64,000 bases of DNA from Choanephora cucurbitarum. Lineage: Eukaryota > Mucoromycota > Mucoromycetes > Mucorales > Choanephoraceae. The position numbers were made by a program, and so were the translations under genes. Below the pieces are notes generated by a model. The model saw only the letters and a list, made by a program, of their open reading frames with translations, ran no database searches and was not told the DNA's origin. This document shows, piece by piece, positions 1-64,000 of this stretch. The stretch spans positions 62,001-126,000 of the forward strand of contig JAIWNI010000029.1 of the NCBI GenBank assembly GCA_025331435.1, written 5' to 3'. The stretch's first letter is position 1. Every line of letters starts with the position of its first letter.

Positions 1-1747
1 CCATCTCATATATTAAAAATGCTTATCAAAACGATCCTTTCCGTATTGCTTTAGAATTGTTCCTTGTTTTCTTTGCTATTAAATACATGCTCTCCAAGAA
101 ATACAAGCCAAATGACAACAATGTCGTATTGACTGATAAGGTAATTTATAGATATTTAGTATGTATGCCACCTAAGCATTTATGAACATATGTATCATTA
201 GGAAGTTGATGACCTTGTTGAAGAATGGCAGCCTGAACCCTTAGCACCTAAGCTCTCTGCTTATGATCGTTTCAATCTTGAAAAAGTACCTACTATCGTG
301 GGTCCTCAATCAGCCAAGGCCAAAGTGGCCGGTCATACCAAGCCCTTAATGAATTTAGCTACTTCCAACTACCTTAATTTGGTCGCATCGGACCAAATCC
401 GTCAAAAGGCTGTCGAGACATTGAGAAACTATGGTGTTGGCTCTTGTGGTCCTCCAGGTTTTTATGGTACCATTGATGTTCATATGGATTTAGAACGTGA
501 TATTGCTCGCTTCTTGGGTACAGACGATGCTATTATCTACGCTCAAGGTTTTTCTACTATTTCTTCTGTTATTCCTGCTTTCTCCAAACGTGGTGATTAT
601 CTTGTTGTGTAGGTGTTCAAACATAGCAAAGAAAGAAATTAGGCTAATGGTTTAATTAGGGACGATGGTGTTTGTTTTGCTGTCCAAAAGGGTGTTCAAA
701 TTTCTCGCTCTATTATTAGAACATTCAAGCATAATGATATGGAGGATTTGGAGCGTGTTTTGAAGGAAATCGATAGAGAACATACTGTGGTAAAGCAGAT
801 TGAAGAGAATGATAGTGCTGATTTCTGACAATCTTCTTTAGCACAGAAAACGTTTAACTCGTCGCTTTATTGTTACTGAAGGTCTTTTTGCTAATTTTGG
901 TGATATTGCTCCATTAGATAAATTGGTAAAAGGATGAAAAAAGGATCAAACTATTGCATGTTTATGATGACTGATATTTTGCATAAAAGGTTGAATTGAA
1001 AAAGAAGTTCAAATATCGTCTTATTCTGGATGAATCTCAGTCTATCGGTGTTCTTGGTCGTAAGGGTGCTGGTTTGACAGATTTGTACAACATTGATGTA
1101 AGTATAGCTAATAGGATTCTTACTCTGGTGGTTAATCATGTTGTCATTAGGCCAAAGAAGTTGATATGATTGTGGGTTCATTGGCTAATGCTCTTTGTGG
1201 TTCTGGTGGTTTTTGTGCAGGTAGCATTGAGGTCATTGATCATCAACGTCTTTCAGGTAGTGCGTATTGTTTCTCTGCTTCTATGCCTGCCATGCTTGCC
1301 GTTTCTGCTTCCGAAGCCTTCCGTATTATTGAACAACAACCCAACTTGTTAAAGGAATTGGCTGAGCGTATCTCTTCTTTCCGTCAAATCTTAGCTCATA
1401 AATCCCTAGATTCTTATATCACTTTAGATCCTCCTCATGACCAAAACCTTTCTCCCTTCTTCCACATCCGTATCAAAGAGAGCTATCTTCAAACACACAC
1501 TCAAGACAATGAAGATCAAGTGTCTCGTGAGGCCGAAGAGCGTTTATTACAAGAAGTTGTTGATGAATGTGCTTATCAAGGCGTCTTGATCACTCGAGCC
1601 AAATATGTTTACGAACAAGAATTGCATTGTCCTCGCCCTAGCATTAAGATCTCTGTGACAACTGGTCTTAGCAAGAAAGAAAATGATAAGGCCGCTAATG
1701 TTGTCAAGACAGCTATTGTCAAGATCTTTTCCAAGTGGAGAAAGTAA
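1..1747 (+). CDS. LCB1: Serine palmitoyltransferase subunit 1 (3' part, 5' end outside window)
   Basis: This is the non-catalytic LCB1 subunit of the ER serine palmitoyltransferase, which starts sphingolipid synthesis from serine and palmitoyl-CoA. The window opens inside the coding sequence. Exons by splice motif and frame are 3-140, 202-608, 660-789, 842-925, 990-1097 and 1151-1747, and all phases agree. The first visible exon carries a hydrophobic segment ([14 protein letters not shown]) typical of the N-terminal membrane anchor. The aminotransferase-fold core follows: [50 protein letters not shown]. The motif [14 protein letters not shown] sits where catalytic LCB2 subunits have the PLP lysine, and no lysine is present, so this is LCB1 and not LCB2. 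It must pair with LCB2 to act. Five short introns of about 50-65 nt are visible. Confidence in identity is high; the N-terminus is not visible. Confidence 0.95.
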
Positions 1748-1883
1748 CCACGCTCTTATTATCCCCCTCCCCGTTTATATTATTATTCTAATCTCAATAA
1801 ACCTCCTCAAAAAAGAACACTGTTTGATTATGTATGAAAGATAGACCTGTTCTTCTTCTGTTTGATTTATTAAGTGAATCAGT

Positions 1884-2526
1884 TTAAGCATCTTCCTTCT
1901 TTTCTTTCTCCTCGTCCTTCTTGGTCAAAGCTTGGTTAGCCTTTTGAACTTCCTCAAACTTTTCCTTGAAAATGTTGGCGTTTTCAGAGTTGGCGAAACG
2001 AATAGCCAAGGTTTCAGCGGTAGGTTGACCATCAGAGACATCGGCAGCAACATTCCAAACCCAAGAACGGTCAGAACCAACATTAGGAGCGAGCTTCATG
2101 GTAGAGTCAACAAAGTGGTTAGCACAGACCTTGTGGGTCTTGTCACGACGCATCAACAAACGAATTTTGCTGCTTTCCTTGTGCTTCAAGAACTTGACAT
2201 CACCAGTACCGCGTTCCTTCCATTCCTTAGTATCTTTTTGGAAACGGAACAACTTGGCGCGCCTAAGTTAAAAGAAATGAGTTTTTTACTTGAAAGATAT
2301 TTTCAGATAGTTACACACTACATCTTGAACAAGACTTCTTCTTCTTCTTCATTTGTCTTGACTTCAACTTCGTTCAACTTGACAATAGGCTCAAAGTGAA
2401 CATCAGGAGATTCGACTTCTTCTTCTTGCTATTAATAAAACAAAAGGTTACTTTTTGTTTGCTTTCCAGTATAAAAGACAGGTTGCTTACTTGTTCGACA
2501 ATCTTCTTTTCTTCGGTATCAGCCAT
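1884..2526 (-). CDS. YRB1: Ran-specific GTPase-activating/binding protein 1 (RanBP1/Yrb1)
   Basis: The protein binds Ran-GTP in the cytoplasm and assists RanGAP in dissociating export complexes. Reading the minus strand, three exons (2491-2526, 2322-2428, 1884-2262) join in frame to a 173-residue protein. The N-terminus is acidic ([12 protein letters not shown], then [15 protein letters not shown]). The Ran-binding domain follows with [42 protein letters not shown] and [12 protein letters not shown], all hallmarks of RanBD1. The C-terminus is a Lys/Glu-rich tail (EEKEKKEDA). Length fits fungal Yrb1 (about 200 residues). The gene is convergent with LCB1 and the two stop codons are only about 140 bp apart. 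Confidence 0.95.
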
Positions 2527-2871
2527 TGTATTAATTTAATATAAAGATAAAAAGAAAAGGGGGATGGATGGATGGATGATAGTATCTTTGTGTGTGTGTG
2601 TATCATCTGCTCTATGTGTACGCGTATGCAATGGCTCTAGTTCCCCACAAGAAAAACACACTACATAATCCATAAAAGGAAATTTATGCACACATTTTTC
2701 AAAAAACGAATCGGCCCGAGCGTAGTAAACTCTCGGATACAAAGAACAATGAAAGTATTATCTAATGGGTTCTCGATCATCGTTTAAAAGCAATAAGCTC
2801 AGATATTTATTCGCTGGTTTGAATGCTTTGTCTGACATCAAGTTAGACAAAGCATAGTACAGCGACTTGCG
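2527..2871. other. Intergenic, divergent from Yrb1 start to hydrolase stop
   Basis: This 345-bp spacer holds the Yrb1 5' region, with purine-rich GGAT repeats near 2562-2578 and a short GT run near 2590-2600. No convincing gene is seen. Confidence 0.5.
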
Positions 2872-3986
2872 CTAAAGATCGCTAATCCAGTTCACCAATG
2901 CACGAATGTCTCTTTCATAGGTTACAGGAGAAGAAGACATCATAGTATGCACAAAAGATGCATGCCCTTCTCCTTCACATTCATAGACTGTCACATCATA
3001 CTTGTGCTCCTTCACCTTATCTATGAATGACTCGATGCTGGGGCCCAAAATCTCATGCTGGCCATGGCAAACAAACCACTGTGTACTACCAAGTTGATCC
3101 AACGAAGCATAGGTAGGAGAAACTAAAGGGTGCTTTAAAGAGGCATCTGTCATGTCGTTCACATAATTGCGAACATACATCTCGATCAAGTCAGGCAGTA
3201 TACAGTCAGGCCGTTTTGGGTATTGGCGCAATGAGAGATCTACCCATGGAGATAACAAGGCAACCTTAGAAGGTAAAGGTAAGGGTGGTAGATCCTTCTC
3301 TTTCTTCTCTTGACGCTCTCTTTTTAAATCTCGAATACCGAGCAGCGTTGTCAAGGCAAGGTTTCCTCCTGCACTATCGCCTATCACTACAATTTTGGAT
3401 GGACTGATACCCACCTCATGCACAAGGTAGCGATAAGCGTTAACACATTCACGGCAAGCAGTAGGCCATCTGTGTTTAGGGCATAGACTGTATTCAACAG
3501 ACAAGATGGCAGTAGACAGTTTAGATTGAGTATGGAGTGATTGGATTAATTGCTGAAAGAATGACATATACATGGTTGAATATCCTAGTTGGAACCCGCC
3601 ACCATGTATATAGAGAATGATTCGGTCCAACTCAGCCGCCTGCTTTTCCGCTTCAATCGCGTTTTTAGCATTAGGTGTGATCCAGACACCTTTCCAGTCC
3701 TCTCGAATAACTTTGTGGATCCAACGCCTTTCGCTGGCTAGGGGCTGAGTCAAAAAGAAAAGCACGCGACGCGAGATGAAGAGAGGGAAATAAAAGGTAC
3801 GCCCCAATATGACACGCTTGATACTGTAGGGGAGGAGCCCGATGATCTGTCGAGAACTAGTGATGACTTTGTGATAGCTCGTTATTATTTATATTGTATA
3901 AAAACCTATCTTAGCTTACTCAATTGTCTTCCATTATGCGTTCCAAATAGTGATACTACCAAAGCAAACAAAAGAATGCTCAACAT
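2872..3986 (-). CDS. Alpha/beta hydrolase, HSL/arylacetamide-deacetylase type
   Basis: This is a probable ester or lipid hydrolase of the hormone-sensitive-lipase group. The main exon shows the oxyanion-hole motif HGGG (in IILYIHGGGFQLG), the nucleophile elbow GDSAGG, and a C-terminal His in EGHASF. At the expected acid position the sequence reads CHGQHEILGPS, giving Glu where this family usually has Asp. The open frame has no in-frame ATG before the HGGG motif, so a 5' exon is needed. A phase-compatible model is exon 1 at 3960-3986 (MLSILLFAL, hydrophobic), donor GTAGTA, acceptor CAG, and exon 2 at 2872-3846, giving 333 residues. The hydrophobic N-terminus suggests membrane anchoring or secretion. 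The family call is firm; the start and first intron are inferred, and the donor is weak. Confidence 0.75.
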
Positions 3987-4186
3987 AATGAGCTGAGAAA
4001 AAAAGCAAAGAGCTCAATTTCAGGCTTGGCCTGTGTTTTGTCACGCAATTAGAAGCAATTTGTTCATATGACTTATGGGCCAGATCTTTATATGGAAGTT
4101 ATTATTTGTAAGCATATATACAGTTAAGGAAAAAACGTATCAAGCTTGAGATATTATATATCATGAAGACAACTTAGATGTGCTTT

Positions 4187-4690
4187 ATTTACGCTTTTCT
4201 CCACTTGTAAATAACAACGTTGGAGCAGACATTGGGATGGATTTCACTACCCATAGTTGGCTTTAAGTTGCTCTTGTCTCCAACTCCAACAGGTTTCATT
4301 GTGAAAAAGGGAGCGACATGCGTTTGTATCTTAGATTCTGATATTAGCTTGATTCAAAGATCAAATCTTCAAACAGCATTCAAATAAAAAAAAAAATTAC
4401 AAGACTCCATCTAATGAAGCTTCACAATTGATTTATCTCTTAAACTTTGAAGAAAACGACCTTTCAAAAAGATTTCTATCCGCTCTGGAGGTGTCTTAAA
4501 GATCTACTATAACACCAACACTTTGATTAGCACATATTATTAGATCTCGATAAAGCAAGGCTTTTATAGTGGCTAATTGAAGCTGGATTGAAGGTACAAA
4601 AGGTTGCTGAGCAGTAGAAGCAATATACGCGACTCTTCTTTTTGAGCCATTAATAAAAACGATTGTGAGAGATTTGGACTGCATACTAGA
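4187..4690 (-). pseudogene. Possible degraded coding remnant, unidentified
   Basis: Several minus-strand fragments read like protein but do not join into one frame. These are a 67-residue frame at 4496-4699 (ending SVGVIVDL), a following frame reading PPERIEIFLKGRFLQSL, and a short frame at 4187-4325 containing FTMKPVGVGDKSNLKPTMG and ending YKWRKA. They may be exons of an unrecognised gene or an eroded transposon. I do not recognise the family. Confidence 0.25.
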
Positions 4691-4737
4691 GCTATACAAT
4701 CTTACAAACCTTCTTCATGCTACATTAGTCGTTTTAT

Positions 4738-4888
4738 TTAAGAGTATGCATATTCTTAAAAAACACACTCTTATATTGAGCATACTCTTAAATTGAATGG
4801 TATTCTAGCGCTTGAAGCGATTTTCAAGTCGAAGAATTGCACTTTTATATTAAACCCTCTTAAATCAAACACTCTTAGATCGAGCGAC
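4738..4888. mobile_element. 151-bp MITE with TA target duplication
   Basis: The two ends form an imperfect terminal inverted repeat of about 20 bp: GTCGTTTTATTTAAGAGTAT at the left, and GTCGCTCGATCTAAGAGTGT as the reverse complement of the right end. TA lies directly outside both ends (4736-4737 and 4889-4890). The interior holds extra copies of the CACTCTTAAATTGA-type word in both orientations. There is no coding capacity. A related copy lies at 45856-45942. Confidence 0.6.
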
Positions 4889-4890
4889 TA

Positions 4891-5494
4891 CTGTAGATAG
4901 ATGCCTCTTGGTTTTACCATGAACGAATTGCTAATTATTCTATAGTCTCTGATATATGTAAAAAAAAAAAACTGACCTTATCAACTACAGGTGAAGTCTT
5001 CTCAAAGGCTTTGGCTATTGCATAAAGAGTGAAGTTGACTGTATATTGAATAAAATGTATGTATCTTTCTTGAGTTGATATTCAGCATAGGCTTTCCTTT
5101 ACCTCGAAGAATTTCTTTACTTGAACTCTGACCTTATCTGTACTCAAAATACAAGCATACTAACTTGTTTCTTCTCCTTGTTCAAAGACTAGTCTGTCAA
5201 CACTACTTGTGCAAAACATGAGAAGGAAAATGCGTCATAAGACACAACAAGAGTGAATTCAATATGAGACAAGAAAATTTCAAAGTACGATCTTAAAATA
5301 CAACAAGTCGATATGAAAAGGCCTTTTGTAATAAACAAATATACAAATATATATATATACCTCTATATATATTCACATCCATATATACTTATATATACCT
5401 CTATTACAGCGTTCATACATATATATACAGATACAAACATACGCACACACAAATCACAAATAAGCTTACTTATGTTCAACTCTATGCTTACAAT
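4891..5494. other. Intergenic upstream of Rim15-like gene
   Basis: The stretch is AT-rich with a TATA/ATAC-rich microsatellite-like section at about 5340-5430 just before the kinase gene start. No gene is seen. Confidence 0.5.
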
Positions 5495-8400
5495 ATGGAG
5501 CCAGTAGAAAACAACACCAAGAAACCTAAAGTACCAGACTTGTTGCAATCAGACAAGCCAATAGCTCCTGTCGGCGTCAGTACCGTAACCACTTCAGCTG
5601 AAATCACGCCCTCTAAACTTCGCAGTGTGCCCATCCCACAACCACTGATTCTAAAGCGTCGAGCCAGTCGTTCATCTATTTCCTCTACAGATGAAAAGAC
5701 ACCTTTTGAACACGCTTCTCACGATCCTATATCACCTATTGACTATCGAAAATTATCAGAGGGAGAATGTCCCAGCCCAGTAGGCATTGATTTCGCTGAA
5801 CCTCATCGCTCGCCACCACCTCATTCTTCTTCGACATCTTCATCTTTTTCACCCAGATATTCCAGTCCACCCGCAGGTAGTGGAGGCAAATATATGGTAC
5901 GATCGAAACGAGCCAGCTGGATTGATGGATCTTCTTGTATCTATGATTCCTCTACACCATCTACACCATCTAACAAACCTATCATTCCACCACTTGGAGT
6001 GCCCAAGCAACATAGCATTCCTGCTACAGTAACATCATCTTCGCCTGTGATTGGTTCTCCTGTTGTACCTACAACGGTGTCTCCTTTGATGTCATCCTCT
6101 TTACCACAGCACCCTCACATATCTAGTCAATCTGATGATAGTTCTCACAAGACAGGATCTTTGTTTAAGTTGAGAGAGGATAGACAGCAACAACAGCAAT
6201 TACAGCAACAGCAACAGCAACAGCAACAACAACAGCAACAGCAACAGCAACAACAACAACTACAGCAGTATCATATACCACCTAAGCGCGAGAGTTCAAT
6301 TGAGACTGTTGCACCACCCTCTTCTATGATGGACAGCTTATATGTAGCATCAAAGCACCGAAAACTTTCTGAAGAGCTAGATGATATACCCAGCCATGAC
6401 GAAAAGAAACGATCTCATTCAATTCATGAAAGAAAAGGCCTAATAACAGATACCAATTCGATTCACGAAGAAGCTTATTCTCCCATTTCCTCACCACGTA
6501 AGCTCGCTCTCCTCTTCTTTTTTTTTCACTTTGAACTTCTATTGACATGCATTATCTAGATCGTTCAAAAGCACCCTCTTTACCAGCACCTACTGCTTCA
6601 TCTTCTTCAGGACCTAAATCAGCTTCTTCTTCGCCTCTTATTGCTTATGCAACCACATCCACACCTCATACACCTCATCAAAAAGCTAGACGTCGCTCAT
6701 CTATGTCCATGCTTCGAAATATCCCTAGTGCCGAGCTCGCTCATATCGTCAGCGGCAACTCACCTAATCCTGTCCTAAAGACACCCGATCTGTCTGCTCA
6801 ACATTCCTTAACAATGGCACCTGAAGAAGAATTCGAAGCTTATGGCGAAGGTGTACCCGTCTATCAGAATTCATTACATTCGTTGTTGAGAAAACAGTTG
6901 TCCAATAAACGTAGTAGTACAAGCAGTAGTAACAGCAGTAGTAACAGTAACCATCAGCGACCCTCGCGTCGATCCATGATTGATATACGACCCTTAGAAG
7001 CAGATAAAGACGTGGTGGAAATGAATTTGGATGCTGGGCCTATTGATATCCATGATCAGCAGCAGTCGTTTTCAATGGACGATCATACTCTTATGAACAG
7101 TCCTGTATACCCAGCTATGCTGTTGAATGAGTCGGACGAAATCAAGTCTGGCGACAAACAAGTAGATCATAAGCCTGCATTAGTTCCGTCTTTCTCTCCT
7201 CAGTCTTTCAACAGAGCATCCATATCAGATGTGAACAATCCTTGGCATCAATCTACTTCTCAACATACAAGTCCACTGCAATGCATGGATTATTTTAGTA
7301 ATGAACCTATGCCCAGCATGGCTTCATGTAAGGATCTATTTTCTAATTGAAAGGCTATGGCTTTTCTTTACTCATGCTTCTATACAACATCACTCATACA
7401 TCCTCTTTGTTACTTTCAATAGCTGCCAACATGCAAGGTCATCGCCGCCAGCCAATGCCTCCTCCCTCATCATCATTCTACGGTCCTGACTATACTCGAT
7501 ATGGGTCAGATGAGGATTATGCAAAAAAGTTATTTATGTCGCGTTCAGCCAAAGTAAAGCGATGGTGCAGTGTACGCATGGGTGATCTCGAAGAGAAGAT
7601 AGGCAGTACAGCTAACCGTCGCCACCATCGACGCAGCAACAGTACGACCAGTATAAGTAGTGTACCTGCACAAGAGAGCAGACGATATTCATCTGCAATC
7701 AATCTTTGCCGTTTCCCACAAGATGATTCTAATATGCCTACTATCATGGTTACTACAGCAGCAACATCGACAAACAACAACGAACATGATACGGAGAACA
7801 ATGAGATTGTCAACTTCATTCCTTGGGTAGATTGGCTTGAAGAATATAAGGTGATTAAAGCAAGGGAAATTCGGAGACGATCCTCTGCTACTCAGAACGA
7901 TAGCGCAGATGTGCGTCATCATTCCCAACCTGCTATCGGTACATCCGTTGTCAATAGAGTACTGACAAACTGGTGGAATAATGTCAAAACAGGAGCAGAG
8001 CATTATTCGAAATCAACAAGACATACAGATTATTTTAAGAGGCCTTCTCAAGACAAGCCAGAACCTAATTTACAGTCAAGCGAACGCAAAACTTCTGATC
8101 CACTTGTTCGCCAGTCGCACCCGCCACACCCACCTTTACCATCATCACAGACTGCTTCTTGTCACTCTCCTTCACCCATGTCAGCACTCTCTCAGCAACT
8201 TCACTACTCTCCTGCTCCTCCAGTACCCTTGCCATCTATGTCCTCTTCATCAACTTCGTTGCCTCAGCCATTAGCATCCACAAGCACTGTATTCCCTTCT
8301 GCTTCGTCTTCATCCTCTTTTTCACGAAGAAACACTGTCAATTTGTCTTTGGATCTTCATGATCTGCAGCACCCATTAGAAGGAAAGATGCGACCATTGA

Positions 8401-11400
8401 TGGCCGACCAATCACCTATGACAACTGCTAGTAACAACAGTAGCCGTCGTTATTCATCACGTGATGTCGTCCATATGGATACAGATAGTATGTCGCCTAT
8501 CTCATTGCACAGTAGCGCCCAATCATCCATGCCTGATAGTCCATCAAGCATGGCGGCTACAAAGATCCATCTACCTAAGAACCCCATCACACAAAAGAGT
8601 CTAGCTAAGCGTGTAGGCTATCAATTTTATAACAATGGTAACCGTATGGGTACCTTTGGTCAGCTCAGTCATATAGTCGGCCAGGCCTCTGCTGAAAGTA
8701 ACGATCCTACAACCACACGCATTCAATATTCTATCAAATCAAGGTTGGAATTTGCCAAGGAAGCATGTAATGCAGAGCTGAGACAGATTATCGACGGCCT
8801 AAATGAATATGTAGAGCGAGGATTGCAGTATGTAGAAGATATGGACGATATTCTTGAAGAGGGCATGAGATCAGTAGGCAGTTTGGATTCAGAGGAAGAA
8901 AGCGACCATGAAATGCATCCTCCAGTAGGGTTATTAGGTACTGTTGTTAGCAACCCTAGTGCTTCATCTGCACCTAATCTGAGCTATCATGGGCATCATC
9001 AGCCTTCTCCACTTTCTTCTGCTCTTCCTGCCACTACGCCTGCTCCACCCCTTGCTTCTCTTCCTGCTTCATCAGCTTCCATCCCAACATCTGATAGTTT
9101 TATTCATCCATTGCCTAGTGTAGTTGAAATGGACGAATCGCTTTCTTCTCCAAGCACTGATAGCAATGCATCAGCCAACAGCTTGCCTCATAAACGAAGC
9201 CTTTCATCTGCACTGGATGAACCACTAGTTCCAGATGACGCTCCTGTTCACAATCAAGTCACACCTAATCCTACTTCTCATCAAAGAGAACAGCCAGGAC
9301 TTGAAGCTTATCAGCCACCTGCCAACAACATGATTGCCTTGATTTCTGAAGATTCTTATTTGCCTACACCCTTCATATTGACACTACAAGACCTTATTTC
9401 AGTTGCACAAAACGTGATGGATACATCGCTTGATGAGATCATTGAGACTAACGGTGCTTGTGCAGAAGCAGTTGCTCGTATTCAAACCATCGGTACCCAA
9501 TGGGACATACACCCTGAATGGCCTTGTCGAGAATGGTATGTTCGGCTTTTGCTAGGCATTGCTGCTCTTAACCGTGTGGTTGAATGGTGGGCAGCTGAGC
9601 GTGGATTTTGGTCAACTGGACCTATCTTTTCAGTTCCTCCTAGTGATACTGAAAATGAAGATATGGAATCTGTCAGTAACATCTCTCGTATGGAGGAAAC
9701 AGATGATGAGCATATGTCGATAGATGAGGTTGGCCCAGATTTGCGTTTACAATTGTATGATCAACAGCAACAAACGGATGAACATCTGGATAGTCTGCAG
9801 TTGCAAGAAGAGGCTGAACGTAGTCAGAGTTCAACTATTATTGTTGAATTAAGCTTAGGTACTACAGTCGTTCAATATGTAAGTCCTGTTTGGTCTGATG
9901 TTGTTGGGTAAGTTATGTTATCAGGACAATGAAATCATGTGTGCTTATTTATTTTTTTTCTCATAGATCGGATCCTCAGTCAGTCTTGGGACAAAGTATT
10001 ACTCAATTCTTATCCGCAGATGATGTTCAAGTGTTTAGTGCAGCTACAGAAGAATTGTTAGCCGATGATTCGCATACTGTAGAGGTTCGGTTTAATGTGA
10101 AGGACAAAGAGGGATCGTCTATCGAGATGGACGGAAAAGGCATGCTAATGTGCAATCGGGTTACTGGTGAACCAAGCCATACTATGTGGGTCATTAAGCC
10201 TGTTGTCTCGCGTCGATGGTCGCTGGTAGATATGTCGATTACACCTCGAAATGAAAAGAAGCCGTCTTGGCTGAGTGGACCTCATCCAACTGATAGAGCT
10301 CAACAACCTGAGTCTACATTCCAAGGAGACCAGCAGCCGGAGGACTGGATGCATGGTGTAGAACAGACGCCTAACCAGGAGTTTTATGAGCAAAGAGGCA
10401 TGATCCGTAGTCGATCCAAGTCTGAGCCTACCATTCATACACCACCATTCTTACCATCAATCCAGTTGACTAATGAAAACAACGAAGAAGGAAGGGCTGA
10501 TCAGATACCCGTCTCTTTATCCGCACTGATGTCATTACCGCCTGTTCTCTGTAGAGTATGTGAACGATTGGTTGTGGCTGCCTTCTTTGAACAGCACTCT
10601 GAGCTTTGTGTTGAAATACATCAAAGTGAGATGGATGTCAATGCATGCAATGATAGTTTGATTGAAGTTAAACATTTGGTTCAGGAGCGAATTGAGTTTG
10701 TAAAACAAGAAATCACAGAACTGAAGAACAACAAGGGCCAACCAAAAGAAGAACTTCCTGATGATCATATGAAGCTTGAATGCACAGAAGACAGTGACAA
10801 TGATTCTATCTTTGGAGATTGTTTACCTCTTGAAAAAGCCCCAGATCCATTAGATGTCAAAAATATAGAACTAGAGCAATACAAGGACTTGCTAGAGATC
10901 ATTGATGTTGCCCTCAGTATCTCAATGCCTGGTAGTGCGACAGATAGCAATGATGATGAAGAAGGCGGCCATCTTCAGTCACCTCGTTCCAAAGACAAGA
11001 TTGTTCAAATCCTGTATTGGAGACCACCCACTTCAGATGACCCAAATCTTTCTAACTTAATCAAAGATGTGGAAGAATTAACTAGAGGAAAAGTGGATGC
11101 TGTCAACAGAATGCGCGATCGACTAGAATACAATGATAGAGAAAGGGCTGAGTTCCAGAAGACTACAAATCAGCAGCCCAACTGGACAGAATTTGTTCAG
11201 GAAGCTTCGGCGGATGATAAGAAATCAGATGAGGAAATCAAAGAAGAATCAGATAGCCCCAAGTTGTTAGCTAAAGCAGAGGATCAAATCAAACCATCAA
11301 GGAGAGGTTTTTTGAGTCGACTCAAGTCATGGCGTCATCGCCGCACCTCAGGCGTTGTGGGGCGTTTGTCTCGTAGAATCAAATCAATCACCCCTGACTC

Positions 11401-14215
11401 TATGAGCACTCCTATTGTGGAAATGGAAACAATTGAAACACCTATGGGTTCTCCTGGTTTGCGACCCAAGATGGCACAAAGCCTAAAACAATGCGAATCT
11501 GCAGCGAGCAACACACCCAGCAAGTCACCATCATCTCCACTTCATGCTCCTATTGTCTCTCGCCCTACGTTCCCTAGTATCAAAGACTTCGATATTATTA
11601 AGCCCATCAGTAAAGGTGCATTTGGCTCTGTATTTTTAGCAAAAAAGAGAACTACTGGTGATTATTATGCTATTAAATTCCTCAAGAAGTCTGATATGAT
11701 TGCAAAGAATCAGGTCACCAATGTTAAGGCAGAAAGAATGATTCTGATGTCTCAAACAGACAGTCCATTTGTCACCAAACTGTATTATACCTTTCAATCA
11801 AAAGATTATCTTTACCTCGTACTTGAATATTTGAATGGTGGTGACTGTTCAGCTTTGATCAAGGTGATCGGCAGTCTTCCTGAAGATTGGACTCGGAATT
11901 ATCTTGCTGAAGTTACATTAGGACTCGAGTATTTGCAAAGCAAGAATATTATCCATCGGTAATGCCTACACTGTCTCCTATTCTCTTATCTAATATTTTT
12001 CTTTTTACTATGTCTAGTGATCTCAAGCCAGATAATTTGTTGATTGATCAAAACGGTCATTTGAAACTAACAGACTTTGGTTTGTCAAGAATTGGTTTCC
12101 TCGATCGTCGAGTACGCGATGAATTGACGACTGTGTCCTATCATGATCGTGCACAACCAATTTCACCTGCACCTTCAAGATCAGGTACACCACCTCAATC
12201 GCCTGCCGACCAGCCTTCAACACCTAACGGAGGAGCATATCGCCACTCGTACTTTAGCTTCCTGTTCGATCAATCTCGACAAAGAGTACCTAGTAGTGCA
12301 TCAAATGCTAGTGTAAGCGAAGAAGCAGTATCGTCATCAGAAGCCCGTGGAGCTGAACACAACCATCGCCGACATTTGTCCTCTGCCATATCGGATCCAT
12401 ATACTTCCAATATTTCAGGTATAAGCAAGTCCGATCGAAAAGAAGAAGCTACGCCGCGTCAAGCAGTAGGCACACCTGACTACTTGGCCCCTGAGAGTAT
12501 TCTAGGTACAGGCCAGGACTCAATGGTAGATTGGTGGGCCCTTGGTGTTATCTGTTATGAATTCTTGTATGGTATTCCCCCATTCCATGCAGATACTCCG
12601 GACAAAGTATTTGAAAACATTCTCTCCAGACGCATCGATTGGCATGAGGATGTTGTACAAATATCACCTGAAGCTCGCGATTTTATGGAAAGATTGATGA
12701 CTCTTGATCCCGAGAAGCGTTTGGGTTACAATGGTGCCGAAGAAGTGAAGCGTCACCCATTCTTTAAGAGCATCAACTGGGATACCCTCCTGACCGAAGC
12801 ACCTTCCTTTATCCCTCAACCTGCTGATGCAGAAGACACTGATTACTTTGATTCACGCGGTGCTACTATGCAATTGGCGGCTGAAGAAATCGAATGCCTT
12901 GATGAATCTGCTAGGGCTCAAGTTGAACGTGCAAAAGCTATCATTCGAGAACAGAATCCGGAAAGCGTATCGCCTGTTGCAGACAAGAAACAGAGAAAAG
13001 GCAGTAAACTTGCTAGTAAGAAATCAGAACATTCACCCAAAGAAGAAACTGAAAATGACTCTGATACGACTGAGTTTGGTACATTCACATACAAAAACTT
13101 ACCTGTGCTAGAAAAAGCCAATGAAGATATGATCAGAAAGATCCGGCACGACAGCATTTCTGCTAATGCTATGAGTGATGTCAATTCTAATAAACTTCTT
13201 CAAAAGAAGACATCTTCCAGACCCAAAAGTGGACTTGCTCAAGATATACCAGGCACCCCTACTGGAAATGCATTCACTCCCTCAACGTCGTCCTCTATTT
13301 GCGCAACACCTCTATCTATGTCGCCATCTGTATCTTCCAAATTAAATGTCGTATCTCCACCAGTCAACAGAAAGCCAAACGACCCAACTTTACCTCACAT
13401 ACCAAACAAAATGTCATCTACATCCTCCTCAAAAGAGAGTACACCTCATCGTAGTCGCTCTCTGTCAACACCGTCTTTAGACCCTGTAAAAGCAGCAGCA
13501 GCTATTGCAGCTGTTGCCAACAATAGCACTGGTTATGAGAACCAAGGATCTACTGCATCGAATAGTTCAACGCCGCCTATACATCAGCATCACCATTATC
13601 GCCATGATGATACCCATAGAATGCTTCTCACTTCACCTCTAACTAAACCAGAACGGAAGACCTCTATCACTCACTTCTCTTCGAGGTCTTCGGATCCCCA
13701 TAAGCCAAGACCTTTTGCATGTCTAGTGGCAGATGATAATCCTATCAGTTGTAAAATCATTGAAACGATTCTCCAGATGCTACATTGCCGATGTGTTATT
13801 GTTCGAAATGGTGCACAAGCTATTCGTTCTGCCATGAGCGATGTACGCTATGACATTATTTTCATGGACATCCGAATGCCTATCAGTAAGTATATAAGAC
13901 AATTCATCGGAAAGAACAAGTTGAAACTTACACATCTATCATGTTATAGTTGATGGAGAAACAGCAGCAAGAATGATCAAATCCACAAACAACAACAACA
14001 GACAGACGCCAATTGTCGCTGTAACAGCATATGAGCGTACGGTTCAATTAGCAGGCGCGTTTGATGATATATTGAGCAAGCCAGTAACAAAAGACGTAAT
14101 CTTGAGATGCCTGAACCAGTTTTGCCGATCCATAGCAGTTGAGAATCCTACTGAAGAATTCAATATGACAAAAAACAACAGCATTACACCTTCCATTTCC
14201 TCGTTGAATCAATAA
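5495..14215 (+). CDS. RIM15: Rim15-like PAS / AGC protein kinase with C-terminal receiver domain
   Basis: This is a nutrient/stress kinase of the Rim15/Greatwall group. Six exons (5495-6497, 6560-7327, 7423-9907, 9967-11958, 12018-13885, 13950-14215) sum to 8382 nt, 2793 residues. Order: a long Ser/Thr/Pro-rich N-terminus with polyglutamine (6187-6267); a PAS-like region spanning the 9907/9967 splice; a Cys/His motif (LCRVCERLVVA then QHSELC, near 10545-10610) like the Rim15 zinc finger; and a kinase domain from IKDFDIIKPISKGAFGSVF (about 11580). The kinase domain has VLEYLNGGDC, HRDLKPDNL (spliced across 11958/12018) and DFGLSR, then an insert of about 130 residues before GTPDYLAPES, as in Greatwall kinases. 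The C-terminal receiver has VADDNP, the phospho-acceptor Asp in FMDIRMP (13867-13869), and conserved T and K in VAVTAY and SKPV. Its length exceeds yeast Rim15. Confidence 0.93.
6187..6267 (+). repeat. CAG/CAA repeat encoding polyglutamine
   Basis: A run of mixed CAG and CAA codons gives a near-continuous tract of about 25 Gln residues, interrupted by Leu, in the disordered N-terminus of the Rim15-like kinase. Codon mixing suggests it is less unstable than a pure CAG run. Confidence 0.9.
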
Positions 14216-15102
14216 AAAGCAGTTTTTTTTACGGATCATTATATTTTTCTTTACGAGTAAAATAACAAGCTAGTTTGTAATTGCTGTCGATAAGCCGTTG
14301 ATCCTGATACTGAATTGGCAGGCTAGCATACTGGATCTTATCTTGACAATGAGAACACTCGTATATAAACAATGGAGTATAAAGAATACATCAATTGGCT
14401 TGATCTTTTCAGGTCAAGTGATAATCACAACAAGCGAAGTACAATGGTCGATGATAGTCGATATATCACCCAACGAAACTATTTCGTTTATTGAATGAAC
14501 CAAAATATAGTCAGAAGGCGCTTCTTATTTGGCTCCTATTTTTTCGAGTACATCTAGCAGTTGCAGTTACGTCCTCAGGTGCGTATCGCAGTTAGATTTG
14601 ATTGATTTTGTTTGCCTGGCTTCTTGCAAAGGTAACCTTGAACTCCCAAAGCAACAGATTTTTATCGCTGTCGTTGACAATCCAAGGATCAACCTCTTGA
14701 TCGACACAATTAGAATTTTCACTTGTACTTTCCAAGGCAAAGGAAGGAGAGCTGGAGTCGAACATGCTGTTTATACTACTACTAAAGCTACATGTGTAGC
14801 ATAAGCAACTGTTTCACCAACACTCAGAGAACAGCCATTGGGAGCAATTTCAAGAAGAGTCTTGACAAAAAGAAAACAACGAAGCTATGATTGAGATTAG
14901 TACAACCTGACATCAAGAATTCAGTTTGTTGTTAGAGCTTTAGCGACTAGTAATGAGCCCAAAAAATCGAGTTATGGGTCGATTTTTCTTTAGGCGAGCC
15001 TATCTCTGGTGTACGACCTTTTTTCTTGCTTGAATTTACTTTTTAAGTCCGCACAATTTATTTATTTTTATTGCAAGAAAAAGAAACATTCTTAATACAC
15101 GA
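14216..15102. other. Intergenic with one weak minus-strand ORF
   Basis: There is no confident gene. A minus-strand frame at 14592-14765 (57 residues, with VDPWIVNDSDKNLLLWEF) looks protein-like but is unrecognised. A small inverted repeat lies around 14960-14990 (AAAAAATCGA ... TCGATTTTT). Confidence 0.35.
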
Positions 15103-17307
15103 ATGCTTTCCGAAAATACTATACAGTCGACGTCTCACGGAGTAAGCAGTTTTCTTACTCGAAGACATTCAACAGGCGATTATAATGGACACAGTCCTCT
15201 CGTTTTGCCACCATATCCACCTTCTGTACCTGAACAAACATGCCGAGAATTTACAGCCCCTGAAGGCACATATACCTTAGGACATTCTATTTTCATTAGC
15301 TCGATGCACCCACTTTATTCGGTCGGAACTACAGCTAGCTTAGTTTCGATAAAATACAAAGAATTAGTGACAAGCAGTCTACAGAGATACGAACCACAGC
15401 CAGGCGCTCGAAGCTTTCGTCGTATGTTCAGTCAAGGCAGTACCCCAACAGTCGATCTGTTCGAAGATCAGTACAGCTCGCCTTCTCATACTTCGACTCA
15501 AAAAGAGGGGCCTGTTATTGTGTCACCAACCAGTTCCGAAAACAATGAACTATCTCCTACCCCTTCCTCTTCTACCCTTTCATTTCTCTCCAGAAACCAT
15601 ACACTCAATAGACACACAAGAATGCCAAGAATAAGCATCACAAAGACACACTCAAGTTTTGTACAACAAATCATAACTAATGACCAACTAGCAAAAATCC
15701 TAATGGCTCGTACAAGCGACGATACTAATTTGTTCTATAATTGTGGAACCAGCTTTATTTGGGTAGATGCGGCTGGCCATCCCAAGGTAATGTTACAGAT
15801 ATTGTTTTGATTCGGGTTTGTTTATCATCTCTTTACTTGTAGGAACCATTATCGCGCATAGTGTTTGCAAAAGCATGTCCAACATCACACGACGTAAATC
15901 TTCTTACGCGCGGAGCAGACCATTTGGATATCATTATAGGTTTTACTACAGGCGATATTGTTTGGTTTGATCCGTTATGCAACAAATATGGTCGCATCAA
16001 TAAAAGTGTAAGTTTTCTCTATCAGTTAAACTTTTGTGTACCTGACCCTATCTCATCACTCAATACATATGTCAGGGCATCATGAATTCTTCTCCAATTA
16101 CTATGATTAAATGGCTGCAGGGTCAAGAGAACCTATTCATGGCTGCATTTCAAAATGGGATGATTATGGTTTTTGATAAAGATAAAGAAGACGAGTTTTT
16201 TATTGACGGACAGCCCAAACCAGGTTATCAACGCTCAGCCGAACAGAGTAACGAAAAAGATCTGTATGTGTATTAGTATATCCATCATTACGATGAGACA
16301 AATAGATGCACAGGACTCACTTCAACATTGAACAAACACTTCGCATTAGATTCAAAGTATCTAAACCTCTGCCGAAAGTTTCATTGAAACACAATCCTGT
16401 TTCCTGTTGGAAGTTATCAGATAAGCCTCTTACTGCATTTGCATTTTCACCTGACTGTCAGCATGTGGCTGTAGTTGGCTTGGATGGTCTTCTTCGGATC
16501 ATCAACTTTGTTCATGAAACGTAAGTGTGTGCGTTTTTTCTTCTTCTTTGATATGAATCAATTGACTTTGATCAAACAGAATGCATGACGTGTTTGAATC
16601 GTATTATGGAGGATTGAATTGCGTTGCATGGAGTCCAGATGGAAGATACATCATTGTAAGCAACAAGATATTGAACTGAATCATACATGGCACATATCAA
16701 TAGAACCCCCTCAAATTGTTAAATAGACTGGCGGTCAAGATGATCTTGTTACTATTTGGGCATTTAGAGAACAACGCATAATAGCCAGATGCCAAGGACA
16801 TAAATCTTGGGTAAATCAAATCAATCGATAGCTACTCATCAATTGACTGACTAGGATTTTTTAAAAAAAGGTCTCAAGCGTAGCTTTCGATCCATGGCGA
16901 TGTGATGAAAAAGTTTATCGCTTTGCTAGTGTCGGCGAAGACGCTAAACTCATTCTATGGGATTTCTCGGTGGCTGCATTGCACAAACCAAAAACAGTAC
17001 GTACTGAATGAATTTTTTTTCAATGAAAACTAGTATTCTGATTGGGCAATAGAAGGCAGCAAACAGATACAGAAGTGTCTCGGTCTCATCAACTAATGTA
17101 CAGCCTGTTCCAAATGTATTGACTGCATTAGGAGAGAAAAAGACCATGGTGCATTCTGCGCAATCAAAAAGCGACGTTGCATACCTACAACCCTCAATGG
17201 TAGAAACGATTCATGGAGATCCATGTGTGGGTGTGTATTTTAGAGAGGACGTGCTGATTACCACTGACAAAAGAGGACGGGTTCATACTTGGAAAAGACC
17301 AGTCTAA
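15103..17307 (+). CDS. creC: WD40-repeat protein, CreC/WDR20 family
   Basis: In ascomycetes CreC stabilises the deubiquitinase CreB in carbon catabolite repression; WDR20 does the same for USP12/46. Eight exons (15103-15786, 15843-16007, 16076-16263, 16314-16520, 16580-16655, 16727-16810, 16871-16996, 17053-17307) join in frame to 594 residues. The family core reads [20 protein letters not shown], then [19 protein letters not shown] and [22 protein letters not shown] blades follow: [68 protein letters not shown]. The last blade ends [11 protein letters not shown]. Seven short introns interrupt it. The N-terminus is Ser/Thr/Pro-rich. Ortholog assignment rests on domain order and remembered family motifs. 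Confidence 0.88.
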
Positions 17308-17990
17308 TCGTAAAGATAATAAAGATAAATCCAAACCTCAACGCATGCGACTGATAGCATCTATCAACTCTGTTGTCTTGTTCCAAACAAGAATCGTAGG
17401 AAGAGACTAACAGGGCCAAGTCAAATAAGCTTCTTATAAACTTCAGAAGAAAACTGTCTATCTGCATGAATAGGAAACATATAAGGTTTATTCTCAGATC
17501 AGACGTTTTGAATCACAGATTGACAGCATAAGTAAATGGACAATGATAGAGTACGATTATGATTTCACTCATCCTCAGTATAAAGCATTTTGGAAATCGC
17601 TAAACAGAAACTGGATCTAAAATACTATGTTTATTGATCAAGAGACAACCAATGTATGTACAGTTTAAGTTTTAGCCAAGCAATACTCATTACATAGGCT
17701 ATGTAATGGCTTAATTATTTACCGAGTGTTTCGATGGTTACATATATCTTAATTTCAAAAAGACTTTTGCAATGAAATCATTGTTTCCACTGTCTAGAAT
17801 CTGAAGAAGAAAAAATAAAGTAACATCTAACAAAATGAGATTATTCATTTATCTATGCTTTTGATTACAGTAGTTTAGTCCAATAGGTAAATATTATATG
17901 TTTAGGGATTATATCAACTTTCGAAAATAATGTACAGTTATAAAAAGAAGTAAAGGGTATGTTGGTGTCCTTTCTTTTTTGGTAAAGGTA
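17308..17990. other. Intergenic (convergent 3' regions)
   Basis: This AT-rich spacer lies between two convergent genes. No gene, repeat or RNA was recognised. Confidence 0.5.
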
Positions 17991-19474
17991 TTATTGCTTT
18001 TCTATATCGGCTCGCTTGGATTGAGTGTTGGAATTCTTTTTCAAGAAAGCAGGAAGCCATGAGAATTTAGATGCCTTTTGTGTAGTGTCTGATTTAGGAT
18101 CTTTTTCTGAATTTGGTTGGGTCTCTGTCTTCTTCTGTCTGCATGTCTGTTTTCTGTTGTCTTTGTGATTGCTGCTGCCTTCACCATTATCTTGATCTTC
18201 GCTGTCGCTACTACTGCTACTAGAACTTTCTTCAGGATGCACAACTTCTTGAGTATAATATTCGTGCCTTGTAGGAGGAGGAGTAGGGAAGTATTTGTAG
18301 TAAGCATTTAGTACGGCAAATAGGGCATACGTCACTAGACTCAAGCCAAGAATTACCATGAAGAATCGACCACCACCTGTAGTGGCTAGTTTGTTGACAG
18401 CAGCAGCAACCATATTCTTCTCTCCTGATTCATTATCTTTTGCCAGAGAATCCCAAAAGAAGCCAGACATAGTACCAAACAGAGCAGCTCGTCCACCAAA
18501 ACCAATACGACCAAGCGTATGTATTATAAAAGCCTCCCATTTTCTCGCCCCAGGTTCGCTTGTCTTTAGATCTTGAATGAAATTTCCACTGACAGCATTG
18601 ATTATCTGAGTAGTAAAAGCAATGAGGAAAGCAATCCCTAGCAAGCCAATTCCTGCTCTACCAAGGGTAGAACCCGTCCAAGAAGCAGGAAACGTTTTAC
18701 TTGAAGCGGTGGCCTGCTGCTCTTCTGATGTTTGAAATATCATTTGAATAACATAGTAAGCATAGGCAGTATAAACCAGTCCACTGACAAATGGTGACAG
18801 ACGATATCTGAAAAAATTCTTCTTTTTGCTAAAACTGGCATCACTGCCTTGACCTGTGATAGCTTCCCACATTCTAAAATGATGATGATGAGTTGATGCA
18901 AAAATGAAATAAAACACAGCGAAATTATTACCTCCATATGATGTACAACACCAAGCCTACAGCCATAATAATCAAAATAGTTCTTCCAATTGTAGGAATT
19001 CCTCCAAGTAACAAGAATGCTCCCTAAGGCCATTATTGTTAGTATACATTATGATCCCTATTAAGATGGTTTATAGTTTACTTGAGGAGACTCATTTCCA
19101 GAACTTCCATTCGGTGTCCAAGCACCAGTTACGTTACTGATCGTCAGTACACCAATACAACCATAGACTACGCCTTTAGCGATAAAGCCTACTCTTCCTA
19201 CCCATTTAACAAATTGTTTGTGCTTCTTTCGAACACCGCCTTGATAAAAGTGCAATTGGCTATCCGATGAATTGTTGTTGGTAAGCTTAGGTGGAGCTGA
19301 AATGACAGATCGATCTGCTTTTGCCGAGGACGATTTGGGATTTTTAGATGGCTCTTCATGAACAGATTTTGTTGCCTTCCTTTTAAAGAAACTCTTCTCA
19401 ACTGTTGGCTGTTTAGTCAATACACTCTCTTCATCATGCGACTTTTTTCTTTTTGAAAATAAGCCCTCGAACAT
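17991..19474 (-). CDS. DUF1206-like multi-pass membrane protein
   Basis: Three exons (19082-19474, 18932-19023, 17991-18873) give 455 residues. A charged, Ser/Lys-rich cytosolic N-terminus of about 85 residues precedes three repeats of a paired transmembrane unit. Each repeat opens with a motif like VGRVGFIAKGVVYGCIGVL, LGRAGIGLLGIAFLIAF or LGRIGFGGRAALFGTMSGF, matching the pattern I associate with DUF1206 (two TM helices per repeat, six in all). The C-terminus is hydrophilic with an acidic SSSSSSSDSEDQDNGEG stretch and Lys-rich tail. The function of the family is unknown. The DUF assignment is from memory of the repeat pattern and should be checked against Pfam. Confidence 0.75.
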
Positions 19475-20905
19475 AGGAAATAAGTATGTATAAGAAAAAA
19501 TTAGGTATAAATAAAGTAAAAGAGAAACAAAAAAAAAAGAATTGAAAAAGTTGACATTATTTCAATTTATAAGTTCCCAATTAAGGTAGGATGGTTTCAT
19601 CATTATGACGTAGAAATTGTCTTCTTTTGGAAAATTGATCAACACAAAACTCTAGATGAGTTTATTTTCTGGCTTTCTATAGGATTAGTACCAGAGGTGG
19701 CAGTTGTATCACCAGTTGTTTCTCAATAATACTGTCTTTGATCGAATGACGACGGTTCTTTTTTTTTCTTGTGTATAGATGTAGCTATGATGTCTGTCTG
19801 TCATACATTCCCTTCTTTCTTGAAATATTAAACGGATACTGCCAATATAGAAATCAGCCCTTGCTTATTTACAGCCAATAGGTATGTGTCACCATCAGTT
19901 CTGTCATAAGCATATGCAAGTTAATTACTTTATTTCAGATGTTAATGTTTAAAGAATCAACTGTGAAGAATTGCATCATGTACTGAAATCCTTAGTACTG
20001 CTATTAATTGATCATTGTGAGCATGGCTAATTAGAGCCTCACTTAAAGATAAGTATGTCTGTATAACCAAAAAAAAAAAGGACAAAGGATCGACATCAGA
20101 CAAGGCCTCTATTTCTCAACACTACCTATATCATTCGGTTAATGAAAATATCACTTGAGATGTGGGAGATTAGACTTTAATAGACTGAGATCTATGTTCA
20201 AGAAACCGCATGTATGTTTAAACAGTTTATATCTGCAAAATCATCATAAGCCTCCTTTTTTTCTTTTTGCAAAATCATCTTGAACTAAGAAACTCGCTTA
20301 ATCGCCTTCCATAGGAGTAAACATCATTGTCACAAGTCATTTACTGATAGAGAATAATTATAGATATCTTCTGACAAAGACAACTATTGTTTCAAACATC
20401 TTTATGTGTTTTTCTCTTTGTTGTACAGCTTTCTTGCTTAACAGGGTCTCAACAATCACAGTACTAAAATGTTATGCCTTACAGAGCAAGGTTTTGGATC
20501 TTAGTTTGTACATAATTGCCTGAATATCAAAACAAGGTTATCAAGTAAAGGTTTAGTAATAAGACAGTGAAAGAAAACTGCAAATGATGAGTCATTTTTC
20601 TTGTCTATTAAGTTATTATATTCGTATCCTACAAATGCTAGAGCACCTATTTCTGTGCTATTTGCAGCAACTCATGTAACAATTAAAGATATTCACAAGA
20701 GAAAATAATTAGCGCTTTTTGAACTCTTGTAAAATTAAGCTATTATTTCTTATTCAAAAACAACAATACTTAAAGAGTACAAGTCTATTTGCCCTAATTC
20801 ATACTCCAACAATTGGACGTCAGAATACAGAAATTTCCCCTTATCATACATTAACTTTTGATATAGGCATAGATGCATATTCATTGAAAGATAATATGCC
20901 AAATA
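19475..20905. other. Gene-free AT-rich interval
   Basis: About 1.4 kb with many stop codons in all frames and several homopolymer A/T runs. No gene, RNA or repeat was recognised. Confidence 0.5.
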
Positions 20906-21106
20906 TTGTATTCAATTAGCTTGCTTGCTTTTGCTTTGTTGTCAACTAATGTCTTCTTTTTCGCTGAAACACAGGCTTATGTCGTATCTGATGTACCTTT
21001 GTCTGTTGACGCAAGCATTATGCTTGCTAATTCAAGTGGTACAAACTATATCTATAGCGCAGCATTTACCAGTGATTGTACTTTTGTTAGCTCGAAATGC
21101 TTATGA
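20906..21106 (+). pseudogene. Possible relic of a small secreted protein
   Basis: The frame reads a hydrophobic signal-like start (ISLLAFALLSTNVFFFAETQ) and continues to VSSKCL before a stop. There is no ATG at its start (TTG only), and no continuation with a compatible splice was found. It may be the eroded 5' end of a secreted-protein gene or chance. Confidence 0.2.
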
Positions 21107-22673
21107 GATCGAGCGCGTATTAGAGGAGACGGTGATGAGTATGGCCGGAATAACATCATGATCGGGAAGACCCTTATTATCGGGATTATAACAGAGAGGT
21201 TAAATGCATCATACTTTTGCCGTTTGTTATCAAAGCTACAGTTGCTGCCACTGCTATAGTTACCGCTACTTTTTGTTATTATTTCTGTTAGCAATGCACG
21301 TGTGATTATTGATGTAATTATCTCTTAGAGCCAAAGTTAAGGTCAGCAACAGGAGGTCAATATAAATAGCTGCACTACGATTTGAAAATCTGTGGGTTTC
21401 CTGGATCTCTTGAATTTTTTTTAGCGCTAGAAACAGTGGATTTCTTAGATTAGAAAAAATTACTATGCTAGATTCCTTTGTTCATCCTCCATTTAAAAAC
21501 ATGACTTCCTTGGATTTTTCTTTAGTAATAGATGGTTCTGGTTGGCTATTTAGAATAACCAATATATACTCATAATGCTCATACAAATTCAAAATACAAG
21601 TAGTGGTCAAGGTATTTCTATTCAAGTAAAGTAAAGGAAGTAAGGTGATAACGCGAAGCTATTTTCTTATCTAGTCAAAGTCAATTCTACGTTTGAAATT
21701 TCTTTCATGTGTTCAATTTTATCTGTGTCATCACTAGCTCTCCAGAGGTTTTCAACAAATAATTTGATGAATGCGCAAGGCCTTCTGCAAAGGCTGGCTA
21801 CTTATACTCGTATCTGACTTTGGTATCTCAAGGTAAACAGTATCATGATTTCGAATCCTCTCAGATAGTTGTATGTCTATTCTGAGAGCTTGCTTGAAAA
21901 CTTCAGAAGTCTTTGCAAACGTTCTTCTTCTGATAGTTGCTATCAAGTAATTGCAATCAAGCAACTTACCATGCAAACGTCTGAGGGAACATCATCATAT
22001 CTTTCTGTTCGTTTTTTCAGCAAACGATAGTAAGTTGTGATAGTTTTCTCCACTTTGGCAGTAAGCTTCTCCTACTCGCTGACGATTATCATGCTCATTT
22101 TTTTTTGAGCTTGATTTGTAATTTAGCTGTGTCCATAGAAAGTGCGTTGGGAGTTTCATATAGACAACAAAGACCAATATAAAAAAACAACAAGAAACCT
22201 ACATCCTAGGGTATGCATTTTTCATCCATGCATTTTTGGGCGAATCACAATGAAGAAAGATCGTGGTTTATTGCGCTTTATTTGGCAAATAAAAGAGAAA
22301 GATAGAACTTTGGTAATCCTAAAGTGTAAAATGCATTTTCTACCAATGTGGCTCTATTACTGCGCTTGAAACTCCGGTATATATTCGGACTGGAATTATC
22401 CGCCTTCTCTAAAGCTCTGGAGACATCTGTGCCTAACACCTTTTACTTTTTGTCTCTTGCTTCAAAGTAGCTTTGTTTGGATTGAAAGAGAGGAACCACA
22501 ATAGATAAAGCGTTTTGCTTGGGAGCATTAAAATCAACTGGAATTTCGCTTAATGAATAAATCGAATCCGACAAGGTTTTGCTTTAGTCTTGTTTCTGAT
22601 TGGCTCATATCATGCTTACTAAACCTTGGAAGTTAATGACGCGAAAATAATCTTTTCTCCCATGAAAGAGAGT
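21107..22673. other. Gene-free AT-rich interval upstream of SOD1
   Basis: No gene was supported. Small frames at 21752-21976 and 22142-22369 lack any recognisable motif and have unremarkable codon use. Confidence 0.45.
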
Positions 22674-22680
22674 TATAAAT
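22674..22680 (+). promoter_or_regulatory. TATA-box candidate of SOD1
   Basis: TATAAAT lies 70-76 bp upstream of the SOD1 ATG at 22750 and is followed by a long CT-rich stretch (22689-22741), an arrangement common in strongly expressed fungal genes. Confidence 0.5.
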
Positions 22681-22749
22681 AAGCATTAGTTTTTTCGCAT
22701 TCTCTTTTTCTTTTTCTTTTTCTTCTAATTTCTTTAATTTCTGTATAAA

Positions 22750-23390
22750 ATGGTTAACGCTATTGCTGTTCTTAAGGGTGCCGACATCTCTGGTGTTGTC
22801 AAGTTCTCTCAAGCTTCCGAAGATGCTCCCGTCGTTGTTGACGCTTCTTTCACTGGTTTGAAGCCCGGCAAGCACGGTTTCCACATTCACGAATTTGGTG
22901 ACAACACTAACGGTAAAGAGAAACTAGAAGGGAGAGATTGATAGGTTGTGTCAAGGATATTGATTGTTATTTTAGGTTGTATTTCTGCTGGTCCTCACTA
23001 CAACCCTCACGGTAAGACCCACGGTGCTCCCGAAGCCGAAGTTCGTCATGCTGGTGATTTGGGTAACATCACCGCCAACGCCTCTGGTGAAGCTACCTTG
23101 AAGGTTGAAGATTCTCAATTAAAGTTGATCGGTCCTTTGTCTATTATTGGGTAAGTCATAAAAAAGACGTGTGTTTCATGCTCAGCTTAACTCACATCTG
23201 TCACAGCCGTACTGTTATCGTCCACGCTGATGAAGATGATCTTGGTCTTGGTGGTCACGAACTCTCTGCTACCACTGGTAACGCTGGTGATCGTTTGGCT
23301 TGTGGTGTTATTGGTGGTAAGTTCTTTAATTAAAAAAAAAAAAGATCAATTGACTGATGACGTTCCCCTCCCCTTGTAGTTACCAAATAA
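22750..23390 (+). CDS. SOD1: Cu/Zn superoxide dismutase
   Basis: The enzyme converts superoxide to O2 and H2O2 in the cytosol and intermembrane space. Four exons (22750-22912, 22976-23150, 23207-23316, 23380-23390) give 152 residues, the usual length. Metal ligands are visible: [10 protein letters not shown] (Cu ligands His-x-His), the conserved disulfide Cys in [11 protein letters not shown], the bridging and Zn-site histidines in [22 protein letters not shown], and [14 protein letters not shown] with the last Cu-ligand His. The C-terminus is [16 protein letters not shown]. The last exon codes only four residues (one shared codon, then VTK and stop splits). All three introns are 50-65 nt. 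The product H2O2 is the substrate of the catalase about 14 kb away. Confidence 0.97.
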
Positions 23391-23500
23391 GTCAAAACAC
23401 ACTTTTATTAATTTTTCGTAAAAGAAAAATCTTTTGTTTATTAAAGAAACCCTTATTTATCTGTACAATACTTTTTTAAGTGATTAACTTGTTGTTTTCT

Positions 23501-23950
23501 TTATTGCTGATAAAGGGAGTTGGAAGATACAGTTTCAAGTTCATGTATCATGTCAAGTAAGACTGTTTTTGTTACAGCTTGTGAAGAAAGTTGAGCCAAA
23601 TCGTGGACCAGTGTATTCTTTTGAGGTATAGTCAAAAAGTGATAGTTTTTGAGTAAGTAAAGATACACCTTGTTTGGTAGGTAAGCATTGCTTAGCAAGC
23701 TATAAAAGAACTGATGTAGTGCATCAAGCAGATGAGTTCGTGATGGGATGGTGAGATCTGTTTTTGCTTGGGCTGATCGAAGTAAATCTTCGCAGTCGCC
23801 TTCTTCTAATACTGCAAGCTCAGTCTCGAGATAAATACACCAATCCGTGCACTCCTCAACAAACTCTATTGTCCATGAAGCAACCTTATCTGATGCGCAT
23901 TGATTGAGAAGTGTAGTATAATTGACTATAGTGTTTATAAGTGAATTCAT
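23501..23950 (-). CDS. Uncharacterised 149-residue helical protein
   Basis: A single-exon frame with an ATG start encodes MNSLINTIVNYTTLLNQ... The composition is soluble and Leu-rich, with predicted helices (LLDALHQFFYSLLSNAYL, YLYLLKNYHFL). There is no signal peptide, TM segment or catalytic motif. It lies tail-to-tail with SOD1, 110 bp from its stop. Codon use and the long frame in an AT-rich region support coding. I do not recognise the family. Confidence 0.6.
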   Translation of the reverse strand: MNSLINTIVNYTTLLNQCASDKVASWTIEFVEECTDWCIYLETELAVLEEGDCEDLLRSAQAKTDLTIPSRTHLLDALHQFFYSLLSNAYLPNKVYLYLLKNYHFLTIPQKNTLVHDLAQLSSQAVTKTVLLDMIHELETVSSNSLYQQ

Positions 23951-24240
23951 GCATACACTGTTCTTGAAAGTTATTTACAAAAAAAAAAAGGAAGGTAAAT
24001 TTCAAATTGAACTAGTGAATTTGTGTCAAGTGTATTTTATGCATAAAAGTGTCAATTATAATGTAATTTTTTTTTTTTTATAAATGTATATTTTACAGTG
24101 TAGCTTTTTTTTAAGAGAGAGAGAGAGGGGAAAAGAAAACAGAAAGAGAGGGGTCTAATACAAAGAGAAAAGAAAAGGATACATTGTTCCCCTTCCTTTT
24201 TAGTGTCTCAAAAAGGAAATGAGATACCATATATACAGGA
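23951..24240. other. Spacer with GA-rich run
   Basis: This 290-bp interval has poly-A and poly-T runs and a GAGAGAGAGAG-type purine tract at about 24114-24155. No gene is seen. Confidence 0.5.
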
Positions 24241-25219
24241 TCAATAACGTTCATCTAACACACGGAGCTGTACAAATGTCTTGAGTGCCTTTTCATAGAC
24301 ACCTAAGAAAATACTACCACCAATAGATATCCACATCATACGAGGACCAATGCCTGAGAAAAGGGCACGAGGACCCTCTTCAGCAGCAATACGCTTCATA
24401 GTAGAAATAATGCCATCATAATGCTTAGTTGTTTGGTGTTTTGTAGAGAGCATAATACGAGTTTTGCAAACATCCAAGGGTGTAGTAGCGCCAGCGGCAA
24501 TAGCACCCGCCAAAGAACCCATTAATGCGGCCTCATAAGGCTCTGTAGGACGACCTTGCATGGTAGCATAGGAACGCTTAAAGTATTCATACAAAGGGAA
24601 TTGAATACAAGTAAATGGGATCTCTCGAGCCACAGTGGATAGAAATCCTCGATACATACCCAAAATACCTTCAGTACGGAGTACATGCGAAACGGCAGCA
24701 GAAGTTTTGGTGAATTGCTTTGTCTGCATACGCTGTTTGATGACTTCGGTAGGAACTCGCACTGTACAGGCTACTGTCTCACCACAAGAAGCGGCGGCCA
24801 TATGAATCAAAGGTGCATATTGTGGATTGTCTACAGTAGCACCTAGTAACCGCTTAGTAGCTTCATAAGTGACAAAGAACAAAGAAGCTATAAAGAGAAG
24901 TAGTCAGAAAAAAAACTTTTTTAGAGATAAAAAAGATGTATTTTTTTCATTACCACCAGGAGCACTTCCAATAACAGCTGTCAAGAGACCAGAATAAATA
25001 CCACGAAAACCACCTGATGCAATGAATCCATGTTGAGATTGAAGTCGAGTTTTGATAGTGTCTAAACCAAATGAAGAGAATCGTAAGCCATACAAGAGCT
25101 GTCAAGTATAACTATATATAGTCACCTAAAGGAAAGAGTGCGGTATCAACAGCAGTACCAGCACAAGCACCAGCAACCAAGGCTTGCTTGAGATTGCTTT
25201 GTTGATTAGAGTTAGACAT
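24241..25219 (-). CDS. PET8: Mitochondrial S-adenosylmethionine carrier
   Basis: This inner-membrane carrier imports cytosolic SAM in exchange for S-adenosylhomocysteine. Three exons (25126-25219, 24954-25061, 24241-24887) give 282 residues, normal for SLC25 proteins. Three mitochondrial-carrier signatures are visible: [11 protein letters not shown] (spliced across the first intron), [11 protein letters not shown] and [11 protein letters not shown]. The first begins right after [17 protein letters not shown], and the second follows [13 protein letters not shown]. The G/AVP-TEV form of the second repeat is typical of the SAM carrier rather than other SLC25 members. [14 protein letters not shown] and [10 protein letters not shown] occupy the expected post-helix positions. 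Substrate assignment is from these signatures. Confidence 0.93.
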
Positions 25220-27277
25220 GTTTAGTAGTGCAAATGTGGCCGTTATGTGGTGAGATCTTTGTTGACAGTTGTGGATATATCGAAGCACACACACAGACAC
25301 TGACTACTACCAATGGTTCTTTGTAGAAACAAAAAAAAAGTTTAGGGAAAAAAGCAGCTTTTTTTTGTTTTGTTTATTTCGAGAAAACACACCGAACAGT
25401 CAGATTTTCTGTCTTTTTTTTTTTCAAACAGATACACAATAGAGTCTGATGTAATTTCGCTGCTTCACTTGGTTATGTGATAATAAGCTTTTAGTTGAGA
25501 GAAAAAAGAAAAAGACAATTTGGCCTTGAGGCTCTGGAAGATTTTTGTTTTGCAAACGAAGTTTCGGAAAGATTCAAAACAAATGTCTTGAGCTTAAATT
25601 TGAGTTGTAGACAAATACTAACATTGAAGATTAACATGGTTCTTTTTTTTTTAGCTAGCTGAAAGAAAAATCAATCATATATCACTCAACAGATTGTACC
25701 GAATGACATATAGCTAATTTGATCTTCTTATAACGCAATTCCTACTTGACGCTATTCCAAGGTATATTTCCCTCAGAAAAGAGATGGTTGCTTCGTTATT
25801 GTTTGAATAGATAACTTTCTTTTTCTAGACATTATTGTCTTAATTTATTCAAGAAGATTCAGATAAATTACAAAGGCTTGTTTTGTTTGAGCATCTTTCA
25901 AAATAAAAAACATATATCTTCATATTGGGCCCATGAATACAAAAACGAACTAGTTGAAGAAAGCTATGGTTCAGTTACTTATATTATTGTATTTTGAACT
26001 TAACAGCCCAGTTGGTAGACTGATCATCAATCTTCTTCGCAATTTAAGAAAAAGACTGCCTATCACTATTAATTCGCAGGTAGAAGGGGTCTTATACTCA
26101 GAGCCATTTCATTACACTTTTGCTACTAAGGTATTAGTACTAGTATTGGTATTGGTATCAAATCTACAATAGCCAGCATTTCCTGAAGCTTATTGTTGTT
26201 TTCAATCTTCATTCCTTATAATTCGGGTAACTTCCTGTAGTATGTTCAAACAAAAAAAAACTAATGCATTTGAGAGTATCGCATTAAGAGTCAAAAGGTA
26301 GCACTTGCAACTCTGCAGAGTATGGATATGGTGCTTGAATTTCAAAAAGCTATCAAGTATTTGCACGAAAACTATCAGCATTATGTGAGTAAACAAAATA
26401 AACATGATAAGATGCAAATCCTGTCAATACTATCAATTATCCAATCATTTCTTTTTTTTTATAGATGCAAGCACATCAATTTGTTTGTAGCGTTTAGTTC
26501 TTGCTTGACATGTTTGCTATCAATCGATACATATGTAAAATCAATACAAACAAATACTTGAGTAAGGCTCAGAAGAAAAATCGAGTTCTGACCTAGTTAT
26601 GGGAAGGCAATCTAGCAGGACCAAACAAATCAGGCAATCACTCTACTAAGCTGTAGACTTTTGTAAGAAGAAGTGAAGCCAAACCTTTCATTTCACTCGC
26701 TACTTGGCTTAAAAGTTTTCAGCCGTATGTCCATAAAAACTATTTCAATGTTGAATTTTAGTGTTCTATATAAATCAGTGCATGCTAGATTTGAAATAAA
26801 CATAAAGTCGGGTCCTTAGTGGGCGTTAATAATAAAAGGTGAAGATATGTGTTACATGCTATTAAAGACTATTAACTTTGTAATACCACATCAAATAGCA
26901 TTGAGTCTGTTCATTTAGTCATATAAACCAAGATATTGGCAAGCCAAGAAAGGAAGTGCTGCAGAAAAAGAAAGGTAGCAACACAACAGATTTGTAGACA
27001 CTAAATCAGGTACACACTAAATCAAATTGATTTCTTCACTAGCATACCTTTTGAATAGGTAAGAAGATACAAAAGGACAACTCGTATTGTTATTTTGCCT
27101 GAAGCAAACAACTCCTTAAAAGCTCAGCTAATGTCTTTTTTGGGTATGTCTTATTTCATTTTAAAAGCAGGGCACTAAAACTCACTTGAGGAAAAAATCA
27201 CCTCTTTTGAACAGGGCAGAAGAAACAGAGTGAGAATACCAAATTTCATGTACTTGCTTTCATTTGAGGCTCTAATG
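25220..27277. other. Gene-free AT-rich interval
   Basis: About 2 kb. Head-of-gene sequence for PET8 lies at the left. The rest has only short frames without motifs. No repeat was recognised until the Tc1 element at 27280. Confidence 0.5.
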
Positions 27278-27279
27278 TA

Positions 27280-27322
27280 CAGTGACCTATCAAAAAAATC
27301 AAGAATTTTTTTAATATCCGCA
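27280..27322 (+). repeat. Left TIR of Tc1/mariner element
   Basis: The 43-bp repeat begins CAGTGACCTATC and ends ATATCCGCA. It matches the right TIR apart from one homopolymer base. Confidence 0.95.
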
Positions 27323-27380
27323 TAAATATCTTGAGCATGCATGAAATGAATGTACCCCTTTATCTCTTTTATATAATAAA

Positions 27381-28406
27381 ATGTCTGCTAAAAAACACGT
27401 AACTGAAGAAAGAAAAGCCTTTATCTTCGAACTGTACAAGTTAGACCTCAAACCCAAGAGAATTGCACACCTAACAAGCGTGAATGTGAAAACGGTGTAT
27501 GGAATTTTAAGCAGAGGAATTTCGCGTGATACCACAAATCGTGCTAAAGGATCAGGTAGAAAGACTGAGATGACTCCCAGAATGATTCGTGCTCTTGTCA
27601 GGGAGGTAAACTACAATAGAAGAGCAACATTGGCTGAATTGGCTGCTTCCTTGCCCAAGGCCGTCAGTGTATGCACAGTCCGTCGTGCCTTGCACAAAAT
27701 GGGGTATCGCAACCGAGTTGCTCAGAAGAAGCCTTTTCTTTCCATCATGCATCGAAAGAGAAGACTTGATTTTGCTAAAAAATATAAGAGCTGGACAGTG
27801 GAAGACTGGAAGAAGGTAATTTGGACCGATGAAAGTTCATTCGAAAATGGCAAGAATTCAGCCGTGGTGAAGGTTTGGCGCCTGACAACCGAGAAGTACC
27901 TGGAGGGCTGTCTTGCACCCAGCTTCAAGAGTGGTAGATCCTCCTTGATGGTCTGGGGTGCTATAAGGTCTGGTAAGAAGTCAGGCTTGCACTTCCTTGG
28001 CGATGAAGAACGAAGGGGCCCTGGATTCGTATCGTCCATCTACGAAGGTCCTCTGACAAGATTTTATGGATTGGAGCAGGGTCTCGTGTTGATGGAAGAT
28101 GGGGCTCCAGTCCATAGATCTAAAATTGCCAAGGAATGGAAGACAGAGAAGGGCCTTGATGTGCTAGACTGGCCTGCACAATCGCCGGATTTGAATCCAA
28201 TCGAAAATTTATGGATGATTATGAAACGGCGTGTGCAGGCCCAGGCAAGCAAGCAAGGCCGCTTCAAAACCATGGATAAACACAAGGCATGCTTGCAAAA
28301 GATTTGGGACGAACTTCAGCCCAAGGACTGGGACCGTCTTGTTGCAAGCATGCCTCAAAGACTTAGACTAGTGATAAAAAATAAAGGGGGGCCTACCCCC
28401 TATTAA
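27381..28406 (+). CDS. Tc1/mariner transposase, DD34E, intact
   Basis: The protein has 341 residues, the usual size. The N-terminus carries a helix-turn-helix (KRIAHLTSVNVKTVYGIL, about residues 26-43), a GRK-type hook (GSGRKTEMTP), and a second HTH-like unit (ATLAELAASLPKAVSVCTVRRAL). Catalytic residues are visible: D150 in IWTDESSF, D240 in LMEDGAPVH and E275 in NPIENLW, with 34 residues between the last two. WPAQSPDLNPIEN is the classical Tc1 signature. No stop or frameshift is present, so the enzyme is probably functional. It lies 58 bp inside the left TIR. Confidence 0.95.
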   Translation: MSAKKHVTEERKAFIFELYKLDLKPKRIAHLTSVNVKTVYGILSRGISRDTTNRAKGSGRKTEMTPRMIRALVREVNYNRRATLAELAASLPKAVSVCTVRRALHKMGYRNRVAQKKPFLSIMHRKRRLDFAKKYKSWTVEDWKKVIWTDESSFENGKNSAVVKVWRLTTEKYLEGCLAPSFKSGRSSLMVWGAIRSGKKSGLHFLGDEERRGPGFVSSIYEGPLTRFYGLEQGLVLMEDGAPVHRSKIAKEWKTEKGLDVLDWPAQSPDLNPIENLWMIMKRRVQAQASKQGRFKTMDKHKACLQKIWDELQPKDWDRLVASMPQRLRLVIKNKGGPTPY

Positions 28407-28563
28407 TGTATTTTTATTATAATAAACTATATCTTTTTACTGAAAAAAAGTTATTATTTATATTTGTAACGGTTTTCTGATTGTATTGTGTAAGTTTGGA
28501 GGTCTTAGAAGGTTGAAAAGTGATTGTTAGAGGACAAAGACCAAGACATGATGATTGTGATTT

Positions 28564-28607
28564 TGCGGATATTAAAAAAAATTCTTGATTTTTTTGATAG
28601 GTCACTG
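28564..28607 (-). repeat. Right TIR of Tc1/mariner element
   Basis: This is a 44-bp inverted copy of the left TIR with one additional T. Confidence 0.95.
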
Positions 28608-28609
28608 TA

Positions 28610-29884
28610 CTTGAAATAATAACTATCTGCATGAAAAAAAAACACTTGGTTACAGAGAAATAAAGTTAGCAGTGTTGATATCCGATTGTTTCCATCGAGC
28701 TAATCTTGCTTCGATTTAGATTGAGCTGTCGATTGTAATTCTGACGAGCTATCAAGTTGAAACACCATAGTGAGAATATGCTTCCCCAAAACCTTGCGGA
28801 GAGCAAAGAAGCTCATTTGCTTCCTTAAGACTACTCTTGTTCTCAAGATCCTGTACCTGTCTTTGGTGGAATTGAATGTCAGCAAGCAATGACTTAATGC
28901 TTCAATTAAATGTGTTATCTATAGATAATGAAATAAGTATCTCAGAAACGTCTTTTTTTTTGTTACGCTATTGTATTGCGTCTACAAAGTTACTTTTACA
29001 TCTCTTTCATACAATATGCCAACCATAAAATTGAGACAGAAATCCTGAATTTCTTCATTCAAATAAAGAAACCAATTATTACGTCCTAAGAAATTCAGAG
29101 TTTTTCATTTGGTGGACTGAGATGATTTTTTCTTTTCTTGAAACGAGATAAGATCCAGCAAGGTAAAATGAAACCATCTTAACACCGTAGTGCTGTAGTA
29201 CCAATCAGTTGGAAATGGATAACTCTGAACCACTTCTGTGTACGCACAGACACACGTAAAACCCCTAAACAATTGCATGATATGTAGAGACGGCACCAAA
29301 AATAAAGTTTCTCTTACGATAAAACAAAGTTAAACAAGATGCAAACTTAACTTGTTCAAAGATAGGGACACTCATAATTTAGAGCACTCAAAATTAGTCC
29401 ATCTACTCTCCTTAACTAGTATCAGCACTCTTTCTTCAAGGAAACTATCAAAAACTAAGAGGCCAATGATCATTACCACCCTTTGGGCACAGTAAGGCCA
29501 GAATCGGAAGTATTACAAAAGAACACTTTCAGTTCTGCAAGTACCGCTCTATGGTTTTCGCAGAACTGTACAAACTCTCTTTTTTGGCAAGATAAAGAAA
29601 TGAAAAGAAAAAAGGATGACCGAATCACACAAGGAAAAAGAGCTGATTGGAATTTCGCCAAACCGCCGTTTAGATTTGTAGAGCCGCTATCTGACACCGT
29701 TCATACTTGTGTACACATCGCTCTTGTCCCCTACCCCAACTGAACAAGAAGTGTGAGAGTATGGTCGGGAACAATAAAAAACCTTAATTTCTAATTATAT
29801 TCTGCTCATTCACTTTTTTCTCCTATATTCTTTTTTCTTCTACTCCACAAAAAAAACATAATTACAGCTTAATATTATTAACCC
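28610..29884. other. Gene-free interval
   Basis: Only short frames are present. The 86-residue frame at 29483-29743 has no recognisable motif. Nothing else was supported. Confidence 0.45.
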
Positions 29885-30768
29885 ATGATGTGGATAGAAA
29901 ACAATACTTTTAGTAAATTTCTATGCCAAAGAATTGTCTATCTCTTATACTAATTGTCTACATGCAAATAGCCGAGTCTCATTTAGGATACAAAGAACAA
30001 CTGAGCCTTGCTCCACCACTGGATCGATTTTCAGATGACGATATGACAGAAACAGACACTGACAGAACTTTAAGCTCCATTACAGATCTTTGCTTGTCTC
30101 AGTTCGATTCATGTCTTCATCTAAATGATGTAGAAGAAGATACATTACAATTTGAACAATCAATGCAAAACAGTAAAGTCTCGCACTGTCAAAATACCTA
30201 TTTTATGGATGGTGGCAATCGTTTCATTTCGGTAGGACTCTCTATCTTTCGTCTTTTAATTCGAACATACGTCTTAATTAATTTGATATATTCTATCTAG
30301 TTGCCTATGTTGGGTAACGCATGTACAAAAGCAGCTTCTCACATCTCAAGAGTGTTTGAAGAATGGCTTCAAAACAAACTTTATCATCAAAATGCAATGG
30401 ATGATCTTTTTGAGAGACTGCCTATCCTGGAAGATTCGGTGGAACTATTAGCAGAAGACGTTATCAACAGACTAAAGTCTCGTAATTCGGTCAGAGGCCT
30501 GATCGGACTTTCTCGTATCTTGATCAAAATTCGCACTGGTCATGTATATACATATCATCCATTAGAGAATGGCCAGCCACTGATTACGGCTGATATGGAA
30601 GACTTCTTTCAACAGTTTCCTCTCTTTGTGGAGACAACTATCTACACTATGCCGAGAGAATCAAATCAATCTGCTGACGATGTTCAAGTGCTTTTGACAG
30701 TTGAGAATATCACTATCAACCCTGCTAATCCTTATCATATTAAACAAGCCATTTCATTAATTGCTTAG
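29885..30768 (+). CDS. Uncharacterised protein, three exons
   Basis: The proposed exons are 29885-29912, 29972-30231 and 30301-30768, total 251 residues. The first short exon (MMWIENNTF) is inferred from a phase-compatible 59-nt intron with donor GTAAAT, an ACTAAT branch site and acceptor ATAG; otherwise an ATG at 29923 could start the protein. The protein has an acidic N-terminal half (SDDDMTETDTDRT, LNDVEEDTLQFEQ) and a helical C-terminal half (ACTKAASHISRVFEEWLQNK, LEDSVELLAEDVINRLKS). No TM segment or enzyme motif was seen. It is convergent with the Saf4 gene. Family unknown. Confidence 0.65.
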
Positions 30769-30907
30769 CAATTCAATATACCATTTTCTTCTTTTAAGTC
30801 GATATCTTAATAAGTTCTTTGCATGTACATGTAACTAAATTCGTCCATCCAATTGAAAATCTTTCTCATACACATATAAGACTTCTTTAGATACATATGG
30901 TATTTGT

Positions 30908-32174
30908 TTATTCAGAGTCAGAATCAGTTCCATATGCTGCTAATGATGATACTATAGAATCACTTTCATTTGGTTTTGCCTTTTTTGTTGGTTTTGTTAT
31001 CATGTTTTCCAGCTTTTTTGAAGTGTTGACTACAGATTGTTCTTTTCGCCTTGAAAATGGATTAGAGCTGTAGAATGGATCTGTTTTGAGTCTTGTATGA
31101 ATCTTCGCTATATGGCTTAGATGATGAACAGCGCTTTTTTCTTTTTTCTGCTGAAACAAGGGTGAAACAGCTGTCTTTAATCGTTCCTTATCAAGTTGTT
31201 CGGTGGAAGCATAGCTAATTGATTTGGCCTCAACTTCATCATGTATTGTTGGTGGTAGTAGTTCAATCTGTAATGAATGCTTGTCTCGTACTCTTTCAGT
31301 TTCTTCTTTCGCAGCCCTATCTCTCTTCTTCTCTTCTCTGAATTGCTTCCGTAATTGCTGTGATCGAGTATAAGGGTCTGCCCATTGGGATGTATTCAGT
31401 TGCTGCAGTTGAGTCAAGTGAGGTGTTGCTTCAGTTATCGTCTTTTTGTCAGCAATACCGTGTTCCAGTCGATACATTGGGTCATTTTCGAGTTTCTCTT
31501 TGATTTCAGGCTCTATGATCTGTTGTTTAGAAGATAAAGGGATGCATGTATATGAATGAGGCTATTTTACCTTGCAACTTGATTACTTCTGTATCTTCTG
31601 CATCCCATTCTTCCACTTTCTTTCTTGCCCCACTTACAACTACGTATTGTGTGTTCTACAGTCTGGTTAATTAAAGCTCTCTTGATTCTATACTGCACTT
31701 ACTTTTGGGTCTGTATGAATTTCAATCCAATTACTGCATAAATGGCAGCGCATCCTAAACTGAAGAATAGGTGTACTATAATAATTGCCAATCTTCTTCT
31801 TCTCAGCATTGTAACGAACACCTATTTGAGTTGAGTTTCTTTACAAGTCATAATAAAACAAAAAAGCTACCTTGACCAACGTGATTGTCACAGCCCGTAC
31901 ACCATATGTTAAAGGGTAACTCAAACCTATTTTTCTCAAGTTAACTTGAAAGGAACAAAAACAGCTCGTGAGCATCCTTTGTGTCTTACCTTACGATCAA
32001 GATGCCTTGATCTAACTTTCGTGCTCTGTCACCCAAGGCATGCTTGCCGTAATGTGTATTTATGGAGCCCTATTGCTTTGCTGGTAATATACTTGTTTCT
32101 TTATACTTTGCTAAAGTGAGGCATACCTTTTCTGGTGTCCAATCTGGAGGATAATACTTGTTAAACGGTTGCAT
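30908..32174 (-). CDS. SAF4: CWC16-family splicing factor, Saf4/CCDC130 type
   Basis: This is a spliceosome-associated protein of the Yju2/CWC16 family. Six exons (32127-32174, 31990-32069, 31871-31926, 31703-31821, 31571-31655, 30908-31512) join in frame to 330 residues. The N-terminus is diagnostic: [18 protein letters not shown], then [52 protein letters not shown] and [19 protein letters not shown]. The two CxxC pairs form the zinc site. The LEHGIADK motif and following region match CCDC130 rather than Yju2/CCDC94. The C-terminal half is a charged coiled coil rich in Lys and Glu and ends in an acidic GTDSDSE. The intron before the last exon uses the acceptor at 31513-31514; an earlier acceptor would break the frame. 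Confidence 0.9.
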
Positions 32175-33588
32175 CTGTTATAATCAAAGTAAACTGATGG
32201 TGTTTGTCAAGTCAGAAATTCAATGTGGAAAAAATATGAGAAAATAAATGGGTCTCTTTTTTATTTTAGTATACACATAGGCCTTGAATAGTAACAATTG
32301 CTGCGTACTTGAATAAAAGAAACAAAAGTAGAGGATTCTCTTCTATGATCGTAGTGAAATCACATAGACAAGATGCTCTGCTCTTTTTTTTTTCTCTATA
32401 AATTTACCTAAACCCTCCATAGTGTCAATACCCTCTCAGTATAACAGATAAGGTATAGGGCAACTACTATATGATCTTTATGGGTTTAAATTTTACCATA
32501 AGAAGTACTTCAGTACTTATTAGTAGAGCTTATTTTGCCAGCTCACTGTACGTTCGAGAGCAAAAAGTAAGCTTTATATTTCTTTTATCGTTACATGCTA
32601 ATAAAAAAGTAAAACTAATAATTTCCTTTTTGGTAACTGATTTTATGTATCCACAACTTCTTGCGGCTAGAAAGCTATCAACTGAAGCGAGAAAGCATAG
32701 AGGAAGAGCACCTGGAGCCCGTGAGTATACATACAAGAGCTGATGGTAGAAAGCATAAAGTATTCGACAAATATATTTTGAGTTTTTGATATTCATTGGT
32801 GGTCATTGAATCAGCAATCTTTACTATTCAAGAATTCCTTGTTCTCTTATTTGAGGGGTAACTATTTGATGGCTTATAAACTAAACAAAAAGAAACGAAA
32901 AAAAAGCTGTTCCATACCATACAGTGAACAGAAAAGCAAAAGGATGTTAGGAGATCTAAAACGAATAAAAAGATATCATTTGGATAAACTATGTCACTGT
33001 CGATTTGTGTTGCTGTAAAGATGAAGTTTATTCAAAAACCCTTTTTCCGCATATGGTTTTATTTCTACAGTCTATGCAATGCTCTCACTGTAGATTGCAA
33101 TAAAAATAAATTACCATCAGATGGAAAGTTGCTACTGATACAGAGGAAAAAGCGCGAAAATATGTCTATGTCATGACATGCTCGCATTGTAAACAGATAA
33201 AAGAAAAACTCAACTCATGGTGTGAGATGACATGATATGATTTTGTTAACAAATACAACAAAACTCAAAGAAAAAGTAGTCTACGGTTATATTAACTATT
33301 CTTAGTGGAAGATTGGAATGTGGATTTCTTGTGCAAAATAAAAAGAAAAAGATAAGCGTTTTACCTTGGTTGCTGCATACCATACCTTTAAAACATGCTG
33401 CTGAGGCTAAGGTATCTTACAAAATCATCAAAAATCAATCAACTATTGTAGAGAGTTATACAAGTTGCTTGGCAGATTATAGTCTATAAGTCTATTTAAC
33501 TGAATATCTGGTGCAAAAGTCTATTTTAATATTCTGACGCATTACAGGTACTTTAATTGTTGTCTACATCTAAAGCTTCACAGAATTC
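32175..33588. other. Gene-free interval
   Basis: This 1.4-kb AT-rich stretch lies between Saf4 and the left arm of the inverted paralog block. Small frames at 32471-32743 and 32806-33018 have no motif. No gene is supported. Confidence 0.45.
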
Positions 33589-33689
33589 TCCATAAAAGCA
33601 CTACTTCTTTTCCATTTGAATTGTAACTGCTATGGACTCAACCTAGCTTGTCAGTTGAGTTTGCAATGAATTTGTTTTCTCTTCTTGCT

Positions 33690-33835
33690 TTTGTTGCTGC
33701 TGCCTTTATTGCCTTTGTTGCCTTTGTTACCTTTGTTGTTGTCAACATTGTCGTTGTTATTGTTATTGTTGTCAACATTGTTTTTGTTTTTGTTGTTTTT
33801 TGTTGTTGTTGTTGTTGTTGTCTCTTTTTTATTGT
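33690..33835 (+). repeat. GTT/TTG triplet-rich tract in promoter arm
   Basis: The + strand is rich in TTG and GTT words (GTTGTTGTTGTTGTTG at about 33800-33820). The mirror copy is CAA/AAC-rich in the right arm. It creates long open frames on both strands (poly-Val/Phe on one side, poly-Asn on the other), which look like by-products of low complexity. Confidence 0.8.
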
Positions 33836-34035
33836 CGTTATTGCTGTAGCTTTCGCTATGACCATTGCTGCTGTCATTACTGTTTTCATTGCTATTCTCA
33901 TTGTTGATGTCGAAACCAACAAACATTTCGATATTATCCACTATGAGTTATGCGCATTGCTCCAAAGTAGTTCGATATGATTCTAGTTGGCAGTCTTTGG
34001 TTTTTTTTTGTTTCCTTGCTCTCTTTTTTTTTTCA

Positions 34036-34044
34036 TATATAAAT
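34036..34044 (+). promoter_or_regulatory. TATA box of secreted paralog A
   Basis: TATATAAAT lies about 85-90 bp upstream of the ATG at 34127. The right arm carries the same box at 40179-40187. Confidence 0.6.
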
Positions 34045-34126
34045 ACTTGTCTTTTTGCTACCAGAATTTTTTTCTTACACTTGATTACATCGGATTATAT
34101 TCCACAATATTCAGTAACAGAATAAC

Positions 34127-34864
34127 ATGAAGTTCTCATCTGCCTTGATTTCTGCTTCCTTGTTGGCCACTGCCGTTTTTGCCGCTCCTGAGCCTCACGC
34201 CTCTGCTTCTGCTTCTGCTTCTCAAGTCTCCGCCGCCTCTGCCTCTGCTGTCTCTGCTGCCTCTGTTGCTGAAGCCTCGATCATTGCTAGCATGTTGGAA
34301 GCTACTGATGCTAATGCTTCTATGGATATTGCTCAACTCTTTTTCCAGAAGAGAGCCGATGATGACGACGACAAGGATTGGGACCATGACGATGACAAGG
34401 ATTGGGACCATGACGATCACCATGATGACAAGAAGAAGGACGATGTCTACATTGTTCTTGATAAGCACACTGGCGAAGATGATGTCTGTAAACTCATTCG
34501 TCAAGAGTTCTATGCTGACAAAAAGTTTGATCCCTTCGTTACTAGTAGTGATTTGATTACAGGCAACTTCAATTTCGGTTTCGGCTCGAATTCCAGAAGA
34601 TTTAACTTTGTTACAATCTTGCAAAGACTTGCCCGAAGACTTCCTGAAGCGCTCCGAGTTCCTGACCTTGCTATCCAATTCACATCAGCTCTTGCTCAAC
34701 TTGAGGGTAATGATCCAGCCGCTCGCCGAAACAGAGTGCTCGTCAGTTTGATCAATCTCTTTGGCAGAATTTCTGAGCTCTGTATCGAGCAAGATCATCG
34801 TAAATTTGGATCTAAGAAATATGAACACAACGAGCATGACTCTCATAAGCACGCATCCCACTAA
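34127..34864 (+). CDS. Secreted Ser/Ala-rich protein, paralog A, Asp/His-rich mature region
   Basis: The single coding exon gives 245 residues. Residues 1-19 are a clear signal peptide (MKFSSALISASLLATAVFA, cleavage near AAPE). A Ser/Ala-rich pro-region follows to about residue 68. Next comes a likely Kex2 site (FFQKRADD) and a strongly acidic, His-containing stretch (DDKDWDHDDHHDDKKK) that could bind metal. The mature part is largely helical, has Cys in DDVCKLIRQ and SELCIEQ, and ends His-rich (EHNEHDSHKHASH). Residues 1-68 and the promoter appear identical to paralog B; the rest is only distantly similar, with the two Cys and the motif L-x-x-R-F/I-x-x-L-C alignable. The function is unknown; an effector-like or cell-surface role is speculation. 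Confidence 0.85.
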   Translation: MKFSSALISASLLATAVFAAPEPHASASASASQVSAASASAVSAASVAEASIIASMLEATDANASMDIAQLFFQKRADDDDDKDWDHDDDKDWDHDDHHDDKKKDDVYIVLDKHTGEDDVCKLIRQEFYADKKFDPFVTSSDLITGNFNFGFGSNSRRFNFVTILQRLARRLPEALRVPDLAIQFTSALAQLEGNDPAARRNRVLVSLINLFGRISELCIEQDHRKFGSKKYEHNEHDSHKHASH

Positions 34865-34875
34865 TCCTCCCTTTC

Positions 34876-35077
34876 GTAAGTCATCAAAATGTGAACTGCC
34901 CAAACCATAGTGTGTTCTGACCTTCCTTTCTTTCTTCTTCTTCTTTTTCTCCTAACAGCCATATCAAATCATAGGCCCTGCCTGCATCTAGAATACTTCC
35001 ATTAGATTGTTGCCTATATGATTGTCGTTATTTATTATAATTTTCTTGTTAATAAAAGAAAGCTCTTAATCAAAAGT
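34876..35077 (+). repeat. Left 3' arm: 3'UTR shared with paralog B
   Basis: About 202 bp match the reverse complement of 39363-39562 with a few substitutions and a small indel in the pyrimidine run. The match begins exactly at GTAAGT, 11 nt after the stop codon, and includes a probable 3'UTR intron (GTAAGT to CTAACAG, about 34876-34968) and an AATAAA-like signal at about 35051. Confidence 0.9.
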
Positions 35078-36975
35078 AAACTAACACATGAACCGCTTGC
35101 ATATCAAATTTAATTTAAAGGACACCTTTTTCCATGTTTCTTTCAACTCCAACATGGAAAAACAAATTTTACTTCAAGAAACCTGTCACTCATGTTTCCT
35201 TTTGGAAGGCGTTAAAACAGAATTCATTCAATGAATAAAAATAAAGAGCATAACGCATGCTCTTCGTCTTGGAGCTCAACTTTTACTTTTGGTTGACAGA
35301 ATACTACAATAATTGCTCTGGAAAAAGATGACCTTTCTTGTTTGTATTGTCATCAATTTATACGAGATATCTTTCTAAATCAGCTTTTAGGTATCACTTT
35401 TCTTTGCTTTGATGAACGATCATCCAGTTAATTTTATCATTTAGGAGCTCTTTTGCCTTACCTAGGGGCACTTCTATGTGTGATTACTGATACAAAGTAT
35501 TTTGATTTTTGTATTATTGTCATTTTATATATAAAAAAAGAGAAGCATTACAATTTAGCAGCCTGATAGCATGAATAATATTTTAGCTGTGCTCTTTCTT
35601 TTAGTTTCTCACTAATTGATGACACAAGATCTCACAGCAACAGTATCTGACTTGCCGACCATTGATAGAGAATTTCTAGGTATTCCAAGACATTCAAAAT
35701 CAACCTTAGAGATTTGCATTTTCGAAGTGGCTGTTATGTTTTTCAGCACAGCATGCAACATACAAAAGCTAGGACAAAAGGTCAAGAAATGCAAGCAACG
35801 GAGGCAGTTTGAGTTTCGACCCGCAGCTACTTTACTCTCTCAATATTCCATTTCATTGTCAAAGAAAAACTAATGAATCTATTCGTCAATGCGTTATGAG
35901 GAGGCGGTATTATAGTATATGCCTTTCTCTTTGGCGCTTTCTATGCTGCTGGGTTTAGCATCAGAATGAAAGACATAGTATAAGTCAGCAATACGAGTTT
36001 GAGTTTAATGAGATCAAAGCCCTAATACTACATTTTAAACAGGTTACCGGAATTTTCAATACGATCAAATAAACTCCAGGACTAACTACTTGACACTAAT
36101 TATTTCTTGAAGGCTTGATACATGCATGTTGTTCTACAAATGATTTGTGTGTAAAGCATCTGTTAAAGGACATATCAACAAATTATTGCTATGCCTCTAT
36201 AGTCAGTCTTTGAGCGATTCTTCTAATTGGTTTATTAAGAAGAAGGCATCTCCTTGTTCGACCGATCATATAGATGTAACAAAAGACCTTTTAGAAGCGT
36301 CCTCTTTACTACAACTAAGTAATGATATAAGCAAACAATTGTGACAACTTAGTTTTGCTTTCAATATCCCATTTTAAGTAGAAGTTTCTATGGCAGCAGT
36401 CTCTTTGTTGAGTCAAGACAAGGCATTTTTGCAATGACAAATACCATAAAGTTGAACGGTCATGCTAAACAAGGTTATTTAATTGCATTAGGGATAAAGG
36501 ACTGGCTTTTCCATGAAATTCGATTCCTTTTCTTACGTAATGTGTGGTTGTTCAATTTTAGTCCGTATAAATATTCAAAACACATTCGTCATTCATACTC
36601 TAGAAGCTTTGTATTCTCGTAAACTAGTTATCTAATTGTATTACCATCATCTAGCATCCGAACCTCTTAATATGCATTGAGTACTGCTTAATGCATTTTC
36701 GAGTTTATTTCTCCAAAGTAAGCGATATTCTATTAGAACTATTGATTGCCTGTTTCGTAAAAGCCAACCATTCATCGGAACACAAATCTCACATACGTCA
36801 TTTTCGATCCCTTCAGAACTGCTTTGTCATAAATCAACGATTGGCTACTGCTACAATGCCTATGAGACAATCCACCATTGCACCTGTCTTTGTGAAACAG
36901 TAAAATAAGGCATAAATATAGCTACAGTCAAGATTTTTATACTTTTTCTTTAGCTATTCCCTACAATAATTTATC
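35078..36975. other. Interval between paralog A and catalase
   Basis: About 1.9 kb. A short inverted pair (CATGTTTC ... near 35134-35200) is visible. The 85-residue frame at 35616-35873 (TDLPTIDREFLGIPRHSKS region) has no recognised family and is not called. No other gene is supported. Confidence 0.4.
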
Positions 36976-38479
36976 ATGTCTAATCCTATCTTAACTACTT
37001 CTAACGGCTGTCCTGTCGACAACGATCAAACATCTATTACTGCAGGCGTCAATGGCCCTGTCCTTATCTCTGATTTCCATCTAATTGACAAGATCTCTCA
37101 CTTCGATAGAGAGCGCATTCCTGAACGTGTTGTTCACGCTAAGGGTGCTGGTGCTCACGGTGAATTTGGTAAGCCTATGAATTGCGTTGACAAATACATA
37201 CATGTGTTCTAACTATTTCACAGTGGTCACACATGATGTTTCTCATCTTACAAAGGCCAAGTTCTTGAATGGCATTGGCAAAAAGACACCTATGTTTGCT
37301 CGCTTCTCTACAGTTGGTGGTGAGAAGGGTAGTGCAGATACTGCACGTGACCCTCGAGGTTTCTCACTCAAGTTCTACACTGAAGAAGGTAACCTTGATG
37401 TTGTTGGTAACAACACACCTGTCTTCTTTATCCGTGACCCCTCTAAGTTCCCTGACTTCATCCACACACAAAAGCGTGACCCTAAGAGCAACCTAAAGAA
37501 TCCTGAAGCCAAGTGGGACTTTTACACTTCTGTTCCTGAATCCTTGCATCAAGTTACCGTTCTCATGTCAAACTATGGTACTCCTGATGGCTTTCGATTC
37601 ATGCATGGCTATGGCTCTCATACGTTCAAGCTAGTGGATAACAATGGTAAATTCAAGTATTTTAAGTGGCACTTCAAATCTAAACAAGGCAGCAAGAACT
37701 TGAAAGCAAAGCAAGCTCTTGAACTAGAAGGCTCTGATCCTGATTATGCTACTAGAGATATGTTTGAAGCAATCGAGCGTGGCGATTATCCTTCCTGGGA
37801 TGTCTATTTCCAAGTAATGGAACCTGAAGATGCAAAGAAGTATCGTTGGAACATCTTTGACGTAACCAAGGTCTGGCCTCACAAAGATTATCCACTTATT
37901 CCTGTTGGTACATTTACCTTAAACAGAAACCCTGAAAACTACTTTGCAGAAACCGAGCAAGCTGCTTTCTCGCCTTCTCACATAGTACCTGGTATCGATG
38001 TCTCGGCTGATCGTATGTTGCAAGGCCGTCTGTTTTCTTATCCTGATGCTCACAGATACCGTCTTGGCGTGAACTATCATCAAATTCCCATCAATCGTCC
38101 CATTGCCCCTGTCAATAACTATCAGCGCGATGGCTTTATGACTGTCAATGACAATGGTGGCTCCAGTGCCAACTATGGTCCTAACTCTACGGGAGGTCCT
38201 GTACAAAACAACATTATTGGGTCCACATTTGCTCCTGAAGAAGTCGAAGGTATGACTGGTAGATTTAGTTACCAAGTAACTGATGATGATTTTGTTCAAC
38301 CTGGAAATCTATACCGCCTTATGAGCGAAGAAGACAAGAATGACTTGGCCGAGAATATTGTTGAAGAACTTGTTCTCTGTAAGCAAGAAATTGTCGATAA
38401 GGCCTTGGCAATGTTTGAACGCGCCGATCCCGATTATCGTGCTCGTGTCGAAAAGGCTTTATCTAAGGCTAAGCAATAA
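36976..38479 (+). CDS. Catalase (heme, small-subunit clade)
   Basis: The enzyme dismutates H2O2. Two exons (36976-37168, 37224-38479) give 482 residues, fitting small-subunit catalases. The active-site signature is split by the intron: [20 protein letters not shown] (distal His in VVHAKG) and EFVVTHD. Further landmarks are [20 protein letters not shown], the distal Asn in [13 protein letters not shown], and the proximal heme Tyr in [14 protein letters not shown]. There is no C-terminal flavodoxin-like domain and no clear signal peptide. The last residues (SKAKQ) are not a canonical PTS1. It lies between two inverted paralogs of a secreted protein but shares no sequence with them. Confidence 0.96.
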
Positions 38480-38862
38480 ATGTACATAAATTCTAAAGAA
38501 AATAGGTCATTATGACCTCATGTTTATACTCAAACAAAATAAATAAATTTTCCTAATACGTTAAAAAATCTCTGTACAACGCGATCTTGATTGAGAACAA
38601 ATCTCGATAAGCAACACTATCATATGTAGAATAAAAATGATGCTATAGAAAAATTAGCTTAAACAAGCAGAAAAATTTAAAGAAAGTCTTTGTATCAAAT
38701 GATCTATGTGTTAATGAACTGAGTATTCCAATTAAAACATATGAGATGGCCATATAGGCCAGATTAACTATGTATCTTACGATGGCTGTTATTTTGACAC
38801 AGGAAATTATGAAGGTAGAGTCAGGCAAAATTATCTAACACGAAAGACTAAGAACTGTGATA
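38480..38862. other. Catalase 3' region
   Basis: The interval holds the probable 3'UTR, a palindromic GGTCATTATGACC at about 38506-38518, and AATAAATAAA near 38538. No gene is seen. Confidence 0.5.
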
Positions 38863-39003
38863 CAGTCATCTCCCAATTAAGAGAACAGTCTCGGTTTCCT
38901 CGACAAGGCTCCCTGAATCAATGCCGTTCCTTGTTTTCTAAAACAATAACAGCGAATGACCAGCGTTAATCGAACTTCGGTTCCCTAAATCGAGGGATGA
39001 TTG
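38863..39003. mobile_element. Degenerate pogo-like MITE, 141 bp
   Basis: The left end reads CAGTCATCTCCCAATTAAG and the reverse complement of the right end reads CAATCATCCCTCGATTTAG, matching at 14 of 19 positions. TA flanks both ends (38861-38862 and 39004-39005). The CAGTC start with an AATTAAG/GATTTAG word resembles pogo/Tigger termini. There is no coding capacity. Confidence 0.5.
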
Positions 39004-39362
39004 TAAAGTGTTGATGAGTAGCACAATTTGTTATACGGACAGGAAATATCATTTAAATGAATCGTAATCAGCCTTCAAGCTTCATAAGATCAGCGCTTTT
39101 TTTGAATAATTGTAACTTGCTATACGCAATCTCTCGACCTGGTATTATTGAACTCACTTTACTATGTGCTTCAAACATTTAAAATGTAGAGCTTTCTTAC
39201 TCTTTAATTCCGAGACCTTATTCTACTTAGCATGATGGACGTCTTTGTAAAGGGAAAGCAATTTAACATGGAGCATAGTAAGCGCAGGCTGATTGAGTGT
39301 ATTATGCTATCGTATACATTTTATTGGCAAGTCCCAAACAATGAAAAGGAAAAAGGAGTTTC

Positions 39363-39562
39363 ACTTTTGATTAAGAGCTTTCTTTTATTAACAAGAAAAT
39401 TATAATAAATAACGACAATCATATAGGCAACAATCTAATGGAAGTATTCTAGATGCAGGCAGGGCCTATGATTTGATATGGCTGTTAGAAGAAGAAGAAG
39501 AAAGAAAGAAAGGAAGGTCAGAACACACTATGGTTTGGGTAGTTCACATTTTGATGACTTAC
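39363..39562 (-). repeat. Right 3' arm: 3'UTR shared with paralog A
   Basis: This is the reverse-complement counterpart of 34876-35077, beginning at GTAAGT directly after the diverged coding part. It contains the same probable 3'UTR intron ending CTAACAG. Confidence 0.9.
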
Positions 39563-39580
39563 ACAGCCGACAGAGCATGG

Positions 39581-40096
39581 TTATACTATGGTTCTACATA
39601 AATCAGCAAATCTTCCAAGCAAGAGAGCGACCAAGCGAATGGCAATTAGGCGATCATTTGTGATTGCAGGAGCAGGCTGAGCCACGAGACCAGTTGCAAA
39701 ACCTACGTCCGTGAGATTAAGGTCATTTGAGATGATTTGAGCAATATCGTTACGAGTGAGGAATTTGCAGAAGCTGTGCTTTCTATCACCATCAACAACA
39801 ACAACCAAATCATCACCCTTCTTATCATGATGATCATAACCATAGTCGTCATAGTCGTATTTCTTGTGACCACCGTCTTTCAAAAGGTTCGTAATATCCA
39901 TAGAAGCATTAGCATCAGTAGCTTCCAACATGCTAGCAATGATCGAGGCTTCAGCAACAGAGGCAGCAGAGACAGCAGAGGCAGAGGCGGCGGAGACTTG
40001 AGAAGCAGAAGCAGAAGCAGAGGCGTGAGGCTCAGGAGCGGCAAAAACGGCAGTGGCCAACAAGGAAGCAGAAATCAAGGCAGATGAGAACTTCAT
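39581..40096 (-). CDS. Secreted Ser/Ala-rich protein, paralog B, diverged mature region
   Basis: The protein has 171 residues. The first 68 (signal peptide plus Ser/Ala pro-region through MDI) appear identical to paralog A at 34127. The mature part is shorter and different: a Tyr/Asp/His stretch (KKYDYDDYGYDHHDKKGDD), a hydrophobic strand (LVVVVDGD), Cys in SFCKFLTRN, and a helical C-terminus LIAIRLVALLLGRFADLC ending RTIV. It lacks the Kex2-like KR and the His-rich tail of paralog A. The pair VCK/FCK and ELC/DLC suggests one conserved disulfide. The stop lies 18 nt before the shared splice donor. Function unknown. Confidence 0.85.
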   Translation of the reverse strand: MKFSSALISASLLATAVFAAPEPHASASASASQVSAASASAVSAASVAEASIIASMLEATDANASMDITNLLKDGGHKKYDYDDYGYDHHDKKGDDLVVVVDGDRKHSFCKFLTRNDIAQIISNDLNLTDVGFATGLVAQPAPAITNDRLIAIRLVALLLGRFADLCRTIV

Positions 40097-40634
40097 GTTA
40101 TTCTGTTACTGAATATTGTGGAATATAATCCGATGTAATCAAGTGTAAGAAAAAAATTCTGGTAGCAAAAAGACAAGTATTTATATATGAAAAAAAAAAG
40201 AGAGCAAGGAAACAAAAAAAAACCAAAGACTGCCAACTAGAATCATATCGAACTACTTTGGAGCAATGCGCATAACTCATAGTGGATAATATCGAAATGT
40301 TTGTTGGTTTCGACATCAACAATGAGAATAGCAATGAAAACAGTAATGACAGCAGCAATGGTCATAGCGAAAGCTACAGCAATAACGACAATAAAAAAGA
40401 GACAACAACAACAACAACAACAAAAAACAACAAAAACAAAAACAATGTTGACAACAATAACAATAACAACGACAATGTTGACAACAACAAAGGTAACAAA
40501 GGCAACAAAGGCAATAAAGGCAGCAGCAACAAAAGCAAGAAGAGAAAACAAATTCATTGCAAACTCAACTGACAAGCTAGGTTGAGTCCATAGCAGTTAC
40601 AATTCAAATGGAAAAGAAGTAGTGCTTTTATGGA
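39893..40634 (-). repeat. Right 742-bp arm of inverted repeat (promoter, signal peptide, pro-region)
   Basis: This is the inverted copy of 33589-34330, with the CAA/AAC-rich tract at about 40388-40533. Similarity ends abruptly on both sides: after codon 68 of the gene and 538 bp upstream of the ATG. Confidence 0.93.
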
Positions 40635-42031
40635 AGCTTTCGCTTTTATCTGCTGTGTAGCTTCTGCTTTTAACTTTAAAAACGTTTAAAAAACATGTAC
40701 AGAAATTATGGTGTTTAACTGATTAAAGTCAATCAAAAGCAAGCTTTCCTTATGTTCTTTTGATTCGAAGTCTAAACACTTTATGAAATACAGACTCATC
40801 AAGACATGTCCTCATGCCTTTGAAATACTACAACTTATTAATGAGCTGAAGAGATACCATAATTACAATGCTACTGCAAGGAGAAAGCAAGGATCATATT
40901 GAATTTCATAACAAACATCTTAATTAAATCATTGCAGTTACTCGTATTGCTTTAGATTTCTCTGGTTTTTAGCTTTTTTTCTTGCAAACTGAAGATATAT
41001 GCTTATAGAAAGTTTGCTGCAAGAATAACACCGAACAGAAAAAGCATAAAAATTTCAGCAATATTAGAAATGCGAGTTCCTTAGTGTTTTCTCACAACAA
41101 TTATCAGTATGTCATTTTAATAAAAAAAAATGAATGCAACAGCTTTAATAGAAAGCTATCTCGTATTATCTGGAGATTGCCTAGAACTTGGCTTACTGTG
41201 CGGCCAGTAAAACTGAAATACAGAACACGTTTTTTTTCTGCCAAGCCAAAGTAATCAAGAATATGTTTAGTTGTTTGCTTTTTCTTTCTGCTTTTATTCT
41301 TTGTTAGTATCTAAATGTTCATTCAGACAGAAAATCTCTTGTTTGCACAAGAAAACAAAGGTTCTAACACTGAAGTCGTTAGGTACCTAATACTATGCGC
41401 AAGAACTGTCTACGTATTACAAGATCGATGTTGTGTAGTATTTGGCAAGACCTAAGCACACCTAAATTGTTTTGATAAGGCCAGAATGTATACACTTCCA
41501 AACAATCCTAACAAGAAGCAAATAGTGAGTCAAAATTCTCTCGACTCTTTTTGGAATGAATGGGAATGTTCAATTTTTATTAAGTAATGGCGAAACAAAT
41601 AGTAAAAGAAAATCGAAAAAACTGATATTTCTTGTATCTGTCTCGAAAACAAACAGGAGACGATGCAATGCCCTACATCCTCAATGCGCTTTGATAGAAA
41701 GAGATGCTTAATTGCTACCAAATTTGCTTCTTTCAAAAATCATCATATTCAGTAACCGAAATAATCAGTACATTGAACAACACAACAGACAAATTTTTCC
41801 AAAAGCACTCTCTTGGCTTAAATTACGCATCTAAATTGTATTCGTCTAAGCTATCCTAGCCAGCTCTATGGAAAGCTTTTGACAACAAGAGACAGATGGT
41901 TAAAGATGTGAGTGATTATTGCATATTCAGTATTGCTGCCCGATTGAGCCAATGATATTAATCTATCAAATAGTTTATTTCTCTTGTGCTTGTAAAAAGC
42001 TACAAATGAGGAATGGGAGGGGTATAACAGT
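40635..42031. other. Gene-free interval
   Basis: About 1.4 kb, AT-rich, with short frames only. No gene or repeat was recognised. Confidence 0.45.
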
Positions 42032-43166
42032 CTATACAACAATCTTATCTTTTCTATCGTTATCATATGCAAAGAATTGAAGGAAAATCTATTTCCATAA
42101 AAGGATTCAATTAAAAAAATAAAGATCGACATCGTTTTTTTGTGAAACTTACAACAAAATCAAATAAAAGAGTACCACAGCTTCCAACAATCCAAGAAAG
42201 ATTGACAATGATATAGTCTAGTTGGGTGGATTTTAGAAAGATAGACTAAAGTAGCAGTGGTAAAAAAGAGTCTGGTGAATATTTCTCTGTGTCTGAAAGA
42301 GTAACATATGACTTACTGAAGTAAAAAATACATTTCCCATAACAGCACACAAAAACATGCCAAAGCTTAAGCCTTCTGTGCTCTTGTTTCTCCAATTCTT
42401 CAAAATCTGAGGAACTCGACTTCCTACATACAAAACAGCACTTGACCATCCCATTAACTGAGGTAGCCAGTTGAAGCGGTTTAATTCACCTTGATCACCA
42501 TGGTGGTTGTGCCAATGTGCACGATAGTATGCATAACAAGAGAAAACAGTGACGGCCAAAACAGAGATAGTTGAAATAAGATTAAGTGCACTAGTCGAAT
42601 CGTCTTTAGTATTGTTTCTTTGGTGATGCTTTGGAGAGCTAGTGTCATAGTCTACAGGCTGTGTATGATTTAAGAGACCACTTGTTTCTTGTTGATTTTG
42701 AGATAAAGCTTCTTCATCTGCTAATGCCAGTTGTTTGCTGTGCTGCTTTCTTGTACGTCTATAATAAATAACTTGCCATATCAGGGCCATATCGGCCACT
42801 GTATAATATAGAGCAAGTACGAACTAACAAAAAAAAAAAAGGAGGAAAATTTGTTGTTGTTTTTAGTTTATCAAAGACTCGAAAAAAAAAAGAAAGGCGC
42901 TTGCTTACCATTGTAACCAGTAAATCTTGCATGATAACACCTAATAAATTGAAAACGTCGCCTGCTAACCAGATAACTAAAAAAGTCATCGATAGGCCAT
43001 CTCCGCTTTTACGTCGATAATTTTCCCACAGTTGTCTATTAGAAAAAAGTCAGAATGGCAGATACTAAGAAACAAAAAAAAAGGACAATTACGGTGTAAA
43101 TACAATAAGCCAGCATAAGATAGACAAATAGCCAGCGACTGAAGAAGCAAGTGTATGATCCATCAT
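42032..43166 (-). CDS. YPQ1: PQ-loop vacuolar cationic amino-acid transporter
   Basis: Members export Arg/Lys/His from the vacuole or lysosome (Ypq1/PQLC2). Five exons (43093-43166, 42909-43035, 42317-42823, 42153-42245, 42032-42088) give 285 residues with seven hydrophobic segments. The first PQ loop is split by the first intron: LCWLIVFTPQLWENYRRKSG DG, then SMTFLVIWLAGDVFNLLGVI and ALYYTVADMALI. After a charged loop of about 70 residues the second PQ loop reads VGSRVPQILKNWRNKSTEGLS, followed by FLCAVMGNVFFTS. The last exons read STQLDYIIVNLSWIVGSCGT and FDFVIFLQFFAY, the expected C-terminal helix. Reading through the donor at 42316 gives a premature stop, so splicing there is needed. Confidence 0.92.
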
Positions 43167-43506
43167 TGGCAAAGAAGAAAAAAGAAGAAGAAAAGAAAAG
43201 AAAAAAAAATGATTTTTCTTAGTGTAGTTTAGCTTGACTTCATTTTTTTTTTGTGTCGTTTCAGAACCCAGCCACTCAAAAAGAAAAAGGCAACAGTTCG
43301 CACTCAATTGAATTCATATTTCTCCCTTCTACAAGACGAATAGATACGAAAGTAGTATATAAAGAAACACGTTAAGACGCATATATCTGATGATCTTACA
43401 CACAACTGCTCAAATGAATCAGTGTCTAATAAAGCTTGTGTTTTTTTTTGGCTGTTTGGATGGATTTATATATTTATAACAATCAATTTCAGATAGAAGG
43501 TGTTGA
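43167..43506. other. Intergenic between YPQ1 5' end and ATP7 3' end
   Basis: This 340-bp spacer has a long poly-A/GA stretch at about 43170-43210. No gene is seen. Confidence 0.5.
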
Positions 43507-44307
43507 TTAGAAGTAAGAGATATCGCCAAACTTTTCCTTGTAACCAGGAACAGAGAATTGACCCTTCTTGAGGTTTTCTTCGATGTTCTTGGTGAGTTCA
43601 GGCTTAGCAACAATGATATCATCAACCTATAGAAATAAAAGTCAAAATGTGAGTGTTTCCATCCCAAAAAACATATCTGCCATTCGCTCCTCCCGTTTAT
43701 CATCTATCCTTCTTTTTTTTATGCAAGCAAAAAAGATCAAAATACATACAGTGAGTTGTTCAATGGGACGAGAACCTTCAATGTTGTTGAGAGTGGCATG
43801 AAGATCCTTGAGTTCGTGTTCGATTTGTTGAACAGTCTTTTCAGCCTTGGCAACCTACAAATTTAAAACAGAAATGGTTAATTCATCAATGTCTCGACTT
43901 GTTCTGGATGTAGGACGCGTGTATGCCGTTTCTCTTTATCATGTTGCCTCTCTTTTTTCATCGACGTGCAATCCTTTTCTTTTCCTCAATTTTCGTTTTT
44001 CTTTCTCTCTACTTACAGCCTTGGTTTCGAATTGGTTGATGGCATTCAATTGAGCATCCAAGTTGTAAGCAACAGGCTTGAAACCGCTAACAGCCTTTTC
44101 AGCTTGATCAACAATAGCTTGGTTCTTAAGAACCTTGCGGTATTGAGCAAAGTCAACAGTGGTAGATTGTTCTTTCAATTCAGCAAGAACACGCTTGACT
44201 TCGTCATTGCGCTTACGGAAAGCTTGAAGAGAAGCAACAGTTTCTTGGGGAAGGCTGACGCTCAACTTAGCCCAGTTGATAGCAGCGGCACGAACAGAGG
44301 AAGCCAT
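43507..44307 (-). CDS. ATP7: Mitochondrial F1Fo ATP synthase subunit d
   Basis: Subunit d is part of the peripheral stalk. Three exons (44017-44307, 43750-43854, 43507-43626) give 171 residues, as in other fungi. Characteristic sequence includes AAAINWAKLSVSLPQETVAS, LQAFRKRNDEVKRVLAEL, VDFAQYRKVLKNQAIVD and FKPVAYNLDAQLNAINQFE. The helical EKTVQQIEHELKDLHATL follows, and the C-terminus reads ELTKNIEENLKKGQFSVPGY. It has no cleavable presequence obvious beyond MASSVRAA, as in yeast Atp7. Confidence 0.93.
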
Positions 44308-45855
44308 TTTTTTTCTGTATATGTAATAAAAAAAAGGGGAGGTGTACTGGAAAAAAAAAAGATTTCTTGTAGCAGTTGAGAGCTTAAACAATCCCAGCAA
44401 AAAAAAATAGCCTGGCCCCCGCAACCTCTCTCTCTCATTACTTGCGTTTCGCACACAAATTGAATCCGATTCCTATTGGTCGGAGCTCGATATTAAATAA
44501 TACGTCAGCAATTGCCTATAATGATTTTGCTGCTTCTTGACTGCATAGGATGATCAGTATGGATCTATTCCTAAACTGAAATGATGCAAGTTGTCCAACC
44601 TGGAAAGGCCTGCGAGGTATCTGTATGGTGCCATAGAATTTGCTGAAAGGCTCCTAAAAACACACAAGTGCCAACATTTGAAAGTGATTGACAACAGGAG
44701 CTTATATTGAGACAACTTTGCTTTTGTTGGTACAAATGCTCGCACTAGAAAGCCAGGTGGTAATTAAATGACTATTGACTTGAACAATAGCATCGAAACC
44801 TGTTTGACTCTTACAGAAGAGTGAGTTGCACAAAGAACTTTGCAGTCCGTATATTTTTTTAGACAAGGATTGAACAATGTTGCCTGCCCTACTTAAGAAT
44901 ACGCCTTCGTTTTTGATAAAGCTTTTTAATCCCCCATGCCTTTTCAAAATAATAAAGTCTTATAGTCTGGATAGGCACAAAAAACCAAGCCCTTTCAGAT
45001 GAGAAAAGCTTCACGAATAAGCGGTCTTTCGGGTCTATGCTAGCTAGGAGCTCATGATAATTGAGTGAAATAATTGACATGCAAAAAGAAAGAGCGTGAG
45101 ATATACGAGGTCATTATACTATTTCATTCTGCATAAATTGATTTATACCATTGGTCTATTCATCTTGCTATTGTTCTTTATGTGCAATAACACCATCGAT
45201 CTAGATGTGTCTGTTTTTAATCAATTTGCAGTCAGATACTTTTTATCTGACGTTCATTGCAAGCCAACTAAGCGAGAAGCTAAATAGGGACAGACAACAA
45301 GTATTTGCTTTTGTTCCTTTCAGCTCAAGCAAAGCTCAGGACCCTTGAAGCATTACTTCATCTCACTATTGCAAGAAAGCCTTCAAAATCATAGTTATTT
45401 ATTTGAACTCATGATTGATTAGTCAAGTGTACTGAAACCAGAAGAGATGAAAGCGAGAGACTTTGCAACCACAACTCTATCTTTTTCCTTGTATTATAGA
45501 AATGAATTCATGGACATACTTTGTCAGATGAATATAACAACCTCTTCATGCAGTTCCCGATAAGCTTTGAAATGCTTGTGTTTGAGAGCAAACACTTCCC
45601 TTCTTGTGTTAATAAATGGGCCGTTCTCTCCAACTTTGAACTCATAAATTGTGAGGTTTGCGTTGCTGCTCCCATTACCATTAAGCCAACCTTTTAGCTA
45701 ATCGTCTTGCTTTTTGAAACTGATGATGTTATTTTATACTAATGCTTGCACTTTACAGCATGCTTATCACTACGACGAGCGTCAGGAGGTATACAAGCGT
45801 ATAGATTACTTTTGTATCTTCTTAAAGACTTAGCATCAGCAAGGATGATGCAGCA
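44308..45855. other. Gene-free interval with possible relics
   Basis: Beyond the ATP7 promoter the interval has only short frames. Minus-strand frames at 44889-45080 (SERAWFFVPIQTIRLYYFEKA region) and 44702-44947 look faintly protein-like but match nothing I know. No gene is called. Confidence 0.4.
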
Positions 45856-45942
45856 GCTGCTCAATTTAAGAGTGTTTAATTTAAAAGTATGTCCAATACA
45901 AGAATGCATTTCCACACTACAAACACTCTTGAATAAAGCGAC
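45856..45942. mobile_element. Short degenerate MITE related to 4738-4888
   Basis: The left part reads GCTCAATTTAAGAGTGTTTA and the reverse complement of the right part reads GTCGCTTTATTCAAGAGTGT, both close to the TIR of the 4738-4888 element. The first bases of the left end are altered and no clear TA duplication remains. Confidence 0.5.
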
Positions 45943-46391
45943 AATTGTGCAAAGCAAGTCTTTCGTATGTTGAGCTTGTTCACTCACAGTGTTAAACTTG
46001 TACTTCTTCTGATGCTCAAGATTTTCGAGCTTAGAAAGGGCTCAATAAAGAAATACATGCAAAAGATATTTACAACTGTAAACAAGCAAAATAGAAGATC
46101 TTGATGAGTTGATGCTTCAACCTTTTTGCATTGTGCTCGAACGTCATTGAATTATAAAAAAAAGGGGAAAAAACTACAACTTTATTAAGGTGAAGAGAAA
46201 AAGTGCTAGACACAATTGAAAGCTCTCAAACAGTTGAGATTAGCCATCCTTACAGACAGAGATTTGGTTTCTCGAATCTTATAAATGATTTTTTACCTGA
46301 GGCATTGTTCGTCTTAATAAAAAAATTCACAAGCTCTTCTGTGGTTTCCAATGCAGCATTTAATTCACTAAAGTAAGAAAAGATTAATATA
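45943..46391. other. Interval containing the end of the recombinase relic
   Basis: The minus strand at about 46303-46371 reads ELNAALETTEELVNFFIKTN, which seems to be a last exon of the recombinase relic to its right. Otherwise nothing is recognised. Confidence 0.4.
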
Positions 46392-46985
46392 TCAAATAAG
46401 GGAACTAAGGTGAAAATATATACCTTTCAAATTGTAGATACAATTCGCCTTGAAAAAGAGAATCATTCCAAAGAAAGTGATTAGAAACTCCTTTTTCATT
46501 ACCACAGAGTCTTGAAAGAGTACTATGCGCAATTGCAGGAATTCATCAGCCACAGTTGATGATTCAAGTACCTCGCCCTTTGCTAGTTTTTTGAGCCAGT
46601 CATCGACATAAAGATACACCTTCTTGCACAAGTCTTCAGAGGAAACGATTGTAGCACGAACCAAATAGAGCTGTCCTACCTCAGAGGCATAGCCAGCCAG
46701 AGTTCTGAGAGCCTCTCTTGACAATTGGGTGAGATAGTTGTTCATCAATGCGGAATTGTTCCAACGACCTAAACGACGGATAGCCGCTTCACTGATTCCA
46801 AGCATTTCTGCCATACGTGAGCCAAACCCTCTCATTGCATGAGTCTTTGCGTTACTATGAATGGTCACAGCCTTGAAGGCATTCTTGATAGAGCGCAAGT
46901 GATGATCACAGGAAATGACCTTTTTAGAGCTCTGTCTTAAACTTTTCAATTTGATATCAAACCAATTTTTTTGATTATGACAACA
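46392..46985 (-). pseudogene. Broken Crypton/Ndc10-like tyrosine recombinase
   Basis: The frame carries the C-terminal catalytic part of a tyrosine recombinase of the Crypton/Ndc10 type: KTHAMRGFGSRMAEMLGIS (His-x-x-Arg), then IRRLGRWNNSALMNNYL (Gly-Arg-Trp and the candidate nucleophile Tyr), followed by REALRTLAGY. The N-terminal part with the first catalytic Arg is missing; upstream frame stops at about 46985, close to the left edge of the Fanzor frame. A 1-nt shift near 46489 is likely, since the expected continuation (SNHFLWNDSLFQGELYLQFE) is in another frame. It is therefore truncated and probably inactive. Confidence 0.7.
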
Positions 46986-47001
46986 GAGTCACTAGGGTCC
47001 T

Positions 47002-48846
47002 TTGGAATATATCAATCATGAAGATGCTGTCTTCAATGCCTTTTTCAGGATCGATAGGATACAACAGTTATGCAGAAAACGTAAACTGATTTTTGCTCAT
47101 CATCTTCATTTGCTGCCTGGTGGAAAGTATGTCAAAATCCTTAGAATCAAAGAAAATTCGCCCATGAAGCAGACTGCTGATGTAACGGGCCAAAAGCGTC
47201 AGTACAACATTCCTGAATCAACCTGGCAAGATATTCTCAATGAGCATGACAAAGACAATGAAACCTTGAGACAAGAAATTGATGGACTCTTGGTGAACAC
47301 CAACCGCTTGTTAAACCAGTTGAAAGATAGTTTTAAAGAATTCAGCGATCAAGATTTTGGTTTGCAGATCAAAACTGCCAAGCAAGGCTGGAAAACCCCA
47401 CTTAATCTTGAGCCTGAAGTTGCTGTTGTGCAAGGTAGTGATTCTGAAGAAGAGGCAGGTGTGTGTTGTCCTTAAATCGGTGAATGTATTACTGGTGTTC
47501 AGACACAAATTGCAGACATTGCAAGAACTATACAGTCTCGTATCCGACGTCCGCGTGCCAACAACGATGAAGAGTTGATTGCTGCTGCTAGAGATGAGAT
47601 CAAGGTGTACATTGATGGATTGAAGGCTGAGAGAAGTAGGTTGTTTCTGGCTATTCAACAAGTCAAGTCTGAACTGGCAGACCAGCGATACCAGCGATAC
47701 CAGCGATACCAGCTACATATTCGCAGAAGAGCATTAAATTTGACAAGAAGAGATCAAAAAGCGCCCAGACAAACCAAAGCACTGCAGCAGATCACAGGGC
47801 AGCCTGCAATTACTAAAGCTAAAGATATGGAACTGATGGGTGACGCTGTTACCATTGCTAAAATTTTTACCTTCTCCGGCACAGACAATGGTGTTGTCAA
47901 AATGACTGAATCAGTGCCAGTTTCCATTCAAAAATACGTTTACCATCTGAAGCTCTACAACAGGTTTTCTGCTTTGACTACTACTGAAGAACAAGAAGAA
48001 GAATTTCAGCTTTTGTCATCGTCCACTGTCATCAATGCTGAAAATATTGACTTTGGAAGCCAAAACTTGAACTACAGACACAAGCTTGCTGCTTTAAAAG
48101 CGAATGATGTGAATTTGATTCAAGTTGAGAAGGTGTTGTCCGAAAAAAGTATATCCAATGCAAGTTCCGTAGAAGCAATCCAGATAAACTACCAATTTTT
48201 GCAAGCCAATAGGCAGATAGTCAGGAACTTTTATGATTCTCCACAAAGATCTAAACAGGCCATGAAGCAGGAATACTTTACCAAGAAAACCAAGGACCGC
48301 CTTTGCTCTCGTGAAAGGGGATTGATGAATCCTAATTCGAAAAAGAAAGATGTCAAGAAGAAAGGGAAAGAAACACAAAGAAAGAACCTGTTGATGATGA
48401 TTAGTGATCGTGGCTTTGGGATAAGTTCCAGAATTAGAGGACATCTTAGATATGGTGGTATTTGGAAGCAAGATCAGCATGCAAGGTATACGACTGTCTG
48501 TATCACAAATGAAAACTATATTTCCCAGACTTGTTTGTATTGTTTCAACAAGCTCGCTCATGCAAGATCGCACATTATCAAACAAGACAAAATAACTTAT
48601 AGAGAAATCAAAGGTGCCTTTATCTGCTATAATTCCAAGTGCCCTTCTGCTCGTCACGGTCGTAACACAACCTCCAGAGATAAAGTGTCTGCCCTAGCTA
48701 TTGCTATTTCCGGAATTACAACTTTGCTGTTCCAACAAACTCTTCCCGCATTCTCAAGAACCATCAGTCACTCCAACACTGATTTCAATCGCAGAACAGC
48801 ATCCTTCTGTACAAGAAGCGGTATATTGGCTGCGCGCAAAGCGTGA
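47002..48846 (+). CDS. Fanzor-type (TnpB-like) RNA-guided nuclease, N-terminus possibly truncated
   Basis: The C-terminal half has the RuvC/zinc-ribbon layout of Fanzor1 proteins, eukaryotic relatives of TnpB. The RuvC-I Asp is in FSGTDNGVVKM (47884-47886). DRGFGISSRIRGHLRYGGIW precedes NENYISQTCLYC, with a Glu (48511-48513) at the shifted position described for Fanzors. The zinc ribbon is CLYC plus CYNSKC, and the RuvC-III Asp is in TTSRDKVSALAIAIS (48679-48681). An in-frame TAA at 47473 interrupts the frame. A 57-nt intron at 47459-47515 (GTGTGT to TTGCAG) removes it and keeps the frame, giving about 595 residues. There is no in-frame ATG before 47164, so the start is in a lost or unseen exon. 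An RYQ triple repeat lies near 47686-47712. An IS630-like transposase follows on the same strand. Confidence 0.8.
47683..47716 (+). repeat. 9-bp tandem repeat inside Fanzor gene
   Basis: The unit CAGCGATAC is repeated about 3.5 times and encodes the peptide repeat QRY. Confidence 0.9.
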
Positions 48847-48950
48847 TGAGCAAGTTGTAAGTGTTACATAGACTTTATCTGTCTTACAATACTAAATCTT
48901 CTCTCCCTCCTGGACATGACAGTTTTGCCTAAAACTAGAAACCCAAAATG

Positions 48951-48969
48951 TGCCCTCCTCGTTAAGCTA
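48951..48969 (+). repeat. 19-bp direct repeat, copy 1
   Basis: The word TGCCCTCCTCGTTAAGCTA occurs here and again at 49127-49145, exactly 176 bp apart, in the spacer between the Fanzor and transposase genes. Confidence 0.9.
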
Positions 48970-49126
48970 TGAACAGTACTCGGAAAACATATAAATATCT
49001 TCATATTTTAATTGAATAAACTCAACCTTTGTTCTGCCCAAAAGTCTCAGATATAACTAGCGTTCCATAAGCTATCCTTTGTGCCTTCTAAGCAGCGAAT
49101 CGGCTGGTTATTCAACCACCGATCTC

Positions 49127-49145
49127 TGCCCTCCTCGTTAAGCTA
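49127..49145 (+). repeat. 19-bp direct repeat, copy 2
   Basis: Perfect second copy of the word at 48951-48969, just before the transposase open frame. Confidence 0.9.
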
Positions 49146-49257
49146 AGCTGTGACTCCTTCTAGGGCCGTTTTGGGTCAAAATTTTAATCTCTCACATTGT
49201 AACATCGTCTTTATTCTAAAAAGAAAGAAAAATACGACTTGGGCCTATCAAGAGATT

Positions 49258-50592
49258 ATGTCCCAGCAAGCAGAGAGCTCTCGTTTAGCGTCCGGTTTGC
49301 TCGAAGTTGCAGAAAACTCTCTTCCTTTTACTTCGAGCAAAGTAATGGGGTTGAAGGAGACAGTTATGCAAAGCATTAGCGATTCTTGTCATCAGGCCAG
49401 TCCTTTAGTTTCAAACGGAGAAGATATTTCTTCAAAAACCATACCTTCTTCTGTTGATCTTGCTACTTCAACTACAGTGCAGACACGCAAGGCGCCGAGC
49501 AAGCGAAACTGCGAATACAAAAAATATGACGACCAGCAAATCACTGACTATATCAATTTAATTACTGAAGGTGTATCAGTAAAAGAGGCAGCCCAAAGAC
49601 TGAACATCACAATCAACACAGCTTATCGCTATAGGAAGATGTGGAACAAAGGCGGTGTGACACCTGTAAGAAACAAAAGAGGGCCAGCAGAAGGTGCCAT
49701 GTCTAAATTGAAAGAAGAGCATACTAGATTTATTATACATTATATCGACAATGAAAAAAAAGATGGTGCTCTGATGCATATACGTGAAGCTCTTCAAAAA
49801 GAGTTTCCCGGGCTGGAAGTCTCTTGCTCTGCACTACATAGACACATGAAATCCAAATGCGCCATCAGTTTAAAGCGAATTCATCTAGCACCTGAAACAC
49901 GGAACGATACTGAGCTTATTGCTGCTATCGAAACTTGGCTGGCCAGTAAAGATATGGATTTGGAGAAAAACTGCGTATTCGTGGGGGAAGCCGTTTATAG
50001 TTTGCATACCTCTCGTCACCATGGTTGGAAGAACCGGAACAAGGCAGACAATGTTGTTCTTCCACTCAATCAGCAACGCAACGATTCCGCAGGCGGCACA
50101 AATATTCATATTTTGGGCGCTATCTCAGCTAAAGGTGTTATTAATGTGTCGACTCGAAAGGGGAAAATGCAGAAACATGCCGAAAGAGACGACAGAGACG
50201 CACTGACAACAGTCTCTCATGAATGCGATCAATATGTTGCTTATTTAATGAACGTGCTAAACATATTGGACAGCCATCATTTGAATGGATTCTATCTTTT
50301 AATGGATGATGCTCACATCAAAGATCCGCTGGCAGTCAAGTCAAAAATTGAAGAGCGAGGGTACAAGTGTGCCTTCCTACCTACTGTACTACCCTTCCCT
50401 AATCCTATTGAAAAGTTCTGGATAAAAACATTAACTAGCGTTGATCGCTCTCCGTTGATTCAAGCTGATGTCAGCAATCGAATTGCACAAGCATGTTTGA
50501 GTATAACTCCAAACGATTGTTGCGAATGGATTCAGCAATCTGTTCCCTATTCCCCACTTCGCTTATCTTCGGTAGGTAGAGGTATACTCTAG
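49258..50592 (+). CDS. IS630/Tc1-like transposase with first catalytic Asp replaced by Gly
   Basis: The ATG at 49258 gives 444 residues; the open frame extends upstream to 49150 without an ATG. A helix-turn-helix (ITEGVSVKEAAQRLNITINTAY, near residues 102-123) precedes an IS630-type DDE domain. Where the family reads FVDEAGF the sequence has VFVGEAVYSLH, with GGG (Gly) in place of the Asp codon at residue 243. The second Asp (residue 350, LLMDDAHI) and Glu (residue 385, FPNPIEKFW) are intact with 34 residues between. GWKNRNKA and HILGAISAKGVI also match the family. Without the first Asp it should be catalytically inactive. The frame is otherwise undamaged, so recent inactivation or domestication are both possible. 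No flanking TIRs were found by eye. Confidence 0.85.
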   Translation: MSQQAESSRLASGLLEVAENSLPFTSSKVMGLKETVMQSISDSCHQASPLVSNGEDISSKTIPSSVDLATSTTVQTRKAPSKRNCEYKKYDDQQITDYINLITEGVSVKEAAQRLNITINTAYRYRKMWNKGGVTPVRNKRGPAEGAMSKLKEEHTRFIIHYIDNEKKDGALMHIREALQKEFPGLEVSCSALHRHMKSKCAISLKRIHLAPETRNDTELIAAIETWLASKDMDLEKNCVFVGEAVYSLHTSRHHGWKNRNKADNVVLPLNQQRNDSAGGTNIHILGAISAKGVINVSTRKGKMQKHAERDDRDALTTVSHECDQYVAYLMNVLNILDSHHLNGFYLLMDDAHIKDPLAVKSKIEERGYKCAFLPTVLPFPNPIEKFWIKTLTSVDRSPLIQADVSNRIAQACLSITPNDCCEWIQQSVPYSPLRLSSVGRGIL

Positions 50593-50945
50593 ACAGATTA
50601 AAAAACTGTTGCTATTACTCAACCCATATGCCCTTTGTATATCTTTTGTTTTTCTGCATTAATCCATCCTCATTCCATCCATATTGCACATTTCCTTACA
50701 TGTCTCATTTACAAATTCTTGTTATAATAAATTAATTAACACTTTGCTTTTATCTATCCTGCAACCTTACGAGGATCGAGATATAGCTAGAGCAGCACAA
50801 GAAATAACACATGTATAACAAAGCCAGACTAGATGTGTAATAGTAAAATATGTGAATGTATAAGAGAATAGAAAAAAGATATAGTGCGTTTTGAGAGAGA
50901 AGGGACGTAAAGTGTAGAAAAGTGGGTGACAAAACAAGAGAAAAT
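50593..50945. other. Intergenic between transposase and PAT1
   Basis: This 353-bp AT-rich spacer has no gene. No inverted copy of the Fanzor left flank was found here. Confidence 0.4.
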
Positions 50946-53900
50946 TTACATAGGAACTGACACTTGTGAAGCATCAAGTCCTAAAGCATGCAAGAACAAG
51001 TTGACGTTAGAGATACGATGACTAGCTTGATCAAGGGGAAGTCGGTTTCTTTTTGCAAATACAATATTATCCATCACACGATCCCTAAAAGATCGACAGT
51101 CAAGCAGGTTAGGTTTTCTAATTATATCCATCGTATACATATATAGTGCAATTCATGCCTACCTGACTTCTGTAACAAGGATATGTTGTTGATCCATAGA
51201 AGCACCAACAGCCATAGCAGCCAAAAATTGCCACACATACATATCGTCTACAGCAAGTGATAATTGCATCATGGGCGTGTTGGGATTAAGAGGGACCAAG
51301 TAGTACAGGGAAGGGAATATAGAAAGATAACGACCTTTAAGTGAAGCAAATAGATTATTGTAAAGTTCTTGCCAGCGGCCAACCTCCTCAGGCGTAGGTG
51401 GAGGCAATCCATGTAATGAACCGCCACCTTGTTTCAAGATTTCAGCGCGAGATAAAAGCATGGTTAAGAAGGCTAGGCCAGGCTTTGTCTGAGCAACCAA
51501 TCCAATATCATTCTTTTCCAGGAATAGTTGAAGTAAACCAATGACAATACGGATAGGAGCTTCTGCAATGAAAGCCAAAAGATGAGGAGCAGTAGCGTTC
51601 ATAAACAACTCAACTTCATCAAATAACACAAAGGCCTGCTTCTTGGCTTCGTCCACGTTTGCTACAGCAGTACCAGGATATATAACATGACGACACACCT
51701 GAAGCTTACTGAAATGAACTATGAGCACAGTCAAGAGAGCCAAGTTTTGATCATGATTCAATTGACGAACGATTCGAGGAATTAGCTTTTTGCCCTTAGC
51801 TATAGCAAGCAGAGCAATCAAAAAGGGTGATTCAGAGTGCTCGGTCAAACGCAAAGACTTCCAGAGCTTTTCTACCTTGGCTGAAAGTTTTTCATTGAAA
51901 ATCTCAGTAGAATCCTTCTTTTGATCTTGCTGCTGTTGTTCTTCTGAATGGTCAGTATCTTGCTGTTCCGTACGGGGAGGGCCTTGACGACGCATTTCTT
52001 CAATCTCAAGAACGGTAGTGTACATGTCTTCAGTCATCTTAAGAACCTGTCTCTTATCATAAGCAGCTGACTTATAAGCATGGTCGCCCATACCACTTGT
52101 TGAAGTAGCATGCATAGCGCTAGCATCGTTAGTAGCCATAATCGAGCTTGCATTAGCTGCGTTAGGGGCAGAGGTAGCTGATGCTGATAAGTTGGAGGCA
52201 GTCGTGTTACCTGGTTCTGCTTTGGTGTTGCTTGAATCACCACTGACATGATGGGCAGTGTTGGCTGAAGGTACCTGCAGTACTTGGCGAGGGTTGCGAA
52301 CAGTCAGCGATGTAATCTTACCAAGAGCACCTTCCAAAGACACTTGCGTCTGCTTGGGGCGACGTTTAGCATCATTGACAATGCGCTGCAATTGTTGCTG
52401 CATACGTTGCATCATATTATCATCGCGACGTCCACGTCCATTGCGATTACCCTCATTACTACCGCTGTTGTGATGAGCTGCTATCATGTTGGGCTGCAAG
52501 GGCATACCAGGTCGATGGCGAAGGGTTGTGTATACTTGGTAGTAAAAGTCATCAGCATAAGGATCACCGCTAGCTAGTTGAGAGAGTTGAATACGGTTTA
52601 CGACATCCTTATCATGTTGGGTCATAAGGCCATCGTATTGAGACTATAACAAGAGGTATAAAAGAAATGGTTGGCTGTAGCCCTTACATACTTTTGAAAT
52701 AAAGGTTACCTTGCGTTGCAATTCTCTGCGCTTTACCTCTCTTGCTACTGAAAGCTGTTGTTCCTTCAACTCTTGCTGCTGTTTCATGGCCAACAGTTGC
52801 ATTGGATCAGGTTGAGTTGCTGGATAGCCAAAAGGTTGTTGAGGTTGAGGAGGGGCTTGTGGCTGTTGTTGTTGTTGAGGTGGCATAGGACCTCCACCAG
52901 CAAGCACAGCTTCCAATTCTGCCAAGCTCAATGTCTTACCATTGGGAATAGGAGGCTGAGGGGCTGCGGTAGAAAGAGGTTCATTGTTGCCACGATAACG
53001 GTGAGCAGCCTGCTGTCTTTGAATATCAGCCTCGATATCTTCCAGCGTGACAGGACGGCGTTGTTGCTGCTGTTGCTGTTGTTGAAGAGGATATCCTGCT
53101 GAAATTGTAGGAGACATGAAAGGAGGAACAGGTTGTTGCTGAGGTTGTTGTGGCTGCTGTTGGGGATGAATAGCTTGTCTATTAGCAGAAGAAAAAGGAG
53201 ACAAACTATTTTGGCTACCTATATAATTATTGTATTAGACCACAACATCTCCTAGACACTTCTTTTAATATCTCTTACTGGGTGAAAGCCCACCGCCAAA
53301 ATTACCCCAAATTGACTTAGAGGTTGCCATGGGAGAAGCCTATGGTATTGCAGAAATTCAAAAATGAGTTATCTTCTGACATATGTGTGCCATTTCCAAC
53401 TTACTTCTCCAAAACTTCTGCCAATACCTGATGGTGATTGGCGCACTGGGGCAACAGCCCAAGGGTTACGGAATCCACCTTGATGTGCTAAAATTTCGAA
53501 CCTAAGAGTCTAAACAGACAATTTTGCTTTACTACTCTCCCTCTTACCTTGAGGATCATCATGATGCTTTCGTTTAACAAAAAATGCCTCTTCTTCAGAA
53601 ATACCGGCTTGAAAGCGCTGCGTATTACCAGAAAAGTCGAAATCTTGGTCTGTTCAGGAAAAAAGAGAAAAGTACGCGTCAACCATCAAAGTAAAGTACA
53701 CAAGACAATCTCGTGATTCCCTTTGAGCTCAGGAAGTATAGTTTGTAACTTACCAATAGGTGCGTCACCAAAAGTTAGCATGTTGTTGTCGTCACCCTCT
53801 TCTATGAGCTGATCACCGAGTCCATCATGAATTTCCTCATGCTCTTGGTCATCCACTCCGAGTTCATGACGCAAGGCTGCAAAATCATAAACAGCTTCTG

Positions 53901-54021
53901 TATGATCATACGCCTGAGAGTGTTCAAGGGCTTTGTTGTTTTGTTTGCCTTGTTCGGTCAATGCGTGCATCTCTTCCTCACTCAAAGGCGGCAAGTTGGT
54001 GTTAAAACTAAATAAACACAT
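50946..54021 (-). CDS. PAT1: Pat1 mRNA-decapping activator
   Basis: Pat1 links deadenylated mRNA, Lsm1-7 and the Dcp2/Dhh1 machinery in P-bodies. Seven exons (53754-54021, 53548-53649, 53405-53487, 53279-53339, 52710-53218, 51163-52643, 50946-51084) join in frame to 880 residues. The N-terminus (FSFNTNLPPLSEEE, then an acidic stretch) matches the Dhh1-binding FDF-like start of the family. The middle is Gln/Pro-rich with several polyglutamine runs. The conserved core begins MTQHDKDVVNRIQLSQLA and DPYADDFYYQVY, followed by the C-terminal helical superhelix (SPFLIALLAIAKGKKLIPRI, ILVTEVRDRVMDNI). The protein ends SQVSVPM. Identity rests on the core motif and length. Confidence 0.93.
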
Positions 54022-54676
54022 GTTTAGTCACATTGCCATCCAGCTTCTTCTTGTACTTTTCTTCTGTTTTACCCAAAAAACGAGTCGCCCATGGGTTAAT
54101 TATTTCGTTGCTTGTTTTATGTTTGACTTGGCTGTTTCTTTTTGTGTTGAAAAAAGAGAGAGAAGGTTTTTGGAACAAAAAGGAAAGAAAAGGCGGCAAT
54201 GAACTACACCAAAATGAAATGAAAAATATTTTGTAAATCCCGCTCATTTTTGGATTAAAAATACAATTGAACGCATGAGATGTTTTTTTTTCGTAAAGAC
54301 ATAAGAAGACAAAGCATACGCTTACACTTTACAACAATGGGCGTTGTAATATTCTAGCTTCATACATTCCGAAATTATGTACAAAATATTGCAAGACTTT
54401 GAAATAAAGACAACTACCTCCATTGTGATTAATAAGACCCCACTATGTCCATGCCAACAGATGCTTGTTCCTGAACATTTAACTGACAATAACCTAAAAG
54501 AAAGACCTGGAAATAAACTACAACCAAAATGTATGCAGCACTAATTACGTATCTACTGATTGTGTCTGTTTATGGTAATAAGCGACAGCTATTTTGCCTG
54601 CATTAACTCAAGTAAATGCTATACATCTTGTAGACGAGAGAAACTGATAAAAAATAGATTTAAATCCCAGCCTTCT
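54022..54676. other. Intergenic between PAT1 and GDSL esterase
   Basis: The stretch holds the PAT1 5' region at the left and the 3' side of the esterase at the right. Frames at 54008-54247 are unconvincing. Confidence 0.45.
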
Positions 54677-56193
54677 TCATTTATTTGAAGACTGCTTGAG
54701 ATATTTAACCATATCTTGAGCCAATAAAGAATGAACATGATAGGTTGGGTGTAGATCATTTAGCCAAAAATAGCTATGTAACAGAAGTAAGTAATCATCG
54801 AGTAAACTAAACTATGTATTGCAATACAACTTACTCATCAATAGGCTTACACTTTCGCTCAATGGGATGCGACCTACAAGAAATAATTAACGTCATTGTA
54901 TTTACATGTACAACAAATTGTTAACATTATTTCACTTACCAATCTGGGCAAAATGTGTCAATGTCAGTGATGTTATATTCGTTACGATGATCCAAAACTA
55001 CGCTAAAAAACTGATGAGCATCATATTCAAAAAATAGGGCCTTGCGGTGTTTTTTTCTTAATATGTGGATCATTTGTGTTATCTTGTCGTTGAAGCCTTT
55101 GTATTTTGATACGAATTAGCAAGCCATCAATCCCATTCAACATCGAATGCCCTACTTGATACACGTTTTTGTATTTGTGCTTCATATGTTGCGTTTTGCC
55201 ACAAGGGCGCACGATCTATTGGTGGCACATTGATCAACATAAATTGGCGTTCCCCTTTCTCAACCAACTCTTCCTAACAACGCAGAACATCATATTTATA
55301 TCTGTGCATTCGTATATTTGTATAGACGTCAGCTCGTATTGCTTACCACTAACAATGTATATTGCTGCATTATATGCGAATCAAGCCTATCGGCGCGATC
55401 CCAACCATAGGTTAGATCGATATCATTGATACCCACCCAGAATGTAACAAGAGTTGATTCAGCGTTTCTTTGTTTGTTTTTATATCTATCACTAATAATA
55501 GAAGCTGTCTTCTTGCTGGGTGATACAAACAACCTGGGATACAGCTCTTGTACTTGCATATCCACATCAATGACCCTGACGACATACACATTAGTTCTTT
55601 TATATATATATATATATATTCTCTCTTCAAGCAAGTCCTCTTACGTATCTGCCTATATGATCCAGTTCAATGAATTTTTTTTAGCCACAAGCTTATACTA
55701 TATTCCTCTTTGTTCCCTCTGTATTTACCTGATGAACAAGACTATTGCTGACAGGTGCCGAGTTATAAGCGAAATCCCAGCTGATCCATTGATTGACACC
55801 TGTAAGATATACAACCCAATTAGGACCTCCAGCAGAAGTACAGTTTCTACATGCATATGTCAATGTATTCATATCTAAATAACGAGTAGTATAAGAGTCA
55901 CCAAAGGAGATGATGGTGTTGATGTTATCATAATCAAAGTTAGGCGGTATAGTATAACAGCAAAAGCCGTAGAAGAAACAGAAAAAGACAAGAGTGAAAA
56001 AGAAATGCATCATGACAGTTTTCCGTGACATTTGCTTTCTTTCTCCTTTTATTGCATTTTGTTGCTGTCGGTGTTCAAGAGACAGTGAGTCCCGACTGAC
56101 AGCAGGATTGCATTTGTAATACGTAGGAGGCAGCAGTGGTTTTGACTCACCATTACCTTCATTCTTGTTTAAAAAGCGAGCAGACAACCACAT
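54677..56193 (-). CDS. Membrane-anchored GDSL/SGNH esterase
   Basis: This is a probable carbohydrate or lipid esterase of the fungal GDSL type (CE16-like). Exons are 55729-56193, an 8-nt microexon 55645-55652, 55347-55575, 55163-55273, 54940-55040, 54835-54873 and 54677-54773, giving 349 residues. A cytosolic tail precedes one TM segment (MHFFFTLVFFCFFYGF), implying a type II membrane protein. Block I is IISFGDSYTTRY with the catalytic Ser. The block III region is FWVGINDIDLTYG (conserved Asn). The catalytic Asp and His are in WLNDLHPTYHVH. Without the microexon the first and third exons are out of phase. The 122-nt intron at 55041-55162 is longer than its neighbours and contains family-like words, so its borders are less certain. 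Confidence 0.82.
55645..55652 (-). other. 8-nt microexon of the GDSL esterase
   Basis: GCAGATAC is bounded by AG on the 5' side and GTAAGA on the 3' side (minus strand). It restores the frame between exon 1 (phase 0) and exon 3 (needs phase 2), giving HQ-ADT-VIDVD. Confidence 0.65.
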
Positions 56194-56421
56194 CCTGGGA
56201 AGAAGAAAAAAAGACAAAAGAGAAAATACCTACAAATTACTGCTTAAATTTTTTTAAAAAAACACGGTCCTCCTCTTTTATCTAAAATAACATGACTATG
56301 CCATATGATATACGATTAACAAGATACATAGAGAAAGATAAACACAGGACAAAAACTTGAGACAAACAAAAACCTTTCTCATTTTTATTTTCCTTTTTTA
56401 GGAGAAAAAATTGAATAAGCT

Positions 56422-57282
56422 TAGAACTTCATGTCGTGAGGGAATTGACCCTTAGTCAAACCGAAGGTAGAAGCCAAGTATTGACGGAGGAAAGGAGTCT
56501 TAGCGACAACTTCGAGGATAGCCTTGTCAACGAGCTTTTGGTCAGCAGCCTTGGATTCAGGGAAGGCAGCCTTCTTCTACAAAAATACGTACTTTAGCCT
56601 CTGGTTCACCAATCAAAAAATAGCAATACTTACTTCTTCACCTTGAAGGAAAGCCTTGTCAGCCTTAGCAGACTTCTTGAAGTAGGCATCGTTGAACTTC
56701 TCATCGATCTGATTCATTCAGAAAATAAGATAATAGAAAATTAGCTGACCCATACCTAAAGCACATACACAAAACTAACAAAAGAAATGTTGTTTTTTAA
56801 AATCATACCTTGAAAGCACCGATATCGAGCTTGGTGGAAGTGGCGATAACGTAAGCTTGGTTGACACGTCTCAAAGGAACACCGTTGACCTTGAAGGGAC
56901 CAGTGACAAGCAAGAGACCAGAGTCGAGTTGCTTCAAGACAACAACACGCTTACCACGGTAACGACCAGCCAAGAGGATGACAACAGTACCGGGAGTGAT
57001 GCTCTTACGGAGGACAGTCTTGGTAGGAGACTTGCGAGAGACCTTGGGTTGAGGAACATCTTCGGCGGGGTAGAAACGAGAGGCCTTTTGGGCAGGAGCA
57101 GTACGCTTACCACCGTTCTTGGCACCCTTGACTTCAACAGTCTTGTCGGCAACAGCAGCCTTAGGAGCAGCAGCGACAGCAACTTGCTTGCGCTTGTATT
57201 GAGCCTTCTTGGAGTAGGCAACAGAGCGAGAGTAGCGGGAGACGCCAGGAGCAATGAAGCTATTTCTAGGAGCGTGGGGCAT
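56422..57282 (-). CDS. RPL6: 60S ribosomal protein eL6
   Basis: The eL6 protein is built from three exons (56809-57282, 56634-56708, 56421-56576; stop TAA at 56421-56423), 234 residues. The extended basic N-terminus carries [19 protein letters not shown]. The conserved core follows: [51 protein letters not shown] and [20 protein letters not shown]. The C-terminus is [18 protein letters not shown]. Codon use is strongly biased (AAG, GCC, CGT), fitting high expression. Two introns lie in the 3' third of the gene. Confidence 0.96.
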
Positions 57283-59067
57283 TGTAGCTAACAACTGTAT
57301 TAGTTTTTCTGTTTCTTTTTCTTTGACTGATAGTTAAGGGACAAAAAGAAGAAGAGAGAGAATAGAATCTAGGTTCTTTTCGTTGGATAAAAGACTAGTT
57401 CTTTCACACAAATAGGGCTGAAGTCCTCCTAATACGCCGCGTCTCAAGAAATGCATTAAACGTCTGTTTTTCGTGCTTCTTGGCTGCTGTTCTAGACCTC
57501 ATTATTTCCTGGTTAGTGGAAGTTGTTGATAATCGATACTCTTTTACAATCTCTTGAATGAGTTTGCTGCCTCACTTGAAGGTTATTTAGTTTAAGCTTG
57601 TCGTCTCAAGTTCTTGCTGAAAGTCGTATATAAGCAAATTCTAAGTGGCGAGAAGGCTCAGCGTCGAATATGAGCTTGGTTGTAGATCCACATGCGAAGC
57701 AGGTTTGGTTTATGGAAATGTCGTTGTATGCCAGTAAAAAAAAAGGAAAATGCACAAAGTCTAGAGATTGTGCATCCATCCATAGCGTGCGAATAGTCAT
57801 CCATTATGTCCTTCTCTCTCTGCTTTTTTTGTCCCTTTATAGTCTCTATAGTGATGGTATTACCTTTGGCTATAACGAAAAAGAGGGTGTTCTATCCCTC
57901 ATTCACTTTTGGTCTATATGAGCTACTTGATTTCAAGTATGTCCCGGGCGTCCACTCTTCGGAATTTGAATTGTTATTTATCGGGCAAAATGTTGTGACC
58001 GCGACAAAATTTACGCACCCTTATTTACCTTCATAAAATATGCAGGTTTGATAAAGCATTGATCTCCGGTATAAAACTAAAGTATTTTGCAGAAGTTGTT
58101 GGTTTTTCTAATGTGCACTTGTAATTCCATAACTACCAATTTCGCTTGACCATACATGAGTGCGTGACCCTAAAGATCATGGCCTTGTTGCTCAACTAGT
58201 GCGTGAACTGTTTTAAGTTAAAAAGCTTTTAGACACAGAAAGATTTATCATTGGAAACAAGTCAATTTGTTAGACAAACTTCGAAGTGATACACACTAAA
58301 AAGGGATTTCGCAATGAATATATTCTTTGCTCTGGATCTTCGTTTCAACAAAACAAAGCAAATGAGGTGCTTATATAGAGACTGTAGGTATATTCTATAA
58401 GATATTTAGTCTTCAGGTCATTAAAAGATGTCTTCCTTTTCAAAGGATGAAATACAATTGACAGTAAGTTCTCGAGCATAAAAGTATTAAGAGCTTTCTT
58501 CTTTCTTAATGAACTGTATGCCTGTTGTTTTGTGATCATTATAGTATTCTAGAGTGGATAGAGAAAAAAAGAGAGGCTTGCTTTTGGATAACATGTAAAG
58601 GCTCAGCTAGTAAACTCGATAAATGATTGCAAGGCTCTTGTTCAGGAAATAACAAACAAATCAATAAATGCTCATCGCATCACGAGGCACTGTGAATTTA
58701 CTTTCTTTTTCTGCAATATCAGATCATCGTTCTCGGATACATCTCTAATAAGAATTATGTGTACAGATGGGTGTATCACAAAGCTATAAAGCCATTTTTA
58801 GAGACACGAACTACTATGATCAATGGCTAATCACATATCTTTGTTTCTGATCATCATATACATCTCCCTGTCATCTCGCTTTTATGCATATTTCAGGGGA
58901 TGATACTATTTGACAACACCATGTGGGAAAAAAACAAGAGAGATAGAGAGCGCGAGATGAGATAAGATTGGAAAATATAAGGTAGGTTACACTGTTTGCT
59001 CATTAGTCATCTGCTATCTTTCCCATTTGTATATTTTTTGGTTTTCTTAAACTTTGTATAAATATCA
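57283..59067. other. Gene-free interval between eL6 and threonine aldolase
   Basis: About 1.8 kb. The eL6 5' region (pyrimidine-rich on the minus strand) lies at the left, and a TATA-like TATAAATA precedes the aldolase ATG near 59057. No gene or RNA was recognised between. Confidence 0.45.
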
Positions 59068-60396
59068 ATGCTTTCTGTCATTCGTTTTATTCCCAAACGT
59101 TTGTTTGCTCCTCATTCATATTTTCGTTCAACACGCTTATTCTCGACAATCAATATGCCTCATCAAGACAAACAAGTGTTTGATTTGACAAGTGACACTG
59201 CCACTCAACCTACAGACGAGATGTTTGATATTATGAAGCTAGCTCATCGTGGGGATGATGTGTTTACAGTAAATACGGTTTTTGATCATTTTCTTTATGT
59301 ATCTACATAATACTGAAAATTTGTTTTAGCAAAGCAAGACTGTCAATGATTTAGAAGATTATGTAGCTAAGTTATTGGGTAAAGAAGCAGCTCTTTTCTG
59401 CGCCACTGGTTGTATGACAAACCAACTTGCACTTCGTGTCTTGTTAACGCAGCCACCCCACTCTGTACTTTGTGATGCACGCTCGCATGTATTTGTTTAC
59501 GAATGCGGGGGTATCTCTTACCATTCACAAGCAAGCGTTTCACCTGTCGTGCCCAGAAATGGCCATCACTTAACACTAGAGGATGTTCAGTCAAACGTGA
59601 TTACCGATACCTTAGCGTGTGCACCTACTCGTGTGATCTCTCTTGAAAACACTTTAAATGGTACCCTTTTGCCTCTCGAGGAAATCAAACGTATTCATGA
59701 TTATGCTCGACAAAATGATCTTAAACTTCATTTGGATGGTGCTCGGTTGTGGAATGCAAGCCAAGAAACAGGCATTCCTATGCACGAATATGGCCAATAT
59801 TTCGACACTATTTCCGTCTGCTTATCCAAGGGTGTTGGCGCTCCAATTGGATCCATCATGGCTAGTACAAAAGAGAACATAGTACGTGCACGTCATGTTC
59901 GTAAGCTGATGGGTGGCGGCTGGAGGTAAGTTAACGGATCTTGATCATACGCACAACAGATAAAAAGACGAACTTTCATTTATTTATTTTCTACAGACAA
60001 GCTGGATTATTGGCTGCTGCTGCTAAACACTGCATTGATACAGTTGTGCCTACTATGAAGCAAACTCATCAATTGACAAAGAAGCTTGCAGTAGCACTTG
60101 AAGGTTTAGGCATGACACTTATTGCACCATGTGAAACAAATATGATTTTTTTAGACACTGCTCAAGCAGGAATTAGAGTTAGCGATTTGGCAGATGAGCT
60201 TTTGCAGCACAACATTGTGATTGGCTCTAGCTCTGGGACACAAACACGCATTGTGATGCATTATCAAGTAAATGAGGAGGCGATCAATACATTTATTCAA
60301 GTGGCTTCTAAAGTAGTAGCAGAAAAGCGGGGTTTGGGTTCTGATGTATCTACCCAAGTAGGCAGTGGTTCAATTTACCCTTCTGTCAGTGCATAG
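59068..60396 (+). CDS. GLY1: Low-specificity L-threonine aldolase
   Basis: The PLP enzyme splits threonine to glycine and acetaldehyde. Three exons (59068-59268, 59330-59925, 59997-60396) give 398 residues. The fold-type-I core shows FDLTSDTATQPT, MKLAHRGDDVF, FCATGCMTNQLAL, ISLENTLNGTLLP, HLDGARLWNAS (Asp binding the pyridine N) and CLSKGVGAPIGS with the PLP Lys. RKLMGGGWRQAG follows across the second intron. The first 30 residues (MLSVIRFIPKRLFAPHSYFR, then STRLFSTIN) resemble a mitochondrial presequence, with an internal Met (NMPHQDK) as an alternative cytosolic start. Dual targeting is inference. Confidence 0.94.
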
Positions 60397-61182
60397 AGAT
60401 TTCTTTTTATTCAATAAACTTACTTTATCCCCTGAATGAGGGCAGTGTATTTCATGCTCATATACAGAGACGTCAACACCACATACAGGACAAAAGTTAT
60501 AAGAGCAACTGGTCTTTGCAATATCCATAATCAACTTTTTTTAACTAGAACGAGAATGATTGAGAAAGAACTGTGCGAGAGTGAGAAAGCAAATGAGAGA
60601 GGGCGCAATCAAAAGAACGAGAAGAAGAAAGATGATGGTTTTACAGAAACATGCTATTTACAAATTTTTATAGCATTGTGTTTGTTCTTTTTTCTTCTAG
60701 AACAAACATTGATCCAGAAAACGGACAGGAAGGAAGGAATGTGGGTACACTTAGCTTTTGCTTCTAAATTTACCAGGGGGTTGATACTTTCTTTCATATG
60801 TTGGAAATTACTATCATTGATGTTTTGATTAAATTTATCCATTTACTCAATGTGATTGATTCAATTCCTAAAAATAGAGATTGAATGTATAACACAAGAA
60901 GTTTTTAGCTTTAAAGATTAGCAAGTTCATTATCTGTTTAAACCAAATCGAAGCTCATAAAGTAATAGCAAACAAAGCTCTCTTCTCGAAATCATACACC
61001 ACCTGAGAAACGCCTCAAACTCATAAAAGTGAAAGGAAATTTCAGTAGCTTTATTTGCATATTTAGAAATTAGCATTACGGTCCAGAAAGAGAAGCAAAG
61101 CTTAATCTGATTTTTTGGGAAAGAAATGTCTAACCATGAACATTCTCAATACCCATGTGTAGATGATTCCAGAAGGTTCGAG
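60397..61182. other. Intergenic
   Basis: The aldolase 3' region has AATAAA at 60412. The 130-residue frame at 60436-60828 is low-complexity Lys/Glu-rich and not called. Confidence 0.45.
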
Positions 61183-61575
61183 TTAAAGCTTAGCAACATC
61201 AGGTCGGATAGATTGGAATACAGTATTTAGCTTCATAGCAAGCATGATGTTACCCTTAATTTTGAGCTTGCGACTCATATAAGCCTTTTGTCCGTTTAGT
61301 TTACCAGTCGCCAAATTGATGAAATCTTCATCCTTTAAAGAGAGGATAACATCTGCCTTAGTACTGCTTTTGCCGCGCATGGCCTTCCCTTCCTTCTTGA
61401 CATCAATTGTGAATACCTGCTCCTCCCCTTGTTTGTTTTTGATATTGAATTGGAAGACACCATTAACTTGCTTCATTAGCTTGGATTTCTCTTCTGGGCT
61501 GTAATCAATAAAAGACTTGTTTAAGCTGTTGATTAATTCAGAACTCTTAAATCCAGGCGCAACAATACTAGACAT
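61183..61575 (-). CDS. SCP2 sterol-carrier-domain protein, peroxisomal
   Basis: This is a stand-alone SCP2 lipid-binding domain of 130 residues in a single exon. Family features include VNGVFQFNIKNKQGEEQVFT, IDVKKEGKAMRG, ADVILSLKDEDFINLATGKL, NGQKAYMSRKLKIKGNIMLA and MKLNTVF. The C-terminus AKL is a functional variant of the PTS1 peroxisomal signal. It is likely involved in peroxisomal fatty-acyl-CoA or sterol handling. The ATG sits 60 bp before a TATA-like element (TTTATATAAAC on the plus strand near 61620). Confidence 0.92.
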   Translation of the reverse strand: MSSIVAPGFKSSELINSLNKSFIDYSPEEKSKLMKQVNGVFQFNIKNKQGEEQVFTIDVKKEGKAMRGKSSTKADVILSLKDEDFINLATGKLNGQKAYMSRKLKIKGNIMLAMKLNTVFQSIRPDVAKL

Positions 61576-61989
61576 TGTAAAATGGACAGAATTGAAAGAG
61601 GAAGCTAAGCGAATACATGCTTTATATAAACGTTAAAATACTTTCATATCTCGAAATCTGAATGTTTCTATTTGTCAGCTCAATATGCATAAAAAAGGAT
61701 AGAGCGCATAGGTGTCATGAGGGCTTCTTGTGAGTAGCGTTTGCGTGCAACACTGAAAAGTAATGACTGAATGAGTCACTATAATTAAATTCTATGAGAT
61801 TATCACCAGAGAAGAATTGACAAAAGAAAAAGAGAGCAAGCGAAGTTTGCTAAATGATGTTCAACTACATGCTGTGAAATGTGAGAACTATCAAATTTCT
61901 TCAAACAGCATCTAAGTTACAAAGTATATCTCAATTTTGATTAACAGAAAAATTGCAACACAAACCCTTTTTTTCGTGTATTCTTTTTC
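61576..61989. other. Intergenic, divergent promoters
   Basis: This 414-bp spacer lies between divergent starts of the SCP2 gene and the small ORF. No further feature was seen. Confidence 0.5.
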
Positions 61990-62217
61990 ATGGACAGTAA
62001 TTATACGCACAAGCATTGGACAAACAACCGTCTTCTAGTCAACGCAGATGAATGGGTTGATGTGCTCAAAATTGATGAATCTATCAAACTTCCTGACAAC
62101 TTTGACTTTACACAATTAGCAGAGCAGCAACTTCAGTTGAAAGATCTTGTGAATCAGAACAACAAAGGACCTAAAAAGCAAAGGTACGATTGGAAGACCA
62201 ATCCCATGACTACTTAA
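61990..62217 (+). CDS. Small acidic protein, 75 residues (possible Apc13-like)
   Basis: The short frame starts MDSNYTHKHWTNNRLLVN and contains ADEWVDVLKIDESIKLPDNF, then a Gln-rich helix and a basic end (GPKKQRYDWKTNPMTT). DEW-x(n)-LP spacing weakly recalls the anaphase-promoting-complex subunit Apc13/Swm1, which is also about this size. That is a guess from one motif. The upstream CT-rich leader and downstream stop are compatible with a small gene. Confidence 0.45.
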   Translation: MDSNYTHKHWTNNRLLVNADEWVDVLKIDESIKLPDNFDFTQLAEQQLQLKDLVNQNNKGPKKQRYDWKTNPMTT

Positions 62218-62929
62218 GCTTTGGTTGCATTACGTTGCGATGTTCGCAAATCGCCTTTGGTTGGACTGAGTCAAACAACCAACGAATAAATTTGAAAAGT
62301 GCAAGTGTGTTTTTGAAGTGTCACTAGTGTTCATGTCGATGTATTGTTCGTTGTTGTAACCATTTTAGAGATTCCCATGAGTATAACTTTGTACTTCCTC
62401 ATGCATTAGTAATACACAACTTCTCTCGAATCGATGTGTAGGGCAGGAAAATCTAAGTGAATGTTCCATTTAAGCTTTTTTCATCAGATATGTCGATAGA
62501 ATGGTAGAAGCCGACAGTCATAGCTAAATGATGGCTGAACTATACAGTCTAGTAATTAAAAGCCTGTAGTTTTCAATCGCCATTCAGTCGCTACTTAATC
62601 ATGCTGGCTATCTCAGTCAAATACTTGGAAGATGTTCATAAGCAGCCATGTGTAGCAAAATAAAAGCTTGAATTCTTTGAATGCATTGTACGATTACGAA
62701 CGCTTAATCGACTTAAGCAATTATTGCTTGGTTCCAAGTAAGCATTTGTTTCTAGGATGTTTGCCAATGAGCAGGTCTCTCACTACATCGATCTTTTTCG
62801 AAATAACAACAATTTCTCTTTCAACAAGAGATATTATTTTTGAAAGAGGAACAGATATATTTATATAAACAAGCATGGTTTACGTACATATAGATAAGGG
62901 AGCAAGATAACAAAAAATAAATGCATTTT
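62218..62929. other. Intergenic (convergent 3' regions)
   Basis: No gene is supported in this AT-rich spacer. Confidence 0.5.
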
Positions 62930-64000
62930 TTAGGCAGTTTTTTCAGAGGGAGCATTTGCAGGTGCTGGCTGGATATCATTACCTAATGCGTCTTTCTTTG
63001 GAATGGCACGATTGGCCATCCATTCATACCACTCTTCTTCGGTTCTGCCATGCAAGAGTGCAACAATGATAACAGACATGTTATCGCATCCTAGTCCACC
63101 TCCATCACTCTCTGGTGCTAAGCAATGGTCCATCATCTGCTCACATATTTCATCTAGTTTTATCTTGTTGGCAAGGTGGTGTCGAACAAAATCAACTACT
63201 TCTCGGTTCGACATACAGTCCCAAATACCGTCACAAGCCAAGACTAAGAACTCATCTTGATCAGTGATTACATGCTCCACTACATCTGGGTAGCAGGTTA
63301 CTGCTTGTTCTTCAGGTGGCAAGTCGGCAGCTTGCTTAAACTCAAAATCACCAATAGCACGAGAAAGTGCAAGATTACCTGCAACAAAACAAATTAACAC
63401 AGCTATTCTGCTTTTTCTTTTCTTTCAATTCTTGGTGTTCGTTGCTTGGTAATTTTGAAAGCCCATACCATTAACTCGACCAAATTCAACAAAGCCGCCT
63501 GCTTTTACAATGCGCTGATTTTCTTTGGGATCACCTGGTTTATGATCAAAAGACAATGGCTTGCTTTGGCCTGCTGTGCTAACAATACATCTAGAATCAC
63601 CTGCATTGGCCTATGTTGTACAAAAATATAGAGGTTTGAATAAGCTTTGTCTAGTTTGCTTAAGTCTGGTTACAAAATACTTGCAACAAAGATTGATTTT
63701 CGACTAGGCATCAAAAGTGCTGAAACTGCAGTACAACCAGAAGGATCGTAACTGAAGTTCTGATCTGTGTTGTGACAATATATAGATATCAGATCTATCT
63801 TGCTTTCTTTTTTCTACGATCTGCTCTTTGTTCTTTACCTTCTAATAGCTCTTTATCCAATTGAAGGTACGCTTCAGTCATTGCTTGTGCATAACTTTTC
63901 TTCTCAAAGTGTGAAGATTCAAGTACGCGATGATGAAGTGTTTGTCCAGTGTATTGTGCAACAGTGGAGCCTTAAGATATTGGTAGAATGATAAAGAGAG
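62930..64000 (-). CDS. PTC2: PP2C Ser/Thr phosphatase, Ptc2/Ptc3 type (5' end outside window)
   Basis: This Mg/Mn-dependent phosphatase of the Ptc2/3 group acts on stress MAPK and checkpoint kinases in yeasts. Visible exons are 63839-63970, 63685-63764, 63469-63610 and 62930-63378, and all phases agree. Core motifs are [43 protein letters not shown] (metal-site region), [47 protein letters not shown] and [13 protein letters not shown] (final metal-binding Asp). The tail is Pro/Ala-rich ([13 protein letters not shown]). The intron after SIFV uses a GC donor. The N-terminus with the first metal-binding motif lies past 64000. Confidence 0.93.

Follow-up and report, generated by a model that had tools for sequence, protein, structure and literature searches.

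The window, a 64,000-nucleotide stretch of a Choanephora cucurbitarum contig, carries two opposed genes, A on the forward and B on the reverse strand, with a forward-strand catalase gene in between (Table 1). Read by eye, the gene A protein has a signal-peptide-like start, a Ser/Ala-rich leader, a KR site, an Asp/His/Trp-rich stretch and two cysteines, and the gene B protein combines the same leader with an Asp/His/Tyr-rich stretch and two cysteines. Both are therefore described here as putative secreted, acidic, His/Asp-rich, two-cysteine proteins, secretion being judged by eye; any extracellular role, be it in metal binding, in the wall or elsewhere, is guesswork. None of the five proteins considered below (P0001 to P0005) scored above the curated Pfam cut-off, with weak hits beneath it in three of the five (best E 0.049). 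Four weak PDB sequence matches, the best of which (E 0.031) was to sc-apCC-6-LLIA, a designed coiled coil, were dismissed as compositional, and a structure model with a mean pLDDT of 41 was set aside as unusable. Searches with Rfam (gathering score) and ARAGORN returned no matches. A Fanzor/TnpB reading of the open reading frame at 47827-48846 was without Pfam support and was rejected.

Table 1. Features of the A/B locus (positions within the window)
Feature	Position	Strand	Evidence
Left 5′ arm: 538 bp upstream and codons 1-68 of gene A	33589..34330	+	0/742 differences from right arm; repeat search
Right 5′ arm: 538 bp upstream and codons 1-68 of gene B	39893..40634	-	Alignment; repeat search
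Gene A: 245-aa putative secreted protein (P0001)	34127..34864	+	ORF; Blakeslea relative of A type, P0003
Gene B: 171-aa putative secreted protein (P0002)	39581..40096	-	ORF; Blakeslea relative of B type, P0004
Candidate Kex2 cleavage site of gene A (Lys-Arg codons, residues 75-76)	34349..34354	+	Also in P0003; processing inferred
Diverged gene A core (codons 69-245)	34331..34861	+	One genomic match at E ≤ 1; pS with core B 0.82
Diverged gene B core (codons 69-171)	39584..39892	-	One genomic match at E ≤ 1; pS with core A 0.82
Left 3′ arm, starting 11 nt past the stop codon	34876..35080	+	Alignment; 2/2 genome matches
Right 3′ arm	39360..39562	-	Alignment; repeat search; genome search
Candidate 3′UTR intron of gene A (GTAAGT...CTAACAG, 83 nt)	34876..34958	+	Read from sequence
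Candidate 3′UTR intron of gene B (81 nt)	39482..39562	-	Read from alignment
Intervening catalase gene: 482 aa, single predicted intron at 37169-37223	36976..38479	+	446/481 residues identical to Gilbertella persicaria catalase P0006

Genes A and B share two pairs of inverted arms. In direct alignment, the left 5′ arm and the reverse complement of the right match without a single difference over 742 positions, comprising 538 bp upstream and 204 bp of coding sequence, and a repeat search of the window recovered a 753-nt inverted pair at 99%. An exact run of this length is not a chance occurrence. The similarity ends sharply on both sides, with mismatches at 33580-33588 and from 34331 onward. The 3′ arms align over 205 columns with four mismatches and one 2-nt gap; they lie about 4.3 kb apart, and the 5′ arms about 5.6 kb. 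An earlier note, made from the sequence alone, had claimed 742 bp of identity and about 200 bp of nearly identical 3′UTR, and had named arms that were not near-identical as grounds for abandoning its reading; on alignment the arms proved identical at the 5′ end and near-identical at the 3′ end, and both claims hold. Since both 3′ arms open exactly at GTAAGT, with a TAACAG end 83 or 81 nt further on, the shared 3′ block seems to begin at the 5′ splice site of a candidate 3′UTR intron, just past the stop codon. The two pairs of arms appear unequal in age, as expected of separate tracts, and the 5′ tract looks the newer because it carries 0 differences in 742 positions against 4 mismatches in 203 aligned.

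The coding cores between the 5′ and 3′ blocks have a different history. Across the 68 leader codons, A and B show no difference at approximately 54 synonymous sites, whereas the 95 codons of the core that could be aligned carry approximately 50 differences over 61 synonymous sites (pS 0.82, i.e. saturated; pN 0.44), figures that are rough given the gappy codon alignment (leader versus core at synonymous sites, Fisher p 4e-22 on rounded site counts). The coding divergence between the blocks that had been noticed earlier is thus borne out. The cores of A and B separated long ago, because selection on amino acids alone leaves silent sites unsaturated.

Further evidence comes from another genus. 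A protein database search yielded five proteins, namely the two of the window, two from Blakeslea trispora (P0003 and P0004) and P0005; a profile search from the alignment of these five, in which the 8000 candidates with most words in common with the query were scored, returned the same five and no further members. The Blakeslea pair, BD560DRAFT_427161 and BD560DRAFT_427159, are near neighbours by locus tag and apparently share one contig, both records giving its length as 147,724, and the tags 427159 and 427161 suggest that one gene lies between the A and B types in that species. Past the leader, P0003 is A-like, with a KR site and an acidic repeat, and P0004 and P0005 are B-like. The Blakeslea sequences were compared as proteins from database gene models, and the C-terminus of P0004 is possibly mis-predicted. 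Within species, the leaders agree at 68 of 68 residues between A and B and at 54 of 55 aligned residues (13 gap positions) between P0003 and P0004; between species, they agree at 42 of 55 (A with P0003) and 47 of 66 (B with P0004). The acidic block reverses this relationship, with 36/52 identities (score 198) for A and P0003 and 26/42 (score 125; 16 gap positions) for B and P0004, against 19/36 (score 58) for A and B and 21/53 (score 69) for P0003 and P0004. Against this pattern, A with P0004, a comparison across types, reaches a score of 87, higher than A with B. The tails align poorly, with pair scores of 48 (A and P0003), 44 (P0004 and P0005), 41 (P0003 and P0005, a cross-type pair) and 18 (B and P0004), and the grouping by locus therefore rests on the acidic block.

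Approximately unbiased (AU) tests of five topologies for the five proteins (species known for four), run under one fixed model and on single alignments, formalize this reversal. For the leader, both topologies grouping the proteins by locus are rejected (p 1.8e-4 and 8e-13), and the two grouping them by species are not separated. For the acidic block, both species topologies are rejected (p 1.5e-5 and 6.7e-4), as they are for the acidic block plus tail (p 6.4e-5 and 1.4e-4); the two locus topologies for the core, which differ in the attachment of P0005 and P0002, are not separated. Leaders group by species and cores by gene (AU p < 0.001, five proteins), which argues that the cores are old and that the genes have copied their ends from one another.

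Several other explanations could be offered for identical ends around unlike cores. The arms are exactly identical and longer than short reads, and an assembler could copy the consensus of one arm onto the other; the pattern might then be an artefact in which the arms were collapsed and duplicated in the consensus, erasing true differences. However, the 316,360-bp contig is continuous through both arms, the window contains no N, the flanks are distinct on each side and the 3′ arms still differ. Independent Blakeslea gene models likewise have near-equal leaders, and the contrast between leader and core survives even if some differences were erased. An assembly artefact is accordingly considered very improbable. 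Lower still is the standing of the view that the whole unit was duplicated recently and that very strong diversifying selection then acted on its mature part: the identical ends and the much-changed amino acids of the core agree with it, but the core is saturated at silent sites where the leader has no silent change, and a Blakeslea relative exists for each core. Given that the cores are old, the identical ends are not explicable by a recent whole-gene duplication.

A further alternative, that cores are swapped in as cassettes behind a constant promoter and leader in the style of antigenic variation, finds some support in the sharp edges, one at codon 68 and the other at the 3′ block, which resemble cassette borders. 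In Pneumocystis, the MSG system places a constant promoter and leader (the upstream conserved sequence) before a variable surface protein. A and B differ from this arrangement in that both genes are fixed and have a promoter apiece, and in that an archive of alternative cores was not found in the genome. The latter statement derives from searches of the 33.4-Mb assembly (357 contigs), in which match counts are lower bounds. At E ≤ 1, each core matches itself alone (1/1 each); the leader protein has two matches, both of them the window genes, with no larger leader family found; and both matches of the 3′ block are the two window arms. A DNA search with the promoter and leader returned 12 rows, two of which are the arms; the other ten, stretches of 62-169 bp at 68-83% identity that fall within the TTG-rich portion of the query, were left out of the member count. 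The genome-wide family with a constant leader and variable core envisaged in the earlier note is hence reduced to two members found, plus two more distant look-alikes, C and D. With two leaders found in the genome, no second match for either core and the same two core types present in another genus, cassette exchange can be given hardly any credence. The same holds for an account without copying, in which extreme purifying selection preserves the leader together with the promoter and the silent sites. Constraint on signal peptides and promoters can occur, but the leader has 0 silent changes, and its residues, the same in both paralogues, differ at 13 of 55 aligned positions when A is compared with P0003. 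The three causes originally proposed for the locus have therefore fared differently: conversion of the ends is supported by the grouping of leaders by species and cores by locus; exchange of the core as a cassette is not supported, given the Blakeslea relative of each core and the failure to find spare cores; nor is recent diversifying selection as the source of the contrast, given the saturated silent sites of the core beside none changed in the leader.

A and B are thus very probably old inverted paralogues, the ends of which have been homogenized by non-allelic recombination, with the mature cores left diverged. The most likely form of this process is concerted evolution through gene conversion, the core standing out as a divergence peak. 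Its characteristic signs are present: in the leader, paralogues are closer within a species than to their orthologues (in Blakeslea, at the protein level); AU tests detect a mosaic with an adjoining orthologous stretch, the acidic block, whether or not the tail is included; and in the window species, silent and non-coding sites are homogenized alongside the rest of the 5′ arm. The paralogues would have been distinct before the Choanephora and Blakeslea lineages split. Since then, recombination between the inverted arms would repeatedly have copied the promoter, signal peptide and pro-region from one gene to the other, and the 3′UTR as a tract of its own, such that the ends stay alike within a species; gene conversion appears the simplest account of the copying. 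Copying would halt at the mature core, where the sequences are too different to recombine. The cores are probably kept different as the two mature proteins do different jobs, and selection for this difference is possible. The common leader would send both proteins into the secretory pathway, and that of A is probably cut off at the KR site, possibly by Kex2, freeing an acidic, His/Asp-rich, two-cysteine protein.

Such a process is already known in fungi, and A/B offers a clean example of it. In the wheat powdery mildew AvrPm17 locus, two secreted-protein genes under recurrent gene conversion lie in a duplicated segment of 2,300 bp, the inverted copies of which are 4,769 bp apart, and both copies encode identical mature proteins in 97% of two-copy isolates (PMC9335242). 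A/B resembles this locus in having inverted paralogues for putative secreted proteins, probably kept alike by conversion; however, A and B are alike at their ends only, with saturated mature parts and a catalase gene in between. The flip/flop inverted repeats of Saccharomyces chromosome XIV (4.2 kb, 24 kb apart) are likewise homogenized within species over long times. Whole genes are homogenized there, with paralogues closer than orthologues (97% versus 72% for one gene), and an inversion polymorphism is known (PMC9731477), whereas homogenization of A/B is confined to the ends and known from one assembly. A divergence peak of the Teshima-Innan type, with low-divergence flanks around a highly diverged functional part, has been described for the red/green opsins and explained by selection that maintains the difference in spite of conversion (PMC3924837); the A/B peak differs from the one described there in spanning the whole mature coding part to saturation, and a role of selection is only possible. 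In its order of secretion leader, dibasic site and acidic repeat-like stretch, protein A is also reminiscent of KEX2-processed repeat proteins (KEPs), which by definition have at least three similar fragments between KR, RR or KK sites (PMC6339444); by eye, P0001 to P0005 lack at least three similar fragments so bounded.

Less usual is that promoter, leader and 3′UTR are homogenized while the whole mature part is saturated. Among the matches listed in literature searches on gene conversion in Mucorales and Choanephoraceae and on Choanephoraceae genera and genomes, no title or displayed abstract describes the locus, though its absence from print is unproven. In this early-diverging fungus, the locus gives a natural instance of conversion and divergence at work on adjoining parts of one gene, with a pattern visible at the protein level in two lineages. 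It also carries a warning, as dating the A/B duplication by its ends would give a falsely recent age, and raises the question of whether secreted-protein pairs are held co-regulated through promoter copying. A speculative, and in itself unlikely, extension is that conversion of promoter and leader is itself selected, so that two partner secreted proteins remain matched in expression and export even as their mature parts drift apart; this would operate likewise on both acidic His/Asp-rich pairs of the contig, the inverted A/B and the same-strand C/D, and, in A/B, bring recurrent inversion of the enclosed catalase gene as a side effect.

The second pair emerged from the genome search with P0003, which returned, in addition to A and B, four weaker rows. 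Two of these are the open reading frames C (C212:151210) and D (C212:155153) on the same contig; both start in a secretion-like manner and contain a D/W/H-rich stretch, and C also has a KR; the link between C and A is weak (E 0.024). Three other weak rows were rejected as composition matches by eye: L022 and L023 from the P0003 search and L019 from a search with P0005. L022 (E 0.0016) is a frame that runs from Ala/Pro-rich to Asp/Glu/Lys-rich and lacks an A-like leader, and L023 and L019 contain stops. C and D share one strand and present a weaker echo of the A/B contrast, similar in kind, which, on a comparison of these two genes with each other, may be due to conversion. In the upstream block nearest the genes, 164 positions align with 10 mismatches, and there are 20 gap columns; farther upstream, 303 positions align with 122 mismatches, and the gap columns number 446. 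Between C and D, pS is 0.08 in the leader (28 codons, picked after viewing the alignment) versus 0.76 in the rest.

A second pair of acidic secreted-like protein genes (C and D) lies about 49 kb away from the inverted secreted-protein pair (A/B) on the same contig. Pairwise comparison of C and D indicates that the proximal promoter and signal peptide are conserved, with the remainder near-saturated.

Running opposite to the gene in each 5' arm of the A/B pair is a candidate coding frame rich in Asn, which is of low complexity and returned no Pfam matches. By eye, the C-terminus of another frame appears to resemble a TnpB/Fanzor zinc ribbon, a reading left without support by a Pfam search of this ORF. 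The in-frame stops and fragmentation of a further catalase-like locus, elsewhere in the assembly, may represent introns or decay.

Features in the window and elsewhere in the assembly (G000; C212, contig of the window; C201, another contig)
Feature	Position	Strand	Remarks
Tc1-type transposase ORF	window 27381-28406	+	HTH_Tnp_Tc3_2, DDE_3 domains
DDE-type transposase-like ORF	window 49258-50592	+	HTH domains
Asn-rich candidate open frame	window 40297-40572	+	91 aa; same stretch in left arm
ORF with TnpB/Fanzor-like C-terminus	window 47827-48846	+	by eye
Catalase-like locus	G000:C201:220353-221905		matched piecewise, in-frame stops
C/D pair	G000:C212:151210-152061 and 155153-155590	both same strand	acidic, secreted-like
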